DNA of 61,548 nucleotides from NCBI GenBank assembly GCA_025464975.1, contig JAODMT010000002.1, forward strand, positions 1 through 61,548, in the 5' to 3' direction. Position 1 is the stretch's first letter, and the number at the start of each line of letters is the position of its first letter. This document shows, piece after piece, positions 1 through 61,548 of this stretch. The position numbers were made by a program, and so were the translations under genes. The stretch is from Microbacteriaceae bacterium. Its GTDB lineage: Bacteria > Actinomycetota > Actinomycetes > Actinomycetales > Microbacteriaceae. The notes under the pieces are model-generated. The model worked only from the letters and a program-made list of their open reading frames with translations. It was not told where the DNA came from and did no database searches.

Positions 1-511
1 GCGAATCGACCGAGCCGGACCACCCGGCGAATTCATGCTCATCCCACCCGCCAGTGTGGACCCCCAGCGACGCCCCATCCCGATGCGCAAGAAACACCAC
101 GCCTCGCTCAGCAGAACCGGATGAGCGGAGCCCTGGCTCATAGAAAGGCCATCCTCCTCCAAGGCCACCCTCCGCCAGGCGGGACGAGCGCAAGCGAGAT
201 GCGCAGGAATCCGACTCAGCGAAGAGCAGGATGCGCAGGAGACGAGCTCAAACGAAGGGCGGTCTGCGCACGAACCGGACCCAATGAAGAGCAGGCCGCG
301 CACAGGCCGCGCACGAACCGGACCCAACCAAGAGCAGGCCGCGCAGAGGGCGACGTCAGCGAGGGCCAGACTCAACAAGAGGCTGATCCCAGCCAGGCCC
401 ACCCACTTCAGCCCACCACGCCACCACGCCCCAGGCCGCGCGCGCGTGCCCAGCCAAGGATCGCCCCAACGCCACCACCTACCGGAATCGAATCCGAAAT
501 GACCGTCTGCT
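1..511. other. Gene-free left edge with degenerate repeats
   Basis: I see no convincing coding region here. The open frames on the plus strand have proline/arginine-rich, low-complexity translations and no usable ribosome binding site. Between about 195 and 345 the sequence is built from degenerate direct repeats: CGAACCGGACCCAA followed by AAGAGCAGGCCGCGCA occurs twice (near 264 and 314), with decayed copies of GCGAAGAGCAGGATGCGCAGGA just before. The downstream neighbour is the 3-prime end of a minus-strand NERD gene, so this is its downstream region. It resembles the other short tandem repeats scattered through the window. Confidence 0.55.
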
Positions 512-1360
512 TCAGCCGCCTGCCGAGCTCATCGCCGACTCGAAAATCCTAAACGCGGCAACCAGCGCACAAGGCAACACGATGAGAGCGGTCGCCGCGA
601 GAATGAGCATCCACCGGCGAGCGCGGCGGCGGGCGCCATCCACCTCTCTCCTCAGCTGCTCGAACTTGCGGACGTTACCCTCGGTGTCTGCGAACGGGAC
701 CGGACCGGAGTGCCAGGTGCTCGCCTCGTCTGCGAACAGCGAGAAGTGTACGACCGCGCGGGCGGACAGCACCCTCGGCCGGCGCGCCAACCAAAGCTTC
801 AGGTCGTTCGACGGCAAAACCGCGACTCGAGCGGGCTTACCGTCCACCACGAGCGTTGCCGGGTTTACGACGACGATGAGTGGTGTGACGACCACCGGCC
901 GACCCGAAACCGCACTGAGAACGTCGCCCGCCCGATAAGCCTCGCGAAGGGCCTCCCGCGCGTGATTCAACTTCTGACCATTGACGACGAAGCTGCTTCC
1001 CCCAATCCGGATCCTCTTCCCGGAGTGATTCCTCGTGCTGATCGTGTAGATGCCGGCCGGACCGATGATCAGGTGATCGATGTCGCGTTGCGCAGAACCG
1101 GCAGGCACGTCGTGCAAGACCGTCCAATCGGGGCCGAGCTGAGCGAGCACGTTGGCGACCACTATCTCGCCGAGCGCTCCGCGATATCCGCTGCGCGCAC
1201 TCGGATGCAGCGGAGTGGCACCGAGTAGGCGCGCGACACGTCCACGAGGCGGAGCGATCTCCTGAGCCGCGAGACAGCGCCGCATCTCCGCATAGGCGGG
1301 CCCACGGGAACTCAGCGTTGGATTACCAGTGCCAGCCGCGAGACGATCAGTGACGCTCAC
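512..1360 (-). CDS. NERD-domain protein with C-terminal membrane segment
   Basis: Nuclease-related domain (NERD) protein of about 282 residues. The core motif runs GALGEIVVANVLAQLG, then a histidine-containing DVPAGSAQRDIDHLIIGPAGIYTI stretch split by the family's conserved DIDH; NERD proteins are distant relatives of restriction-endonuclease-like nucleases, with substrate unknown. One hydrophobic helix near the C-terminus (ILAATALIVLPCALVAAF) suggests membrane attachment with the NERD domain in the cytoplasm. The frame stays open upstream to 1951, but that part is arginine/cysteine-rich and looks non-coding. I chose the GTG at 1360; an ATG at 1285 is an alternative, and the start is uncertain. 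Next gene on the same strand is 311 bp upstream. Confidence 0.7.
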   Translation of the reverse strand: MSVTDRLAAGTGNPTLSSRGPAYAEMRRCLAAQEIAPPRGRVARLLGATPLHPSARSGYRGALGEIVVANVLAQLGPDWTVLHDVPAGSAQRDIDHLIIGPAGIYTISTRNHSGKRIRIGGSSFVVNGQKLNHAREALREAYRAGDVLSAVSGRPVVVTPLIVVVNPATLVVDGKPARVAVLPSNDLKLWLARRPRVLSARAVVHFSLFADEASTWHSGPVPFADTEGNVRKFEQLRREVDGARRRARRWMLILAATALIVLPCALVAAFRIFESAMSSAGG

Positions 1361-1671
1361 GTTCCGCTTGGGGTCACTACGCCACGCGACAGAAGGGAGC
1401 CGACGCCAAGAACCGAGCGAATCGACAGACTGTGAACTCGCGGGTGAAACGCGACCCTGCGACCGAAGGACCCCCATCGATCGAACGCAGAGCCGCGCCT
1501 CGGCTGTGTCGTGTTGGACCGTTCGCGAGTGTGCCGCCTCATTTCGGCTCTTCTTCGCGAGTGCAGACCAATCACTGCTTCCCCCAAGCTTGGACTTCTT
1601 CACGCTATCGGCACCGTGTAACCGGGTGAAGTCCCCAAAAATGGGGTGCACGTGGCAGAGGACCGCGGAAT
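1361..1671. other. Intergenic spacer between two minus-strand genes
   Basis: About 310 bases without a gene I can support. It probably holds the promoter of the NERD gene. A small hairpin of four G-C pairs around an AAAAAT loop (CCCCAAAAATGGGG, near 1633-1646) lies downstream of the FUSC-like gene but is too short to call a terminator. Nothing else stands out. Confidence 0.4.
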
Positions 1672-2742
1672 CTAGCGCTCGCTCAGCGCGGAGGACGGGA
1701 GTCGCCGGTACCGTCGAAACGCGATCGACAACATCAGCACGACAAGCGCGATCCCGCCGCCGAGGAGAGTGTCCAGCACTCGATCTCCCACGACGCTGGG
1801 AAGCGGCTCCGAGTGCCCTTGCGCCGCGATGGTCAGCGCGAGCGGCGTGATCAGCACGAGTCCGAGACCGTAGTTGCGGAGGATGACAAGCTGCGCAATA
1901 AAGATCAGCACAGCGAGGAGCAGCGCAAGCCATAGTCCCGTCGGATTCCATTGGGCGATAAGGGCGAATAGCCCGACCCCGACGAGGGTTCCCCCCACCC
2001 GATGGATGCCTCGCAGCGCTGTCAGGCGGATGCGGTGGTCGTTCTGCAGGATCGCGACGACGGTCATGAGCACCCAGTACACCCGATGCACTCCGAGCGG
2101 AGCGGAGACGACAACCGCGATCGCGGACGCAACGATCAGTCGAAATACGATGAGCCGGGAAGTCGAGTCAAGGCGGAAGGCGACTGGTTTTCGGTCGCCA
2201 AGTTCAGCGACGGCGCGGCGGCGCACTGCGGGAACAACGAGCGGCGACAGCACGACAAGGTAGGAGATGAGGCAGCCGAGGGCGACCATCCCGACCACAA
2301 CGCCACCGGGCAAGTCCGCTCCCTCGGAAGCGACCGGCGCCGCAAGATGAGTCGACGCCCCGGCGACCAACACGAAGGAGAGAGCCGCGGGCGGCCCGAC
2401 GCGGAAACCGAAACAGAGCAGCGCCGCCACAACGGCGACAAGAAACAACGCGATGAGGCTCGCCAGGAGATTCTGCGATGCGGTAACACCGGTCAACGAA
2501 GACGCAACGAAACCGACGATGATGAGCGGAAACAGCGCCACCCGCGACAAGCGATTCCGCCCGGCCAAATACATCACCGAGAACGCACCGGACAACGCCA
2601 GAAGTCCAAGCAGTGGCTCACCGACGAGCGTGAAGAATGCGACCGGAAGCCCCATGGCGATGCCCGACTCGACGGCGACAGGCACCCGCCCCGGGGTTGG
2701 CGGCAGTTCGAAGAGGACTCGCAATTCGTCCCGAACGGTCAT
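1672..2742 (-). CDS. FUSC-like integral membrane protein (putative aromatic-acid/organic exporter)
   Basis: 356-residue polytopic membrane protein with two hydrophobic blocks of several helices each, separated by a charged stretch (RRRAVAELGDRKPVAFRLD, about 175-195). The second block begins with VYWVLMTVVAILQNDHRIRLTALRGIHRVGGTLVGVG, which is the pattern of the FUSC/ArAE-like family (WV-x-LT then a RxxxRxxGTxxG motif). Members are proposed efflux components for aromatic acids and similar compounds; the substrate here is unknown. The start ATG at 2742 is set by a GGAGGG ribosome binding site 5 bp upstream; longer in-frame extension is ignored. Divergent from the RNase HI gene, sharing a 145 bp promoter region. 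Confidence 0.75.
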   Translation of the reverse strand: MTVRDELRVLFELPPTPGRVPVAVESGIAMGLPVAFFTLVGEPLLGLLALSGAFSVMYLAGRNRLSRVALFPLIIVGFVASSLTGVTASQNLLASLIALFLVAVVAALLCFGFRVGPPAALSFVLVAGASTHLAAPVASEGADLPGGVVVGMVALGCLISYLVVLSPLVVPAVRRRAVAELGDRKPVAFRLDSTSRLIVFRLIVASAIAVVVSAPLGVHRVYWVLMTVVAILQNDHRIRLTALRGIHRVGGTLVGVGLFALIAQWNPTGLWLALLLAVLIFIAQLVILRNYGLGLVLITPLALTIAAQGHSEPLPSVVGDRVLDTLLGGGIALVVLMLSIAFRRYRRLPSSALSER

Positions 2743-2887
2743 TGCCCTCCAGAGGTGACAGGGAATCTCGAGGCATCCGCCCCTCTCCGGCAAGTTTATC
2801 GACGGCGCTGGAACGGTCCCTGTGCGCGCGTGCCGCGCCGCGTAGGTCAGACTGGTTAGCGTTCTTGACGGTACACGAAAGGCCACA

Positions 2888-3592
2888 ATGACAATCCGTG
2901 CTGCGGCAGATGGTTCGGCCCTCGGCAACCCGGGGCCGGCCGGCTGGGCCTGGTACGTGGACGACTCCTGCTGGGCGGCGGGCGGATGGAAGCACGCCAC
3001 GAACAACCAGGCAGAACTAACCGCGGTGCTCCAACTCTTCAAGGCGACCGAACGGGTCGATGACGACCTCCTCGTCCTGTGCGACAGCCAATACGTCATC
3101 AACTGTGTGACGAAATGGATGCCGGGCTGGAAGAAAAAGGGCTGGCGCAAGGCCGACGGCAAGCCGGTCATGAACGTGGAACTGCTCAAGCAAATTGATG
3201 ACGCCCTCATCGGCCGCAGATACCGGTTCGAATGGGTAAAAGGTCACGCCAATCATCCGCTCAACGAAGCCGCGGATGCTCGCGCGCGCGCGGTTTCTGA
3301 GGCGTACCAGCGCGGCGGTGCGATACCGAGCGGGCCGGGTTTCTCGCGGGCGGGCCAGTCGGCCGGCGCTCGACCGGCCGCCACCAGCCTTACCGGTGAC
3401 CCGTCTGCTCCGGCCATCGGGCTGCCGGCGAGTGCCACCGGCTCGGTGTCCCTCTTCGACCTCGACGGTGACCCGGAGAACGCATCCGTGGAACTCACCG
3501 TGAGCCTGACGGCGGAAGAGTATGAGCGCCTCAGAGCCAGAGCTCGCACCCGAGGGGTGCCACCGGAGCAGGTGCTTCGCGACCTGATCTGA
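2888..3592 (+). CDS. rnhA: Ribonuclease HI family protein with C-terminal extension
   Basis: RNase HI cuts the RNA strand of RNA:DNA hybrids. Residues 1-140 carry the family fold: DGSALGNPGPAGWAW at the N-terminus (first catalytic Asp), NNQAELTAV (catalytic Glu), LLVLCDSQYVIN (catalytic Asp) and a late VKGHANHPLNEAADARARA (His and final Asp). All four acidic residues expected for metal binding are present. An extra 80 residues follow: a Pro/Ala/Ser-rich linker and a short C-terminal segment (VELTVSLTAEEYERLRARARTRG) that looks like a ribbon-helix-helix or coiled helix; its role is unknown. ATG at 2888 follows GAAAGG. Divergent from the FUSC-like gene. Confidence 0.85.
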   Translation: MTIRAAADGSALGNPGPAGWAWYVDDSCWAAGGWKHATNNQAELTAVLQLFKATERVDDDLLVLCDSQYVINCVTKWMPGWKKKGWRKADGKPVMNVELLKQIDDALIGRRYRFEWVKGHANHPLNEAADARARAVSEAYQRGGAIPSGPGFSRAGQSAGARPAATSLTGDPSAPAIGLPASATGSVSLFDLDGDPENASVELTVSLTAEEYERLRARARTRGVPPEQVLRDLI

Positions 3593-3925
3593 GGCGCTTG
3601 ATCTGAGCACCTGACCTGGCCTGCGGGGCTTACCTTATCGGGGTTCGGGTGGCACAATGTCGGCAAAACTGCACGCGTCGGCTCACGGCACGTGTCGCCA
3701 AACGGCACGTGCCGCCAAACGGCACGTGTCGCCAAGGCACTTGCCACCAACGGCACGTAGCGCCAACCGCCTGTCACCAAGCGCACGTGCCGCCAACCGC
3801 ACGTGTCGCCAAGGGAGCGCGGCCAACAGCACGTCACCCACTGCGCGCCTAACAGCACGTCACCAAGAGCGCGGCCAACAGCGCATCGCCAGCTGCGCGT
3901 GTCGCCCAGGTTAGGAGACATCATC
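3593..3925. repeat. 17-bp CACGTG-containing tandem repeat array in a gene-free spacer
   Basis: The 333 bp spacer contains a direct-repeat array starting near 3686. Clean copies at 3687-3703, 3704-3720 and 3721-3736 read CGGCACGTGTCGCCAAA with one or two changes; further degenerate copies continue to about 3909, right up to the ribosome binding site of the HdeD-like gene. Many units contain the palindrome CACGTG. Plus-strand open frames through it give only low-complexity peptides. The period is 17 bp, not a multiple of three, which argues against a coding repeat. Confidence 0.8.
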
Positions 3926-4531
3926 ATGACGCACTCAGCCAGCCCCTCGAACGCTATCGAGGCGAACAAGGGACTGCTCACGGGTTTCCCGGTCGGGCTG
4001 CTCAGGTTTCACCGAGGTGAGCTGATTGCTATTGCAATCATCGGCCTCATTCTCGGAATCATCGGACTGCTGTGGCCGGGTGCGACTCTGCTTACCGTTG
4101 CCGTCATTTTCGGCAGCTACCTCATCGCCTCCGGCATCTTCAGAATCACCGCCGCCTTCGTCGCCGACGGGCTCAGCACGAGTCTGCGCTGGCTCACCGG
4201 CGTCCTTGGGCTCCTCGTGGTCATCGCCGGCGTCATCGCCCTGCTTCACCCGTACGAATCGCTCGTTGTGCTCGCCCTGGTGATCGGCATCGGTTGGATT
4301 GCCGAGGGAATCGTCGACGTCGTGGAGGGAATCCGCGCAAGCGGAACGGCTCGCTGGTTGGGGATCGCGAGCGGCGCCGTCTCGATCATCGCCGGGATCG
4401 TCACGTTCCTGTTGCCCACCCTCGCGGTCGTTACCTTCGTCGCCATCGCTTCCATCCTGCTCATCGTCGTGAGCGTCACGACGCTCTTGACCATGCCGCG
4501 CAAGCGCAGCATCGAGCCGGCCGCCGGCTGA
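3926..4531 (+). CDS. HdeD/DUF308-like membrane protein
   Basis: 201-residue protein with six hydrophobic helices in three similar pairs (for example IAIAIIGLILGIIGLLWPG, VAVIFGSYLIASGIFRITAA, WLTGVLGLLVVIAGVIALL, VLALVIGIGWIAEGIVDVV). This is the pattern of the HdeD/DUF308 family, whose E. coli member is linked to acid resistance at high density; the biochemical function is not known and should not be assumed here. The start at 3926 follows AGGAG with good spacing. The gene stands alone between two repeat arrays, one on each side. Confidence 0.8.
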   Translation: MTHSASPSNAIEANKGLLTGFPVGLLRFHRGELIAIAIIGLILGIIGLLWPGATLLTVAVIFGSYLIASGIFRITAAFVADGLSTSLRWLTGVLGLLVVIAGVIALLHPYESLVVLALVIGIGWIAEGIVDVVEGIRASGTARWLGIASGAVSIIAGIVTFLLPTLAVVTFVAIASILLIVVSVTTLLTMPRKRSIEPAAG

Positions 4532-4658
4532 CTCGGGCGGCGGCGCACGCTCGATCGACGGCGCTGGGGTCGACGACGCAAGCTCGACGACGGCGCAAGC
4601 TCGATCGGGCGCTGATTCAGTCGGGCGCTGATTAAACCGGCCGCGCTAAACCGATCAA

Positions 4659-4748
4659 CGGCACTGAACTGTTCAAGGGCGCCCAACCTCTCTACGGCAC
4701 TGAACCGGTCAACGGCACTGAACCGGTCAACGGCACTGAACCGCTCAA
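4659..4748. repeat. 18-bp tandem repeat
   Basis: Three near-identical 18-bp units (CGGCACTGAACCGGTCAA) lie head to tail at 4695-4712, 4713-4730 and 4731-4748, with a decayed copy at 4659-4676. A different degenerate repeat (GGGCGCTGATT and GACGGCGCAAGCTCGA) precedes them from about 4550. They fill the space between the convergent HdeD-like and FAD oxidoreductase genes and end five bases before the latter gene's stop codon. Confidence 0.85.
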
Positions 4749-4753
4749 CGACG

Positions 4754-6196
4754 CTAGATACCGAGATCCGGCGCGTGCGAGATACCGAACCTATCCTTCA
4801 GCGCTGTCACCGCGGCGTAGTAGCCCGCGAGACCGTGCACGCCGGGACCGGGCGCAGTAGACGACGAACACAGATAGAGTCCGTCCGCCGGTGTCCGCCA
4901 CGGAACCGGAGAGAGAACCGGCCTGGCGATCAGCTGGGCGAGGCTCATCGCTCCCCCGGCGATATCGCCGCCGACGTAGTTCGGGTTGTGACGTTCGACA
5001 TCAATTGCCGTGCGACTGGCCGAAGCGAGAATCGTGTCCCGGAACCCGGGGGCGAAGCGCTCGATCTGCGCCGTGATCGCCTCGGTGCGATCACGCATCG
5101 ACCCGTTCGGCACGTGGGTGTAGCTCCACAACACGTGCTTGCCCTCGGGGGCCCTGGTCGAATCGAACGCGCTCGGTTGCGCGACAAGCACGTACGGGCT
5201 GTCTGGATGACGACCGCTCGCGACCTCCTTCTCCGAGGCGACCATCTCCTCGCGAGTTCCGCCGAGGTGAAGGGTTCCCGCCGCCGCGAGCTCCGGGTTC
5301 CGCCACGGAACCGGTTCGGACAGTGCGAAGTCCACCTTTGCAACGCCGTTGCCGTAACGGAAGCGGTCAAGCGCTTTCCGGTAGCGCTCCGGCAATCGGT
5401 CGGCCGCGATTCGGGCAAGCGCCCGCGGCGTCAGGTCGAACAGAATGGCGCGCGCCTCGGGAAGCTCCGAAACGCTGCCCACCTCGGTTCCGGTGATGAT
5501 TTCTCCGCCGTGCAGCCGAATGTCGGCCGCCATCGCCTCGACTATTGAGCCGCTGCCGCCGATCGGAATCGGCCAGCCCCGCGAGTGCGCTGATGTTGCG
5601 AGAACGAGTCCCCCTGCGGCTGAGGCGAGGCTCGGCATCCGCTGGCTCGAATGAGCGAGCACCCCGGTGAGCAACGCGGGAGCCTCCTCGGTGGTGAAGC
5701 GCCGATCCCAGGCGAAGCCGCTGCCTTGTTCGAGGATGCGAAGTCCCAACCGCGCGACGGTGGACGGATGGCGCGGAAGCTGAAGCACTTGCGAACCGGT
5801 GAACTGCGCGACTTCACCGGCATGGCTGACGAGCGGTCCAAGCAGTCGCCTCCAGGCCGGGCCATCAACACCGAGGGCCTCGGCCGTGCGATCGAGGTCG
5901 CGCCAGGCGATTCCGGCGCGCCCATCGTCGAGGGGCTGCGCGTAGGAAATCTCCGGGATCACAAGGTCGATTCGACGTGCAAGCTGGAACGCCCGGAAGA
6001 AGCCCGATGACAGCGCGAGCGGGTGAACGGCGGAACAGATATCGTGCAGGAATCCGGGCAGGGTTAGTTCCCCGGTTCTTGCACCGCCGCCGATCGTCTC
6101 GTCTCGCTCGTAGACGCGTACGGACAGCCCGGCTCGGGCGAACACAACCGCGGCGGCGAGCCCGTTTGGCCCGGCGCCGACGACTACCGCATCCAC
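4754..6196 (-). CDS. FAD-dependent phytoene-dehydrogenase-like oxidoreductase
   Basis: 480-residue flavoprotein of the CrtI/phytoene desaturase superfamily. The N-terminus has the dinucleotide-binding motif VVVGAGPNGLAAAVVFARAG and then ERDETIGGGARTGELTLPG, where the second glycine-rich stretch contacts FAD. The C-terminus ends with LYLCSSSTAPGPGVHGLAGYYAA, the closing FAD-contacting motif of the family. No carotenoid genes are nearby, so a carotenoid substrate should not be assumed; many members act on unknown hydrophobic substrates. The GTG at 6196 is favoured because GAGGAG sits 8 bp upstream; a GTG at 6205 is also in frame but lies against that Shine-Dalgarno sequence. Confidence 0.82.
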   Translation of the reverse strand: MDAVVVGAGPNGLAAAVVFARAGLSVRVYERDETIGGGARTGELTLPGFLHDICSAVHPLALSSGFFRAFQLARRIDLVIPEISYAQPLDDGRAGIAWRDLDRTAEALGVDGPAWRRLLGPLVSHAGEVAQFTGSQVLQLPRHPSTVARLGLRILEQGSGFAWDRRFTTEEAPALLTGVLAHSSQRMPSLASAAGGLVLATSAHSRGWPIPIGGSGSIVEAMAADIRLHGGEIITGTEVGSVSELPEARAILFDLTPRALARIAADRLPERYRKALDRFRYGNGVAKVDFALSEPVPWRNPELAAAGTLHLGGTREEMVASEKEVASGRHPDSPYVLVAQPSAFDSTRAPEGKHVLWSYTHVPNGSMRDRTEAITAQIERFAPGFRDTILASASRTAIDVERHNPNYVGGDIAGGAMSLAQLIARPVLSPVPWRTPADGLYLCSSSTAPGPGVHGLAGYYAAVTALKDRFGISHAPDLGI

Positions 6197-6325
6197 CTCT
6201 GCCACTCCTCAACCCTCGCACACGGCCCGCCCGGCCGCCCGCTAGACAGGCCTGTACACCGCGGTCACGTCAGCGTGACGCACCGGTAACGCCTCCTCAG
6301 TCAGGATGGCGCCAAAGGGGAAATC

Positions 6326-7318
6326 ATGACTATACGTTCGCGCCTCGGCGCAAAAAGAAGCATTTGGGGACCAAACCGAACCGGAGCGCGACGGATTGGG
6401 GCACGAGTCGCCGGAACAGTCGGCGCGCTCGCGCTTGGCCTCATTCTGTCCCTCTCGCTGGGAGCGACCTCAAGCCCGGCATCGGCAGCGACGGCACCGA
6501 TCGCAGTCGACCAGTGCAACAACTCGGTTGCCAACAACGCGGCCGCTCATGCAGTAGCGTGCGACGTTACCGTCACCAATAACCTGAACATCGCGACCGG
6601 CGAGACCAGCTCCGTCACGGTGACGAATGCGTGCGACGGGTCGGCCAATACCCTGCCGCTGACGTGCGTCACGACGACGACCCCATCGACGGCACTCGTT
6701 CTGAGCGTCACGCAGTGCAACGGGAACGTCAACGCGGGCGGTTCGAACCTGGTCTGCACAGTGCGGGTAACGAATAACATCGTCGGCACGGCCTCAACCA
6801 CCCCGGCCACCGTCAACCAGTGCGTCGGTTCCGGCGCGGCCGGCACGCAACCGACCCTGGAATGCGACCCCGCCAACGCCGCCACCACCGGCGCGACCAT
6901 CGACCAGTGCAACGGTTCCGCAAACGGCGGCGGCGCACCGAACCGGGTGATTTGCACTGTCTCTCCATCGACCGAGACCGCCGTGTTGCGAGTGATGGTC
7001 AATCAGTGCAACGGATCGAGTAATGGCGGCGGCGCGACCGTGACCTGCTCCGTGTCCATGCAGAACCTGATGACTCCGGCGGTGATCGCCTCTCCGACTC
7101 CGACCCCCGGCCCCACGGCCAGCACAACCGGCGGCACGGCCGCGGCGGTCACACCCACGGTCGTCGCAACGCCGTCCCTCGCCTACACCGGCGCAGACTC
7201 GTTGCCTTCCGCCTACATCGCCGGCCTGGCCATCCTGCTCGGCGCCGGCGTGATCGTCCTACGTCGCCGTCTCGCGCCCAAGGGCGCCGGAAACGAAAAG
7301 GGCCCCCGCCGCAGCTAG
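6326..7318 (+). CDS. Secreted QCNG-repeat protein with LAYTG sorting signal
   Basis: 330-residue surface protein. A twin-arginine-poor but basic N-terminus and a hydrophobic helix (VGALALGLILSLSLG, about 32-46) ending in ASAATA form a signal peptide. The mature part has five cysteine-containing units built on QCN/QCV followed later by a second Cys (QCNGNVNAGG, QCNGSANGGG, QCNGSSNGGG, each with xVxCxV about 15 residues on), so disulfide-linked beta units are likely. A Pro/Thr-rich stalk leads to LAYTG, a 20-residue hydrophobic segment and RRR: the LAxTG form preferred by class E sortases. AAAGGGGAAATC precedes the ATG. No sortase gene is in the window; the protein's ligand is unknown. Confidence 0.82.
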   Translation: MTIRSRLGAKRSIWGPNRTGARRIGARVAGTVGALALGLILSLSLGATSSPASAATAPIAVDQCNNSVANNAAAHAVACDVTVTNNLNIATGETSSVTVTNACDGSANTLPLTCVTTTTPSTALVLSVTQCNGNVNAGGSNLVCTVRVTNNIVGTASTTPATVNQCVGSGAAGTQPTLECDPANAATTGATIDQCNGSANGGGAPNRVICTVSPSTETAVLRVMVNQCNGSSNGGGATVTCSVSMQNLMTPAVIASPTPTPGPTASTTGGTAAAVTPTVVATPSLAYTGADSLPSAYIAGLAILLGAGVIVLRRRLAPKGAGNEKGPRRS

Positions 7319-7388
7319 CACCGGATTGGCGCTCGAGGACATGAACGGATTACCCTCAAGTCACAGACAGAATGCGGTGACTCTGATC

Positions 7389-8540
7389 ATGTCCATACCA
7401 CCGCCTGCCGGGGGATCCGACCTTGCTCACAACCCTCAAGGCCACGGTTTCTCGCCCGAGCGAGCCCTCGAGGCCGTCGGTGACCGCTGGAGCCTTCTGA
7501 TCTTTCGAGACGCGATGTTCCGAGGCACGAATCGCTTTGAGCACCTCGCGAAGCACAGCGGGGCAGCCCCCGACGTGTTGGCTGCGCGCTTGAACGGTTT
7601 CGTCGGTGCCGGTCTCATGGAGGCGCGTCGAACCGGGCGCGGTGAACCGGAGTACCTGCTAACCGAACAGGGTCGCAATCTCGAGCCCGTCATCATCGCG
7701 TTGACGACCTGGGGTGACGGCTGGACCACCCCCCAAGGACCACCCATAGCCTTCGAGGCGGATTCACCGGTCGTCACTGCGCTCCGCGACTCGATCCGCG
7801 ACACCGGACCCGACGAGACCGTCGCGCCGGTCGTGATCGAAATGACCCTTCTCGGGGCGTTCTCGGTTCGCGTCGCCGGCAAAATCATCGACCAACTATC
7901 GGTTGGCTCGCAACGACTCCTCGTCTTCCTCGCACTGCATCACCGTGCCGTCACTCGAATCGCGATGGCCGGACGAATGTGGCCGGAGGCGTCGGACGAA
8001 CGCGCCGGAATCAGCCTGCGCTCCGCCCTGTCCCGCCTGGACACGTCGACCAGGGAGGCGATCCTGTCGGCGTCGGCCGGGCTGAGCCTCGTCGACACAG
8101 TCGCGGTCGACTTCCGGGAGGCACAGGCTCTCGCCCGACGGCTGTTGAGCCACACCGGCACCGTGGATGACGCGGATCTCGGTCCCGCCGCAACCGCATC
8201 CCTCTCCGCCGAACTGCTGCCCGACTGGTACGACGACTGGGTGCTCGCCGAAGCTGAGGACTGGCGCCAGCTGCGCATGAACGCCCTCGAGGCGCAGGCC
8301 CGCATCCTGGTCGACCGTGGCCGACTCGCCGAAGCGGCTGGCGCTGCGCGAGCCGCCATGAAGGTGGAGCCGTTGCGGGAGAGCGCGAATGCCCAGCTCA
8401 TTCGGGTTCACCTCGCCGAGGGCAATCAGTCGGAAGCCCTCCGGGTGTTCGATCGGTACTCGGATCTGCTTCACACCGTGCTCGGACTCTCCCCCACACC
8501 CCACCTCAGCGACCTGGTGGCAAGCATCCGCCGGTCCTGA
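7389..8540 (+). CDS. HxlR-type winged helix fused to a BTAD/SARP-like domain
   Basis: Two-domain regulator. Residues about 20-110 match the HxlR winged helix (ALEAVGDRWSLLIFRDAMF, LAARLNGFVGAGLME, YLLTEQGRNLEPVIIALTTWGDGW). Residues about 145-380 match the SARP architecture: a second winged-helix-like part (MTLLGAFSVRVAGKII, SVGSQRLLVFLALHHRAVTR, MWPEASDERAGISLRSALSRL) followed by a bacterial transcriptional activator (BTAD) helical-repeat domain (LLPDWYDDWVLAEAEDWRQL, EPLRESANAQLIRVHLAEGN, EALRVFDRYSDLLHTVLGL). I chose the ATG at 7389; an ATG at 7341 and a TTG at 7326 are in frame. It follows the QCNG surface-protein gene by about 70 bp and may regulate neighbours; its targets are not visible. 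Confidence 0.8.
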   Translation: MSIPPPAGGSDLAHNPQGHGFSPERALEAVGDRWSLLIFRDAMFRGTNRFEHLAKHSGAAPDVLAARLNGFVGAGLMEARRTGRGEPEYLLTEQGRNLEPVIIALTTWGDGWTTPQGPPIAFEADSPVVTALRDSIRDTGPDETVAPVVIEMTLLGAFSVRVAGKIIDQLSVGSQRLLVFLALHHRAVTRIAMAGRMWPEASDERAGISLRSALSRLDTSTREAILSASAGLSLVDTVAVDFREAQALARRLLSHTGTVDDADLGPAATASLSAELLPDWYDDWVLAEAEDWRQLRMNALEAQARILVDRGRLAEAAGAARAAMKVEPLRESANAQLIRVHLAEGNQSEALRVFDRYSDLLHTVLGLSPTPHLSDLVASIRRS

Positions 8541-8604
8541 GCGTTTCACACACATCAACTCGTGACACACTGTCGCTGACCCCCGTTTGAAAGGAACCGC
8601 GCCA

Positions 8605-9789
8605 GTGCCGGGATCAGCCGTCCTCGATGTGTTGCTCGTTCTGCTGCTGCTCGGCTACACCGTGCACGGGTTCCGAGCCGGCTTCGTGCTTAGCCTTGCC
8701 GGAATCATCGGCATCGTCGCCGGAGCGGTACTCGCATTTTTCGCGATCCCGCTCGTGACCGGCTGGGTATCCGCGAGCACGTTCCGACTGCCGATCGTTC
8801 TCATAGTCGTCGTCGCCTTCATTGTCGCCGGTCAGGCGGTCGGTGCCGCAATCGGACGGTTCGTGCGACGCGGCGTTGATAAGACTCCCCTCCGGGTCAT
8901 CGACCGCATACTCGGCGCGGCAATTACGCTCGTCGCCGCGGCCCTCGTCACCTCGATGCTCGCCTTCGGAATCGGATCGCTCGGAGTTCCGGCCGTTTCG
9001 CAAGCGATCGGCTCGTCGGCGGTGGTGTCGACGATCGATACGATCACTCCCGCGCCGGTCAAGGCGCTCGAGGCGCAAGTGCGGTCGCTCGTCGCCAACG
9101 ACGGCCTCCCGCAGCTGATCCAGGCGATCGGTACCGGTGAGCCCCTTTCGGTACCGGCGGCCGGACCGGGCACGGCGGCACAGCAGGCATCCGCCGACTC
9201 CGTCGTGAAGATCACCGGCAACGCGTACCAGTGCGGGCAGAACCAGTCCGGCAGCGGATTCGTCTCCTCCGCCAATCGGGTCGTCACGAACGCCCACGTC
9301 GTCGCGGGAGTGTCCCAACCCGTCGTCATGACGCCGACCGGCGGCACCTACACGGGCAGTGTCGTCTACTTCAACCCGAACGAGGATCTCGCGGTCCTCG
9401 CGGTGAGTGGAATGCCGACGGCGCCGCTCCATCTCGGTCCCGATCTCGGACAGGGTGACAAGGCCGTCTTCGACGGATACCCGCTCGGCGGCCCATTCCT
9501 GTCGAGCCCGGCCGCGGTCGAGAGTGTATCGACGATCAACACGCCGGACATCTACGGAACGAACCCGAACCCGCGGCAGGTCTACTACCTCGCGGCAAAG
9601 GTGCAGGAGGGCAACTCGGGTGGTCCGCTCCTAGATTCGAACGGCAGGGTCACCGGCGTCGTCTTCGCCCGCTCGGCAACCACGACCGATCTCGGCTTCG
9701 CCATGACGACGGAAGACCTGGCCCCGGTTGTTGCCGCGGGGCCACGCCTCAACGCCGCCGTTTCCTCCGGAACCTGTACCCGCGGGTGA
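8605..9789 (+). CDS. MarP-like membrane-anchored serine protease
   Basis: 394-residue protein. The first half has four hydrophobic helices of the CvpA type (VLDVLLVLLLLGYTVHG, GIIGIVAGAVLAFFAIP, IVLIVVVAFIVAGQAVG, ILGAAITLVAAALVTSM), the second half is an extracytoplasmic trypsin-like protease with all three catalytic residues: His in VVTNAHVVAG, Asp in NEDLAVLAV and Ser in VQEGNSGGPLLD. Cysteines before the protease core and near the C-terminus (YQCGQ and SGTC) could form the disulfide known from mycobacterial MarP, which is needed for survival in acid. GTG at 8605 with AAAGGA 8 bp upstream is the better start; a TTG further up has none. Confidence 0.88.
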   Translation: MPGSAVLDVLLVLLLLGYTVHGFRAGFVLSLAGIIGIVAGAVLAFFAIPLVTGWVSASTFRLPIVLIVVVAFIVAGQAVGAAIGRFVRRGVDKTPLRVIDRILGAAITLVAAALVTSMLAFGIGSLGVPAVSQAIGSSAVVSTIDTITPAPVKALEAQVRSLVANDGLPQLIQAIGTGEPLSVPAAGPGTAAQQASADSVVKITGNAYQCGQNQSGSGFVSSANRVVTNAHVVAGVSQPVVMTPTGGTYTGSVVYFNPNEDLAVLAVSGMPTAPLHLGPDLGQGDKAVFDGYPLGGPFLSSPAAVESVSTINTPDIYGTNPNPRQVYYLAAKVQEGNSGGPLLDSNGRVTGVVFARSATTTDLGFAMTTEDLAPVVAAGPRLNAAVSSGTCTRG

Positions 9790-9827
9790 GGTGACCGGAG
9801 GATCCGGGGCCCCGCGCGTGGCCCTGG

Positions 9828-10622
9828 TCAGTCAGACAGGCTGGAGTCCAGGAATTCGAGGGTGCGGCGCCAGGAGTCGGCCGCGGCATCCGCCCGGTAC
9901 ATGAACGGGTTGGTGTCGTTGAAGAAGGCGTGTCCCGCGTCCTCGTACACTTTGGCGACGAAGTTGACACCCGCGGCCTCCATCGACTCGGTCACCTGGG
10001 GAAGCGACTCGATGAGGTTTGTGTCGGTCTCGCCGTAGAAGGCGAGCACCGGGCAGGCAATCTGCGAGACGGTCGTGCTCTCCGGCGGCGCCCCGTAGAA
10101 CGGAACTGCCGCCAGGATGCGAGGGTCGGCGGCGGCGAGAGCGAAGCTGTAGCTTCCGCCGAAGCAGAAGCCGGTCACGGCGATTCGGCCGTTGACGCCC
10201 GGCTGAGCCTCGATGTAGTCGACGCTTGACTCGAGGGCGGCGAGCGCCCAGCTGGCGAATTCCGGCACCCGAAGCGCAGCGAAGGCCTCCCGCAGGCGGG
10301 GCTGACCCTCCGAGCGCACCTTCTCGTCGGGGCTCTTCATGATGGCGCTGAGCTCGAAACCGATGTGGGCGTCGATGCCGATCGATGACAACAGGTCCGG
10401 AGCAAGCACGAAGTACCCCTCGGCGGCGAACCGGTCGGCAATGTCCTTGATGTTGTCGACGAGCCCCCACACCTCGTGGATCACGATGAGGCCACCTCGG
10501 GGAGTGCCGGTCGGCTCGGCGATATACGCCTCGAACTCGGTTGCCTCGATGGTGCGATCGCCCGAGTCGACCCTCCCTTCGAGGGCAGCAGCGGGAAGGG
10601 ACAGGGTGATCATTTTCGACAT
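9828..10622 (-). CDS. Dienelactone hydrolase family protein
   Basis: 264-residue cytosolic alpha/beta hydrolase. The dienelactone hydrolase catalytic triad is complete: nucleophilic Cys in TGFCFGGSYSF, Asp in FYGETDTNL and His in YEDAGHAFFND. The N-terminal GGLIVIHEVWGLVDNIKDIADRFA with Glu in IHEVWG is the usual active-site contact. Family members open lactone rings in chloro-aromatic degradation, but many with no such context have unknown ester substrates, as here. The ATG at 10622 is used; an ATG three codons later is possible. It is convergent with the MarP-like gene and divergent from the SDR gene. Confidence 0.85.
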   Translation of the reverse strand: MSKMITLSLPAAALEGRVDSGDRTIEATEFEAYIAEPTGTPRGGLIVIHEVWGLVDNIKDIADRFAAEGYFVLAPDLLSSIGIDAHIGFELSAIMKSPDEKVRSEGQPRLREAFAALRVPEFASWALAALESSVDYIEAQPGVNGRIAVTGFCFGGSYSFALAAADPRILAAVPFYGAPPESTTVSQIACPVLAFYGETDTNLIESLPQVTESMEAAGVNFVAKVYEDAGHAFFNDTNPFMYRADAAADSWRRTLEFLDSSLSD

Positions 10623-10675
10623 CGTCCGAGCCTATGGCTCGGTTCCTGATCGCTTCATGAGGGTAACTTGGCCAG

Positions 10676-11464
10676 ATGAGCGCCGACCAGAAGAGACCAT
10701 CACTCGCCCTTGTCACCGGAGCGACGGCAGGAATCGGCGCCGAGTTCTGCCGCCAGCTCGCCGCGACCGGCGTTGGACTCGTGCTTGTCGCCCGGGACGC
10801 CGCGCGTTTGGAGAACTATGCCGCGGCACTCCGCGCGGAGCACAACGTCACGGTCGAGGTGTTGGCCGCCGACCTCGTGAGCCGAGAGGGACTCGCCGCT
10901 GTCGAGGCTCGGCTCGCGTCATCCGGCACCGGGGACGCCGGTCGGGTGACCATGCTCGTGAACAACGCCGGCTTCGGGCTACGCAAGCCGTTCGACCAAA
11001 ATTCGATCGAGGACGAACAGGGACTCCTCGACGTGCTTGTCGCAGCACCTATGCGGCTGACCCACGCGGCCCTCGGCCAGATGCTTACGGCCGGTTCGGG
11101 CACCATCGTCAACATTGCGAGCGTCGCCGGCTTCACTCCGCGCGGAACATACGGTGCCGCCAAGGCCTGGCTCCTGAGTTTCAGCCGCTGGGCGAACATC
11201 CACTACCGGTCTCGCGGCATCTCCGTGACCGCCGTCGCACCGGGATTCGTGCGCACCGAGTTTCACGAGCGCATGGACGTGAGTACGAAGTCGGTTCCGC
11301 AGTTCCTCTGGCTGGACGCGAAGACTCTTGTGCGGATCGCCCTTCGCGATGTCGCACGCAACAGGGCCGTCTCCGTGCCGACCGTGCGATATAAGACCAT
11401 TGTCTGGCTGGCCGGATGGTTGCCAAAGCCGCTCCTCGCCGGCGGAGGACTTCGCCAGCGCTGA
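10676..11464 (+). CDS. Short-chain dehydrogenase/reductase
   Basis: 262-residue classical SDR, an NAD(P)-dependent oxidoreductase. Visible motifs: TGATAGIG (cofactor-binding, near residue 14), LVNNAGFG (about 95), catalytic Ser in IVNIASVAGF and the YGAAKAW catalytic Tyr/Lys pair. The C-terminal region VWLAGWLPKPLLAGGGLRQ contains a hydrophobic patch found in SDRs annotated as estradiol 17-beta-dehydrogenase-like or DltE-like. Arg in VARDAARLE after beta-2 suggests NADP preference. The substrate is unknown. Same strand as the aminotransferase-like gene that starts 69 bp downstream. Confidence 0.85.
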   Translation: MSADQKRPSLALVTGATAGIGAEFCRQLAATGVGLVLVARDAARLENYAAALRAEHNVTVEVLAADLVSREGLAAVEARLASSGTGDAGRVTMLVNNAGFGLRKPFDQNSIEDEQGLLDVLVAAPMRLTHAALGQMLTAGSGTIVNIASVAGFTPRGTYGAAKAWLLSFSRWANIHYRSRGISVTAVAPGFVRTEFHERMDVSTKSVPQFLWLDAKTLVRIALRDVARNRAVSVPTVRYKTIVWLAGWLPKPLLAGGGLRQR

Positions 11465-11533
11465 CCCTCAGGAATTTTTCGGCCTGCCGTGATCATCCCG
11501 CGCTAGGCGCCGGTCTCCCAGTATTCTCGGATC

Positions 11534-12856
11534 ATGCCAGGACCAGACACGAAGCTCAGCAACGACCTCAGCAACGAACTTCCGGGGGCGACCGGGAAGC
11601 TCGTCGCACGAAGCAACCGGAGCCTAGGGACGGCCAAGCCGCTTTCCTTCGAGGCTCCGGTAGAAATAGTGCGTGGTTCCGGGACCCTCCTGTTCGACGC
11701 CGATGGCACCGAATACCTCGATGTGTATTCCGTTCTGCCCACCGTGGGACACTCGCATCCCCGAGTAGTGGAGGCAATCGCCGCCCAGACCGCGCTTTCC
11801 GACCCGCCGCCCGGATTCCTGAACCGCGCGGTGATCGAGTACTCGGAAGCGCTGCTCGGGACGCTGCCGGCCGGGCTCGACAACGTGCTTTACGCGAATT
11901 CCGGGTCAGAGGCGAACGACCTCGCGCTTCGGATTGCCAAGGCTTCGACCGGCCGGTCCGGAATCATCGTCACCAGGAACGCCAATCACGGCGGCACGAC
12001 CGAGACCGCCGCGATCTCTCCCGCCCTCGGCGGAGCCGCTCGCCTCGCGCCCTGGGTGCGGCTCGTCGACGCACCGGTCGGGGATGGTTCGGCCTTCGCG
12101 CACGACGTCGCAGCGGCGGCCGCCGAACTCCAGGACTCCACCCATGGCTTCGCCGCCCTCATCGCCGACTCGATCTTCGCGTCCGACGGGGTCCAGCCCG
12201 GCGCTCCCGGGTTCTTGTTTCCCGTGCTCGATGCCGTGCATTCGGCCGGCGGACTGTACATCGCAGACGAGACACAGGCCGGATTAGGTCGGGTCGGCAC
12301 CGGGCTCTGGGGCTTCGAACGGCACGACGACGGTGATCGCCGGTTCGTTCCCGACATTGTCACGCTCGGCCAGTCGATGGCCAATGGTCTGCCGGTCGGC
12401 GCGGTCATCGCCGGACGCGATCTCGTCAACGACTTCACGGCGAGTGGAAATCAGCTCACGGACGCTGGCGGCTCCCCGGTGGTCATCGCCGCTGCGAGCG
12501 CAGTGCTCGACGTCGTTCGGGATGAGCGGCTCATCGAAGGCGCGTCAGTCGTCGGTGGCTACATTCAAGCCGGACTCGCGATGCTCGCCGAGTTCCACAG
12601 CCTGATTGGCACCGTGCGCGGCAGCGGACTCGTCATCGGAATCGACATTGTGCGCAACGGCGCACCGGATCAGGCGCAGGCCGTCGCGATCGTTAATGAG
12701 CTCCGACGACGGCATGTGCTTCTCGCCGTGACCGGCCCGCACAACAACACCCTCACCGTGCGGCCGTCGCTCACGTTCGGAACGGCCGATGCCGAGCGAT
12801 TCCTCACCGAATTGGACAGCGCAATTCGGGCGACCCGTATCCGCGACGCCGCCTGA
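11534..12856 (+). CDS. Class-III aminotransferase-fold protein lacking the PLP lysine
   Basis: 440-residue protein with the class-III (ornithine aminotransferase-like) fold: LDVYSVLPTVGHSHPRVVEAI near the N-terminus, YANSGSEANDLALRIAK (PLP phosphate contact), LYIADETQAGLGRVG (Asp that pairs with the pyridine nitrogen) and a C-terminal NTLTVRPSLTF. The motif that normally reads LGKPMGNG reads LGQSMANG: codon CAG at 12371-12373 gives Gln280 where the Schiff-base Lys should be. Canonical transamination is therefore not expected. The aromatic-His pair after the beta strand is also changed (NANHGGT instead of YHG). It may be a pseudoenzyme, or use a chemistry I cannot name. The reading frame is otherwise intact. 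Confidence 0.82.
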   Translation: MPGPDTKLSNDLSNELPGATGKLVARSNRSLGTAKPLSFEAPVEIVRGSGTLLFDADGTEYLDVYSVLPTVGHSHPRVVEAIAAQTALSDPPPGFLNRAVIEYSEALLGTLPAGLDNVLYANSGSEANDLALRIAKASTGRSGIIVTRNANHGGTTETAAISPALGGAARLAPWVRLVDAPVGDGSAFAHDVAAAAAELQDSTHGFAALIADSIFASDGVQPGAPGFLFPVLDAVHSAGGLYIADETQAGLGRVGTGLWGFERHDDGDRRFVPDIVTLGQSMANGLPVGAVIAGRDLVNDFTASGNQLTDAGGSPVVIAAASAVLDVVRDERLIEGASVVGGYIQAGLAMLAEFHSLIGTVRGSGLVIGIDIVRNGAPDQAQAVAIVNELRRRHVLLAVTGPHNNTLTVRPSLTFGTADAERFLTELDSAIRATRIRDAA

Positions 12857-12970
12857 TCGGTCGCCGCCCGGTCCGACAGGCCCGATTCGATAGCGCTGAT
12901 CCGGTAGCGCTGCCTGACAGTCGGCCTCTTGCGCTTTCTCCCGCCGGAGGAGCATTCTTAATACAGAGCA

Positions 12971-13018
12971 ACTCGTCGCCCGGAAGAGCCGCACCAAGTG
13001 CCGCACCGGGCGACGAGT
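12971..13018. terminator. Bidirectional hairpin terminator between convergent genes
   Basis: Perfect 13-bp inverted repeat: left arm 12971-12983 (ACTCGTCGCCCGG), right arm 13006-13018, with a 22-nt loop. It lies between the convergent aminotransferase-like and acyl-CoA dehydrogenase genes. No long T-run follows on either side, as is common for actinobacterial terminators. Confidence 0.7.
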
Positions 13019-13071
13019 CTGTGTGGGGGCTGTGGCGGCCAAATCCGGGTGCTGGCAATTCCGGGCGCTGG

Positions 13072-14352
13072 CTAATCCGGAGCCGGGCCGAGCAGCGTCG
13101 CAGCAACGGTGGCGTGAGCCGAGTCCTCGTTGCTCGGGTGAAACCCGCCGGCCAGCACGTCCCGGTACAGCCGCCCGAGTTCACTCGAGGAGGAGAACGC
13201 CGCTCCCCCGGCGACAGCAATGGCCTGATCCACCACGAATTTGGCGGTGCGAGTCGAGCGGGACTTGATCCCGACCAGATCGCGGAACCACCGATCGCCT
13301 CGATCGACCCTGTGATCGACGTCGGCGGCAAGCGCGTCAAGCTGAGGCAGAAGCGCATCGTGCGCGATCGCGGCATCCGCGACCTTCCACCGGGTGATCG
13401 GATCAGTGGCCTTCGTCTGCCCGGTGCGGGCGGAGACCCGTCGCGTCGCCGACTCCACCGCCAATTCGATCGCCCGCTGTCCGAGGCCGATGTACACCGC
13501 CGAAAGCAAAATCTCGAAGTTCGCGAAGATCGCAAAGATCAACGGATCCGAGTTTGGACCGGGATCAAGCCGACGGTAAACCCGATCGGAGGCAGCGACG
13601 GCCTGCTCGAGGCGCGTGCTGTTGCTCTGGCTCGCCCGCATCCCGATCGTGTCCCAGTCGTCCAGGGTGCGAATCCCCGGCTCGTCGCGGGAGACGACGG
13701 CATGAACGAGCTTGGGCGCATCCGCCGATTCGGTGTCGAGGCCAAACAGAGCGAGCCGGGTCCATGCCGGAGAGAGGCTCGTGAAGATCTTGGTTCCGGT
13801 GAACGCGTAGCCGCCGCCCGGCAGCGGCTTCGCCTCTGTCGTGCTGCCGAACAGCATGAGATCGTTGTCTGCCTCGCTGATCGCGAAGGCGAAGAGCTCA
13901 CCGGCCGCGGCATCCCGAAGCACAAACTCGAGCGAGTCGTCTCCCCGATCGCGCAGTGCCTTCGCGACACCGGTCCAGACCAGGTGCATGTTCACGGCGA
14001 GCGCGGTTGCCGGTGCAGCCGCCGCGAGCCTGACCTGTTCGTGAGCGACCTCGCGAAGGGAGAGCCCGAGTCCGCCAAGCTCCCGCGGAACCAAGGCCCG
14101 AAGGTAACCGGCCGCGGTGAGCTCCTCGAGATCCTCGGCGAAGAAGGCGTTGTCCCGGTCGTAACCGGTCGCACGCGAATGAATACGATCGAGCAACTCA
14201 GTGCCGAGCAACTCAGTGCCGAGCAACTCGGTGCCGATCGGTGCTGCGCCGCGCAGTGCTGTGCCGTTCTGTGCTGCGCCGTTCTGTGCTGCGCCGCTCA
14301 GTGCTGTGCCGTGCCGATCTGTGCCGTGCCATCCGGAGCGAGAGGAACCCAT
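13072..14352 (-). CDS. Acyl-CoA dehydrogenase family protein with repeat N-terminus
   Basis: 426-residue flavoprotein of the acyl-CoA dehydrogenase superfamily. Conserved parts: GYDRDNAFFAEDLEELTAAGYLRALVP (N-terminal helical domain), FAISEADND (FAD-contacting segment in the beta domain), GGGYAFTGTKIFTSLSPAW, and the C-terminal helical bundle ending HPSNEDSAHATVAATLLG. The usual catalytic Glu near the C-terminal bundle is not evident, which fits the more divergent DszC/monooxygenase-like or broad-substrate branch. Residues 10-54 are pentapeptide repeats (GAAQN x2, GTELL x3) not expected in the family. The start is the ATG at 14352; no better internal start is visible. Divergent from the MFS gene. 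Confidence 0.8.
   Translation of the reverse strand: MGSSRSGWHGTDRHGTALSGAAQNGAAQNGTALRGAAPIGTELLGTELLGTELLDRIHSRATGYDRDNAFFAEDLEELTAAGYLRALVPRELGGLGLSLREVAHEQVRLAAAAPATALAVNMHLVWTGVAKALRDRGDDSLEFVLRDAAAGELFAFAISEADNDLMLFGSTTEAKPLPGGGYAFTGTKIFTSLSPAWTRLALFGLDTESADAPKLVHAVVSRDEPGIRTLDDWDTIGMRASQSNSTRLEQAVAASDRVYRRLDPGPNSDPLIFAIFANFEILLSAVYIGLGQRAIELAVESATRRVSARTGQTKATDPITRWKVADAAIAHDALLPQLDALAADVDHRVDRGDRWFRDLVGIKSRSTRTAKFVVDQAIAVAGGAAFSSSSELGRLYRDVLAGGFHPSNEDSAHATVAATLLGPAPD
14191..14295. repeat. 15-bp tandem repeats inside the acyl-CoA dehydrogenase N-terminus
   Basis: GAGCAACTCAGTGCC repeats three times at 14191-14235 and GTTCTGTGCTGCGCC twice at 14266-14295, with decayed units between and after them. 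Period 15 keeps the frame, giving GTELL and GAAQN pentapeptides on the minus strand. Confidence 0.85.
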
Positions 14353-14407
14353 TGGTCAAGCATTGCACCGTCGGTCGGCTCCGCGAAGGTACGACAGAAT
14401 TGAACCA

Positions 14408-15724
14408 GTGAGCGCCGAAGAGAAAAACTTAGTCAAGCGATCGCATTTCGTCGACCTCGCGCCTCTGCGGGAAAGTCCCGCCTTCGCCAAGCTGTGGGTC
14501 GGAAACGCGGTCTCCGGAATCGGCGGCCAGATGACAATCGTTGCGGTCGGTCTTCACATCTACAAGCTCACCGACTCGACCCTAGCCGTGTCGCTCGTCG
14601 GCGCCTTCGCCCTCGTGCCGATGATTCTCGCTGGGTTGTACGGCGGGATGCTGGCTGACGCCTTCGACCGGCGACTCATCCTCCTGATTGCCGCGGTGGT
14701 CGCGTGGGGATCGACAATCGTGCTCGCGCTGATCGCCTGGCTGGGCGTGGACATCGTCTGGCCGTTCTATCTGTTGACGACCCTCAACGCCGTCGCCGCC
14801 ACCGTGATGGGCACCGTGCGTTCGGCGGTGCTCCCCCGGCTGCTGCCGAAGCGGCTGCTTCCCGCGGCCTCCGCCCTCAACGGGATGAGCGTCGGGGTCA
14901 TGGTCACGGTAGGTCCGGCCCTCGCTGGGGTTCTCGTCGCGACCGTCGGATTCGGCTGGACCTACACGACCGACATCGTGCTCTTCCTCAGCGCCTTCGC
15001 CGGAATCTTCTCCCTGCCGCGGCTTGCTCCGGAGGGAGAGGTGCAGCGTCCGGGTCTCGCCTCCCTCCGATACGGCCTCGACTTCCTGCGATCGGCACCC
15101 AATGTTCGGATGACCTTCATCGCCGACATCATCGCGATGACATTCGGGCAGCCGAGGGTGCTGTTCCCTGCTGTCGGCGCTGTCGTTCTCGGTGGCGGGG
15201 CCGTGACTGTCGGCGTGCTCACCGCGGCGGGGGCCGTCGGCGCACTGCTCAGCAGCCTGCTCTCCGGAAAGCTCGGCGGCATCCGCTGGCACGGTCGCGC
15301 CGTCCGCACGGCTATCGTCGTCTACGGCTGTTTCGTCGCAGGGTTTGGGGCGGTGCTCGCCTTCATGTCCCTCACCGCGGCCGGACACTTCTCGGCGAGC
15401 CACCCGAGTCTCGTGGCAATCGGCATTGCGGGCCTGATGCTCGTCGGCGCCGGCGGAGCCGACAATGTCAGCAGCATCTTCCGGCAGACCATCCTGCAGA
15501 CGGCCGTGCCCGACAATATGCGCGGCAGGCTCCAGGGCGTCTTCACGATTGTTGTGACCGGTGGTCCCCGGATCGGCGACATCTTCGCGGGCCTCGCGAC
15601 CGCTGTGGCCGCGATCTGGGTTCCCCCGCTTCTTGGCGGGCTGCTGATCGTCGCGATACTCGCTGCGCTCATGAGAAGACAGCGCAACTTCCTGGGCTAC
15701 GACGCGATCGCGCCGACTCCCTGA
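14408..15724 (+). CDS. MFS transporter (EntS-like, MFS_3 family)
   Basis: 438-residue transporter with about 12 hydrophobic helices. ADAFDRRLILLIAAVV after helix 2 is the MFS signature loop in the form seen in EntS-like exporters, and AVLPRLLPKRLLPAASALNGMSV is another hallmark of this branch, whose best-known member exports enterobactin; the second half carries FRQTILQTAVPDNMRGRLQGVF, also typical. The substrate here is unknown and no siderophore genes are nearby. GTG at 14408 gives the expected N-terminus (HFVDLAPLRESPAFAKLW); the frame upstream runs through tandem repeats of the divergent gene and is not coding. Confidence 0.85.
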   Translation: MSAEEKNLVKRSHFVDLAPLRESPAFAKLWVGNAVSGIGGQMTIVAVGLHIYKLTDSTLAVSLVGAFALVPMILAGLYGGMLADAFDRRLILLIAAVVAWGSTIVLALIAWLGVDIVWPFYLLTTLNAVAATVMGTVRSAVLPRLLPKRLLPAASALNGMSVGVMVTVGPALAGVLVATVGFGWTYTTDIVLFLSAFAGIFSLPRLAPEGEVQRPGLASLRYGLDFLRSAPNVRMTFIADIIAMTFGQPRVLFPAVGAVVLGGGAVTVGVLTAAGAVGALLSSLLSGKLGGIRWHGRAVRTAIVVYGCFVAGFGAVLAFMSLTAAGHFSASHPSLVAIGIAGLMLVGAGGADNVSSIFRQTILQTAVPDNMRGRLQGVFTIVVTGGPRIGDIFAGLATAVAAIWVPPLLGGLLIVAILAALMRRQRNFLGYDAIAPTP

Positions 15725-15737
15725 GGGAGCGCCCTGC

Positions 15738-15830
15738 GGGTCGAGTAGCGCCCGACGCAGGACGACACAAATCGAGACCAGGCACGCGGGCCGGGTTTCG
15801 ACACGGTCGCTGCGCGACCTACTCAACCCA
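15738..15830. repeat. Palindromic TCGATACG/ACTCAACCC element, copy 1
   Basis: An imperfect inverted repeat in the spacer between the convergent MFS and HelR-like genes. GGGTCGAGTAGCGC at 15738-15751 opposes GCGCGACCTACTCAACCCA ending near 15830, with a second inner pair (ATCGAGACC at 15770-15779 opposite GGGTTTCGACACG). Related sequences occur at 47881-47949 and 51577-51734. The structure recalls REP-type elements and may also act as the terminator for both genes. Confidence 0.7.
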
Positions 15831-15841
15831 CAACGGTCGCG

Positions 15842-18103
15842 CTAGTCCGCTTCGCGGAAGATGCCGGCGGGCAGTGTCCCGCCGGATACGAGGTAGAGCC
15901 GCTGGGTCGCTCGAGTCATCGCAACGTAGAGGGCACCGGCCCCCCGCTCGGATGCGGCAAGGATCGCATCGGGGTCCACCACGACGACGGCATCGAACTC
16001 GAGACCCTTGGCCTCCTGCGGGGTGATTACGGCGATGTCTCGGGAGAGTCCGATCGGTCCGAGACCGACCGCCGAACCGAATTCCTCCGCGAGCCGACCA
16101 TTGAGTTCCTGAATTTGGGACTCAAGCACGATCACGGCCAGCGTTCCGCCCTCCTCAAGCGCGCGATCGCGACGCACCGCCTCCGCGGCATCCGCCACGA
16201 CCTCGATCGGCCACTGGCTCGATCGAACGGCCCGCGACGGGGTCACGCTCAGCCCGTGGGCAACCGCCATCGACTCGGCGGCCGTCGCAATCTGGCTCGG
16301 CGTGCGGTAGTTCACCGTCAACTCCTCGAGGCGCCAACGGTCGACCTCTGGCGACCCGTTCAGGAGCGGGGCGAGCGCCTCCTTCCAGGTCGAGGCCGCG
16401 GCGGATGACGCGGCCTGCGCTATGTCGCCGACGATCGTGAAGGATCTCGACGGGCCGCGCCGAAGCAACAGCCGCCACTGCATCGGCGACAGCTCCTGTG
16501 CCTCGTCGACGACGACATGGCCGTAGGTCCAGGTGCGGTCTGCCGCGGCCTTTTCCGCCGTTGTCGCCCGGTCCCCGAGTTCGGCAAAATTGTCGGCGAG
16601 CGACTTCGCGTCGACCAGTCCGCCGACCTGCATGTTCTCAATTGCGCGCTCGGCGTTTTCGATGTCCCGCTTGCGCTGCTGCTTCGCTTCGCGCTTCACG
16701 GCGGCATCGGCGATGTTGTATTCGCCCAGGTACCCCGCGGCCTCGTCGAGCAACGGTATGTCGGAGATCGTGAGGTCGCTGTCGCGCTCGCGGCGAAGGA
16801 GCGCCCGGCGATCCGGGCTCCAGTCGGGCGTCAGCTCGGCGAGCCACTGCGGGCGGGCGTACAAATCCTGGAGCAGTTTCTGCGGAGTAAGCGGCAGCCA
16901 TGCGGTATTGAGCGCGACCCGCACGTCCTCCGCGGAACGGAGATCCTCGCGCAGCATCGGCAGGTCGCTGTCGTCCATCGAGTTTCCCGCGTCGGTCAAC
17001 TGGGCGAGCCACTGACGCGAGAGCGCGGCCAGCGCGTTCTTGACGAAGGTCACCCGTGCCTCGTTGTGCGGCTTTCCCGTCTCTCTCGCCCGAGCGATAG
17101 CGGTGGACACGAGCTGCGGATGCAGCGTGAGCCGGTCACCGTTGACCTCGAGATCCTCCGGCCGGGCCGGCACGCGCTGACGCGACCGAACGGCGCGGGC
17201 GATGAGATCGGCCATGACCGACTGACCCTTGAGGGCCGCGACGGCCGGCGGGTCATCGTGCGTCGCCTCGACGCCCGGAAACAGTTGGCCGACGCTCGCA
17301 AGCACTACGCCGGTCTCGCCGAGCGACGGAAGCACCGCCTCGATGTACTGGAGGAACGACCGGGACGGTCCGACGATGAGCACGCCGGAGGAGCGCAGAC
17401 GATCCCGGTGCGAATACAACAGGTAGGCGGCGCGGTGCAGCGCGACGGCGGTCTTTCCGGTGCCGGGACCGCCCTGCACGACGAGCACGCCCCTGAGGTC
17501 AGAGCGGATGATTCGGTCCTGCTCGGCCTGAATGGTCGCGACGATGTCGGACATTCGACCGGTGCGCTGCGCCGTGAGGGCTGCGAGCAGCGCCCCCTCG
17601 CCCTGTAGTTCACTGGTCTGGCGCTCGAGCAGCGCGGCGTCGAAGATCTCGTCCTCGATCCGGATGATTCTGCGCCCCTTGGACAGCAGGTGGCGCCGGG
17701 CGCGGGCCCCGAGCGGCGTCGCGGCAGTGGCCTGATAGAACGCGCTGGCTTGCGGGACCCGCCAGTCGAGCAGGATCGGCTGAAGGTTCTCGTCACGAAG
17801 CCCGATCCTGCCGATGTAGCGGAGCACGGAGCCGTTGGTTCCGTCGTCCTCGCCATCGTCTGCCTCGGCCGCGAACTCCAGCCGACCAAACGCGAGCCGT
17901 TCGTCGACCTCGCGCAGTTGCATTATTCGGTCCTCGTAGATGCGGGCGAAGGTGTCGCGCTCCGAGCGCCCCTGGTGATTGCCGCCGACATCGAGCAGGC
18001 GGACGGCATCCAGCTGCTGCTCTGCTTCCCGCTGCAGTGCATCCAGCCGCGCATAGAGCTTCGCTACGTACTCTTGCTCGTGCTGCAATTCGCTGTCGAT
18101 CAC
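15842..18103 (-). CDS. helR: HelD/HelR-like RNA polymerase-associated helicase ATPase
   Basis: 753-residue UvrD-like superfamily-1 ATPase. It opens with a long coiled-coil (MIDSELQHEQEYVAKLYARL onward) and a conserved YIGRIGLRD/LLDWRVP segment, the pattern of actinobacterial HelD/HelR. Walker A is GGPGTGKTA at about 211-219; Walker B is VVVDEAQELSP; LTVNYRTPSQIA, ITPQEAKGLEFDAVVVVDP and LYVAMTRATQRLYLV complete the helicase motifs. HelR-type proteins remove RNA polymerase from DNA and can displace rifamycins. I see no rifamycin-associated element upstream, so resistance is an inference only. GTG at 18103 follows AGGGG. Same strand as the PrsW gene upstream. Confidence 0.85.
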   Translation of the reverse strand: MIDSELQHEQEYVAKLYARLDALQREAEQQLDAVRLLDVGGNHQGRSERDTFARIYEDRIMQLREVDERLAFGRLEFAAEADDGEDDGTNGSVLRYIGRIGLRDENLQPILLDWRVPQASAFYQATAATPLGARARRHLLSKGRRIIRIEDEIFDAALLERQTSELQGEGALLAALTAQRTGRMSDIVATIQAEQDRIIRSDLRGVLVVQGGPGTGKTAVALHRAAYLLYSHRDRLRSSGVLIVGPSRSFLQYIEAVLPSLGETGVVLASVGQLFPGVEATHDDPPAVAALKGQSVMADLIARAVRSRQRVPARPEDLEVNGDRLTLHPQLVSTAIARARETGKPHNEARVTFVKNALAALSRQWLAQLTDAGNSMDDSDLPMLREDLRSAEDVRVALNTAWLPLTPQKLLQDLYARPQWLAELTPDWSPDRRALLRRERDSDLTISDIPLLDEAAGYLGEYNIADAAVKREAKQQRKRDIENAERAIENMQVGGLVDAKSLADNFAELGDRATTAEKAAADRTWTYGHVVVDEAQELSPMQWRLLLRRGPSRSFTIVGDIAQAASSAAASTWKEALAPLLNGSPEVDRWRLEELTVNYRTPSQIATAAESMAVAHGLSVTPSRAVRSSQWPIEVVADAAEAVRRDRALEEGGTLAVIVLESQIQELNGRLAEEFGSAVGLGPIGLSRDIAVITPQEAKGLEFDAVVVVDPDAILAASERGAGALYVAMTRATQRLYLVSGGTLPAGIFREAD

Positions 18104-18223
18104 TCAAACCCCTAGAGCTGGAACCGGCACAAAAATCCGGCGTTCAAGTTTAGTTGCCAGAGCAGCGGCGAACCGACGGCACAGTCTCAGAATTCTTCAA
18201 TCACCCAGAATCCGGACAATCAC

Positions 18224-19438
18224 TCAGAAACCGAATCTTCCGACCGGCAACGGCGGAAGCGAGGCGAGGGCACGGCGGTCATCAATCAGTCGTGAGAGGA
18301 GCACGCCCTCGGCCTCGTTCGAGCCGATGCCCTGCCGGTCGTTGACCAAACGCTCCCGGGTGAAGGCGAGTGACGTCGCATCGCGCACGAACCTGCGGTA
18401 CTGCGGGCCGAGTCGATTCCGGGTCGCCCAGGCCATGCCCTGCCGGCGCCCCGCCCCGGTCGAGAGCAGATTCACCTCGCTAGGGGTGAACCAGCCGACC
18501 GCGGCGTACTCCGCGAGCCGCTCCCGCGTGAGCCGCTGTTCGTGCCGGCGCAGAGCGGCAACGATTGCGACGCCGACGATGAACAACGGAAGCTGGACGA
18601 GAACGTAGTAGCTGAACCAGTCGGTCGCCCAGTAGCCTGCGCTGTTCCAGAAGGAGTGAAGGAAGATCGCCGGGATGAGTCCGAGCACGAAGTATCCGAT
18701 GGCGCCCAGCGGACCGGTGCGCCTCGCCGCGATGCCGAGCACCAGACCGGTAGAGGCGGTGAACATCACGTGGGCGAACGGGGAGAGGATGGCGCGAAGC
18801 ACGAAGGTCTGAACGAGGACTCCGCCGACTCCCCTGTCCTGGTTGATCGCCAGGCCGAAATACTGCAGGTTCTCGGTGAAGGCGAACCCGATCGCGATGG
18901 TCGACCCGTAGACGATCCCATCGACCGGCCCGTCGAACGTGCGACGCATCGCCCACAGCAGGAGAAGGATGCCGAATCCCTTCGCCGACTCCTCGACGAC
19001 CGGGGCCTGCACTACCGTCTCGAAGAACGCGGCGACGCCCGTTCCGCGCAGTCCCGCTCGCGCCTCGAACATTTGCGTGATCCCGGAGAAGGCCAGGGAG
19101 ACGAGTACGGCGACGCCCGCCCCCCACAGGAAGGCGAACACCAGGCTGCCCCGCGGTTCCGGTTCCCAGCGATCGATCCAGCGGATGAAGAGAAGCACCG
19201 TGAGAAGCGGGATGGTGGCGAGCACCGTCGCGACCAGAAGCGCGCCCGGGCCGAGCACGACCAGGAGGTACCAGGCGACGACGAGCACGCCCGCCGACAG
19301 CACAACGAAACCGATGACGGCGAGCACGATGGTCGCGGCGCGTCGCCGCACCGGCCGCGTGACCGGAACCTGCATCGGATTCTCGACGACCGGCCGCTGG
19401 TTGGCGATCACCGCGGGCGGGCGCCCCTGATCAGTCAC
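18224..19438 (-). CDS. PrsW-family intramembrane metalloprotease
   Basis: 404-residue polytopic membrane protein of the PrsW/CPBP metalloprotease superfamily. Expected active-site motifs are present: two Glu in APVVEESAKGFG, Glu in IGFAFTENLQYFG, His in SPFAHVMFTASTG and His in PAIFLHSFWNSAGYW. In Bacillus, PrsW makes the first cut in an anti-sigma factor; the substrate here is unknown and no anti-sigma gene lies nearby. About nine hydrophobic helices are followed by a cytoplasmic tail of about 110 residues rich in Arg. GTG at 19438 is used. It is followed, after 120 bp, by the HelR-like gene on the same strand. Confidence 0.87.
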   Translation of the reverse strand: MTDQGRPPAVIANQRPVVENPMQVPVTRPVRRRAATIVLAVIGFVVLSAGVLVVAWYLLVVLGPGALLVATVLATIPLLTVLLFIRWIDRWEPEPRGSLVFAFLWGAGVAVLVSLAFSGITQMFEARAGLRGTGVAAFFETVVQAPVVEESAKGFGILLLLWAMRRTFDGPVDGIVYGSTIAIGFAFTENLQYFGLAINQDRGVGGVLVQTFVLRAILSPFAHVMFTASTGLVLGIAARRTGPLGAIGYFVLGLIPAIFLHSFWNSAGYWATDWFSYYVLVQLPLFIVGVAIVAALRRHEQRLTRERLAEYAAVGWFTPSEVNLLSTGAGRRQGMAWATRNRLGPQYRRFVRDATSLAFTRERLVNDRQGIGSNEAEGVLLSRLIDDRRALASLPPLPVGRFGF

Positions 19439-19531
19439 GCTCGGTCTCGAGGGCGTTCGGGAGGAACCTCATGCGACCAGCCTAGGATTCTCGGGCCGAT
19501 TTGCTTAGGCCGATTCTCTTAACGTCGGGGT

Positions 19532-20059
19532 TCAGCGGCGCGTGATCGGCGCGACCTCGACCTGAGCCGGCTCGAGGATGATCCCGTCCTCGCTCAGAAA
19601 CGTAACGGTCACCGGACGCTTCGAAGCCACCTCACGGTAGAAGGTCGACGGACCGGCCTCGGTCGGCCGATGTTTGTCGCCCCACGCCGTGAGGGCGGCA
19701 AGCACGGTGTTGAGCTCAACGCCGGTCTCGGTGAGGTGATAGCTGAAGCGCATTCGCGACCCGTCACTCCGGTAGGAGCGACGTTCGAGCACACCGGCGG
19801 AGACCAGTGTCGCGAGCCGGTCGGTGAGGACGTCGGTTGAGACGCCAAGGCTATCCGTGAAGTCGGAGAAGCGGGTCTTGCCGGCCGCGGCATCCCGCAC
19901 GATCAGCATCGTCCATTTCTCACCAAGCACCTCGAGGCTCCGAGCCACGGAGCACGGTTGACCGACCGACGCTGCGCTCGACGGGGCTGCGCTCGACGGG
20001 GCTGCGCTCGACGGGGCTGCCCTAAACGGGGCGGTGCTCGACGGACCGGCAGGAGTCAT
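19532..20059 (-). CDS. HxlR-family transcriptional regulator
   Basis: 175-residue repressor/activator with a winged helix (CSVARSLEVLGEKWTMLIVRDAAAG, LTDRLATLVSAGVLERRSY, YHLTETGVELNTVLAALTAWGDKH). The Cys at the start of the domain is the residue that senses oxidants or electrophiles in several HxlR/MarR-type proteins. Residues 8-32 are Ser/Ala/Pro repeats (SSAAP) made by a 15-bp tandem repeat. A further C-terminal 40 residues form a beta-rich tail. ATG at 20059. It is divergent from an MFS exporter, with a clear palindrome between them, so it most likely controls that exporter and itself. Confidence 0.87.
   Translation of the reverse strand: MTPAGPSSTAPFRAAPSSAAPSSAAPSSAASVGQPCSVARSLEVLGEKWTMLIVRDAAAGKTRFSDFTDSLGVSTDVLTDRLATLVSAGVLERRSYRSDGSRMRFSYHLTETGVELNTVLAALTAWGDKHRPTEAGPSTFYREVASKRPVTVTFLSEDGIILEPAQVEVAPITRR
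19980..20024. repeat. 15-bp tandem repeat in the HxlR gene
   Basis: GACGGGGCTGCGCTC at 19980-19994, 19995-20009 and, with small changes, 20010-20024. In frame, it gives the SSAAP pentapeptides near the N-terminus of the minus-strand regulator. Confidence 0.85.
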
Positions 20060-20077
20060 GATGCAACAATAACCATG

Positions 20078-20100
20078 CTGACTTGGGATGCCCAAGTTAG
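20078..20100. promoter_or_regulatory. Putative HxlR operator (palindrome)
   Basis: CTGACTTGGG-ATG-CCCAAGTTAG: ten-base arms with one mismatch around a 3-bp spacer, including the perfect ACTTGGG/CCCAAGT core. It lies 19 bp upstream of the HxlR start codon and 66 bp upstream of the divergent MFS start, as expected for autoregulation and control of the exporter. Binding is inferred from position and symmetry. Confidence 0.75.
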
Positions 20101-20165
20101 CGTGCTAGCTTCTGCTTACCCCATGAGCTCGAGGATGAGCGATTCGCCGCCATCGAAAGCCACTC

Positions 20166-21362
20166 ATGCCCTCCCTCAGTAAACGAAGCAGCTTCTGGAC
20201 CGCGGCGACGGTCGCCGCCGTCGCACTCTGGGCCAGCGGTTCCCCCGCGATGGTTTACCCCATTTACGTTGCCGAGTGGCATCTCGCGCCGATCGCGATC
20301 ACCTCCATCTTCGCGGTCTACCCGATCAGCCTTGTCGTCATCCTCATCGTCTTCGGCAGCATCTCGGACTTCATCGGGCGCCGGGCCACGCTGCTCGCGG
20401 GCGTCGGGATGATGGCGGTCGGAATCTTGCTGTTTGCGATCGCCCCGGATGTTGGATGGGTGTTCGCCGGCCGGGCGCTGCAGGGAATCGGAGTCGGACT
20501 CGCGATGAGCCCGGCTAGTGCAGCGATGGTGGAATTCAATCCGAGCGGAAATTCCGCGAGGGCGAGCTCGATCAACACCGCCGCGACGGCTCTCGGACTC
20601 GCGCTGGCAACAATCGTCGGAGGGGCACTCGTGCAGTTCGCGCCGTTCCCCGGGCACCTCAGCTACTGGGCACTCTTCGTGATCACGATCTCGGTGTTGG
20701 TTCTCGTCGCATTCCTGCCTCGAGGTGTCGCCGGATCGAGCGTCAACGAACGCTGGCGGCCGCGCGGAATCCGAGTTCCCCGAGGGCTCGGTGGCGTCTT
20801 CGTTACGTCAGCGATCGCAATTACCGCCGGATTCGCGATGGGTGCACTCTTGCTTTCGCTCGGCTCGGAGATCGCGAAGCAACTGCTGAGGACACAGAAC
20901 GCGTTCGTGGCTGGCACCGTCATCTCCCTCTCGGCGGTGGCGATCGGTGTCGCCGCCATTCTCGCGCGTCGGCTCGAACCTCGCACCGCCATCGCGATCG
21001 GCGGTCTCGCCACGGCGGTGGGGATGGGCTTCATCGTGGTGTCGGCCGTCGCGTCATCCCTGCCCGTCTTCCTGGTCGCCTCCATAGTGTCCGGGACGGG
21101 GTACGGTCTGCTCTTCTTGGGAGGACTCGGCCTCACGAATCGATTCGCGCCGGCGCACCACCGGGCCCAGATGCTCTCGGCCGTGTACCTCGTCGCCTAC
21201 CTCGCGCAGGGACTCGTCGCCGTCGCGGTTGGCCTCTCGGCCACGGCCGTCGGGCTCGCCCCGGCGGTCGATATCTGGGCGCCGATCATTGCGGGCATCT
21301 GCGTCGTGGCGACTCTGCTCGCTGTCGTGGTCGGCCGCAGGTCGCGCGAAGCGCTTGCCTGA
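20166..21362 (+). CDS. MFS transporter (putative drug exporter)
   Basis: 398-residue transporter with about 12 helices. GSISDFIGRRATLLAGVGMM is the MFS signature loop after helix 2, and RALQGIGVGLAMSPASAAMVEFNP is the typical helix-4/5 segment of drug-proton antiporters. Its neighbour, a divergent HxlR regulator with an operator between them, points to inducible efflux. The substrate is unknown. ATG at 20166 follows GAAAG. The next gene downstream is convergent. Confidence 0.85.
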   Translation: MPSLSKRSSFWTAATVAAVALWASGSPAMVYPIYVAEWHLAPIAITSIFAVYPISLVVILIVFGSISDFIGRRATLLAGVGMMAVGILLFAIAPDVGWVFAGRALQGIGVGLAMSPASAAMVEFNPSGNSARASSINTAATALGLALATIVGGALVQFAPFPGHLSYWALFVITISVLVLVAFLPRGVAGSSVNERWRPRGIRVPRGLGGVFVTSAIAITAGFAMGALLLSLGSEIAKQLLRTQNAFVAGTVISLSAVAIGVAAILARRLEPRTAIAIGGLATAVGMGFIVVSAVASSLPVFLVASIVSGTGYGLLFLGGLGLTNRFAPAHHRAQMLSAVYLVAYLAQGLVAVAVGLSATAVGLAPAVDIWAPIIAGICVVATLLAVVVGRRSREALA

Positions 21363-21378
21363 GTGAACGCTCGGGCGG

Positions 21379-22746
21379 TCAGAACACCTTCCCGGGGTTG
21401 AGGATGCCCTTCGGGTCGAAGACCGCCTTGATCTGCCGTTGAATCTCGAGCTGGTCGTCGCCGAGCTCATCCCTTAGCCAGCGCTTCTTGAGCGTGCCGA
21501 CGCCGTGTTCGCCGGTGAGCGTTCCGCCGAGTCGCAGGGCCGCCGCGAATAGCTCGCCTGCCGCGGCCCAGATCTGTTCGGGCACCGAACCATCGGGCAG
21601 TGGCGTGAACACGAAGTTCGGGTGAAGGTTTCCGTCACCCGCGTGAGCGACTGTCGGGATGACGATTCCGTAGCGAGCGCCGATCACACCTATTTCGGCG
21701 AAGATTTCGGGCAGCACACTTCGCGGGACGGCGATGTCTTCGATGAGCACCGTTCCCTGGGACTCGAGCGCCGGATGGAACGCCCGGCGGATCGCGAACA
21801 GTCGCTCGCCCTCGGCCGGATCCGTGGTCAGTTCGGCGTCACCCCCGAGCGAGTGGATGAGCGCGAGCGCATCGGCCGCTTCGGTCACGCTCGCGGCACC
21901 ATCCGTCTGCACGAGTAGGAAGGTTGCGCCTCGGTCGGAGAGTCGTTCGCCGAGGAACGCGTCGATCGCGAGAAGCGCGGCGTGGTCGAGGAGTTCGAGC
22001 GCGGCCGGCCGGATTCCCGCCGCGGTGATGGCGGCGGAGGCCGCTGCCGCCGTGACAATGTCGGGAAACCAGGCCCCGATCGTGGCGATCGGGCCGGTCG
22101 GCAGCGGGCGAAGCTTCACCGTTGCCTCGACGATGACCCCGAGAACTCCTTCAGATCCGATCATCAGGGCCGTGAGATCGAGGCCGGTGACCCCCTTCAC
22201 GCTGCGGTGACCAATGGTGAGCAGCCGTCCGTCCGGCAACACGACCTTGAGCCCGAGCACCGATTCCCTGGTGACGCCATACTTCGCACAGAGCAGGCCG
22301 CCCGCGTTTGTCGCGATGTTGCCGCCGACCGTTGAGATGGCTTTGCTCGCCGGATCGGGGGCGAACCACAGCCCCTCCTCGGCGAGCGCGGCGTTCAACT
22401 GGGAGTTGATGATTCCGGGTTGAACGACCGCGAGCTCATCCGCGACCGAGATCTCGAGGATCCGGTCGAGGGCGAGGGTCGACAGCACGATCTCCCCCGC
22501 CCGCCCGATTGCTCCACCGGCGAGGCCCGTTCCGGCTCCGCGCGGCACGACCGGAACGCCGAAGCGGTTCGCGATCCGCAGGGTCGTCTGCACCTCCGCG
22601 GTCGTTCGAGCGGTAACGACGGCGAGCGGACTGCTGCCGGAATCGTGGCCGGACTTGTCGCGCCTCAGGCCGGAGAGCACGGCGGAATTCGTCGACACCG
22701 CATCGCCGAGTTCGGTGCGAAGCGCCTCGAGAACGTCGCCGGTCAT
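21379..22746 (-). CDS. FAD-linked oxidase of the glycolate/D-lactate dehydrogenase type
   Basis: 455-residue flavoprotein. The N-terminal PCMH-type FAD domain shows VPVVPRGAGTGLAGGAIG, GNIATNAGG and KVVLPDGRLLTIGHRSVKGVTG; the C-terminal domain has HAGDGNLHPNFVF and GTLTGEHGVGTLKKRWL, both hallmarks of GlcD/D-lactate dehydrogenases, and ends FDPKGILNPGKVF. It oxidises a 2-hydroxy acid and passes electrons on; no iron-sulfur partner (GlcE/GlcF) is next to it. ATG at 22746 lies 13 bp after the ribokinase stop, so the two are probably one transcript. Substrate (glycolate versus D-lactate) cannot be told from sequence alone. Confidence 0.85.
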   Translation of the reverse strand: MTGDVLEALRTELGDAVSTNSAVLSGLRRDKSGHDSGSSPLAVVTARTTAEVQTTLRIANRFGVPVVPRGAGTGLAGGAIGRAGEIVLSTLALDRILEISVADELAVVQPGIINSQLNAALAEEGLWFAPDPASKAISTVGGNIATNAGGLLCAKYGVTRESVLGLKVVLPDGRLLTIGHRSVKGVTGLDLTALMIGSEGVLGVIVEATVKLRPLPTGPIATIGAWFPDIVTAAAASAAITAAGIRPAALELLDHAALLAIDAFLGERLSDRGATFLLVQTDGAASVTEAADALALIHSLGGDAELTTDPAEGERLFAIRRAFHPALESQGTVLIEDIAVPRSVLPEIFAEIGVIGARYGIVIPTVAHAGDGNLHPNFVFTPLPDGSVPEQIWAAAGELFAAALRLGGTLTGEHGVGTLKKRWLRDELGDDQLEIQRQIKAVFDPKGILNPGKVF

Positions 22747-22759
22747 CGCGCCGCCCCAG

Positions 22760-23686
22760 TCATCGCACGACGCCGAGAGAGGCGTCGATGGCGTCGCGCA
22801 TCGGGACGGACGGCACCGCGCCGATCGACTGAACGGACAGCGCCGCTGCGGCGGTCGCAAACCGGGCGGCCGCGCCATATTCCATGCCCTCGGCGATGGC
22901 GGCGGCGAATGCCCCGCAGTAGGTGTCTCCGGCGCCCGTCGTGTCGATCGCGGTCACCGGCATGGCCGGAATCCGCGCGACTTCCACGCCACCGTCGTAG
23001 AGCACCGATCCGCTGGATCCGAGTGTGACCACGAGCCGACTCGCGAGCCCGGCGAGGGTGACCGATGCGGTCTCCAGGTCATCCGATCCGGCGATCAGGC
23101 ACGCTTCGTGCTCATTGACGATCAGATAGTCGAGGTCTTCAAGCATCGCCAGCGGCAGCTCCCGAGCGGGCGCGGCATTGAGCATCGTGACCACGCCGCG
23201 CTGTCGACCGATCAGAGCCGCGGCTTCGATGGCGGGTAGCGGCAGTTCGAGCTGCATGAGAAGCACCGCGCTTGCTGCGATCGCCGCGTTCTCCTCGTCG
23301 GTGAGCCGGGTCACCGTTCCGTTCGCTCCGGAGGCGACGATGATCGTGTTCTCGCCCGAGTCATCGACCACGATGAAGGCTTGCCCCGTGGGCTCGGACA
23401 CGCGCCGCACGAGATCACCAGCCACCCCGGCGGCGGCCATTGTGTCGGCGAGCAGGTCGCCGTTCTCGTCGCGGCCGAGCGCCCCGACAAAGGTGGTTGC
23501 CGCACCGGCGCGAGCCGCGGCTACCGCCTGGTTGAGCCCCTTGCCTCCGGGATACCGGTCGGCCCGGTCGGCGATGAGCGTCTCCCCCGGCTCCGGGATT
23601 CGTGCCACGGAGAACACCACATCAAGGTTGGCGCTTCCCAGGATTGTCACGCCGGTAAGGTCGGAGGCCTGAGCCGCATCGGTCAT
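22760..23686 (-). CDS. rbsK: Ribokinase (PfkB family)
   Basis: 308-residue sugar kinase. Substrate-binding motif YPGGKGLNQAVAAARAGA (about 45-63) and the catalytic/anion-hole motif DTTGAGDTYCGAFAAAI (about 255) match ribokinases; NEHEACLIAG is the usual metal/nucleotide contact. It phosphorylates ribose, or possibly deoxyribose, to the 5-phosphate. The deoxyribose-phosphate aldolase operon is about 27 kb away, so a shared pathway is possible but not shown by position. First gene of a likely two-gene unit with the GlcD-like oxidase. Divergent from the Ada-AlkA gene. Confidence 0.85.
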   Translation of the reverse strand: MTDAAQASDLTGVTILGSANLDVVFSVARIPEPGETLIADRADRYPGGKGLNQAVAAARAGAATTFVGALGRDENGDLLADTMAAAGVAGDLVRRVSEPTGQAFIVVDDSGENTIIVASGANGTVTRLTDEENAAIAASAVLLMQLELPLPAIEAAALIGRQRGVVTMLNAAPARELPLAMLEDLDYLIVNEHEACLIAGSDDLETASVTLAGLASRLVVTLGSSGSVLYDGGVEVARIPAMPVTAIDTTGAGDTYCGAFAAAIAEGMEYGAAARFATAAAALSVQSIGAVPSVPMRDAIDASLGVVR

Positions 23687-23777
23687 CCGGCCAGCCTAAA
23701 CTGTCGCGAGCGCTGAGCTGGCCAGTCGCGTCCGAATTCCGCTAGTCAGGGCGGCGGTCCGGTGTAAGAGTTGACCC

Positions 23778-25274
23778 GTGACTTCAGCACAACCCGCCAT
23801 CGTGCGCCGATCCGATGCCCTCTTCGACGAGCGCTATCGCGCCATGTCGGCGCGCGACTCGCGATTCGACGGGCAATTCATCACCGGCGTACATTCGACC
23901 GGCATCTACTGTCGCCCGAGCTGCCCGGCGATGACGCCCAAACGGTCCAATGTCACCTTTTACCGCACCGCGGCCGCCGCGCACGAGGCGGGCCTTCGCG
24001 CGTGCAAGCGCTGCCTTCCCGACGCGGTGCCCGGGTCCCCGGACTGGAACCTCCGCGATGACGTCGCGGCCCGCGCGATGCGACTGATCGCCGATGGGAC
24101 GGTGGAGCGGGAGGGCGTCACCGGCCTCGCGAGTCGCCTCGGATACACGACTCGCCACCTCAACAGGGTGCTCGTCGGCGAGCTCGGCGCCGGTCCGCTC
24201 GCCCTCTCCCGCGCACACCGGGCCCAGACCGCCCGCACGCTCCTGTCGACGACCGACCTTTCCATCGCCGATGTGGCTTTCGCCGCCGGATTTTCGAGTA
24301 TCAGGCAGTTCAACGACACAGTCCAGGCGGTCTATCAGACGACGCCGACGCTCCTGCGCGGCGTCGGGCGGCGCAGCTCCGGTGGGGTGGCCGCCTCCGG
24401 CGCGACGTCCATCACACTCCGACTGCCGGCGAGGGCCCCCTTCGACGGAGCGGGTTTGCTCACCTTCTTCGCCGACCACGCCGCGGCAGGTATCGAGTCC
24501 GGTGACTCTGAGGCCTTCTCCCGATCGGTGCGGCTTCCCCACGGAATCGCCTCGCTAAAGGTCAGACTCGACGGACCGAGCGCGGTATCGTGCAGCGTCA
24601 GACTCGAAAACATCGCGGATTTGGCGACCCTGGTGTCCAGGGTTCGTCGGCTGTTCGACCTCGACGCCGATTCCGAGGCAATCGACGCCGCACTCGCGAG
24701 CGACCCGGCACTCGCGCCGTCGGTGCAGGCGAACCCCGGCCTCCGCATCCCCGGTAGCCTCGACCCGGAGGAGTCGCTGTTCCGCACGATGATTGGCCAG
24801 CAGGTTTCCGTCGCGGCGGCGCGAACCGTCATCGGCACAGTCGCCCGGGGGCTCTCGGCCACGCCGGGTCTCTTCCCCACCGCGACGGAGATCGCCGAGC
24901 GGGGTCACGAGGTGCTTCGGGGACCGGTGCCACGCGTCGCCGCCATCATCGGCGCCGCACGGGCCATCGGGGACGGTCGGCTGACCCTCGATGTCGGGAT
25001 GTCGACGGAAGAACTGACCCGGGAGCTGATCGCGCTGCCCGGGGTCGGGCCATGGACCGCCGGCTACGTGGCGACCCGCGTTCTCGGGTCGCCGGACATC
25101 CTGTTGACCACCGATCTCGTGCTGCTCACCAACGCGACCCGGCTCGGTCTGCCGCCGACGGCGAAGGGTCTCGCCGCCTATGGGGAACGCTGGGCACCCT
25201 GGCGAAGCTACGCCGGGGCCCACCTGTGGCGGCTGCCGGGCGCTGACGCGCGCCGCGCTCGGCCCGGCGGCTAG
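23778..25274 (+). CDS. alkA: Ada-type regulator fused to AlkA DNA-3-methyladenine glycosylase
   Basis: 498-residue alkylation-repair protein. Residues about 10-85 are the Ada zinc domain with four Cys ([18 protein letters not shown]), whose first Cys accepts methyl groups from phosphotriesters; about 95-195 is an AraC-type helix-turn-helix ([34 protein letters not shown]); then the AlkA N-terminal domain and a HhH-GPD glycosylase domain ([18 protein letters not shown] with catalytic Asp in LLTTDLVLL). Known actinobacterial fusions sense damage and excise alkylated purines. GTG at 23778. No separate O6-methylguanine transferase gene is in the window. Confidence 0.9.
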
Positions 25275-25302
25275 CTCGGGTCGGTGGACAGTTCAGCTCC
25301 GC

Positions 25303-25336
25303 TTAGCTCGGCTCGGCGGCTAGCTCGGCTCGGCGG
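25303..25336. repeat. 17-bp tandem repeat
   Basis: TTAGCTCGGCTCGGCGG at 25303-25319 followed by CTAGCTCGGCTCGGCGG at 25320-25336, with a decayed copy near 25271. It fills the spacer between the convergent Ada-AlkA and aspartase genes and abuts the aspartase stop codon. Confidence 0.8.
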
Positions 25337-26917
25337 CTATTCGGCGCCGCGCCCAGGCGAATCGAACCCGGACGATCGGTGAATCTCGAGGTCCTCGGGA
25401 AGGTCGAGGGTCGTCGTCATCGGCACCAGGCCGCTCAGGCGCCCGGGTGAGAGCACCGTCGCCACTTGCTCGGCCGTCATGAGCCCGGAGGAAACGACGA
25501 GCTCAGCAATCGAGGAATTGGTCGTGAGAGCCGTGTGGGCGAGGGCGGCCGAGGCCGAATAGCCGATGTACGGAGTGAGAGCCGTGACGACGCCGACCGA
25601 GGATTCGACCTGCGAGGCGAGTCGCGAGATGTTCGCGGTGATCCCGTCGACACAGTTCACTCGCAGCGTGTAGCAGGCGTTTGTCATCCACGCTATCGAC
25701 TGCAAGATGCTGTGGGCGATCACCGGTTCGAAGGCGTTCAGCTGCAACTGGCCAGCCTCCGCGGCCGCCGTCACCGTGGCATCCGCCCCGATCACGCTGA
25801 AGGCGACCTGATTCACGACCTCGGGGATGACCGGGTTTACCTTGCCGGGCATGATCGAGGATCCGGCCTGCCGTGGCGGCAGATTGATCTCCCCAAACCC
25901 GGTCTGCGGGCCGCTCGACAGCAGCCGGAGGTCATTACAGATCTTTGACAGCTTGACCGCTGCCCGCTTGAGCGTGCCACTCAGGGTCATGAAGATGCCG
26001 GCGTCGCTCGTTGCCTCGATGAGGTCCGGCGCCGTCTCCATTTGAATTCCGGTTATCTCGACGAGGTGCCGGCACACCGCCTCGGCGTAACGCGGATCGG
26101 CGGTAATCCCGGTGCCGATGGCGGTGGCCCCCATGTTGATCTCGTTGAGCCACGGGATGACCTCGCCGAGCCGGTCGTAGTCCTCCGCGAGGGTGTGCGC
26201 GAACCCGCTGAACTCCTGGCCGAGAGTCATGGGAACGGCGTCCTGCAGTTGGGTCCGCCCGACCTTGAGCAGGTCGGCGAACTCCTCGCCCTTCCGGGCG
26301 AATGCCTCGGTGAGCCGCCTGTGCTCCTCGAGGAGGCGGTTGATCCCGAAGACCATCGCGAGCTTGATCGCCGTCGGATACACGTCGTTGGTCGACTGAC
26401 TGCGGTTGACGTCATCGATCGGGTGGAAGTGCTCGTACTGACCGAGGTCGTAGCCGAGAATCTCAAGACCCCGATTGGCGATCACCTCGTTGGTGTTCAT
26501 GTTGGTCGAGGTCCCCGCCCCACCCTGAATCACCCCGACGGCGAATTCGCTGTGCAGCGCCCCTCCGACGATTTCCTCGCACACCCGCTCGATCAGGTCG
26601 GCTTTATCGGCGTCAAGCACTCCGAGTTCCTTGTTGGCGCGAGCCGCCGCTTGCTTGACTCTCGCGAGCGCGCGAATGAGGTCGCGATACACCGAGATGG
26701 GCCGTCGCGTGATGGGGAAATTCTCCAACGCGCGAGCGGTGTGGATGCCCCAGTAGACATCAGCGGGAATCTGCAGGCTCCCGAGAGAATCGGTCTCGGT
26801 GCGGGTCTCGGAACTTGTGGGAATTTCGGGAAGTTCGGCGACAGAATCTTCCGGAGTCGGGCGCTCAGCGCCCTGGATTACGAATCGTGGGTCGGCCGGT
26901 ACGCTCAGATTTTTCAC
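25337..26917 (-). CDS. aspA: Aspartate ammonia-lyase
   Basis: 526-residue member of the aspartase/fumarase superfamily; converts aspartate to fumarate and ammonia. Motifs: TRTETDSLGSLQIPADVYWGIHTARALENF, GTSTNMNTNEVIANRG, NDVYPTAIKL and the superfamily signature GSSIMPGKVNP containing the catalytic Ser loop. The NTNEVIAN form and the IHTARALENF start favour aspartase over fumarase. About 45 residues precede the family's usual N-terminus. GTG at 26917 has GGAG 6 bp upstream; an ATG at 26929 is the other candidate. Transcribed on the same strand as the PiT transporter pair but separated by 100 bp. Confidence 0.88.
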   Translation of the reverse strand: MKNLSVPADPRFVIQGAERPTPEDSVAELPEIPTSSETRTETDSLGSLQIPADVYWGIHTARALENFPITRRPISVYRDLIRALARVKQAAARANKELGVLDADKADLIERVCEEIVGGALHSEFAVGVIQGGAGTSTNMNTNEVIANRGLEILGYDLGQYEHFHPIDDVNRSQSTNDVYPTAIKLAMVFGINRLLEEHRRLTEAFARKGEEFADLLKVGRTQLQDAVPMTLGQEFSGFAHTLAEDYDRLGEVIPWLNEINMGATAIGTGITADPRYAEAVCRHLVEITGIQMETAPDLIEATSDAGIFMTLSGTLKRAAVKLSKICNDLRLLSSGPQTGFGEINLPPRQAGSSIMPGKVNPVIPEVVNQVAFSVIGADATVTAAAEAGQLQLNAFEPVIAHSILQSIAWMTNACYTLRVNCVDGITANISRLASQVESSVGVVTALTPYIGYSASAALAHTALTTNSSIAELVVSSGLMTAEQVATVLSPGRLSGLVPMTTTLDLPEDLEIHRSSGFDSPGRGAE

Positions 26918-27016
26918 GAAAAGCTCCATTGCTTCGGGGTCGGATGCACGCGCCAGGTCGCTTGTGGCTTGCTGACTTCTTTCGAGTTTAGCCGCGCCCG
27001 CCAAGGCTCCGGATGG

Positions 27017-27220
27017 TCAGGGGTGCAGCGCCGGGATTATGAGGTACACGCCGTAAAGGATCGCCAGCGCACAGCCGGCGAATGACGCCACGCTGAGTGC
27101 GCGTCGCCAGCGTCCGGTGGCCGCGGCAAGCCGAAGCCCGAGCGAAAACAACGCCACGACCAGGCATCCCGACACTATCGACGTCACGAGAACGATGAGA
27201 AACGCGGTCCAATCGACCAT
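27017..27220 (-). CDS. Small two-helix membrane protein following PiT
   Basis: 67-residue protein with two hydrophobic helices (AFLIVLVTSIVSGCLVVALF and ALSVASFAGCALAILYGVYLII) separated by a basic loop (LRLAAATGRWRR). It starts only 3 bp after the stop of the phosphate transporter, so it is translationally coupled to it. I do not recognise a named family. The position suggests an accessory subunit or simply a co-transcribed small membrane protein. Confidence 0.7.
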   Translation of the reverse strand: MVDWTAFLIVLVTSIVSGCLVVALFSLGLRLAAATGRWRRALSVASFAGCALAILYGVYLIIPALHP

Positions 27221-27223
27221 CGG

Positions 27224-28372
27224 TCAGCCCTCCACCTTCGCGCCCTTGCGCTTCTTCGGGCTAACGAGGGCCGTCGGCTCTCCCTGAAGGGAGTTCGCGT
27301 TGACCAGGTTGCGACGGGAGCGCAGGAAGATCCAGACGATTATGGCGGCGGCGACGACAGCATCCGCGATGATTCCGATCAGGCCGGTGCGGGCGACGAG
27401 GGAGGCAAGCGCGCCGACGACCGCGGAGGATGGAAGGGTGATGAGCCAGCCGAAGCCGATCCGACCGGCCGTGCGCCAGCGCACCGACGCGCCCTTTCGG
27501 CCGATACCGGTGCCGATGACCGACCCTGAGGCGACCTGTGTGGTCGAGAGCGCGAAGCCGAGGTGGGTGGACGCGAGGATGGTGGCCGTCGTTGCCGCCT
27601 CTGCGGCGAAGCCCTGCCCCGGCTCGATCTCGGTCAGTCCCTTGCCGAGGGTGCGGATGATTCGCCACCCGCCCGTGTAGGTTCCGAGGGCGATGGCGAC
27701 GGCGCACACCACGATCACCCAGAGTTCCGGTGAGGCGCCGACGGGCTGGAATCCGCCGGCGATGAGGGTGAGTGTGATCACCCCCATGGTCTTCTGGGCG
27801 TCGTTGGTGCCGTGGGCGAGCGAGACGAGCGACGACGTGAACATCTGCCCGTAGCGGAACCCGCCGCGCTGCCGCTTCTTGGTGATGGCGTAGGCGATCC
27901 GGGTTGCGAGGAACGCCACAAGGCCGGCGGTAAGCGGCGCGAGCAGCGCGGGAAGCACGACCTTCGACAGAAGCACGGTGAAGTCGATCGCACCGAAGCC
28001 GGCGCCGACGATCGCCGCCCCGACGAGGCCGCCGAACAGTGCGTGGCTCGAGCTCGACGGAAGGCCGAGAAGCCAGGTGACGAGATTCCAGAGGATCGCG
28101 CCGATCAGTCCGGCGAAAATCATGACCGGGGTGATCTGAACACCTCCGGAGCCCTCACGGATGAGCCCTCCGGAGATGGTGTTCGCGACCTCCGTCGACA
28201 GGAATGCGCCGACAAGGTTGAGAACGGCGGCAAGCGCAACGGCCACTCTGGGTTTCAGTGCGCCGGTAGCAATCGGCGTAGCCATTGCGTTGGCGGTGTC
28301 GTGAAAACCGTTCGTGAAGTCGAAGAAGAGAGCCAGCGCGATGACCAGCACGACCATGAGCGAGATGTCCAC
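27224..28372 (-). CDS. pitA: PiT-family inorganic phosphate transporter
   Basis: 382-residue low-affinity phosphate permease. Two copies of the PiT signature are visible: ALFFDFTNGFHDTANAMATPIATGALKP at the N-terminus and SLAHGTNDAQKTMGVITL in the second half, each with the NGxxD/NDA Asn-Asp pairs needed for transport. About ten helices with a long basic loop (ITKKRQRGGFRYGQ). GTG at 28372 gives the usual VDISLMVVLVIAL start; the track of upstream residues begins in a less typical sequence. Followed by a coupled 67-residue membrane protein. No PhoU-like or DUF47 partner is next to it. Confidence 0.88.
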   Translation of the reverse strand: MDISLMVVLVIALALFFDFTNGFHDTANAMATPIATGALKPRVAVALAAVLNLVGAFLSTEVANTISGGLIREGSGGVQITPVMIFAGLIGAILWNLVTWLLGLPSSSSHALFGGLVGAAIVGAGFGAIDFTVLLSKVVLPALLAPLTAGLVAFLATRIAYAITKKRQRGGFRYGQMFTSSLVSLAHGTNDAQKTMGVITLTLIAGGFQPVGASPELWVIVVCAVAIALGTYTGGWRIIRTLGKGLTEIEPGQGFAAEAATTATILASTHLGFALSTTQVASGSVIGTGIGRKGASVRWRTAGRIGFGWLITLPSSAVVGALASLVARTGLIGIIADAVVAAAIIVWIFLRSRRNLVNANSLQGEPTALVSPKKRKGAKVEG

Positions 28373-28510
28373 TGCGGATGAGTCTTCCAGCTTGATGAAC
28401 GAGAGGCAACAGTAGAACGGCACGACGAGTGGGGCCGTTCCGCAGCCTGCCAGTTCAGCCTATTGGACCGGCACCGTCCGGCACGCGCACGCTCTGGTAT
28501 GAAGGGTCCC

Positions 28511-29041
28511 ATGCCAACAAGACTGGTCGCCGTCTCCGGCGACATCACCGCGGAGCACGTCGACGCCATCGTCAACGCCGCCAACAGTTCGCTGCTCGGC
28601 GGAGGTGGGGTGGATGGCGCGATCCATCGGGCTGGCGGCCCGGAGATTCTCGAAGCGTGCCGCGATCTTCGCCGCACGGCCTACCCAGACGGGCTCCCGG
28701 CGGGAGAGGCGGCCTGGACGACGGCCGGCGCTCTCGATGCCCGTTGGGTCATCCACACCGTTGGCCCGGTGTTCAGCGCGAGGGTGGACCGCACCGATCG
28801 GCTTTCCTCCGCCTACCGGGAGTCGCTTCGGGTCGCGACCGAACTCGGGGCGCGGAGCGTCGCGTTCCCCGCGATTTCCGCCGGCGTCTACGGCTGGCCG
28901 ATGGAGGACGCCGCTCGGGTGGCGGTCGACGCGGTTCGCCGCTTCGTTGCCGAACCGTACGACGGTCCGGTCGAGCTCGTCCGATTCGTTCTGTTCGGCC
29001 CGCACGCACTCGACGCATTCCGCACCGCCATCGGCGAGTGA
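28511..29041 (+). CDS. Macro-domain protein (O-acetyl-ADP-ribose deacetylase type)
   Basis: 176-residue single macro domain. Motifs match the MacroD/YmdB branch: GDITAEHVDAIVNAANSSLLGGGGVDGAIHRAGG (ADP-ribose binding with the Asn and Asp residues needed for catalysis), ALDARWVIHTVGP and AVAFPAISAGVYGWP-like SVAFPAISAGVYG (phosphate loop). These enzymes hydrolyse O-acetyl-ADP-ribose or remove ADP-ribose from protein side chains. ATG at 28511 follows AAGGG. No ADP-ribosyltransferase or toxin gene is nearby. Followed on the same strand by the PabC-like gene. Confidence 0.9.
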   Translation: MPTRLVAVSGDITAEHVDAIVNAANSSLLGGGGVDGAIHRAGGPEILEACRDLRRTAYPDGLPAGEAAWTTAGALDARWVIHTVGPVFSARVDRTDRLSSAYRESLRVATELGARSVAFPAISAGVYGWPMEDAARVAVDAVRRFVAEPYDGPVELVRFVLFGPHALDAFRTAIGE

Positions 29042-29111
29042 TCCGCGCCGCGACGCGGTAATCAGTGGCGCGGCGGCCCGGTTGCAGGGTCTCGCGCGGC
29101 AGAATGGACCC

Positions 29112-30002
29112 GTGCCAACTACCGCGCTCATCGTCCTTAACCAGCCCTCCGCGGACGCCCCTCCGCACTCCCCGGGCGCCCCGGCCTTCGCCGGGCACGA
29201 TCCGGCCAGCCCGCTGCTCAGCGCTCTCGATCTCGGAGCCACCCGCGGCGACGGAATCTTCGAGACCATCAGCGTCGGCAACGGTCGACCGCAAGCGCTC
29301 GAACACCACCTTCGCCGGTTCGCGAGCTCGGCCGCGGCCCTCGAGCTTCCCGCCCCGGACGCCGACGCGTGGCGTTCCGCGATTCTCGCCGCGATCGACA
29401 GCCTCGATCCGGCCGAGGAATCATCGGTCAAGACCGTGCTGACCAGGGGCATCGAGGGCGACGGGCGGCCGACCGGCTGGGTCTTCGCCACCCACTCTCC
29501 CGACTTCTCGCACGTTCGCACGGAGGGCATCCGGGTCGTCACACTCGACCGCGGCTACCGACATGATGTCGAGCAGACATCGCCCTGGCTTCTCGCCGGG
29601 GCGAAGACTCTGAGTTACGCGGTGAATCGCTCGGTCGTACGCGAGGCGAATCGACGCGGGGCGGACGAGGTGATCTTCGTCTCGAGCGACGGATTCGTTC
29701 TCGAGGGGCCATCCTCGAGCGTCGTCTTCCGCGTCGGCGATCGCCTGGTGACCCCGGGAACCGGACTCGGGATTCTGGACGGAACGACCCAGGCGAGCAT
29801 TTTCCGCTACGCGGAGGGCATCGGACTCGAGACCGGATTCCAGCTGCTGACGCCCGATGAACTGCGACTGGCGGATGCGGTGTGGCTGGTCTCGAGCGTT
29901 CGGCTCGCCGCCCCGGTGCGGGAACTCGACGGTGAGCCGCTTGCCATCGACCACGACCTCACCGCAGGAATCAACCGCCACTTACGCGCCCTCACCGAGT
30001 GA
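29112..30002 (+). CDS. pabC: Class-IV aminotransferase (aminodeoxychorismate lyase-like)
   Basis: 296-residue PLP enzyme of fold type IV. The PLP lysine is present in WLLAGAKTLSYAVNR; GDGIFETISV near the N-terminus, HLRRFASSAAAL (Arg/His) and GFVLEGPSSSVVFRVGDRLVTP (phosphate binding, LEG-SS) are standard. The LSYAVNRSV and VLTRG features fit aminodeoxychorismate lyase, the folate-pathway step giving 4-aminobenzoate, or a branched-chain aminotransferase relative. GTG at 29112 is the best start; the frame upstream belongs to the macro-domain gene's other frame. Its stop overlaps the HD-domain gene by four bases (GTGA). Confidence 0.8.
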   Translation: MPTTALIVLNQPSADAPPHSPGAPAFAGHDPASPLLSALDLGATRGDGIFETISVGNGRPQALEHHLRRFASSAAALELPAPDADAWRSAILAAIDSLDPAEESSVKTVLTRGIEGDGRPTGWVFATHSPDFSHVRTEGIRVVTLDRGYRHDVEQTSPWLLAGAKTLSYAVNRSVVREANRRGADEVIFVSSDGFVLEGPSSSVVFRVGDRLVTPGTGLGILDGTTQASIFRYAEGIGLETGFQLLTPDELRLADAVWLVSSVRLAAPVRELDGEPLAIDHDLTAGINRHLRALTE

Positions 30003-30604
30003 ACTCCGTGGAAACTCCCTCCCTCATCGCGCCGCCGACCGCGCTCGGCGCGCTGGCACTGGAAGTTGCCGAGCGGTACTGCACCCCGGCGCTCCTCAAC
30101 CACAGCATCCGTTCGTACGTGTGGGCGGTGGACTACGCGCACCGTCACGGCATCGACTTCGACGACGAACTGCTTTACGTCGCGGCGCTGCTCCACGACT
30201 GCGGCCTCGCCCCGGCATTCGACAGCCACACGATGTCCTTCGAGGAGGCGGGCGCGCATGTCGCCTGGGTGTTCGGCGCCGCCGCCGGATGGGAGCCGGC
30301 CCGTCGCTCCCGCGTCAGCGAGATCATCGTCCGGCACATGTGGAACGAGGTCGATCCCGCCGTCGACGCCGAGGGCCATCTGTTGGAGGTGGCGACATCT
30401 CTTGACATCTCCGGCAGCAATCTGGAGGACTGGACGCCCGAATTCCGGACGCGGGTTCTTGACCTTTTGCCGCGATTGGATCTGGGAAGCGAGTTTGTTT
30501 CGTGCTTCCAGGACCAGAGCCGTCGCAAGCCGGCCAGCGCCGCGGCCGGCGCCATCCGCGGCGGTATCGCGGCTCGAATCGCCGCAAATCGCCTCGACGA
30601 CTGA
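29999..30604 (+). CDS. HD-domain phosphohydrolase-like protein
   Basis: 201-residue HD-superfamily protein. Metal-binding residues are visible as His in LLNHSIRSYVWA, the HD pair in VAALLHDCGLAP, His in GAHVAWVFG or MSFEEAGAHVA and RHMWNEVDP further on, and Asp in VATSLDISGSN. The arrangement resembles cyanamide-hydratase-like/HDIG phosphohydrolases, but the substrate is not evident. The GTG start at 29999 overlaps the stop of the PabC-like gene (GTGA), so the two are translationally coupled. A second in-frame GTG three codons on is possible. Confidence 0.8.
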   Translation: MNSVETPSLIAPPTALGALALEVAERYCTPALLNHSIRSYVWAVDYAHRHGIDFDDELLYVAALLHDCGLAPAFDSHTMSFEEAGAHVAWVFGAAAGWEPARRSRVSEIIVRHMWNEVDPAVDAEGHLLEVATSLDISGSNLEDWTPEFRTRVLDLLPRLDLGSEFVSCFQDQSRRKPASAAAGAIRGGIAARIAANRLDD

Positions 30605-30613
30605 ACTGCGCTG

Positions 30614-30669
30614 ACCCACAACGGGGCTGAACCACAACGGGGCTGAATCACAACGGGGCTGAATCACAA
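30614..30669. repeat. 16-bp tandem repeat
   Basis: Units at 30614-30629, 30630-30645 and 30646-30661 (AATCACAACGGGGCTG and variants), then a half unit. The array begins just after the HD gene's stop codon and fills the convergent spacer. Confidence 0.85.
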
Positions 30670-30717
30670 ACCACGCGCAATCGGTAAGCGGCGCAGAATC
30701 GCCTCCCTGCCGATCTG

Positions 30718-31125
30718 CTACAGGACCGCCGAGCGCACCAGCGCGAGGAGGGCCATCGCGTATGCGTCCGCCGCGTCCGTGGCCTCGACCGTTTGAGGCT
30801 CGCCGTGCACCCGGAAGGCGACGGAGAATCCGCCGTCGGTTTGGGTCAGGCCCCGGAACGTGCCGCCGAGCAGCTCACGCAGCTGATTCTCGTGCGGAAG
30901 CCACAGCGCGTCCTCGATGGCCACCGAATCGAGGGCCCACTCGGTCGTGCCATTGAAGCCGAGGATGGTGCCGGTCTCGAATTCGTGGGACTCGATCGTC
31001 ATGTTGCTGACGACGAACACCTCGCCGTCGAACCCCTCGCGGTTGATAACGAAAGAGTCGCCGGAGATGGGACGCCAGCGCACCCCCGAGTCCCGCAGTT
31101 GTGCGGCAATGGCCGGTGAGATCAT
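30718..31125 (-). CDS. Conserved actinobacterial hypothetical protein
   Basis: 135-residue soluble acidic protein. It matches a family I know only by its pattern, with MISPAIAAQLRDSGVRW at the start, FVVSNMTIESHEFETGTILGFNGTTEWALDSV in the middle and LWLPHENQLRELLGG near the centre; members are sometimes labelled pilus assembly protein CpaE, but there is no P-loop or other sign of CpaE. The function is unknown. ATG at 31125 is preferred; the frame extends upstream to 31389 without a plausible start. Divergent from the maltokinase-like gene, with about 190 bp between. Confidence 0.72.
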   Translation of the reverse strand: MISPAIAAQLRDSGVRWRPISGDSFVINREGFDGEVFVVSNMTIESHEFETGTILGFNGTTEWALDSVAIEDALWLPHENQLRELLGGTFRGLTQTDGGFSVAFRVHGEPQTVEATDAADAYAMALLALVRSAVL

Positions 31126-31313
31126 GGGGCCATTATGCCCGCGGACGGTGAGAATCGGCTCCGGCGCGTCCACCCGGATGGGCTCGCCCTGTGCGCCCGG
31201 TGGGAAATGGGTCGACGCGCTGTCAAGGGGTGTCTCGCTTCGTCCGCCGTCTCGTATGGTGATCAAAGATCCCTTTTTTCGCGGCGTCAGCGTCGTCCAG
31301 CAACGGAGGTACC

Positions 31314-32723
31314 GTGACCGGCGTTCCCGAGTACCTCGAATCCTGGCTCGTCGGTCAACGCTGGTTCGGCGGCAAGCGTCGGGCGCCAAAGTTGGAAGTG
31401 ATCGGCGGGTTCGGGCTGGTCGACCCGACGGGGGCCGCCGTCATCCGGGTGTACTTCGTGCTCGACCACGCCGAGTACCCGCTGCTCTACCAGGTTCCGC
31501 TGACCGAGCGTCGCGACCCTCTGCCCGGAGCCGAGCACGCCCTGGTCGCCAAGACTGAAGCCGTCGACGACACCCGCTACGTCTACGACGGCCCCCACGA
31601 CCCGGCGTTCGCCGAAGCGCTGATGCGACTGATCCTGGACGACGGGGCCGCTCACGAGACGGACGGGCCGTCGGGCGACAACAGCGGCGGGATCGTGGTC
31701 GCCGGCGGTCGCCACACGCCGGGGGCCGAGGCCGTATCCATCCGTTCCTCCCGGGTTCTGGGCGGCGAGCAGTCCAATACCTCGATCGTCTACGAGACGG
31801 TCGGTCGGGACGGCCAGCCGTCGAGCCCGCTGATCTGCAAACTCTTCCGGGCGCTGCACGACGGGGAGAATCCGGATGTCGTGCTCACCGAGGTGCTTGG
31901 CAGCTCCGGCTCGCGGGTCGCCCCGCAGCCAATCGGACACGTCAGCGGACAGTGGCGGGACTCCGGAACGTCCAGCGGGGTCGCCCGGGGGCATCTCGCG
32001 TTCGCTCAGGAATTCCTTCCCGGAGTGGAGGACGCGTGGAAGGTCGCGATTCGCGCCGTCGAACGCGGCGAGGACTTCACCGAACGGGCCCAGGCTCTGG
32101 GAGCGACCACCGCCGAGATGCACGGAACCCTCGCTGTGGCGCTCCCGAGCCGGCCGACGACGCCGTCCGACATCGCGGCCATCATCGGCAGCATGCGGAG
32201 CCGCTTCGAGATCGCAGCTCGGGAGGTCCCGCCACTCGCCGGGTATCGAGGGGCTCTTGATGATGCCTACGAGCGAGCGGCCGCGAGTCCGTGGCCGGCG
32301 CTGCAGCGAATTCACGGCGACTTTCACCTCGGCCAGGTGCTGTCTGTGCCACACCGCGGCTGGGTCGTGCTCGACTTCGAGGGTGAGCCGTTGCGGCCGA
32401 TGAGGGAGAGATCGCTCGCGGACATCCCGCTTCGAGACGTCGCCGGCATGCTTCGGTCCTTCGACTACGCCGTCGGTTCCGTGGAGCTCTCTCACCCCGG
32501 GCGGGCGGCGGACCCCTGGGCTTTGGCCTGCAGGCGTGCCTTCCTCGACGGGTATACCGAGCGTTCCGGGCATGACCTTCGCGAGCACGGCGCGGTTCTT
32601 GACGCCTTCGAGATCGACAAGGCGCTGTACGAGGCCGTGTACGAGGCGCGCAATCGCCCCGGCTGGCTCGCCATCCCGATGGGTGCGATCAGTCGGCTGC
32701 TCGAGCACGCCGCGCTCGCCTGA
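31314..32723 (+). CDS. Maltokinase-like phosphotransferase
   Basis: 469-residue kinase of the aminoglycoside-phosphotransferase-like fold. The N-terminal 110 residues (WLVGQRWFGGKRRAPKLEVI) match the maltokinase cap domain; the active site shows RIHGDFHLGQVLSVP (HGD catalytic Asp and Asn/Gln) and WVVLDFEGEPLRP (DFEG metal-binding Asp). Maltokinase makes maltose 1-phosphate for GlgE-type alpha-glucan synthesis. No GlgE, TreS or GlgB gene is in the window, so either those lie elsewhere or this is another sugar kinase. GTG at 31314 follows a perfect GGAGGT. Convergent with the helicase gene. Confidence 0.8.
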   Translation: MTGVPEYLESWLVGQRWFGGKRRAPKLEVIGGFGLVDPTGAAVIRVYFVLDHAEYPLLYQVPLTERRDPLPGAEHALVAKTEAVDDTRYVYDGPHDPAFAEALMRLILDDGAAHETDGPSGDNSGGIVVAGGRHTPGAEAVSIRSSRVLGGEQSNTSIVYETVGRDGQPSSPLICKLFRALHDGENPDVVLTEVLGSSGSRVAPQPIGHVSGQWRDSGTSSGVARGHLAFAQEFLPGVEDAWKVAIRAVERGEDFTERAQALGATTAEMHGTLAVALPSRPTTPSDIAAIIGSMRSRFEIAAREVPPLAGYRGALDDAYERAAASPWPALQRIHGDFHLGQVLSVPHRGWVVLDFEGEPLRPMRERSLADIPLRDVAGMLRSFDYAVGSVELSHPGRAADPWALACRRAFLDGYTERSGHDLREHGAVLDAFEIDKALYEAVYEARNRPGWLAIPMGAISRLLEHAALA

Positions 32724-32739
32724 GCGCCGATTGCTTGCC

Positions 32740-34929
32740 CTAGCTCGCCCGGTCGATGGCGTCCTCGAGCAGCTGAACAAGGGCGTCGAGCTGCACGCTG
32801 GATTCCGACATCACCTCGGTGTCGTCGCCGTCGAGTGCTCGTGCGGCCAGGCCGGCCTTGCTGTCGATCAGTTCGGCGATCTTCGCGTCGATGGTTTGCG
32901 AGGCGATGATGCGCCACGCCGTCACCGGCTCGGCCTGCCCGATGCGGTGCACCCGGTCGATCGCCTGAGTCTGCTCCGCGCTCGTCCAGCTGAGTTCGGC
33001 GAGCACGACGTTGGATGCCGCCTGCAGGTTGAGTCCGACGCCGGCCGCGGTCAGGGATGCCACGACAACCGAGACCTCCGGGTCGTTGTTGAACGCGTCG
33101 ACCTGCTTCTGACGGAAGGCTGCCGTCTGGTCGCCGCGGATCGACACCGTTGTGAGCCCGCGCCGGGCTAGCGTCTCCTCCGCGATGTCCATGACATCGA
33201 TGTGCTTGGCGAAAAACACGACCTTGCCGACGGAGCGAGCAAGTTGGGCGGTGTAGTCCGCGGCGAGCACGGCCTTCGCCTGACCGATCTTGCGGACCAT
33301 GGTGAACACGTTCTCGCCGGTCTTCGCCGCCTTCGACTCCTCCAGCTCCGCGCGCGCGACCATTCGCACCAGTTCGGGATGCGGAACGTCCGCGGTCTCG
33401 GCGCGTGAGTTGAGCAGCGCCCGGTAACGGCCGAGGAGACGAAGCCCGAGGTCGTGCTCGGCCTGACGGATCGAGCGTCCGATGTCGTCATCCAGCTCGA
33501 CCGGAAGATCGGCGATGCGCTTGGACGGCAGGTCTGAGGCAACGTCGATCTTCTTGCGCCGGACGATGCCCATGTCGATGACGGTCTGCCGTGCCTCGGC
33601 GAAGAAGCCGAAGTCGGCCGGAGTGAGGCCGTTCTCCTCGAGCTCTTCCATCAGTTTCGCGGTTGGCTTCTCCCCGTCGATCCAGCCGAGGAACTGCCAG
33701 ATCGCCCGGAAATCCTCGATGGTATTGATAAGCGGCGTTCCAGTGAGCGCGATCATCAGTGCGTTGCGCGAGCGCGCGCGAATGCTCTGCGCGAGGGCAA
33801 GCACATTCTTCGACCGTTGGGAGTCCCGATTCTTGATGAAGTGCGCCTCGTCGACGACCATGCCCTTGAACCCGAGCGTGCCGAGCCATCCCATGTGGCG
33901 GTCGAGCACGTCGTAGTTGACGATCACAACGTCGGCGAATGCGTCGAGGTTCTCCCCGGAACCGTGGATGACCGTTGCCGTCTTGTTCGGAGTCCACAGT
34001 TCCACCTCCCGCGCCCAGTTCATCTTCACGACGTTCGGCACGACGACGAGCAGCGGGTATGAGCCCGAGACCTGCGCGGCCAATAGCGCTTGCGCCGTCT
34101 TGCCCAGTCCCGGTTCGTCGGCGAGCAGATAGCTTCGGTGCCCCTCTCGGGCGCTGGCCACGAACTCGGCCTGATGGTGGAACAGCTCGAGACCCGGTGG
34201 AACACGCAGGTCGGCTGGGGCCGGCTCGGGGAGTTGCATGCTTGCGACCTGGCCCCCCGACCCGTATTCGAACGCACGGAAGAGCGGTTCGAGCAGCTCC
34301 CAGTTGGCCAGACGGTGTGTCACCGGCTTCGCCTTCACGGGCTGGCTGAAGTCGGGCGCGAGGAATGGATTGGAAAGCTGCCTCGCGATCACCGATTGCG
34401 GGATGACCTGCCGTTCGGCCGCGACCGCGACCGGTTCCGGCTCCCTGACGATGATGAGCTCGTCGGGCGAAAGTTCCGTCCCAGCGGCGATGAGCATGTC
34501 TCGGCGGAGCGTGCGAGCCGCATCGGTCACCGCCGTCTCCTCGGCGAGCAACTGGATGAGAGACGTGTCTCGAGCGGCGGTCTTGGCGAGAATTGTCGCG
34601 ACGCCGTCGAGTCGCTTGAGCAGCTCGGTCCGTTCCGCGTCGGTGAGCTCGGTGTCGGCCTTCGCCCGCGCGCGCTCCTCGCGCATCAGAAGAGCAATCA
34701 CCTGGAATTTCGTGCGGTTTGACGGGCCAACCTTGCCACGCTCGGCCGCCCCCTCCACCTCGCGCACGGCGCGGGCGAGCACGGGGATGACGCCGACGTC
34801 ATCCGGCCCGCGCGAGCGCCGCTGCTGCGATCTCTGCTGAGGCGCCTTGCGCGTCGACTGCTTGCGCTGATTCGACTTGCTACCTGCTGGCGAGTTCTGG
34901 GCTGACTGCCCCTGGCCGGACCGAGCCAT
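32740..34929 (-). CDS. SNF2/DEAD-like helicase (SMARCAL1-like)
   Basis: 729-residue superfamily-2 helicase with SNF2-type motifs. Motif I is LADEPGLGKTAQALL (about 270), motif II VVDEAHFIKN, motif III LTGTPLINT, and the C-terminal helicase half has TTVSIRGDQTAAFRQKQ, GVGLNLQAASNVVLAEL and IDRVHRIGQAEPV. The arrangement recalls annealing-helicase-like SMARCAL1/HARP. The first 45 residues are a basic Gln/Ser/Arg-rich disordered tail. ATG at 34929 follows AGGAG; the frame upstream is not used. It is divergent from the CpdA-like gene across a 305 bp spacer. Confidence 0.87.
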   Translation of the reverse strand: MARSGQGQSAQNSPAGSKSNQRKQSTRKAPQQRSQQRRSRGPDDVGVIPVLARAVREVEGAAERGKVGPSNRTKFQVIALLMREERARAKADTELTDAERTELLKRLDGVATILAKTAARDTSLIQLLAEETAVTDAARTLRRDMLIAAGTELSPDELIIVREPEPVAVAAERQVIPQSVIARQLSNPFLAPDFSQPVKAKPVTHRLANWELLEPLFRAFEYGSGGQVASMQLPEPAPADLRVPPGLELFHHQAEFVASAREGHRSYLLADEPGLGKTAQALLAAQVSGSYPLLVVVPNVVKMNWAREVELWTPNKTATVIHGSGENLDAFADVVIVNYDVLDRHMGWLGTLGFKGMVVDEAHFIKNRDSQRSKNVLALAQSIRARSRNALMIALTGTPLINTIEDFRAIWQFLGWIDGEKPTAKLMEELEENGLTPADFGFFAEARQTVIDMGIVRRKKIDVASDLPSKRIADLPVELDDDIGRSIRQAEHDLGLRLLGRYRALLNSRAETADVPHPELVRMVARAELEESKAAKTGENVFTMVRKIGQAKAVLAADYTAQLARSVGKVVFFAKHIDVMDIAEETLARRGLTTVSIRGDQTAAFRQKQVDAFNNDPEVSVVVASLTAAGVGLNLQAASNVVLAELSWTSAEQTQAIDRVHRIGQAEPVTAWRIIASQTIDAKIAELIDSKAGLAARALDGDDTEVMSESSVQLDALVQLLEDAIDRAS

Positions 34930-35234
34930 GCTTCTCCTGCATCTATGGAGCACTGCGCCTGATGGACACTGTGCCGTGCCGACCGCGTCCCTCGAACTGA
35001 GGAGCCGGTGACCATGACTGGCTGGTCATGGACCTGACGGCCAATCCTGAATCGAGCAGCTCGGTACCGAGAATTCTCAAGTACCGCAGGTCGAGACGAT
35101 GAACGGGTTGGACGGGTGCTGAGACCAGTTTAGGTCAGATCCGGGAACTTCCGCACCGCAAACCCGTGCCAAACAGAGACGGATCGCCGCAGTTTGTTCA
35201 CCCCACGGCCAGCTTAGGGTGATGGGATTGACCC
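34930..35234. other. 305-bp divergent spacer with short palindromes
   Basis: Shared 5-prime region of the SNF2 helicase and phosphodiesterase genes. No gene or RNA is evident. It contains a 7-bp inverted repeat (CCATGAC at 35012-35018, GTCATGG at 35025-35031), the palindrome CTCGGTACCGAG at 35060-35071 and, overlapping it, GAGAATTCTC at 35069-35078. They are candidate operator sites only. Confidence 0.5.
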
Positions 35235-36194
35235 ATGTCCGGTTATACGGCCCAGTATCCACGGCCCGACCACTTCATCGTCCACTTGAGCGACACGCAT
35301 CTCGAAGCCGGCGGATCTCCGCTCTACGGTTCGGTAGACAGCGAGTCGCACCTTCGCGACCTGTTCGCCGAGCTCTCCGCGTCTGGCGCACGACCGGAGG
35401 CAATCGTGATCACCGGCGACCTCGCCAACCACGGCGATCCCGACGCATACGCCACCCTCCGCTCAATCGTCGAACCGGCAGCGGACGCCATCGGCGCGGC
35501 CGTGATCTGGGTGATGGGCAACCACGACGATCGCGGCAACTTCCGCGAGGGTCTGCTTCGGCAGCACCCGTCCACGGCACCGATCGATCGTGTGCACTGG
35601 GTGAACGGACTGCGCATCATCGCCCTCGACTCCACAGTGCCGGGTCACCACTACGGGGAGGTCTCCGGTCCGCAACTGGACTGGCTCGCCGAGGAACTGT
35701 CGTCTCCGGCACCGCACGGCACCATCATCGCCATGCATCACCCGCCGATCCCGAGCGTGCTTGATCTCGCCGTTTTGGTTGAGCTTCGCGACCAGGAGGG
35801 CCTCGCCGAGGTTTTGAACGGCAGCGATGTGCGGAGCATCATCGCAGGTCACCTGCACTACTCGACCAATTCGACCTTCGCTGGCATCCCGGTCTCGGTC
35901 GCTTCGGCCACCTGTTACACACAAGACCTCACCGTGCCCGTCGGCGGGACGCGTGGGCAGGATGCGGCTCAAGCCTTCAATCTCGTGCACGTGTACGAGA
36001 ACTCGGTTCTGCACTCTGTCGTCCCGTTCGGCGGCTTCGCCCCGGTGTCCTACGTCAACGCCGACGAGACTGCACGAATCCTCGCGGCGAATCAGGTGAC
36101 CTACCCGGAGAGCACCACACTGCCGGCGCCGATCGAGACCCCGATAACCGACGACGAGCTGCACCCGCCGACTCGCGAATTCGCGATCGTCTAG
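35235..36194 (+). CDS. cpdA: CpdA-like cyclic-nucleotide phosphodiesterase (calcineurin fold)
   Basis: 319-residue metallophosphoesterase. All metal-binding motifs are visible in order: [33 protein letters not shown] and AGHLHYS. The DTH/GDL/GNHD/GHLH set matches the class III phosphodiesterase branch (CpdA/Icc, Rv0805-like) that hydrolyses cyclic AMP, but many members act on other phosphoesters. About 319 residues fits the branch. ATG at 35235. Cytoplasmic. Divergent from the helicase gene and followed by an uncharacterised membrane protein 95 bp on. Confidence 0.82.
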
Positions 36195-36288
36195 CAGCGG
36201 CGCGCAGACCTACCTCGTCAGCTTTGGAGTTTTCCCCAGCGTCAGCGTCATTCACCAGCCAACGGGCAGGCGAAACTAGAATCGACGA

Positions 36289-36756
36289 ATGATGGAACCG
36301 GGCAGCGGCATCGTTGGCACCAGCGTCGATAGCGCCGACACTGACAACGCCAGCACCGATAGTGCCAGCACCGACGCCATCGATGCCGAGAGCGGGATCG
36401 ACTGGCTTCGTGCGGTCGAGACGGTGTACGCAACCGAACCCGTTGCCGGCAGGGGCCGTCTCGATTTCGTGCTCGGCACGGCGCTTGCCGGAGTCAACCT
36501 CTTCGTCAGCGCGGGGATCATCACGGCATGGCTCCTGAACGCCGCCGGGATCGTCGCGGTGCTGTTGTTGAACAAGACAGTCTCGACGACCAATGCAGCG
36601 GCCATCGAGTTCGTGATCACCGGGTCGCTCTTCGGCCTCGCCCTCGGAGTCGGCGGATTCGCGTTCTTCGCCCGACGCGGTTGGACCTCGTACTACTGGC
36701 CGTTATTCGGGATCACGATTGCACTTGGCTCATCGGTGATCGCCGGGCGCTCGTAG
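36289..36756 (+). CDS. Small hypothetical membrane protein, Asp/Ser/Thr-rich N-terminus
   Basis: 155 residues: a low-complexity N-terminus (SADTDNASTDSASTDAIDAES) and three hydrophobic segments (TALAGVNLFVSAGIITAWLL, AGIVAVLLL, VITGSLFGLALGVGGFAFFA with a further VIAGRS end). The N-terminal repeats come from a degenerate 15-bp repeat. I do not recognise the family. Its last 64 bp overlap the 3-prime end of the convergent Stealth gene, an unusual overlap for two real genes, so confidence is moderate. Confidence 0.55.
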   Translation: MMEPGSGIVGTSVDSADTDNASTDSASTDAIDAESGIDWLRAVETVYATEPVAGRGRLDFVLGTALAGVNLFVSAGIITAWLLNAAGIVAVLLLNKTVSTTNAAAIEFVITGSLFGLALGVGGFAFFARRGWTSYYWPLFGITIALGSSVIAGRS

Positions 36757-38363
36757 GGCTCGGCAGGGACCGTCGCCTCCTCCCGTTCCCACGGGGCGGG
36801 GATCGGGTAATACGAGTCGAGGAACGACCGCACGGCCGCGGCCCGCTCCTCCGCGGTGAGTTCGGGGAAGCTTCCGTCGTTGAGGCAGAACAGATCGACG
36901 TTGCGTTTCTTGAGCAGACCGGTCATGTCGGACAAGCCAGCGCGCATCGTCGTGTCGACGTACTGAACCCGCGCGTTGGTCTGGGTCACCGCTCGACCGG
37001 TGACAAGGGCGTAATAGTGGTAGAGCGAATTGGTGACCGAGATGTCGGTGGCCGAGCGGAACGTGCTGGCCGCGGTTCGGCGGAAGTCTTCCGGGAATTC
37101 GGCCTCGAGATCGCGAAGCACCGACTTACGCAGCGGTGTCGGCGTGTGCTCGAGGTGCCTCGTGATGGTGCGACCAAATCGCTCCCGGATGAGGCGGCGG
37201 TTTACACGCGCGGAGTTCTCGAAGCCGCTTCGCGCAAGGTTGCTCTCCCCCATTCCGATGCGGGTCGTGGCCTCAATGAATTTACTTACCCCGCCGGGCG
37301 AGAAGAACATCTCCGGCGAAACCGGGCGGCCGAAGAACATGTCGTCGTTGGAGTACAGGAAGTGTTCGCTGAGGCCCGGGATGTTGTGCAGCTGGCTCTC
37401 AACGGCCTGGGAGTTGTGGGTCGGCAGCACCGATGGGTCGGCAAAGAACTCCTCGCTCGGAACCACCCGAACCCGCGGGTTTTCCACGAGCCACTCGGGC
37501 CGCGGGGAGTCGGTAACGATGTAGATGTTGCGGATCCACGGGGCAAAGAGGTTGACCGAGCGCAGGGCGTACTTCAGCTCATCCAGTTGCCGGAAGCGGG
37601 CCTGGGAGTCGTCGCCCTCGCCCACGACATAGCTCTTCATGCGTCGCGCTCTCGCGCGCTGCCACTCGATTGCCGCCCCGTCGACCCAGGAGAACACGAG
37701 GTCGATGTCGAAGTCGACGTCCCCAACCTGTGGATCGAACATCCCCGAGAGAGTCGGCCAGCTGGTTCCGTACAGTTCCACGGTGTCGCGCGTGGCCTCC
37801 TCGTGCGGAAGCCGTCGCCGCATCAGGGCATTCTCGGCAGGCGCACTGTAGGCCTCGGCCGTCGACTTCCACAATTCCAGCCGCACCCCCGTGGTGGCCC
37901 CGTAGCGGAGGGCGCCCTCGGCCGTGACGCGGGGGCGGAAGAGAACGACGGCGCGGGTCTTCGGGAGCTCGGCGAGCTTGCCGTCCGCGATAAGCACAGT
38001 TGCTCCGGCCGCGCCGTCGGCCGGCTTCGAATAGAAGGGCTCGTCGACACAGGCGAGCGCAAGGGCGGCGCTGAGCGCCTTGCGGTCGCGCCAGTTCACG
38101 GCGATCAGCGGCCGGCGATCGTTGCCGCGGACGAGCAGGAAGTCGATTCCGGTGGCATCGAGCACCGACCGCACGAATAGGAGGTCTTCCACCATCGCCT
38201 CGAGCGGCGTGACCCGTGTGTTGCGGAGCGCGAGTCTCCCTTTGGTGAGAACAAGGTCGGTACGAAGCGATGCTCCGTGAGGGTTCGGCAGCTCGGACGC
38301 AACTGCTACGGGGGGAGACTCTTGCTTTTCGGTCACGGCAGGGCCCAATCTCTCGAGCTCCAC
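36693..38363 (-). CDS. Stealth-family polysaccharide phosphotransferase
   Basis: 556-residue Stealth protein, the family of hexose-1-phosphoryltransferases that includes capsule polymerases. CR1 is DIDLVFSWVDGAAIEW (about 215-230), CR2 has RFRQLDELKYALRSVNLFAPWIRNIYIVTDS, with HNIPGLSEHFLYSNDDMFFGRPV following; CR3 and CR4 lie in RSGFENSARVNRRLIRERFG and VQYVDTTMRAG. The N-terminal 200 residues, containing a possible second phosphotransferase-like part, are an extra domain. It transfers a sugar 1-phosphate onto a cell-surface polymer, or a teichoic-acid-like chain, in this setting; the acceptor is unknown. GTG at 38363; GTG at 38336 is an alternative. Confidence 0.85.
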   Translation of the reverse strand: MELERLGPAVTEKQESPPVAVASELPNPHGASLRTDLVLTKGRLALRNTRVTPLEAMVEDLLFVRSVLDATGIDFLLVRGNDRRPLIAVNWRDRKALSAALALACVDEPFYSKPADGAAGATVLIADGKLAELPKTRAVVLFRPRVTAEGALRYGATTGVRLELWKSTAEAYSAPAENALMRRRLPHEEATRDTVELYGTSWPTLSGMFDPQVGDVDFDIDLVFSWVDGAAIEWQRARARRMKSYVVGEGDDSQARFRQLDELKYALRSVNLFAPWIRNIYIVTDSPRPEWLVENPRVRVVPSEEFFADPSVLPTHNSQAVESQLHNIPGLSEHFLYSNDDMFFGRPVSPEMFFSPGGVSKFIEATTRIGMGESNLARSGFENSARVNRRLIRERFGRTITRHLEHTPTPLRKSVLRDLEAEFPEDFRRTAASTFRSATDISVTNSLYHYYALVTGRAVTQTNARVQYVDTTMRAGLSDMTGLLKKRNVDLFCLNDGSFPELTAEERAAAVRSFLDSYYPIPAPWEREEATVPAEPYERPAITDEPSAIVIPNNGQ

Positions 38364-38509
38364 TCACGGCCTGGTCGCGGCGCGAGTCTTCAGCTGCTAA
38401 ACATTTTACCCGGGGCGCGCAACCGGCGGCTGTACAGGGTCTGCTCCGGGGAAATCTTGCCCAGACGCAGTGGCCCGGCTAGCCGGTATTCCCCCGCGAA
38501 GTCACCCGG

Positions 38510-39109
38510 TTAGCCGTTAGTGGAACTCTGGCCGCCCTGGGTCTGCCCGCCCTGGGTCTGGCCGCCCTGGGTCTGGCCGCCCTGGATTTGTCCGCCCTGG
38601 GTCTGCCCGCCCTGGGTCTGCCCGCCCTGGATTTGGCCACGCCGGCCACCGAATCCTTGGCCGCCGAGACCTTGACCGCCGAGCCCCTGACCGCCCTGGG
38701 TCTGGCCACCGCTGAGGCCCGGGCCACCAACCTGGCTAGTCGCGACCGGCGCATGACCCGTGATATAGGTACCGACCAGGATTCCGCCGCTAAACGCCCC
38801 GCCGAGCACAATGACAGCGCCAAGGATGATGGCGACGATGGCCCATCGGCGAGTGGAGTGCGGTGTTCCCACTGTGGCGTATGCCGGCTGGCCTACGAGA
38901 GCGGCGCCGTTGTAGCCGGCGGGCGCGGCATAGGCGGCGGGAGCTGGGTATGCGGCCGGAACGGCGTAGTCAGTTGCGGCGTAGTCGGTAGCGGGCGCCG
39001 GTGTCATCGGTATCGTGTCGGCCGCGGGCTGCGGGACTGGCTCCGCCGATGGCTGCGAAATCGCTTCGGTGTTTCCGGCGCTGTACGGGGTCGGGGTCTC
39101 GTCGACCAT
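38510..39109 (-). CDS. Membrane protein with pentapeptide GGQTQ-repeat tail
   Basis: 199 residues: an acidic Pro/Ala-rich N-terminus with short YA/PA repeats (TDYAATDYAVPAAYPAPAAY), one hydrophobic helix (WAIVAIILGAVIVLGGAFSGGILVG, about 90-113) and an extracellular tail of GGQGLGG and then seven GQTQG/GQIQG pentapeptides, ending SSTNG. The topology suggests a single-pass protein with an exposed Gly/Gln-rich tail. ATG at 39109 follows AGGAG. Encoded just downstream of the FAD-Rieske gene on the same strand. The function is unknown. Confidence 0.75.
   Translation of the reverse strand: MVDETPTPYSAGNTEAISQPSAEPVPQPAADTIPMTPAPATDYAATDYAVPAAYPAPAAYAAPAGYNGAALVGQPAYATVGTPHSTRRWAIVAIILGAVIVLGGAFSGGILVGTYITGHAPVATSQVGGPGLSGGQTQGGQGLGGQGLGGQGFGGRRGQIQGGQTQGGQTQGGQIQGGQTQGGQTQGGQTQGGQSSTNG
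38531..38635. repeat. 15-bp repeat coding for the GGQTQ tail
   Basis: Seven contiguous 15-bp units, GCCGCCCTGGGTCTG with small changes, read in frame on the minus strand as GQTQG or GQIQG. The third positions vary little, so the expansion looks recent. Confidence 0.9.
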
Positions 39110-39236
39110 TGCGTGCTCCTGTGGTTCGTCTCGGACGGGCGCCGTATTCGTAACGCTCGAAGGCAATTCTCGAGCGCGGAGCTATGCGCTCTCCCGGCGC
39201 AGGCCTCGAGTCTGCTCGGAGCAATCTATGCGAGCG

Positions 39237-40757
39237 CTATGCGAAGCGGCGCAGGTCGCGGGTTGCCGGGCCCTCGAGCAGTCGACCGCTGGCGCTGAAC
39301 CGGGAGCCATGCAGCGGGCAGTCCCAGGACAGCTCGAGGTTGTTCCAGCTCAGCACGCCGGCGAGGTGTGGGCACACGGCGGACACCGTGCAGCTCGCAC
39401 CGCCGACGGTCGACATTCCGATCGGTCGCATCCCGTCGTGAGTGACGACACCGCGTCCCTCGGCCGGTTCGTCGGCAGGCATTTGACGCAGCCAGGCTCG
39501 TGTGTAGCCGCGCACCGCGGCGACCCCGACCGCCGCGTTCGCACCGATGAATGATCCGGCATCCTGCAGCGTCGTCGTCCGCCTGTGCAGCGTCTGTGCC
39601 CAGGGAATGTGGCCGCCGAGGATGTCGCCGGCGAGTGTGAGACTCGCCGCTACCGCGTTCGTCATGCCCCACTTGTCATAGCCGCTCGCGAAGAACACCT
39701 GACCGCGCGAGCGCGGCATCCACCCGACGAATGGCACGCGTCCGACTGGTTCGTAGTCCTGAGCCGACCAGGAATGCGTGCGCTCGGCCCCCGGAAAATG
39801 CGCTTCGGTCCAGCGCGTGAGGTCGTTGACGAGGGAAAGCGGCGAGGGATGGCGTCCGACCGGGTGCCCGTTGCCGCCGATCAGGAGGTAGTCCGAGTCG
39901 CCGGCTGCCCCCATCGGCGTGGTGCGGACGGATCGGGTGGGCAAATCTACGGACAGGAACATGCCGTCGGGCAACCGGCCCGGCACTCGGAACGCGAGCG
40001 CGTAGGAGCGCTGGGCCTGCTGCTTCGCGAAGTACAGCCCACGGTTCATGATCGGCATGCCGGTGGCCAGCACGACCTTGTCGGCGGTCACGAGTCCGCG
40101 GTTGGTCAGGATGCGGTTCGGGTCGCCCGGGCTAACGCGCCGCACGCGAACGTCCTCGATCAGGGTTCCACCATGCCGGCGAAAATCCCGAGCAAGCTCC
40201 GCAAGAACATCCATCGGGTCGAATTGGGCCTGATCGGCGAGCGCGACGGCGCCGTGCACCGGGAACGGAACGTCGATCGAGCTCTCACGGGTGACGTCGA
40301 GACCGAGCGCGACGCCGGCGCGATACTCCTCATTGACCCGATCCACTCCGCCCGGGCTGGACGCGTAGCTGAACGCGGCCTTCCGTTGCACCGGCACGCC
40401 GTGTTCCTCGCAATACCGCAGCAGCCACATCATTCCCTCGCGGTTGCCGTCGACGTAGGCCTGCCCGGTCTTGACCGAGGTGTGCCTCAGCATCTCGGAG
40501 AGATGTTTGCCCTGCAGAAGGCTGAGCTTCGCCGTGGTGTTACCGGTCGTCCCGGCTCCGACGGAACGCGCCTCGAGCACCGCGACGCGCATGCCGGCGC
40601 GTGCGAACAACAGGCCGGTCACGAGACCGGTGAGGCCCGCCCCGACGACAACGAGGTCGTAGTCGCCGTCCGGAACGAAGGCATCCGTCTCAATCGGTGC
40701 CGCTCGATCCCGCCAGATGGACATGGTGTTAGTGAGGGTGATGCTCGCGGAAGCCAT
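39237..40757 (-). CDS. FAD-dependent oxidoreductase with C-terminal Rieske domain
   Basis: 506 residues. The first 400 are a DAO-type flavoprotein: YDLVVVGAGLTGLVTGLLFARAG with VLEARSVGAGTTGNTTAKLSLLQG, and FFASGYDKWGMTNAVAAS near its end. The last 100 hold a Rieske [2Fe-2S] domain: CPHL at about 462-465 and CPLH at about 480-483, giving the two Cys and two His ligands, then SRFSASGRLLEGPAT. This architecture is a known family whose substrate is not defined; an internal electron path from flavin to the iron-sulfur cluster is likely. Start ATG at 40757; MSIWRD at residue 12 is a possible start. Confidence 0.88.
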   Translation of the reverse strand: MASASITLTNTMSIWRDRAAPIETDAFVPDGDYDLVVVGAGLTGLVTGLLFARAGMRVAVLEARSVGAGTTGNTTAKLSLLQGKHLSEMLRHTSVKTGQAYVDGNREGMMWLLRYCEEHGVPVQRKAAFSYASSPGGVDRVNEEYRAGVALGLDVTRESSIDVPFPVHGAVALADQAQFDPMDVLAELARDFRRHGGTLIEDVRVRRVSPGDPNRILTNRGLVTADKVVLATGMPIMNRGLYFAKQQAQRSYALAFRVPGRLPDGMFLSVDLPTRSVRTTPMGAAGDSDYLLIGGNGHPVGRHPSPLSLVNDLTRWTEAHFPGAERTHSWSAQDYEPVGRVPFVGWMPRSRGQVFFASGYDKWGMTNAVAASLTLAGDILGGHIPWAQTLHRRTTTLQDAGSFIGANAAVGVAAVRGYTRAWLRQMPADEPAEGRGVVTHDGMRPIGMSTVGGASCTVSAVCPHLAGVLSWNNLELSWDCPLHGSRFSASGRLLEGPATRDLRRFA

Positions 40758-40800
40758 GTCCGAAACTTACTCCGGCGCGAGCGCAACGTCGACAGTCGGC

Positions 40801-41169
40801 CTAGCGGCGCTGAGACGTCTTGGTGCGGTTTCGGTTCTCCGGATTCTTCACCTTGACGAACAGACCCACAACGACGAAGAGGAGCGCAGCGACGAATTGT
40901 GCCGCAACCCAGATCTGGCCGTGAAGGTCGAGCGGCCAGATGGGATTCCACGCGACGGCGATGGCGCCCAGCCCGATGATCCACCACCATTGGTTCGCTT
41001 GGAAGCTGAACACGATCATGATGAGGGCCAGAATCGCCACCGCAAACTTGATGAAGATGTAGCCGCCCGGGTTGTCGAGCAGCGCGAGGCCTGCGAATAG
41101 GACGATCGCGGCGAGAATTCCGGGCGCGAGAGCAGGGCGACGGTACTCCGGCGTCGGGTAAGAGGTCAT
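40801..41169 (-). CDS. Small conserved membrane protein (DUF6804-like)
   Basis: 122 residues with four hydrophobic helices: PGILAAIVLFAGLALL, YIFIKFAVAILALIMIVFSF, WWWIIGLGAIAVAWNPIWPL and WVAAQFVAALLFVVVGLFV, ending in a basic tail. The FQANQWWW and AVAWNPIWPL motifs match a small family of uncharacterised bacterial membrane proteins (DUF6804). Function unknown. It is on the same strand as the FAD-Rieske gene, 43 bp upstream of it, and divergent from the peptidase gene. Confidence 0.75.
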   Translation of the reverse strand: MTSYPTPEYRRPALAPGILAAIVLFAGLALLDNPGGYIFIKFAVAILALIMIVFSFQANQWWWIIGLGAIAVAWNPIWPLDLHGQIWVAAQFVAALLFVVVGLFVKVKNPENRNRTKTSQRR

Positions 41170-41260
41170 GCGTCCATTCTGTCCGAGTCTGGCACGCTCG
41201 ACTTTCCGCTGAGCGCCCCACTCGACCCACAGGCGGGCGCGCGTGCGGCAGACTGAGGCA

Positions 41261-42586
41261 ATGTCAGATGCAGTAGCTCACCTCCAGGCGCTCGTGCGAA
41301 TCCGCACTATCTCCCGGCTCGACGCGAGCGAGACCGACTGGGAGCCGTTCCAAGCCCTCATCGACCTGCTCCCCTCGCTCTATCCGGCGACTCACGCCGC
41401 ACTGAGTCGCGAACTCGTCAACGGCTACTCGATGCTGTACCGCTGGGAGGGTAAGACCCGCGACCGTCCGTCCGTTCTCATGGCCCATTTCGATGTCGTT
41501 TCGGCCGCCGACGAGGGGTGGATACACCCACCGTTCTCGGCAGAACTTACCGGCGCCGGACCCGAACAGCTCATCTGGGGTCGCGGCACCCTCGACGACA
41601 AGGGGTCCCTCGTCGCCGTGCTTGAGGCCGTCGAAGAGCACGTGATCGCCGGATTCGTCCCGGAACACGACGTCTATCTGAGCTTCGGGCACGACGAAGA
41701 GACGTTGGGCAGCGGAGCTCGAGCGATCGTCGATCTGCTCGAGTCTCGCGGCATCCGCCCGGGTCTCGTTATCGACGAGGGCGGAGCAATAGTCGAGGAC
41801 ATCTTCCCCGGCGTCAGCGGTCCGATCGCCGTCGTCGGAGTGAGCGAGAAGGGCATCCTCACCCTGAGACTGACCGTGGAACAGGATGGCGGCCACGCCT
41901 CGACGCCGCCGCGGCTATCGGCGACCGCGCGACTGGCTCGGGGCATCGTGCGTCTCAACAACCGGCCGTTCCGTGCGCGATTCACCCCGACCACCCTGGA
42001 GATGATTCGAACTCTCGGGGCGCATGCCGACCTTCCGTTGCGCCTGGTATTCCGCCACCTCTGGCTCACCCGGCCGGTGCTGCTCGCACTGTTCGCGCGG
42101 CTCGGGGACGAGACCAACGCGATGATCCGCACCACTCAGGCGGTGACAATGCTCGAGGGCAGCCAGGCCGTGAACGCGCTCGCCGAACGAGCGATGGCGA
42201 TCGTGAACCTCCGGGTGGCGATCGATTCGAGCGTCGCTGCGGCGGTCGAGCACGTGCGGAAGGCGATCCGGGATCCGCTCGTGCGAATCGAGACGCTGCA
42301 TCCGAACGAACCGTCCCCCGTCTCCCCGACCGAGGGTGTTGCCTGGGATCGGATTCAATCGGCCATCACGGAGACCTACCCCGGCACGATCGTTTCCCCG
42401 TATGTGATGATGGCCGCGAGCGACAGCCGCCACTTCACCAGGATCAGCGATTGTGTCTACCGCTTCAGCCCATTCGAGATGTCGACCGCAGAGCGCGGAA
42501 CGCTGCACGCGAAAAACGAACGGATCCACGTCTCGACGCTGCTGGGCGGGGTCGAGTTCTACGCGAGGCTGATCGCCACACTCTGA
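41261..42586 (+). CDS. M20-family metallopeptidase (carboxypeptidase S-like)
   Basis: 441-residue cytosolic zinc peptidase. Metal ligands: His in LMAHFDVVSAADEGW, bridging Asp in WGRGTLDDKGSL, catalytic Glu with partner in SFGHDEETLGSGA, Asp in LVIDEGGAI and His near the end (AKNERIH). The dimerisation/lid domain lies in between (EQDGGHASTPP). The pattern fits the CPS1 branch that trims C-terminal residues or dipeptides. ATG at 41261 follows GAGG; the frame extends upstream to 41243. Convergent with the SGNH hydrolase gene. Confidence 0.87.
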   Translation: MSDAVAHLQALVRIRTISRLDASETDWEPFQALIDLLPSLYPATHAALSRELVNGYSMLYRWEGKTRDRPSVLMAHFDVVSAADEGWIHPPFSAELTGAGPEQLIWGRGTLDDKGSLVAVLEAVEEHVIAGFVPEHDVYLSFGHDEETLGSGARAIVDLLESRGIRPGLVIDEGGAIVEDIFPGVSGPIAVVGVSEKGILTLRLTVEQDGGHASTPPRLSATARLARGIVRLNNRPFRARFTPTTLEMIRTLGAHADLPLRLVFRHLWLTRPVLLALFARLGDETNAMIRTTQAVTMLEGSQAVNALAERAMAIVNLRVAIDSSVAAAVEHVRKAIRDPLVRIETLHPNEPSPVSPTEGVAWDRIQSAITETYPGTIVSPYVMMAASDSRHFTRISDCVYRFSPFEMSTAERGTLHAKNERIHVSTLLGGVEFYARLIATL

Positions 42587-42608
42587 CGCAGTCGGTTGGC
42601 TGCGGTCC

Positions 42609-43199
42609 TCAGTCCCGCTTCGGCCTGACGTAGTCGTCGATGTTGATGGCGCGAATCGGGCTTGTCATCGGCGGAAGCTCGCGCAGTCGCACGAGAGCCG
42701 GTCGCAGCTCGGACAGCCAGGCCTCGTATCCCGCTTCGTTGAGGTGAAGCCGGTCGTCCGAATAGGCTGGGTTCAATTCGCCGTCTTCGAGCGCCATCGT
42801 CGGCCAGAGATCGAGGAATTGGGCGTGCACTGTCGCCGAGAACTGCCTGAGGTGGATGTTGGCCTCCCGGATCCGATCGGCGAACTCGCGCCCTCTCGGC
42901 ATGATCGACTGCACGAGCAACCGCGATCCCGGAAGTTGTCGACGCAGCTCAACGAGAGTCGATTGCACGTTCCTGACCATCGACTCGACATTCCGCCGAA
43001 GTCCGAGGTCATTGGTGCCAATGAGAAGAACAATCTCATCCGGTTGGGCCTCGACCACCGAGTCGAGCCGGTTGAGGACATCCTCACTGGTGTCGCCGCC
43101 GACCCCGAAGTTCAGAACGTTGAGTTCGGGGAACCAAGCTGCCCAGTCTCCCGCTTCCGTAAGGCTGTCACCCAGAAAAACAACTGTGTCTGCAGTCAT
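42609..43199 (-). CDS. SGNH/GDSL hydrolase
   Basis: 196-residue esterase/lipase-like hydrolase. The four blocks are visible: VVFLGDSLTEAG (catalytic Ser), NFGVGGDTSEDVL (oxyanion Gly), LLIGTNDLG (oxyanion Asn) and YSDDRLHLNEAGY (catalytic Asp and His). No signal peptide. Closest in form to small thioesterase-I-like or acetylhydrolase enzymes; the substrate is unknown. ATG at 43199 follows GGGAGG at a normal distance. On the same strand downstream of the HspR-like regulator, with 80 bp between. Confidence 0.85.
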   Translation of the reverse strand: MTADTVVFLGDSLTEAGDWAAWFPELNVLNFGVGGDTSEDVLNRLDSVVEAQPDEIVLLIGTNDLGLRRNVESMVRNVQSTLVELRRQLPGSRLLVQSIMPRGREFADRIREANIHLRQFSATVHAQFLDLWPTMALEDGELNPAYSDDRLHLNEAGYEAWLSELRPALVRLRELPPMTSPIRAINIDDYVRPKRD

Positions 43200-43279
43200 G
43201 ATGCGCCTCCCAAGGCTGCGCCCCGCAGGGAGCGTGTCTTTCCATGATCGCGCCTCGGGCTTGGAAACACTAGTTGGCG

Positions 43280-43726
43280 TCACAACGGGGTGCCGGTTGA
43301 TGGCTCGGTTTGACCCTCCGACCGGCGCCGCAGCCGGCGCTCGGCCGCCGTGGCTCGTGCGTGCAGGCGCGCATTGTCGTCCTGCAATCGAATCACGACG
43401 GCCACCCCGGCGAGGTTCACGCCGGATGCCATCAGGGCGACCGCTCGCCGGACCACCTCGAGGTCGGATTCCGAATAGCGTCGTGTTCCCCCGGCGGTCC
43501 GGATCGGCCGGAACAGTCCCTTCGACTCGTATAGCCGGAGCGTCTGCTCGCCAACACCAGCGCGCTCGGCAGCCGCGGTAATGCCGAAGGTCTCCGGCGA
43601 CTCTGACCGCCGATCGGCGCCGCCGTCACCCCTCGTGCCGCCGTCACTGCTCGTGCCGTCGACACCCCTCGTGTCGACACTGCTCGTGCCGCCATCACTG
43701 CTCACCGCTGTCCTGCTCCCATCCAT
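43280..43726 (-). CDS. MerR-family regulator, HspR-like
   Basis: 148 residues. The first 40 are Ser/Gly/Asp-rich repeats (SSDGGTSSVDTRGVDG). The MerR winged helix follows: FGITAAAERAGVGEQTLRLYESKGLFRPIRTAGGTRRYSESDLEVVRRAVALMASGVNLAGV, split here only by ordinary linkers. The VGEQTLRLYESKGL and SGVNLAGVAVVIRL segments are close to HspR, the heat-shock repressor of actinobacteria. The C-terminus is a short coiled coil. It is divergent from hsp20, and a perfect palindrome lies between them, 65 bp upstream of its ATG, supporting autoregulation and control of hsp20. Confidence 0.82.
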   Translation of the reverse strand: MDGSRTAVSSDGGTSSVDTRGVDGTSSDGGTRGDGGADRRSESPETFGITAAAERAGVGEQTLRLYESKGLFRPIRTAGGTRRYSESDLEVVRRAVALMASGVNLAGVAVVIRLQDDNARLHARATAAERRLRRRSEGQTEPSTGTPL

Positions 43727-43760
43727 CCAAAAAAGATTCGGAAATTTCCACCGAATTCAG

Positions 43761-43789
43761 TTGCGTCCTCGCTCCGACGGAGTTATAAC
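43761..43789 (+). promoter_or_regulatory. Sigma-A-type promoter of hsp20
   Basis: TTGCGT at 43761-43766, a 17-bp spacer and TATAAC at 43784-43789: a close match to the vegetative -35/-10 consensus at the best spacing. The AT-rich stretch stands out in this GC-rich window. Transcription would begin about 7 bp later, inside the adjacent palindrome. Confidence 0.8.
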
Positions 43790-43790
43790 A

Positions 43791-43812
43791 ATCTATGTCA
43801 AATGACATAGAT
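43791..43812. promoter_or_regulatory. Perfect 22-bp palindrome, putative HspR-like operator
   Basis: ATCTATGTCA-AA-TGACATAGAT: ten-base arms with no mismatch around AA. It covers the expected transcription start of hsp20, right after the -10 box, so a bound regulator would block initiation. It is also 65 bp upstream of the MerR-type gene. It does not resemble the HAIR sequence (CTTGAGT-N7-ACTCAAG) known for HspR. Confidence 0.8.
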
Positions 43813-43869
43813 CATCCAACCGAAACCGAAGAATACCGACAATCCCCAATCCGAAAAGGAGGAGTACAA

Positions 43870-44379
43870 ATGTTGATCCGTAACGACCCGCTTCGCGACT
43901 TTGACCGCTTCGCCCAGCAGGTATTCGGGACAACCACGCGGCCGACCTCGATGGCAATGGACGCCTGGAAGGAGGGTGACCAGTTCGTCGTTCAACTGGA
44001 CCTCCCGGGAGTCAATCCCGACAAGATCGACGTCGACGTTGAACGGAACGTGCTCACCGTGCGGGCCGAACGGTACGCCGAGCTTCCGGACGCCGCCGAG
44101 GCCGTGAGCGCCGAGCGCCCCTGGGGCATCTTCAGCCGCCAGCTTGTGCTTGGTGACGCACTCGATACCGAGCATGTCGAAGCAAGCTACGACCTCGGGG
44201 TGCTGAGCCTTCGCATTCCTATCGCGGCGCAGGCGAAGCCGCGCAAGATCGCGATTGCCAGGGGTGACTCGCACCGAGAATCCATTATGGCTAACGCGGA
44301 CTCGCACACAGAAAAAGTGGATTCACACATCGAGAGTGCGGATCCGCAGAGGGAAGGGAGCAGGAGCAGCAGAACATAG
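43870..44379 (+). CDS. hsp20: Hsp20/alpha-crystallin small heat-shock protein
   Basis: 169-residue ATP-independent chaperone. The alpha-crystallin domain runs from about 28 to 130 (MDAWKEGDQFVVQLDLPGV, IDVDVERNVLTVRAER, GIFSRQLVLGDALD, ASYDLGVLSLRIPIA, and the C-terminal AKPRKIAI in place of the usual IxI anchor). The last 40 residues are an acidic/basic tail built of decayed repeats (DSHRES, DSHTEK, DSHIES). ATG at 43870 follows AAAAGGAGGAG. Transcribed from the promoter at 43761-43789 and likely controlled by the divergent HspR-like repressor. Followed by a small gene on the same strand. Confidence 0.9.
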   Translation: MLIRNDPLRDFDRFAQQVFGTTTRPTSMAMDAWKEGDQFVVQLDLPGVNPDKIDVDVERNVLTVRAERYAELPDAAEAVSAERPWGIFSRQLVLGDALDTEHVEASYDLGVLSLRIPIAAQAKPRKIAIARGDSHRESIMANADSHTEKVDSHIESADPQREGSRSSRT

Positions 44380-44463
44380 GAGCCCATTCAACGGTCGTTC
44401 CGACGGCCGCGGATACATCCAAGGAACTCGCCACGGGAGTGCAAAGGAAGGAGGTGAAGGTTG

Positions 44464-44754
44464 ATGGCGTTCTCACTACTGGCCCTCGAACAACCGCTCG
44501 CCGACCGCCCGATTGCGGTCGAATCTGAGCAGGAACTGGTCGACCGGATGTTCGACGAGATCATCAGAGCGAACTTCCCCGACCCGAACCCGCCGTCACG
44601 ACTGGCGGTCGCCGTGTTGCCTCCGAGAGGCTCGTCGTGGGGATCGATCGGTGAGGCGGGCGATGCAGGCCGACCCGCATCGCCGAATCGGCTCACCGGG
44701 TACTGGCGACCGTTGGAGAGGTCGCCGCCTTCCCGGGGAGCGCTCCTCGACTGA
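44464..44754 (+). CDS. Small hypothetical protein co-transcribed with hsp20
   Basis: 96 residues, no known family. An acidic helix-rich first half (LEQPLADRPIAVESEQELVDRMFDEIIRANFPDP begins it) and a Pro/Arg-rich C-terminus. It has the strongest ribosome binding site in the window: AAGGAGGTGA at 44448-44457, fully complementary to the 16S tail, 6 bp before the ATG. An upstream TTG at 44461 is also in frame. Position 85 bp after hsp20 suggests one heat-shock transcript. Confidence 0.6.
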   Translation: MAFSLLALEQPLADRPIAVESEQELVDRMFDEIIRANFPDPNPPSRLAVAVLPPRGSSWGSIGEAGDAGRPASPNRLTGYWRPLERSPPSRGALLD

Positions 44755-44907
44755 TCGGGATACTGCAGATCAGGTCACTACACGCGGTGGCGCGTCTGGT
44801 CGGACCGGGCGCGCCGCCGCTTTGCGTGCGGGGACCGTCTTCTCCCCCCGGGGGACAACATCGGCTCGGAAACCGCCCCACGAACAACCGAAACTGACCC
44901 CTGAGCC

Positions 44908-44952
44908 GGCCCAGCCGCTGCCCGCCCAGCCACTGCCGGCCCAGCTCCAGCC
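44908..44952. repeat. 15-bp tandem repeat in a convergent spacer
   Basis: Three units at 44908-44922, 44923-44937 and 44938-44952 (GGCCCAGCCGCTGCC and variants). They lie between the small hsp20-linked gene and the end of the NmrA-like gene, in a 235-bp spacer where I see no gene. Confidence 0.75.
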
Positions 44953-44989
44953 AGCCACCACCGGCACGACCTGCCGTCCGCGGGCAACG

Positions 44990-46504
44990 TCAGACCCGAG
45001 CCCGACCGGCGCCTTCCCGCCGATGTTGCCGGACGTCGACCGCGAGCTGCGTCTCGGCCGTTCGGGTTATTTTCCGCGCCATCCCCGCGAAGATCGCGCC
45101 GTGAAACGGCAAAACGCTGAACCAGTAGAGCCGGCCGCCGAGGCCCTGCGGAAAGAACACCGCTCGCTGGCGGTAGTGTGACCCGCCCAGCCCGTCCGGT
45201 GTGACGCTCAGCTCAAGCCATGCCCCGCCCGGCACCTTCATCTCGGCGCGGAGCCGCAAGAACGAACCGCGACGAAGCTCCTCGACGCGCCAGAAGTCGA
45301 GCGCGTCGCCGGTGTTGAGGTGTGCCGCATTCCGCCGTCCCCGCCGAAGGCCGACACCTCCGACCGCCTTATCGACCCAACCGCGCACCGCCCAGGCGAG
45401 CGGGAACGAATACCACCCGTTGTCCCCGCCGATTCCCTCGATGACTCGCCACACCGCGGGAGGAGCGGCCGTGGTGTGAATCTCCCGCAGGTCCGTGAAA
45501 ACGGTGTGACCGCTCCATTCCGGGTCGCTCGGAAGCAGGTCGCTCGGCGCGCCGCGCACCGCCGAATCCTGCCAGCTCGTCTCGACCGCACCATCCCTCA
45601 TCCGCTCGAGCGCGAGCCGCACTGACGTGCGGTAGTCGGTCAGTCCGTCATCCGGATCGGGGATGTAGCGCTCGACATCGTGTTCGTGCGCGACGCAGTC
45701 GTATTGCAGCGAGGCGATGATCGGAATGGCGAGATCCCGCGGGATGGGCGTGACCAGATTCACCCACTGCGAAGCGAGCCACGGGGTCAGAACGGGGAGG
45801 GCCGCGATCGGGCGCTGCTTGAGGCCGGCCTCGATGGCGTAGCCGTTCATCATCTGCCCGTACCGCAGCACGTCCGGTCCCCCGATGTCGAATGTGCGGT
45901 TGACGTCCGGCGGCAGGTCGGCCGCCTCGACGAGGTAGTACAAGACGTCGCGGATGGCGATCGGCTGGATGAAGTTGCGCACCCATTTCGGCGCAGGCAT
46001 GTAGGGAAGCACGTCGGTGAGGTGGCGCACCATCTCGAATGAGGTCGACCCGGATCCGATCACGACGCCGGCCTGAAACGCGACCGTCGGCACACCCGAA
46101 TCAAGCAGAATTCGCCCGACCTCGGCGCGGGATCTCAGGTGTGGGGACAGCGCACCACGAGGGTGAAGTCCCCCGAGGTAGATGATGCGCGTGACGCCAG
46201 CATGCTTCGCGGCGACGGCGACGGTGGTCGCCGCTAGTGACTCCGCTCGCTCGAAGTCACCCTTCGCACCCATCGAATGAACGAGGTAATACAGCACGTC
46301 GATACCTGCGACCGCAGAGGCGACGGATGCTGCGTCGCCGAGGTCGCCGGTGACCACCTCAACCTGCCGAACCCACGGCACGTCGCTGAGTTTCCCGGGG
46401 TCACGCACGAGCACCCGAACCTGATGCCCTGCCGCGACGAGCCGCGGAACCAGGCGACCGCCGATGTACCCGGTGGCGCCGGTGACGAGAATTCTCTTGC
46501 CCAT
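44990..46504 (-). CDS. NmrA-like SDR fused to DUF2867 (SRPBCC-like) domain
   Basis: 504 residues. The first 300 are an atypical SDR (NAD(P)-binding) domain with ILVTGATGYIGGRLVPRLVAAGH and VLVRDPGKLSD, lacking a clear YxxxK pair (YYLVHSMGAKGDF is the nearest), as in NmrA-type redox sensors. The last 180 match DUF2867: WRVIEGIGGDNGWYSFPLAWAVRGW, DALDFWRVEELRRGSFLRL and GLGGSHYRQRAVFFPQGLGGRLYWFSVLPFH. This two-domain arrangement is widespread and not characterised. ATG at 46504. Downstream of a small membrane-protein gene on the same strand, with a terminator between them. Confidence 0.82.
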   Translation of the reverse strand: MGKRILVTGATGYIGGRLVPRLVAAGHQVRVLVRDPGKLSDVPWVRQVEVVTGDLGDAASVASAVAGIDVLYYLVHSMGAKGDFERAESLAATTVAVAAKHAGVTRIIYLGGLHPRGALSPHLRSRAEVGRILLDSGVPTVAFQAGVVIGSGSTSFEMVRHLTDVLPYMPAPKWVRNFIQPIAIRDVLYYLVEAADLPPDVNRTFDIGGPDVLRYGQMMNGYAIEAGLKQRPIAALPVLTPWLASQWVNLVTPIPRDLAIPIIASLQYDCVAHEHDVERYIPDPDDGLTDYRTSVRLALERMRDGAVETSWQDSAVRGAPSDLLPSDPEWSGHTVFTDLREIHTTAAPPAVWRVIEGIGGDNGWYSFPLAWAVRGWVDKAVGGVGLRRGRRNAAHLNTGDALDFWRVEELRRGSFLRLRAEMKVPGGAWLELSVTPDGLGGSHYRQRAVFFPQGLGGRLYWFSVLPFHGAIFAGMARKITRTAETQLAVDVRQHRREGAGRARV

Positions 46505-46561
46505 CTTTTCAGCGTAGGCGCGAGTCCCGCCGGAGCGGTAGGAGCTGTCCGGCCCTAAAAA

Positions 46562-46580
46562 CCCGGCGTTACACGCCGGG
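46562..46580 (-). terminator. Intrinsic terminator with stop codon in the loop
   Basis: Perfect 8-bp stem (46562-46569 with 46573-46580, CCCGGCGT/ACGCCGGG), 3-nt loop, followed on the minus strand by TTTTT. The TAA stop codon of the upstream gene (46571-46569) sits across the loop, so termination and the end of translation coincide. Confidence 0.88.
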
Positions 46581-46919
46581 CGGACGCCGGCCGCGGCGAC
46601 GGAGCATCTGTCCGTACACGCCGCCGGCGAATCCGATGACAACGAGCACGCCGCCGATAATGAAGCCAACGGGGAATGGCTTCGTCGTCTTCGCCGCGCT
46701 GGGCGCGGCGGCAGATGCCGCTGCTGGCATCGCGACGACTGAGCCAGGCTCGACCGACGCCGACACCGGGGTCGACGCCGACGCGATGGCGCGCGCGTGC
46801 CATTCGGGCGCGGCCTGCGCCGGGCCGGCGGCGAACCCGAGGACCGCTGCGGCGACAAGTGATGACGCCGCGAGCGCCACCGCCAGTGCCGGGGCGTTCG
46901 CGAGTCGGTGCCAGGTCAT
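46569..46919 (-). CDS. Small secreted/membrane protein with signal peptide
   Basis: 116 residues: a signal peptide (APALAVALAASSLVAAAVLGFAAGPAQA, cleavage likely after AQA), an Ala/Ser/Pro-rich middle and a C-terminal hydrophobic helix (VGFIIGGVLVVIGFAGGVYG) followed by RRRGRRPPG. The layout is that of a small surface protein anchored by its C-terminal helix; no LPxTG motif is present. Function unknown. The stop codon lies in the loop of a terminator hairpin. Confidence 0.7.
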   Translation of the reverse strand: MTWHRLANAPALAVALAASSLVAAAVLGFAAGPAQAAPEWHARAIASASTPVSASVEPGSVVAMPAAASAAAPSAAKTTKPFPVGFIIGGVLVVIGFAGGVYGQMLRRRGRRPPGV

Positions 46920-46999
46920 CCGCTCAGCCTACAAGCGCCCGGCCGACCCTCAGCCGACACCTGGGCCGACACCGGAGCCAACGCCTGGGCCGAGGATGG

Positions 47000-47854
47000 C
47001 TAGATGATGCCCTTGGGGTGCCACACCGTCTTGGTCTCGGTGAAGAAGGTGATTCGCTCGACGGTCGGCGCGGCAACTCCCTCCTCGGGGCCGAGTACGC
47101 GCTTGAGGGTCTCCGCCGCTGTGATCTGCAGGTCAATCCAGTCGAGGTCCCCGGCGCCGGCGAGGTCAAGCGCGTTGACGTCGGCGTGACTCGCGAGCCA
47201 CGGTGCGATCTCCGCCGCGGAACCGGTGAGCACGTTGATCACTCCCCCGGGAACATCGCTCGTTGCCAGCACCTCGCTCAGGCTGATCGCGGCAAGCGGT
47301 GACCGTTCGCTCGCGACGACGACGACGGTGTTGCCGCTCACCAGAGCCGGCGCGACGACGCTGACGAGCCCGAGGAGGCCCGAGTCCTGCGGCGCGATGA
47401 TCGCAACGACTCCGGTGGCCTCCGGGGTCGAGACGTTGAAGTAGGGTCCGCTCACCGCGTTGCCGTTGCCGGCTACCTGCACGTATTTGTCTGCCCAACC
47501 CGCGTACCAGACCCAGATGTCGATGGCCGCGTCGACCTGTCTCTCGGCCTCCGCCGCGGTGCATCCCTCGGAGAGGCGCAGTTCCTCAACGAACTGGGCG
47601 CGACGGCCCTCGAGTAACTCCGCGATGCGATAGAGCACCTGACCGCGGTTGTAGCCGGTGGCGCCGGACCAACCTGGGGTTGCGGCGCGAGCGGCGACGA
47701 CGGCATCCCGTGCGTCCTTCCGCGACGCCTTAGCGGCGTTGGCGAGGAAGGCGCCCTCGGCGGTCGAAACCTCATAGACGCGACCGGATTCGCTTCGAGG
47801 AAACTTGCCGCCGATGTAGAGCTTGTAGGTCTTCGGAACGGCTAGGCGGGTCAT
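47000..47854 (-). CDS. Half-length aldehyde-dehydrogenase-fold protein without catalytic domain
   Basis: 284 residues versus about 480 for the family. It keeps the N-terminal NAD-binding half (YKLYIGGKFPRSESGRVYEV, VAIIAPQDSGLLGLVSVVAPALVSGNTVVV, DVPGGVINVLTG) but has no catalytic Cys or Glu; the C-terminus (TKTVWHPKGI) is its own. The ATG overlaps the stop of the full aldehyde dehydrogenase by four bases (ATGA), so the two are made together in a fixed ratio. Likely a non-catalytic partner of the full enzyme, in the deoC operon. Confidence 0.82.
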   Translation of the reverse strand: MTRLAVPKTYKLYIGGKFPRSESGRVYEVSTAEGAFLANAAKASRKDARDAVVAARAATPGWSGATGYNRGQVLYRIAELLEGRRAQFVEELRLSEGCTAAEAERQVDAAIDIWVWYAGWADKYVQVAGNGNAVSGPYFNVSTPEATGVVAIIAPQDSGLLGLVSVVAPALVSGNTVVVVASERSPLAAISLSEVLATSDVPGGVINVLTGSAAEIAPWLASHADVNALDLAGAGDLDWIDLQITAAETLKRVLGPEEGVAAPTVERITFFTETKTVWHPKGII

Positions 47855-49404
47855 TTCGTGTCGTCCTTTTTTGTTTGCGAGGTTTCGATACGCGGGCTTC
47901 GCGCGCCACTCAACCCACCGGGTTCGATACGCGGGCTACTCGACCCACCCCAGCCGGCCGACTCGAGGTAGGCGGCGAGCCCGTGTCGGCCGCCTTCGCG
48001 CCCGTACCCGCTCTCCTTGTACCCGCCGAACGGACTCGCCGGGTCGAACTGGTTGAACGTGTTGGCCCAGACCACCCCCGCGCGCAGCTTGTCGGCAACG
48101 CCGAGGATCCGGCTACCCTTGTCGCTCCAGATGCCGGCAGAGAGGCCATAGGGCGTGTTGTTCGCCTTGGCGATCGCCTCGGCCGGGGTGCGGAAGCTCA
48201 GCACGCTGAGCACCGGCCCGAACACCTCGTCGCGGGCGATGCGGTGGCTCGTCGACACGTTGGTGAAGATGGTCGGCGCGAACCAGAAGCCGTCCTTCGG
48301 GATGACGCAGTCCGCGGTCCACCGTTCGGCGCCCTCCGCCTCGCCGATGTCGGAGAGCTCGCGAATCCGCTCTAGCTGTTCCTTCGAGTTGATCGCGCCG
48401 ATGTCGGTGTTCTTGTCGAGCGGGTCCCCGAGCCGAAGAGTGGACAGCCTGGCCTTCAGTCGATCGATCACCTCGTCGTGCACGTTCTCCTGCACGAGGA
48501 GGCGCGAACCGGCGCAGCAGACGTGGCCCTGATTGAAGAAGATGCCGTTGACGATCCCCTCGATCGCCTGATCGATCGGAGCGTCATCGAAGACGATGTT
48601 CGCCGCCTTGCCGCCGAGCTCGAGGGTGAGCTTCTTGCCGGTTCCGGCGGTGGACTTGGCGATGGCCCGGCCAACCGCGGTCGACCCGGTGAATGCGACC
48701 TTGTTGACGTCGGGGTGGTTGACCAGGAGGGAACCGGTGTCCCCCGCCCCCGTGATGATGTTCACCACTCCGGCTGGCAGGTCGGCCTGTTGCAGGATCT
48801 CCGCGAAAATGAGCGCGGTCAGGGGCGTGGTCTCGGCCGGCTTGATGACAACGGTGTTACCCGCGGCGAGGGCCGGGGCGATCTTCCAGGCGAGCATCAG
48901 CAGCGGGAAGTTCCACGGGATGACCTGAGCGGCAACCCCGAGCGAACGAGGGTTCGGGCCGAGGCCGGCGTAGTCGAGCTTGTCGGCCCACCCCGCGTAG
49001 TAGAAGAACCACGCGGCGACGAGCGGCACGTCGACATCCCGGCTCTCCTTGATCGGCTTGCCGTTGTCGAGGCTCTCGGCGACGGCGAGCTCGCGCGCCC
49101 GTTCCTGCACGAGCCGCGCGATGCGGAACAGGTACTTCCCGCGATCGGCGCCGGAGAGCTTCGACCAGGTGCGCTCGTAGGCGCGGCGAGCGGCCGCGAC
49201 GGCCCGGTCGACGTCGGACGCGTCGGCGCTGGCGATCTGGGCAATCTTCTTCTCGGTTGCCGGAGAGATCGTCTGGAACGACTGCCCGTTCCCGTCGGAG
49301 AACTCCCCGTCGATGAAGAGGCCGTAGCTCTCGCGCAGCTTCAGAATCGCGGTGGACTCCGGTGCCGGCGCGTAATCCAGAAAGCGCTGAGTGAGGTCGG
49401 TCAT
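47851..49404 (-). CDS. Aldehyde dehydrogenase (deoC operon)
   Basis: 517-residue NAD-dependent aldehyde dehydrogenase. Motifs: VIPWNFPLLMLAWKIAPALA (cofactor), LELGGKAANIVFDD (catalytic Glu), FFNQGHVCCAGSRLL (catalytic Cys), FGPVLSVLSF and NTFNQFDPASPFGGYKESGYGREGG. Together with DeoC, which splits deoxyribose-5-phosphate to acetaldehyde, it would oxidise the acetaldehyde. The last 35 residues (SSPRIEPGG ... SPRIETSQTKK) are read from the palindromic repeat at 47881-47949 and extend past the normal end. Three bp downstream of deoC; overlaps the half-length ALDH gene. Confidence 0.88.
   Translation of the reverse strand: MTDLTQRFLDYAPAPESTAILKLRESYGLFIDGEFSDGNGQSFQTISPATEKKIAQIASADASDVDRAVAAARRAYERTWSKLSGADRGKYLFRIARLVQERARELAVAESLDNGKPIKESRDVDVPLVAAWFFYYAGWADKLDYAGLGPNPRSLGVAAQVIPWNFPLLMLAWKIAPALAAGNTVVIKPAETTPLTALIFAEILQQADLPAGVVNIITGAGDTGSLLVNHPDVNKVAFTGSTAVGRAIAKSTAGTGKKLTLELGGKAANIVFDDAPIDQAIEGIVNGIFFNQGHVCCAGSRLLVQENVHDEVIDRLKARLSTLRLGDPLDKNTDIGAINSKEQLERIRELSDIGEAEGAERWTADCVIPKDGFWFAPTIFTNVSTSHRIARDEVFGPVLSVLSFRTPAEAIAKANNTPYGLSAGIWSDKGSRILGVADKLRAGVVWANTFNQFDPASPFGGYKESGYGREGGRHGLAAYLESAGWGGSSSPRIEPGGLSGARSPRIETSQTKKDDTK
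47881..47949. repeat. Palindromic TCGATACG/ACTCGACCC element, copy 2 (inside ALDH)
   Basis: Two head-to-tail halves, 47881-47919 and 47920-47949, each TTCGATACGCGGGCT then ACTC(A/G)ACCCACC. It is open in all frames used and is translated as the C-terminal end of the aldehyde dehydrogenase, just before the overlapping start of the next gene. Confidence 0.8.
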
Positions 49405-49407
49405 TGG

Positions 49408-50424
49408 TCAGTCCACCGTTACGTAGTCGGGGCCGCTGTAGTGGCCGTTGGTCATTTTCTGTCTCTGCAGCAGAACGTCGTTGAGCAGGCTCGACGCGCC
49501 GAACCGGAACAGGTGCGGCTGCAGCCACTCCTCGCCGACAGTCTCCGCGACGGTGACGAGATATTTGATCGCATCCTTCGAGGTGCGGATTCCGCCGGCC
49601 GGCTTCACCCCGATTTTCTCGCCGGTGAGGCGGTGCCAGTCGTCGACTACCTGAAGCATGAGAAGCGTCACCGGAAGCGTCGCGGCCGGCGCCACCTTTC
49701 CGGTCGACGTCTTGATGAAGTCACCGCCGGCGAGAATGGCGAGCCAGGATGCCCGACGCACGTTGTCGTAGGTGTTGAGCTCTCCCGTTTCGAGGATCAC
49801 CTTGAGGTGCGCGAAGGTTCCATCGGCGCGTCGACACGCCTCCTTGACCGCAACGATCTGATCGAAGACGAGTCCGTACCGCCCGGACAGGAAGGCTCCG
49901 CGGTCGATGACCATATCGATCTCGTCCGCACCGGCCTGCACGGCGTCCCTCGTGTCGGCGATTTTCACCGGAAGGGAGGCGCGCCCGCTCGGGAATGCGG
50001 TCGCCACCGCGGCAACGTTGACGCCGCCGACGACAGCGTCGATGCCGTGCGATCCCCCGAGGGCGGTCACGGCGTATGGCACCATGTCGCCGTACACGCA
50101 GACGGCGGCCACCCGGGGCGTGGATGGGTCTGACGGGTCCGGTGTCAGCGCCTTCGCGACGAGCGAGCGCACCTTGCCCGGAGTGTCGGCGCCCTCGAGC
50201 GTCGTGAGGTCGATGAGTTGGATGATCCTGTCGAGCGCCCATGCCTTCGAAGTGGTCTTGATCGAGCGAGTGGCGAGCGACGCGGCGCGGGCCTCGAGGC
50301 CGACGGCATCGACACCGGGAAGGCCCTCGAGGTGGAGGCGGAGGCTCTTCTCGGTGAGGTCGCCCCCGATGAGTTGCGTCGCCCGCTCGGCGGGGGCGAG
50401 GGCGATCCCCTGTTCGATGGTCAC
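49408..50424 (-). CDS. deoC: Deoxyribose-phosphate aldolase
   Basis: 338-residue class-I aldolase that splits 2-deoxyribose-5-phosphate to glyceraldehyde-3-phosphate and acetaldehyde. Visible: LIDLTTLEGADTPGKV (substrate), VAAVCVYGDMVPYAV, EIDMVIDRGAFLSG, the Schiff-base Lys in LKVILETGELNTYDNV (with VILETG), and DFIKTSTGK (the second active-site Lys), then GVKPAGGIRT. The longer, about 330-residue form is common in actinobacteria. GTG at 50424 overlaps the regulator's stop by four bases (GTGA). Second gene of the operon. Confidence 0.93.
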   Translation of the reverse strand: MTIEQGIALAPAERATQLIGGDLTEKSLRLHLEGLPGVDAVGLEARAASLATRSIKTTSKAWALDRIIQLIDLTTLEGADTPGKVRSLVAKALTPDPSDPSTPRVAAVCVYGDMVPYAVTALGGSHGIDAVVGGVNVAAVATAFPSGRASLPVKIADTRDAVQAGADEIDMVIDRGAFLSGRYGLVFDQIVAVKEACRRADGTFAHLKVILETGELNTYDNVRRASWLAILAGGDFIKTSTGKVAPAATLPVTLLMLQVVDDWHRLTGEKIGVKPAGGIRTSKDAIKYLVTVAETVGEEWLQPHLFRFGASSLLNDVLLQRQKMTNGHYSGPDYVTVD

Positions 50425-51407
50425 GATGCTTCTCTTTTCTGACGGTTGAATTGCCTGGTTGCGGGTGAATTGGTGTCCAAGACCGCGCGAGCGGTGTCCT
50501 CGTCGGTGACGAGGACCGTGCACAGCGAGCTGCCGACGACGGCTCTCGCCACGTCGTGCTTCGCCGCGCCGGCGATGACCGCGATGCTGAGACTCGCGGC
50601 TCTCAACTGGTCGAGAGAGAGTCCGACGGTGCGCTCGTCGAGCTCCGGGTCGACGATGTTGCCATTCGCGTCGATGTAGCGGCCGACGACGTCGCCGACA
50701 GCGCCGCGGCGAACGAGTTCTTCCACGTCACCGTGGCTGAGATATCCGCTGTCCACGAGAACGGATGTACCATCCGCCGGACCGGCGCTGAACAGATAGA
50801 CGGAGGCCGCGGCAGCCAGTTCGAGTACACCGGCGATGGTGCGGTCGGCCTCGATTGCCAGCCGCGTCTCGCGTCGCTCAAGGATCGCGGGGCTCGGCAG
50901 CAGCGTCGCCTCGCCCCCTCCGGATCGGGCGATTGCGACGGCCGTGGTTGCGGCGCTTCCGGCGCGACGATTCAGGCTCACACCGCCGTTGATCTGCACG
51001 ACGTCGACGCCGCGCGCCCAGCCGTCGGGAAGATGGACCGCTATGTCGTCGAGAGTGCGTCCCCAGCTCACACCGAGGGATCTCGGCACCGGCCGAAGTG
51101 CCCGAAGATAGTCGGCGGCCGCCTCGGCAACTCGTTCGGTGAGCCCGGTTCCGTCGTTCGGGGTCGGAACCACGATCGCATCCCGGAGCCCGAACTGCTC
51201 GCGAAGCTCCCGCTCGAGCGGAATGCGACGGGCCCGCGGGTGCACGATCTCGATTCTCACGATGCCGAGTTCGCGTGCACGACTGAGCAGCCTCCCCACC
51301 TTCCAGCGGGTCAGGCCGAGCAGGGTGCCGATCTCGTCCTGGGTCTTGCTCTCTTCGTAGTAGAGCTCTGCGGCGCGCACGGAGAGCACATCGTCGGTCA
51401 TGCTCAT
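50421..51407 (-). CDS. deoR: SorC/DeoR-type sugar-binding regulator of the deo operon
   Basis: 328-residue regulator. The N-terminal helix-turn-helix is RAAELYYEESKTQDEIGTLLGLTRWKVGRLLSRARE; residues 60-320 form the SorC sugar-phosphate-binding domain (SLGVSWGRTLDDIA, VVQINGGVSLN, LDQLRAASLSIAVIAGAAKHDVARAV). Family members are released from DNA, or activated, by a phosphorylated sugar, here probably deoxyribose-5-phosphate. ATG at 51407 follows GGGAGG by 4 bp. It is first in a coupled run: regulator, deoC, aldehyde dehydrogenase, half-length dehydrogenase, with overlaps or gaps of 3 bp or less. Confidence 0.88.
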   Translation of the reverse strand: MSMTDDVLSVRAAELYYEESKTQDEIGTLLGLTRWKVGRLLSRARELGIVRIEIVHPRARRIPLERELREQFGLRDAIVVPTPNDGTGLTERVAEAAADYLRALRPVPRSLGVSWGRTLDDIAVHLPDGWARGVDVVQINGGVSLNRRAGSAATTAVAIARSGGGEATLLPSPAILERRETRLAIEADRTIAGVLELAAAASVYLFSAGPADGTSVLVDSGYLSHGDVEELVRRGAVGDVVGRYIDANGNIVDPELDERTVGLSLDQLRAASLSIAVIAGAAKHDVARAVVGSSLCTVLVTDEDTARAVLDTNSPATRQFNRQKREAS

Positions 51408-51576
51408 CGGGCCTCCCGTCACCGACTCCAGAGTAGGCCGGGCCCCCGCGCGCCGCAACAAATGTGGCCGCAATGCTCACATGAGCAGCCGACCGGGCTG
51501 GACTCGCGCGACCGAGCGCGTGTTCCCTTGGGCGACTAGCGCCGCCGCACGGGGCGACCCGCACAATTGCTCCGCT

Positions 51577-51734
51577 GGCCGAGTAGCGCCCTCTAAGGCG
51601 CGTATCGAGACCCCGGTAGCGCGCGGCGGTCTCGATACGCTCGCACGCTCGCCACTCGACCCGCACTAGCGCTCGCACGCTCGCCACTCGACCCGCATTA
51701 GCGCTCGCACGCTCACTACTCGACCCGCAGTGGA
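51577..51734. repeat. Palindromic TCGATACG/ACTCGACCC element, copy 3, with 32-bp tandem array
   Basis: Perfect 12-bp inverted repeat, CGTATCGAGACC at 51601-51612 and GGTCTCGATACG at 51628-51639, flanked by GAGTAGCGC and CCACTCGACCC. A 32-bp unit (GCTCGCACGCTCGCCACTCG ...) then repeats three times from 51639, 51671 and 51703. It occupies most of the 376-bp spacer between the deo regulator and the SRPBCC gene. No gene is visible in this spacer. Confidence 0.85.
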
Positions 51735-51783
51735 TCTCGGCGCGCGCTACCCGACGCGCAGACTTGTCGTTCCGACGTGGTGG

Positions 51784-52239
51784 CTACCTGGTCCGCACGG
51801 ACGGATCGGCGGCGCGGAGAGAGGCCCGGTCGATCGGATGCCCGCGAAGGAGCCCATCCAGCCGGTCGAGGTTCCTCTCCCATTCCTCGTGCACTCGCCC
51901 GGAAAAGGCGGGCTCGATGCCGAGGGTGACGACGACCCGAACGATGGTGCTGCTGCCGCGTGGTCCACCCTCAACGCTCCGGAGCACGATTCTGATGCAT
52001 CCACGGTTGTCGGTGTCGACCTCGACCAGCGTGGGAGCCTGCAGTCTCGTTACTGAACCACGGGTCGGCGGCGAGAAGCCCGGTCCCGGCCAGAGCAGTT
52101 CGAAGGCGCGGGGACGGTCGGGGAACAGCCGCACCTCAGCGAGCCAGCCCCAGATGAGATCCGGATCGGTCACGGCGTCCCACACGATGGCTCTCGGCAG
52201 CGCGATCACTCGCTCGAAGACCAGTCCGGGGTCAGGCAC
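51784..52239 (-). CDS. SRPBCC (AHSA1-like) domain protein
   Basis: 151-residue START/SRPBCC-fold protein: FERVIALPRAIVWDAVTDPDLIWGWLAE at the N-terminus, LLWPGPGFSPPTRG and VVVTLGIEPAFSGRVHEEWERNLDRLDGLL at the C-terminus, the typical Activator-of-Hsp90-ATPase-1-like pattern. Such proteins bind small hydrophobic ligands; no ligand can be named. I favour the GTG at 52239; a TTG at 52263 is also in frame. Its own divergent neighbour is the ROK kinase. Confidence 0.72.
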   Translation of the reverse strand: MPDPGLVFERVIALPRAIVWDAVTDPDLIWGWLAEVRLFPDRPRAFELLWPGPGFSPPTRGSVTRLQAPTLVEVDTDNRGCIRIVLRSVEGGPRGSSTIVRVVVTLGIEPAFSGRVHEEWERNLDRLDGLLRGHPIDRASLRAADPSVRTR

Positions 52240-52384
52240 GGCTGCAACTCTACGCCGGGACAACTCCCATAAGCTGGAGTCATGACGACGAAGGTGCCGG
52301 GCGGGGCGAGGCTCGGTCCGGACGAATCCGTTCGCGTCCGCCCGTCATTTTGAACGCTTTCTTTCTTGCGGTAAGGGTCTACTC

Positions 52385-53317
52385 ATGAGCGCGGAATTCG
52401 CACTGGCCATCGATCTCGGCGGCACGAAGGTCGAGGCTGCTCTCGTCGATCCGGAGGGCGTTGTGCTCCCGGGCAGTCGATTCCGGGCCCCGACCGGCGC
52501 AGACCGGGACTCCGACGCCCTCGCGACCTCCGTCGACGAGGTGGTCGCGCTGTCCTCGGCGGCCCTTCCGCGCGGAGCGACGATGATCGGTGCCGGAATC
52601 GGCTCCGCCGGTCCGATCAACGAGGCCGAGGGCCGGGTTTCCCCGCTTAATCTGCCGGTATGGCGCGACTACGCGCTGCGCGACCAGGTCGAAGCGGCCC
52701 TGCCCGACATCCCGGTCAGCCTGCGTATGGACGGCATTTGCATCGCCCTTGCCGAACACTGGGTCGGTGCCGGCCGCGGGTTCGACAACGTCATGGGAAT
52801 GATCGTCTCGACCGGAATCGGCGGCGGGCTCATTCTTCACGGCAATACGGTCTCCGGACCGACCGGAAACGCCGGGCACATCGGTCACGTCGAAGTCGCC
52901 GGTTTCGACGACCCCTGCCCGTGTGGTGGTATCGGCTGCGTGGAGGCGATCGCCTCCGGCCCGCACACCGTCGCCTGGGCCAGGCGGCAGGGCTGGGACG
53001 GCAACACGGGCGAAGAGCTCGGAGCGAGCTTTCGGGCCGGCGATCCCATCGCCGCGGCGGCGATCGAACGGTCCGGCCGAGCGATCGGTCAGGCAATCGC
53101 CTCGGCAACATCGCTCGTCGACCTCGAGATCGTGGCCATCGGCGGCGGGTTCTCCCTCGTCTCCCCCGTGTTGTTCGAACACATGAGAACGGCGATTGCC
53201 GCGCGCTGGCAGTTCGCATTCGTCACCAAGGTGAAGGTCGTGCCATCGGGACTCTCGAGCGACGGTCCGCTCATCGGGGCCGCGGCGCTGATCCACCGTT
53301 CCGCGGTCGTCTCCTGA
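52385..53317 (+). CDS. ROK-family sugar kinase
   Basis: 310-residue ROK kinase, of the kind that phosphorylates glucose or N-acetylglucosamine. Motifs: AIDLGGTKVEAALVDPEG (ATP), GIGSAGPINEAEGRV, MDGICIALAEHWVGAGRG (catalytic Asp, but Asn of the usual NDAN is Met here), STGIGGGLILHGN, GHIGHVEV and CPCGGIGCVEAIASG (zinc-binding Cys and His). The zinc motif is complete. ATG at 52385 follows AAGGG. The substrate cannot be named. Convergent with ribF. Confidence 0.87.
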   Translation: MSAEFALAIDLGGTKVEAALVDPEGVVLPGSRFRAPTGADRDSDALATSVDEVVALSSAALPRGATMIGAGIGSAGPINEAEGRVSPLNLPVWRDYALRDQVEAALPDIPVSLRMDGICIALAEHWVGAGRGFDNVMGMIVSTGIGGGLILHGNTVSGPTGNAGHIGHVEVAGFDDPCPCGGIGCVEAIASGPHTVAWARRQGWDGNTGEELGASFRAGDPIAAAAIERSGRAIGQAIASATSLVDLEIVAIGGGFSLVSPVLFEHMRTAIAARWQFAFVTKVKVVPSGLSSDGPLIGAAALIHRSAVVS

Positions 53318-53342
53318 GGCAGTCCGCGTTGATGTCTAGCGG

Positions 53343-54299
53343 CTAGCGGCTGACGGCGCGCTTCTGCGGAACGCCGAGCACCTCGCGCACCTTCGCCTCA
53401 TCATCGCTCATCTGCGCGACCAGCGCTTCGACGTTGTCGAACTTGGCCATGTCCCGGATGTATTGAACAAACGACAGCTCGACAGTCTTGCCGTACAGGT
53501 CGAGGGTCTCGTCCAGGAGGTGCGCCTCGACCTGCTTGTCGGGCACGCCGACGAAGGTGGGGTTGTTGCCGATCGACGCCGCCGCCGGCATCGTTCGCCC
53601 GTCCACCGTCGCGAGGGCGGCGTAGACGCCGTCCGCAGGAACGAGTCCCTCGAGATCTGAGGACAGGTTCGCCGTCGGGTAGCCAAGCTGCCGCCCGCGC
53701 TGTTCACCGCGCACGACGATACCCCGCACGGATGGTCGACGCTCGAGCAACTCCGCGGCCTCCCCCACCCGGCCCTTGGCCAGCAGCTCGCGAATCCAGG
53801 TCGAGGATATGGAGCGTTCGCCGTCCGGTTGCACCGCGCCGATGGTGCGCACCTCGAATCCGTGTTGCGCGCCGAGTCCGGCGAGCAGATCAACGGTCCC
53901 GAGGCCCTGCCGACCGAACCGAAAATCGGGACCGACGAGCACGAGCCCGACATGCAGGATGCCGACGAGCACGTTCTCGACGAATTCCTCCGGCGTCTGC
54001 AGGCTGAACGACTCGGTGAATTCAATCATCACCGTCGCGTCGATGCCGGTGCTCTCGAGGATCTCGCGCTTCTGCGCGTTGGTCGTGAGCGAGGGCGGAC
54101 ACAGTTCCGGCCTGAGCAGTGCGAGTGGGTGACGGTCGAAGGTGAGAACCGTAGAGACCAACCCGGCCTGCTCGGCCGCGGAACGCAGCTCGGTCAGCAC
54201 CCGTCGGTGCCCGGCGTGCACGCCGTCGAACTTGCCGATGGTGACAGCCGAGGGTCCGAAGTTCGCCGGCACGGCCTCGAGGGAGGAGTAGAACTGCAT
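53343..54299 (-). CDS. ribF: Bifunctional riboflavin kinase/FAD synthetase
   Basis: 318 residues, normal length. The FAD synthetase half has AVTIGKFDGVHAGHRRVL (HxGH nucleotidyltransferase motif) and FVENVLVGILHVGLVLVGPDFRFGRQGLG; the riboflavin kinase half has GYPTANL, the conserved PTAN motif. It makes FMN and FAD. It starts two bp after a small membrane-protein gene and belongs to the transcriptional block that begins with infB and rbfA. Its C-terminal residues end PQKRAVSR. Convergent with the ROK gene. Confidence 0.95.
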   Translation of the reverse strand: MQFYSSLEAVPANFGPSAVTIGKFDGVHAGHRRVLTELRSAAEQAGLVSTVLTFDRHPLALLRPELCPPSLTTNAQKREILESTGIDATVMIEFTESFSLQTPEEFVENVLVGILHVGLVLVGPDFRFGRQGLGTVDLLAGLGAQHGFEVRTIGAVQPDGERSISSTWIRELLAKGRVGEAAELLERRPSVRGIVVRGEQRGRQLGYPTANLSSDLEGLVPADGVYAALATVDGRTMPAAASIGNNPTFVGVPDKQVEAHLLDETLDLYGKTVELSFVQYIRDMAKFDNVEALVAQMSDDEAKVREVLGVPQKRAVSR

Positions 54300-54301
54300 G
54301 G

Positions 54302-54766
54302 CTAGCTTCCGGCCGTCTGCACCGGCGCGACCGACACAACGGACGGCCGACGACGGTGGAGGTAGATCATGCCCAGCACCGGAAGCGCGAGCGGAATGAG
54401 CAGGTAGCCGAGGCCGTACGCCGACCAGACGGTCGACTGACGACCGAATGGGTCAACGCTGTGCAGCCCGAGCACCGACGGAGCGAACACGCTCAGAGTG
54501 CCGACTACGATCACGCCGACGAACTCGAATCCGATGGTCGCCCAGGCGACCCGATACCAGGTGTCGCCGCGCATGATGAGCGCAACGGTGGCGAGGATGT
54601 AGACGAGCGCCGACAGTGCTGACAGCGAAAATGCCAGCGGAGCCTCGGAGAAGCGGTCGATTATCTGGAACACCGATCGGCCGGTGGCGGCGAGGGCGAG
54701 GATCGCGTAGACCGCGATAAGGACGCGACCGACGCCGACCGCGCGGGAAGAAGAGTTGGCAGTCAT
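54302..54766 (-). CDS. Small hypothetical membrane protein
   Basis: 154 residues, four hydrophobic helices (VLIAVYAILALAATGRSVF, ALSALVYILATVALIMRG, ATIGFEFVGVIVVGTLSVF, LGYLLIPLALPVLGMIYL) with short loops; ATG at 54766 follows GGAAGTG. The family is not one I can name. Stop 2 bp before ribF's ATG, start 11 bp after the next gene: likely one transcript with truB and ribF. Confidence 0.75.
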   Translation of the reverse strand: MTANSSSRAVGVGRVLIAVYAILALAATGRSVFQIIDRFSEAPLAFSLSALSALVYILATVALIMRGDTWYRVAWATIGFEFVGVIVVGTLSVFAPSVLGLHSVDPFGRQSTVWSAYGLGYLLIPLALPVLGMIYLHRRRPSVVSVAPVQTAGS

Positions 54767-54777
54767 CACTTCCAAGA

Positions 54778-55146
54778 TTAGGCCACCTGGAAGACCCAGA
54801 TTTGATACATCCGGTAGACCATGACCGCCACGGCAAGACAAATCACGCCGAGAACCACCGTGCTCCACCGATTGCGCTCGAGCAGAGCCCAAAATCCGGC
54901 GAGCGGGGGAAGCAGGAGTGCCGAGATCATGTAGATGTAGAACTCCGGCAGGCTGCCCCGCGGCGGGTTTCCGGCGAACGGCGACACGATCGCGACGACG
55001 AGCTGCGCGATCAGAAGGAGCTCGACGACGAGGGTGGCTCCCATCGAGTAGTCGTTGGGCTGGCGGCCGGCGAACCCTAACGCGAGACAGAGCAGCCCGG
55101 CAGCCACCGCAACGCCGACCTGCAGGTAGGTGAACCACTCGATCAC
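54778..55146 (-). CDS. Small hypothetical membrane protein coupled to truB
   Basis: 122 residues with four hydrophobic helices (YLQVGVAVAAGLLCLALGFA, TLVVELLLIAQLVVAIVSPF, IYMISALLLPPLAGFWALL, VVLGVICLAVAVMVYRMY). GTG start overlaps the truB stop by four bases (GTGA), so translation is coupled. Function unknown; lies between truB and another small membrane gene in the ribF transcript. Confidence 0.75.
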   Translation of the reverse strand: MIEWFTYLQVGVAVAAGLLCLALGFAGRQPNDYSMGATLVVELLLIAQLVVAIVSPFAGNPPRGSLPEFYIYMISALLLPPLAGFWALLERNRWSTVVLGVICLAVAVMVYRMYQIWVFQVA

Positions 55147-56123
55147 GAGTCGCCTTCCTTCTGATCGGCAGGCTTCTGATCGGCGGGCTTCTGGTCGGCG
55201 GGCTTCTGATCGGCGGGCTTCTGATCTGCGGGGAAGTTTGCGACCGGCTTGGCCGTGCCGCCGCCGAACTGCAGGATGCCAACCAATCGGCCGTCCGGAG
55301 CCACCGCCGCCACCGGTCCGTCGCCGGGGGCCGGCCGCTCGGCGAGCAGCCGCTTGCCGTGACCGAGGTCGACGGCCTGCTCGGCGGTCAACCGGTAGAC
55401 GGGAAATAGTCGTGTGGCGACCGCAGCGGGGGTGAGCAGGCTGGCCGCGACGTCGAGCGACTCAAGTTCCGCGGCATCCGTCACGCTGAACGGGCCGATT
55501 CTCGTGCGACGAAGGGCGGTGAGGTGGCCCCCGACGCCCAGTGCGGCTCCGAGGTCGCGAGCGATTGCGCGGATGTAGGTTCCCGACGAGCACTCGATGC
55601 GCACATCGAGGTCGAGGAAGTCGGCCTCGCGTCGAACCCCGAGTACCTCGAGCGCGGAGATTGTCACGGTTCGCGCCGCGAGCTCGACGGCCTCGCCGGC
55701 GCGGGCGAGGGTGTACGCGCGTCTTCCGTCGACCTTGATGGCACTGACGCTGCTCGGGACCTGTCGGATTTCGCCGGTCAGTCCGGCGAGCGCCCCGTCG
55801 AGTGCCGGCTGACCGAGGGACGCTATCGCCCCGGCCGGCGCCTCGCTGATCGCCTCTCCCTCTGCATCGTCGGTGTTCGTCGCGGAGCCGAGCCGGATGG
55901 TGGCGAAGTATTCCTTGTCGAGACCAACGAGGAAGGTCAGAAGCCTCGTCGAGTTATTGATGCCGAGCACGAGGAGCCCGGTTGCCATCGGGTCGAGGGT
56001 TCCCGCGTGCCCGACCTTCTTGGTTCCGGCGCGCTTACGTACCCTCGCGACGACGTCGTGACTCGTCAGGCCGTTCGGCTTATCGACGAGCAGCATGCCG
56101 CTCTTGCCGTTCGCTTCGGTCAC
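55143..56123 (-). CDS. truB: tRNA pseudouridine-55 synthase
   Basis: 326-residue enzyme that makes pseudouridine 55 in the T-loop of tRNAs. Motifs: LLVDKPNGLTSHDVVARVR, KVGHAGTLDPMATGLLVL (catalytic Asp), RLGSATNTDDAEGE, QVPSSVSAIKVDGRRAY and SSGTYIRAIARDLG; a PUA-like C-terminal part follows. The last 28 residues are PADQK repeated five times, then EGDS, an appended tail that is not part of the family. GTG at 56123. Confidence 0.93.
   Translation of the reverse strand: MTEANGKSGMLLVDKPNGLTSHDVVARVRKRAGTKKVGHAGTLDPMATGLLVLGINNSTRLLTFLVGLDKEYFATIRLGSATNTDDAEGEAISEAPAGAIASLGQPALDGALAGLTGEIRQVPSSVSAIKVDGRRAYTLARAGEAVELAARTVTISALEVLGVRREADFLDLDVRIECSSGTYIRAIARDLGAALGVGGHLTALRRTRIGPFSVTDAAELESLDVAASLLTPAAVATRLFPVYRLTAEQAVDLGHGKRLLAERPAPGDGPVAAVAPDGRLVGILQFGGGTAKPVANFPADQKPADQKPADQKPADQKPADQKEGDS
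55159..55233. repeat. 15-bp tandem repeat coding for the TruB PADQK tail
   Basis: Five units of GGCTTCTGATCGGCG (with a few changes) read on the minus strand as PADQK. They sit just upstream of the truB stop codon. Confidence 0.9.
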
Positions 56124-56285
56124 GCCTGGGGACCGCTCGTCGTCATGCTCTGATCGGCATAGTCAGTCATCCTCACGCCGATCATCGTAGTGATCAGCAT
56201 GCCACCTACCCGCTGATAGCGCGATTCGAAGGGTATGGCTCCCCGTGCATCCGACCTGGTTGTGCCGCCAGCTAGGCTTCTCGGC

Positions 56286-57278
56286 ATGAGGGTCGGAGTC
56301 ATCGGGGTAGGCGCGATCGGCGGCACCATCGCAAGCCTGCTGGCCCGGGCGGGCCATTCCGTAGAGGTAACCGGGCACGCTCGACACCTCGGCGGCATCG
56401 CCGAGCGGGGGCTACGGCTGAGCGGAGCATTCGGCGACTACACGGCTCGGGTCGCGGCGAGCGAGAGACTGACCGTCGCTCCCGACCTCGCCTTCGTCAC
56501 AACCAAGGCCCAGGATGCCGGCGCCGCCTTGGCAGACAACGCCGCACGATTGCGCGGAGTACCGGTCGTCATCGTGCAGAACGGGCTTGAGTCGGTGGTC
56601 AACGCGAGACTCGCGTCCGCGCGCTCGGACATCGTCGGCGGGCTGGCCCTGTACGCGGCGTCCCTCGTCTCCCCCGGTGAAATCGTCGTCACCACCGACG
56701 GTTCGACCTATCTCGGCGGGGACCTTCTCCCGACGCTCTACGCCTCACGCGCCCTCGGCGCTGTCATGCCGGTCACGGTCACCGACAATTTCGAGGGGGC
56801 GCAGTGGACGAAACTCATCGTGAACCACGTCAACGCCCTTCCGGCGATCACCGGGTTGAGCGTCCAGGACGTTATCGCCAGACGGGATCTGCGACTGCTG
56901 ATGACCGAAAGCATGCGGGAGGCGGTGCGGGTCGGTCGCGCGTCCGGCGTGCGGTTCGAACCGCTGCAGGGACTGTCGAGGCCGCTTCTGTCACTCCTCG
57001 AGTCGGCGCCGCCTTCGATCGGCCAGATGCTCCCGCTGCTGATGAGGCGCAGGATGGGACGGCGCCCCAATCCCGGATCGACGCTGCAGAGCATCCGCCG
57101 CGGACAGCCGACCGAGATCGACTATCTGAACGGGGCAATAGTGCGTCGCGGCGCCGCCCTTGGCGTGCCGACGCCGGTGAGTTCCGAGATCGTGCGGATG
57201 GTGCACGAGGTCGAGGCATCGGCAACGTTCATCGCCCCGACCGCGGTGGTGGAGCGCGCCCGATCGGTGCGGGGCTGA
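56286..57278 (+). CDS. panE: 2-dehydropantoate 2-reductase (ketopantoate reductase)
   Basis: 330-residue NADP-dependent reductase of the PanE/ApbA family: MRVGVIGVGAIGGTIASLLARAGHSVEV (nucleotide), LVTTKAQDAGAAL-like VTTKAQ, QNGLESVVNARL, the catalytic Lys in WTKLIVNHVNALPAITGL (KxxxNxxxN pattern) and, later, GRRPNPGSTLQSIRRGQPTEIDYLNGAIVRRG with the conserved ExDyLNG. It reduces ketopantoate for coenzyme A synthesis, or a related substrate. ATG at 56286; the upstream open frame begins in truB's promoter side. Convergent with the uridine-kinase-like gene. Confidence 0.87.
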   Translation: MRVGVIGVGAIGGTIASLLARAGHSVEVTGHARHLGGIAERGLRLSGAFGDYTARVAASERLTVAPDLAFVTTKAQDAGAALADNAARLRGVPVVIVQNGLESVVNARLASARSDIVGGLALYAASLVSPGEIVVTTDGSTYLGGDLLPTLYASRALGAVMPVTVTDNFEGAQWTKLIVNHVNALPAITGLSVQDVIARRDLRLLMTESMREAVRVGRASGVRFEPLQGLSRPLLSLLESAPPSIGQMLPLLMRRRMGRRPNPGSTLQSIRRGQPTEIDYLNGAIVRRGAALGVPTPVSSEIVRMVHEVEASATFIAPTAVVERARSVRG

Positions 57279-57303
57279 GTCACGCCGCTCGAGCACGGTC
57301 TGC

Positions 57304-57927
57304 TCAGCAGGAGTCGGCGAAGACCCGCCGCGGGTGATCGACGTCACGATTGTCGATTATCGACGTCGCTACGGTGCGCGGTCGTACCCGGTCAAGGTAG
57401 AGCGCATCCGCTTCGGCCGCAACGTCCCCCGGATTCTGCGGAAGCGGAGCCTCGACCCAGATCGAATAGTTCCACAGTCCCGCCAGCTCGGGACGGTTGA
57501 TGAAGACCCCGTCGATCACAAGCACGGCGTCGGTTCCCGCGGTCATCCATTTTGGCTGAATCTTCGCCTCCCGCCTGGCGTCGTACGCGGCGAGCACAAA
57601 TCCGGTGCTCCCGGAGGCGCGGAATGGATCGATGAGCACGCGCCTGAGCACCGAGTAGTCGAAGGTCTCGGCGTAGAAGGCCTCGGCCGGTTCCGGGTTC
57701 GGGTTTTCCCAGGCCGATCGCGGCCGGTGGAAGTCGGAGAGCGACGCGCGGAAGACCTTCCGGCCACCGAGTCTCATCGCGGCCGCGAGGTCATCGGCGA
57801 ACTGCCGTGAGCCCGATCCGCTCGCCCCATCGACCGCGACGATCGCGCGACCAACGCCGTAATTGTGCAGGATTTCGGTCGCGAGCGATTCGAGCGTGTC
57901 TTTTTTCTCGGGTGCCCAGGTGGCCAT
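57304..57927 (-). CDS. Uridine-kinase-like protein with altered Walker A
   Basis: 207 residues of the P-loop uridine-kinase/PRK type. The P-loop reads VDGASGSGSRQFADDL where GxSGSGKST is expected: the Lys is Ser (codon at 57808-57810) and the following Ser is Arg. Other parts of the fold remain: SLSDFHRPRS, FDYSVLRRVLIDPF and VLVIDGVFINRPEL (Walker B-like Asp), but the ATP-dependent activity is doubtful. Homologous actinobacterial proteins with an intact P-loop exist. Convergent with panE; divergent from mutY. Confidence 0.8.
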   Translation of the reverse strand: MATWAPEKKDTLESLATEILHNYGVGRAIVAVDGASGSGSRQFADDLAAAMRLGGRKVFRASLSDFHRPRSAWENPNPEPAEAFYAETFDYSVLRRVLIDPFRASGSTGFVLAAYDARREAKIQPKWMTAGTDAVLVIDGVFINRPELAGLWNYSIWVEAPLPQNPGDVAAEADALYLDRVRPRTVATSIIDNRDVDHPRRVFADSC

Positions 57928-57974
57928 GAACCGAGCCTACGCTGCGGCGGACCGGGCAGACCTAGAGTTGAGTC

Positions 57975-58844
57975 GTGACCATCGCCCGCACCGTGAACGA
58001 CTGGTTCGCGGCAAACGCCCGGGATTTGCCCTGGCGCCGACCGGGCTTCAGCGCCTGGGGAACGCTCGTGAGCGAGGTCATGCTTCAGCAGACTCCCGTT
58101 GCGCGAGTGGTGCCTCGTCTCGAGGAGTGGCTCACCCGCTGGCCGTCGCCGACCGCCCTCGCCGCCGCGCCGGCCGGCGACGCGGTTCGGGCCTGGGATC
58201 GGCTCGGGTACCCACGCAGGGCTCTCTTCCTTCACGCCGCGGCGGTCGACATCACCGAGAGGCACGGCGGGGTGGTCCCGCAGAACATCGACGAGTTGCT
58301 CGCCCTTCCGGGGGTCGGCCACTACACCGCACGGGCGGTCGCTGCCTTCGCGTACGGCCATCGGCATCCGGTGGTCGACACCAACGTGCGTCGGGTGATC
58401 GCCAGGGCGGTGGCCGGCCAGGCCGAGGCGGGGCCGCCGTCGAACGCGCGGGACCTCACGGCGATGGAGGCGATTCTGCCGGAGGACCCCGTGGCGGCCA
58501 GGGTGACGAATGCGGCAATGATGGAACTCGGAGCTGTGGTCTGCACCGCGAGGGCGCCGGGCTGCGGCGCGTGTCCCCTCGCGGCCGCGTGCGCCTGGCG
58601 TCTCGCGGGGTATCCGGCGTATGACGGGATCAGGAGGCCGACGCAGAAGCGGTTCGACGGCTCCGACCGTCAGGTTCGCGGGATCATCCTCGGCACGTTG
58701 AGGGCGGCGGATGCTCCCGTCCCTGCCTCAACCATCGACGCCGTCTGGCCGGAGGCGGCCCGGCGAGAGCGCGCTCTCGCCGGGCTCATCGCCGACGGCC
58801 TCGTCGTCGGAACCGGTGCCGGCGCGTATTGTCTCCCCGGCTAG
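57975..58844 (+). CDS. mutY: A/G-specific adenine glycosylase
   Basis: 289-residue DNA repair enzyme that removes A opposite 8-oxoguanine. HhH-GPD motif LPGVGHYTARAVAAFAYG, catalytic Glu in VSEVMLQQTPVARVV and Asp in PVVDTNVRRVIAR, and the [4Fe-4S] cluster in CTARAPGCGACPLAAACAW (C-x6-C-x2-C-x5-C). The NUDIX-like C-terminal domain that recognises 8-oxoG in E. coli MutY is mostly absent; this shorter form is common in actinobacteria. GTG at 57975. About 115 bp upstream of a second base-excision gene. Confidence 0.92.
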   Translation: MTIARTVNDWFAANARDLPWRRPGFSAWGTLVSEVMLQQTPVARVVPRLEEWLTRWPSPTALAAAPAGDAVRAWDRLGYPRRALFLHAAAVDITERHGGVVPQNIDELLALPGVGHYTARAVAAFAYGHRHPVVDTNVRRVIARAVAGQAEAGPPSNARDLTAMEAILPEDPVAARVTNAAMMELGAVVCTARAPGCGACPLAAACAWRLAGYPAYDGIRRPTQKRFDGSDRQVRGIILGTLRAADAPVPASTIDAVWPEAARRERALAGLIADGLVVGTGAGAYCLPG

Positions 58845-58958
58845 CCTCGTCGCCGAAACCGGGCATTCGGACCGTCCGGCGGGCCGTGCCGCCCTGGTTC
58901 GCCCAAACCCGCCCGTGATTGCCTGTCGCATGTCGTACGAGTGGCGGACACTGGAGGC

Positions 58959-59906
58959 GTGCCAGAACTTCCGGAGGTCCACGCCCTCGTCGCCGATCTC
59001 GGCGCGAGACTGATCGGCCGCACGGTCGATCGGCTCGACGTCGTCTCTTTCGCGGCCCTGAAGACGTTCGACCCGCCCGCCTCGCGACTTTCCGGCGGCA
59101 CAATCACGTCGGTGTCCCGCCACGGCAAGTTTCTCGACGTCGCAATCGACACAGTTGCCATCGATCCGGTCGGCACGGATGCGGCCAACGCCTCCGTCGG
59201 CACCACTCTGCATCTCGTGCTGCACCTCGCGAAGGCCGGGTGGATCAGGTGGCGGGAGGGCGAGCCGCCACCGCCGTCACGCTCCGGAAAGGGACCGCTC
59301 GCCGCTCGGCTCGTCCTAGCCGCCGGTCGCGACCGTGGCGGTCGGGACACGAGCGCCGGATCGGGCCTGGACGTCACCGAAGCGGGAACGAAGAAGAGTC
59401 TCGCGATCTATCTCGTTACCGATCCGCGGGCCGTGCCGGGAATCGCGAGACTCGGACCAGATCCGCTCGACCCCGGCTTCACCGTAGAAACCCTCGCGGC
59501 CATCCTCGCCTCGGCGGGGCGGGCGCAAGTGAAGGGGGTGCTCAGGAATCAGTCGTTGATCGCAGGGATCGGGAACGCCTACTCCGACGAGATCCTGCAC
59601 GTCGCGAAGATGTCGCCGTTCAAGCCGGCCGCCATGACGCAGCACGAAATCGAGCGCCTGTTCGACGCGATGCTCGGCACTCTTACCGGGGCAGTCGCGA
59701 GAGCCGACGGGCTCGCGGCATCCGAGCTCAAGCGGGAGAAGAAATCGGGCATGCGGGTGCACGGACGCACGGGTGAGGCATGTCCGGTGTGCGGCGACAC
59801 GGTTCGCGAGGTCATCTTCGCCGACTCGACGCTTCAGTACTGCCCGACCTGCCAGACCAACGGAAAGCCGCTTGCCGACCGGGTGCTTTCGCGCCTTCTG
59901 AAATAG
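58959..59906 (+). CDS. Fpg/Nei-family DNA glycosylase
   Basis: 315-residue bifunctional glycosylase. The N-terminal sequence PELPEVHALVADLGARL places the catalytic Pro2 and Glu3 right after the initiator; this fixes the GTG at 58959. Conserved Lys in the beta-F segment (HLAKAG), HhH (GVLRNQSLIAGIGNAYSDEILHVAKMSPF), and a C-terminal zinc finger CPVCG-x16-CPTCQTN. The arrangement is closer to the Nei/Nth-like branch of actinobacteria than to MutM, with loop insertions between 120 and 150. It excises oxidised bases. Convergent with the cupin gene, six bp apart. Confidence 0.9.
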   Translation: MPELPEVHALVADLGARLIGRTVDRLDVVSFAALKTFDPPASRLSGGTITSVSRHGKFLDVAIDTVAIDPVGTDAANASVGTTLHLVLHLAKAGWIRWREGEPPPPSRSGKGPLAARLVLAAGRDRGGRDTSAGSGLDVTEAGTKKSLAIYLVTDPRAVPGIARLGPDPLDPGFTVETLAAILASAGRAQVKGVLRNQSLIAGIGNAYSDEILHVAKMSPFKPAAMTQHEIERLFDAMLGTLTGAVARADGLAASELKREKKSGMRVHGRTGEACPVCGDTVREVIFADSTLQYCPTCQTNGKPLADRVLSRLLK

Positions 59907-59912
59907 GAAGCG

Positions 59913-60254
59913 CTAGGGCTCAGAGGGAATTCGCTCCGGCGACTCGATCATCGCGATGGTCGAGTCGACGACGGCCACGGACTCGTGCGACTCCCCCGGC
60001 TCCCACTGAACCGCCTCACCAGGGCCAAGGATCTGCGTGTCACCGACCCCCGCCGTGACTTCGACTAGGCCGTCGATCACGACGAACACCTGCCAGGCGG
60101 GCGACTCGTGCCGTCCGAGTCGGCCGCCGCCCGCAATCCGGGCGACGTTTACGGACTCCGGTGCCGGAGCTCCCCTCGCGACGAGAAACTGCATCGAGAC
60201 CCCGGCACTACCGAACTCCCTGACCTCACGCGAGAGGATTCTGTGCTCGATCAT
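59913..60254 (-). CDS. Small cupin protein
   Basis: 113-residue single-domain cupin: RLGRHESPAWQVFVVIDGLVEVTAG and LGPGEAVQWEPGESHESVAV give the two cupin motifs with GRHE...V...G and PGE...H. Metal-binding His/Glu are partly present (His in LGRHESP, His in GESHESV). The role is unknown. ATG at 60254; on the same strand as rbfA, 19 bp downstream of it, so in the infB-rbfA transcript. Confidence 0.82.
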   Translation of the reverse strand: MIEHRILSREVREFGSAGVSMQFLVARGAPAPESVNVARIAGGGRLGRHESPAWQVFVVIDGLVEVTAGVGDTQILGPGEAVQWEPGESHESVAVVDSTIAMIESPERIPSEP

Positions 60255-60273
60255 GGCTGGTGCCTCCGAGCTC

Positions 60274-60711
60274 CTACTCGTCGTCCTCGGTGAGACGCGG
60301 CTTGACGTATGGGTCCTCGTCGCCCGCGTAACTTGCGGTGCTCTTCAGGCTACCGATCTCGGAGTCACGGCTCGCGGCCTCGGCGAGCAGCGCCTCGATG
60401 TGCTTGGCGTTCTCGGGAACCGCGTCGGCGATGAACTCGAGCGAGGGAGTCAGTCGTGCGGTGATGTTCTTGCCGACCTCGCTTCGCAGCATTCCGGTCG
60501 CCGACTTGAGGGCCGCGGCCGAATCGGCCCGTTCCTCGTCCGAACCGTAAACGGTGTAGAAGATGGAGGCGTGCTGCAGGTCGCCGGTCACCTTGACGTC
60601 GGTGATGGTCACGAACCCGAGGCGGGGATCCTTGAGACCGCGCTCGAGGGTCTTCGCGACGATCACTTTGATGCGGTCCGCCATCTTGGCGGCGCGAGCC
60701 GGATCGGCCAT
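60274..60711 (-). CDS. rbfA: Ribosome-binding factor A
   Basis: 145 residues, single KH-like domain: MADRIKVIVAKTLERGLKDPRLGFVTITDVKVTGDLQHASIFYTVYG with the DPRLGFVTIT motif, then LRSEVGKNITARLTPSLEFIAD. Matures the 16S 5-prime end and 30S subunits at low temperature. Acidic C-terminal tail. ATG at 60711 after AAAGG, 11 bp upstream. Follows infB after a hairpin-containing spacer. Confidence 0.95.
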   Translation of the reverse strand: MADPARAAKMADRIKVIVAKTLERGLKDPRLGFVTITDVKVTGDLQHASIFYTVYGSDEERADSAAALKSATGMLRSEVGKNITARLTPSLEFIADAVPENAKHIEALLAEAASRDSEIGSLKSTASYAGDEDPYVKPRLTEDDE

Positions 60712-60750
60712 TATTTACTACCTTTCAGATCGAACGAGAGAAGGGAAGAG

Positions 60751-60828
60751 GGCGGGTGCCGATGTGCGGATAAAGAGGCTTGCGGAGCTTGCGAAGCTCC
60801 GCCTCTGTTCCGGACATCGGCCCCCGCC
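60751..60828. terminator. Large nested hairpin between infB and rbfA
   Basis: Outer arms 60751-60770 (GGCGGGTGCCGATGTGCGGA) and 60809-60828 pair in 18 of 20 positions; inside, GCGGAGCTT at 60782-60790 pairs perfectly with AAGCTCCGC at 60794-60802 around GCG. It lies 11 bp after the infB stop. No T-run follows on the minus strand. It could act as a leaky terminator, RNA-processing site or mRNA stabiliser. Confidence 0.72.
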
Positions 60829-60838
60829 GACCACGAAC

Positions 60839-61548
60839 TTAGACTCGGACCTTTTCTTTCAGTTCGATCGTCTCGATCTCGTCGCCGACCTGGATGTCAT
60901 TGAACTTGCCGAGACCGATGCCGGCCTCGAAGTCCGTGCGGACCTCGGTGACGTCATCCTTGAACCGGCGAAGCGACTCGATCGCGAGGTTGTCGCCGAC
61001 CACGACGCCGTCGCGGATGACCCGCGCCTTGGCGTTTCTCGTGATCGTGCCCGAGCGAACGATGACACCGGCGACGTTTCCGAACTTGGAGGAACGGAAG
61101 ATCTCGCGGATCTCGGCGACTCCGGACTGAACCTCTTCGAATTCGGGCTTGAGCATCCCCTTGAGAGCGTTCTCGACGTCCTCGAGGGCCGCGTAGATCA
61201 CCGAGTAGAAGCGCACGTCGACACCCTCACGGGCCGAACGCTCGCGAGCCTTCGTGTCGGGACGCACGTTGAATCCGATGATGATTGCGTTGTCGATCGT
61301 CGCGAGGTTGACATCGCTCTCGGTGATCGCACCGACACCGCGGTGGATGATGCGCAGCTGAACGCTCTCGTCGACCTCGATCTTGAGCAGCGACTCCTCG
61401 AGCGCCTCGACGGCACCGGAGACGTCACCCTTGATGATGAGGTTGAGCGACTCGACCTTGCCGTCTTCGAGGGCCTTGGTGAAGTCCTCGAGGCTGATGC
61501 GCTTGCGACTGCGCGCGAGCAGGGCGTTGCGCTCTGCCGCTTCGCGCT
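60839..61548 (-). CDS. infB: Translation initiation factor IF-2, C-terminal part (runs off the window)
   Basis: The last 236 residues of IF-2 are visible, ending with [22 protein letters not shown]. The stretch [42 protein letters not shown] and [21 protein letters not shown] is domain III, then [40 protein letters not shown] follows, and domain IV binds initiator fMet-tRNA. The N-terminal and GTPase domains lie outside the window. Frame continues open to 61548, so the gene is complete beyond the edge, not truncated within it. Confidence 0.95.

Follow-up and report, generated by a model that had tools for sequence, protein, structure and literature searches.

What a class-III aminotransferase-fold protein may still do once the lysine that holds its cofactor has gone is the question raised by a gene in the 61,548-nucleotide stretch of Microbacteriaceae DNA analysed here, the whole of which is referred to as the window. 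In PLP enzymes of this group, the cofactor forms a Schiff base with an active-site lysine, which is displaced by the substrate (excerpt of PMC8154272). The gene (Table 1) was singled out by a sequence-only reading, the basic observations of which hold: the frame of 440 codons is intact, with no inner stop, and the translated motif around position 280, PDIVTLGQSMANG, carries a glutamine in alignment with the catalytic lysine. The alignment comprised 40 homologues and a segment of 5g4i, and a lysine was found at position 280 in all of them; three of the homologues are from the genus, 26 from the family and 11 from named genomes (e.g. Gordonibacter, Eggerthella, Collinsella), coverage of this position extending to the 29 relatives with loci and leaving aside family matches lacking them, L091, L092 and the plasmid hits. 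Two of the 13 named-genome loci, L023 and L024, were omitted from the alignment as too distant, and these also have lysine at this position, as do seven further class-III matches within the window genome (L002-L008, representing six genes, since two matches are pieces of one gene). No other lysine of the protein aligns at position 280. Its only lysines are Lys7, Lys22, Lys35 and Lys136, of which Lys35, replacing a conserved tyrosine of the N-terminal segment, is the sole new one that might lie near the pocket. Since the lysine of the internal aldimine is missing in an intact frame, so that an otherwise intact homologue has lost its catalytic residue, the pseudoenzyme, one of the three possibilities offered by the sequence-only reading, is a fair interpretation; the accompanying notion of a preserved cofactor site is not, as will be seen below.

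The profile and structure searches are in agreement as to the family. Pfam PF00202 (Aminotran_3) matches residues 42-431 with 185.7 bits against a cut-off of 30.5, while the best NCBIfam matches, PRK06148 (333.9 of 1128 bits) and PRK06149 (316.1 of 973), fall far below their cut-offs. The nearest solved relatives, by both sequence and fold, are phospholyases: 5g4i was the best match of the PDB sequence search (4.8e-78) and 6tor the second (3.1e-71), and the same two structures headed the list when folds were compared by means of the predicted model (5g4i at 37% identity). The former (5g4i/5g4j), the PLP-dependent phospholyase A1RDF1 of Arthrobacter aurescens, is closest to the window protein in both respects. 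The latter, human ethanolamine-phosphate phospho-lyase, shares the fold, its lysine motif reading VTMGKPMGNG where the window protein has VTLGQSMANG. A class-III fold is likewise predicted for the window protein by AlphaFold2 (11 sequences), with moderate confidence (mean pLDDT 68.9, as compared to 71.0 for the Lys-type control L013). Residues 1-69 of the model are poor, the N-terminus of the control is poor as well, and both are poor at the active-site loops; structure prediction was consequently rejected as a discriminator of pocket collapse, the two models both being uncertain in these regions.

Table 1. Features of the lyase locus and their positions in the window.
Feature	Position	Strand	Basis or remark
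Short-chain dehydrogenase, upstream syntenic neighbour	10676..11464	+	synteny
17 bases before the ATG, resembling the G007 kinase-lyase junction; possible remnant of a lost kinase	11517..11533	+	13/17 identical
Class-III aminotransferase-fold gene, 440 aa	11534..12856	+	orthologous by position to phospholyase-like genes that are associated with a kinase; active site lost
Residues 35-39, KPLSF vs YRLFY in G003/G006/G007	11636..11650	+	alignment
Ser66-Val67 vs Asn-Asn in 40/40 homologues and 5g4i	11729..11734	+	alignment
Residues 91-95, PPPGF vs T(H/N)(T/S)RY in homologues	11804..11818	+	alignment
Asn151 for Tyr	11984..11986	+	alignment
Thr247 for Val of the DEVQ motif	12272..12274	+	alignment
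CAG, Gln280 where the Schiff-base lysine is expected	12371..12373	+	translation and alignment
Residues 307-311, QLTDA vs YF(N/S)T(F/Y) in homologues; includes Thr310Asp	12452..12466	+	alignment
Acyl-CoA dehydrogenase-like gene, downstream syntenic neighbour	13072..14352	-	synteny

The descent of the gene can be followed at its locus. Three genomes of the same genus (G003, G006 and G007) carry Lys-type orthologues, 60-62% identical to the window protein, at the same position between the short-chain dehydrogenase and the acyl-CoA dehydrogenase-like gene, and the syntenic block with G003 is alignable over about 19 kb. In the protein tree, the window gene groups with its three homologues from the genus and that of G076 (support 100), the node that joins it to the genus three carrying no support value after rooting. 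The three congeneric copies have both Lys280 and an APH-family kinase directly upstream, whereas the window gene has neither; a 215-216-aa esterase, which adjoins the lyase in these relatives, is not matched by any reading frame of the window either. In G006 and G007, nine bases separate the end of the kinase (Pfam PF01636) from the start of the lyase. The kinase match of G003 is split by a 15-bp tandem repeat array (L051 10374-10445) into two pieces that are in different frames, and the partner kinase may thus be failing there too, though the G003 lyase keeps its lysine. In G076, the kinase is again upstream, at a distance of about 2 kb. A kinase match was detected in the flanking DNA of 25 of the 42 relatives (19 at no less than 33% identity, one of these being the query's own locus), i.e. 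a kinase beside the lyase is frequent but not universal. Two kinase queries gave no match in the window genome (95.84% complete) at E ≤ 0.001, whereas with one of these queries the very same search recovers the kinase from G003, G006, G007 and G076.

The likeness to the G007 junction within the 69-base gap before the ATG, which was counted by eye and without a significance test, suggests that the kinase was deleted in the window lineage. The sister genome G012 has the same junction, and the deletion would therefore predate the split of the two. The 98 bases at 11465-11562 (the 69 upstream bases and the first 29 coding ones) differ from G012 at a single position, as compared to 208 of 1654 fourfold sites in six neighbour genes (P = 2.8e-5 at the fourfold rate); this near-identity speaks for retention of the gene, but it was noticed after the fact and could also come from local recombination. 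The G012 lyase gene itself falls into an assembly gap, one contig ending at its codon 10 and the next beginning past the gene. Scanning for promoters and terminators turned up a single promoter-like site, which lies on the opposite strand, and no more terminator-like sites than chance would give.

Two further features of the stretch deserve mention in their own right. An intergenic hairpin of about 60 nt (12963-13027; 13-bp perfect stem 12971-12983/13006-13018) has counterparts of about 97% identity (over 60-66 bases) in G003, G006 and G007 and one match in its own genome. At E ≤ 1e-6 it was found in 18 of 150 family genomes, which represent 11 of 85 genera. Changes on both sides that keep the pair were seen at three of the 19 predicted pairs among 12 aligned sequences, there was no Rfam match at the gathering score, and the element is a candidate for an undescribed structured RNA. 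Arrays of 15-16-bp tandem repeats are represented by 35 partly overlapping rows in the 61.5 kb (e.g. 14190-14330, 19971-20044, 38527-38635, 55158-55250), several of them inside reading frames, vs one row in a 19-kb stretch of G003.

Judging from the closest solved enzymes and the gene adjacency, the pair seen in relatives would comprise an APH-family kinase, phosphorylating an amino alcohol, and a lyase, eliminating phosphate and ammonia with the aid of PLP. A locus that has lost the kinase would no longer supply the phosphorylated substrate presumed here. It may be supposed that selection on the lyase ended together with the supply of its substrate and that the gene has been drifting ever since without having acquired a stop or a frameshift as yet. 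A slowly decaying relic of this kind is the main rival to a retained dead protein, and its probability, though well short of even, is considerable. The absence of the kinase and the possible junction remnant speak for it, and so does the patchy occurrence of the pair: within the genus, the lyase was found in four of the 13 genomes, the window's own included (E ≤ 1e-80), and the kinase in three, several of these genomes being incomplete (completeness 64-100). Farther afield, lyase matches were obtained in 49 of 398 family genomes (E ≤ 1e-85) and in two of 396 order genomes (E ≤ 1e-105), one of the latter being the window's own. Among the matches listed for these three sets there was no homologue of more than 62% identity besides the query, and the 377 plasmid records matched are all below 60% identity. 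In a tree of five neighbour genes, the window and G012 share a deep branch, the placement of which is poorly supported (41).

The damage to the active site extends far beyond Lys280. Of the 119 columns with a conservation of 90% or more, 26 are altered in the window protein, whereas each of the 40 homologues departs from the consensus in 0-7 (of 117-120); the much more distant 5g4i does so in 24 of 120. Of the 115 near-invariant positions at which the four closest relatives also agree, 25 have been lost, namely R27, Y35, R36, F38, Y39, N66, N67, T91, T93, R94, Y95, C122, Y151, V247, F251, K280, P281, Y307, F308, T310, F311, L344, K408, P412 and L431, and with them the conserved active site of an A1RDF1-type phospholyase. 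Lys280, Tyr151, Val247, Thr310, Asn66-67, Arg94-Tyr95 and Lys408 are all kept by 5g4i and all lost here. We take Tyr151 to be the residue that stacks on the pyridine ring and Thr310 to be the cofactor-phosphate threonine; N66, V247, Y151, K280 and T310 presumably correspond to substrate- and PLP-contacting residues of E. coli GABA aminotransferase, two mutants of which (I50Q and V241A) appear by title among the fold-search matches. The DETQ and NSGSEAN motifs named by the sequence-only reading are both present, and its statement that other PLP contacts remain is borne out for Asp245, Gln248 and Gly124/Ser125/Glu126 (Arg410 is kept as well) but not for residues 151, 247 and 310, which read Tyr151Asn, Val247Thr and Thr310Asp. 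Since so many active-site positions have changed, the claim that the cofactor site as a whole has been kept had to be abandoned.

The same list disposes of a more trivial explanation. CAG and AAG are one base apart, and a sequencing or assembly error at codon 280 might in principle have created the glutamine. Such an error would not suffice, however, because 25 of the 115 near-invariant residues differ, nine of them by at least two base changes, and all of this within an open frame; as an account of the whole pattern the error is refuted, and even for the single codon it is hardly credible.

Whether these losses accumulated under drift or under selection is a more difficult matter. It had been claimed that the intact frame rules out a decaying pseudogene, and this argument did not stand. 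In neutral simulations that set out from the G003 gene and ran until the 115 positions had taken on as many changes as were observed (25), 12-34% of the copies were free of stops (P 0.12-0.34), depending on base composition and transition bias. Zero stops are thus what a drifting relic may well show, and the open frame of this GC-rich gene, being weak evidence, was rejected as proof of function. The absence of any frameshift over an expected mean of 142-152 neutral substitutions is less easily reconciled with a relic (P 5e-4 to 6e-2 if a frameshift is assumed to accompany every 20 or every 50 substitutions).

A better indication comes from where the changes fall. In a relative rate comparison with G003 (outgroup G076), the window protein has 63 unique changes vs 38 (p = 0.017), while for the neighbouring helicase-like gene the figures are 22 vs 30. 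Split by conservation class, on an alignment slightly different from that of the 63 vs 38 count, the window and G003 changes number 22 vs 3 in columns at least 95% conserved (again with G076 as outgroup), 7 vs 4 in columns 80-95% conserved and 33 vs 29 in columns below 80% (Fisher p = 0.009). Uniform drift predicts more change in the variable columns, and the confinement of the excess to conserved ones therefore disfavours plain drift; the shortfall of variable-column change is significant at P = 0.0017-0.0046 with fixed rates and at P = 0.026-0.039 when rate uncertainty is allowed for. The lost positions are also clustered among the invariant ones, which speaks against a relic: 12 pairs lie within two residues of each other vs 4.3 expected (p = 0.0015), the effect being present within five residues (p = 0.0026) and not significant within 10 (p = 0.09). 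Taken together, the excess in conserved columns and the clustering make an argument of moderate strength, and a better one than the intact frame.

On the other hand, if only those columns are considered at which the four closest relatives agree, 25 of 115 conserved, 11 of 61 middle and 17 of 61 variable ones have changed, and such similar rates are compatible with drift. Branch-wide dN/dS was rejected as a test: in a codon model, omega on the window branch is 0.070, inside the range of eight neighbour genes (0.033-0.102), and does not differ from the background (2 delta lnL 1.53; the neighbour gene PRO rises more, with 8.52). Saturation of the synonymous sites, with a branch length of 9.97 that sits at the bound, makes this value indicative only. 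By the column counts, nevertheless, the variable part of the protein appears to have evolved at the rate of the active congener's protein, and all these lines taken together favour, though not decisively, a scaffold under constraint whose active site has been released or rebuilt, rather than plain drift.

The concentration of changes at conserved positions, with Asp245, Gln248, Arg410 and the phosphate loop kept and with the new Lys35 in place of a conserved tyrosine, might also be read as a change of function, i.e. as catalysis that dispenses with Schiff-base chemistry or employs another cofactor in an altered pocket. However, there is no positive sign of activity, Asp310 and the loss of the stacking tyrosine do not suggest a preserved ligand site, and no Gln-type family with a conserved new pocket was found among the genus, family and order genomes, so that we consider this improbable.

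Another route by which a lysine-less protein could remain useful is pairing with an active class-III enzyme. The active sites of fold-type-I enzymes lie at dimer interfaces, which would allow such a partnership; the oligomeric state of the window protein is itself presumed. A precedent exists in hLCB1, a relative of PLP enzymes which, like the window protein, is without the PLP-binding lysine and which retains a role as a paralogous subunit pairing with hLCB2 in an active heterodimer, serine palmitoyltransferase (excerpt of PMC3794620). In the window genome, in contrast, the search found no close active paralogue, the seven other class-III matches being 30-34% identical and located on other contigs, and a subunit of this type seems even less probable than a new catalytic activity. 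The titles and abstract openings covered by a limited literature search name no lysine-less class-III phospholyase.

On balance, we lean, with odds somewhat better than even, towards an orthologue of the kinase-associated phospholyases that is catalytically dead and has probably been kept as a folded, non-catalytic protein. On this reading, the window gene is the vertical orthologue of a class-III-fold phospholyase; the kinase was lost in its lineage, and the lyase has lost Lys280, the ring-stacking tyrosine, the phosphate-side threonine and many other positions of its pocket. An internal aldimine can no longer be formed and PLP binding has probably gone: the missing lysine, stacking tyrosine and phosphate-side threonine, together with an aspartate placed where the phosphate should bind, make PLP chemistry very unlikely, and the gene very probably encodes a protein incapable of its old chemistry. 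At present it most likely persists as a folded dead protein serving a non-catalytic role, such as ligand or partner binding. A narrower proposal, according to which it has been re-used in one small bacterial lineage for cofactor-free binding or regulation, with a rebuilt pocket (Lys35, Asn151, Asp310) on a constrained scaffold, is less likely than not, though its probability is far from negligible. Against retention in general, one must bear in mind that the drift test reaches a P of only about 0.03, that the losses in the active site are accounted for, with no new role needed, by relaxed selection upon the loss of the kinase and a slow decay thereafter, and that no second species in the dead state is readable among the genomes searched, the G012 copy being lost to the gap mentioned above.

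Both outcomes bear on how such genes are to be understood. If the gene is a relic, profile-based annotation would still class a lysine-less protein among the class-III aminotransferases, and where the genome is GC-rich, an open frame is to be regarded as weak evidence of function. If it has been kept by selection, it would show by traceable steps how an enzyme became a non-enzyme, the partner having been lost, the cofactor site dismantled and the scaffold retained, and the Lys-type orthologues that congeners carry in the same place would allow a direct comparison.
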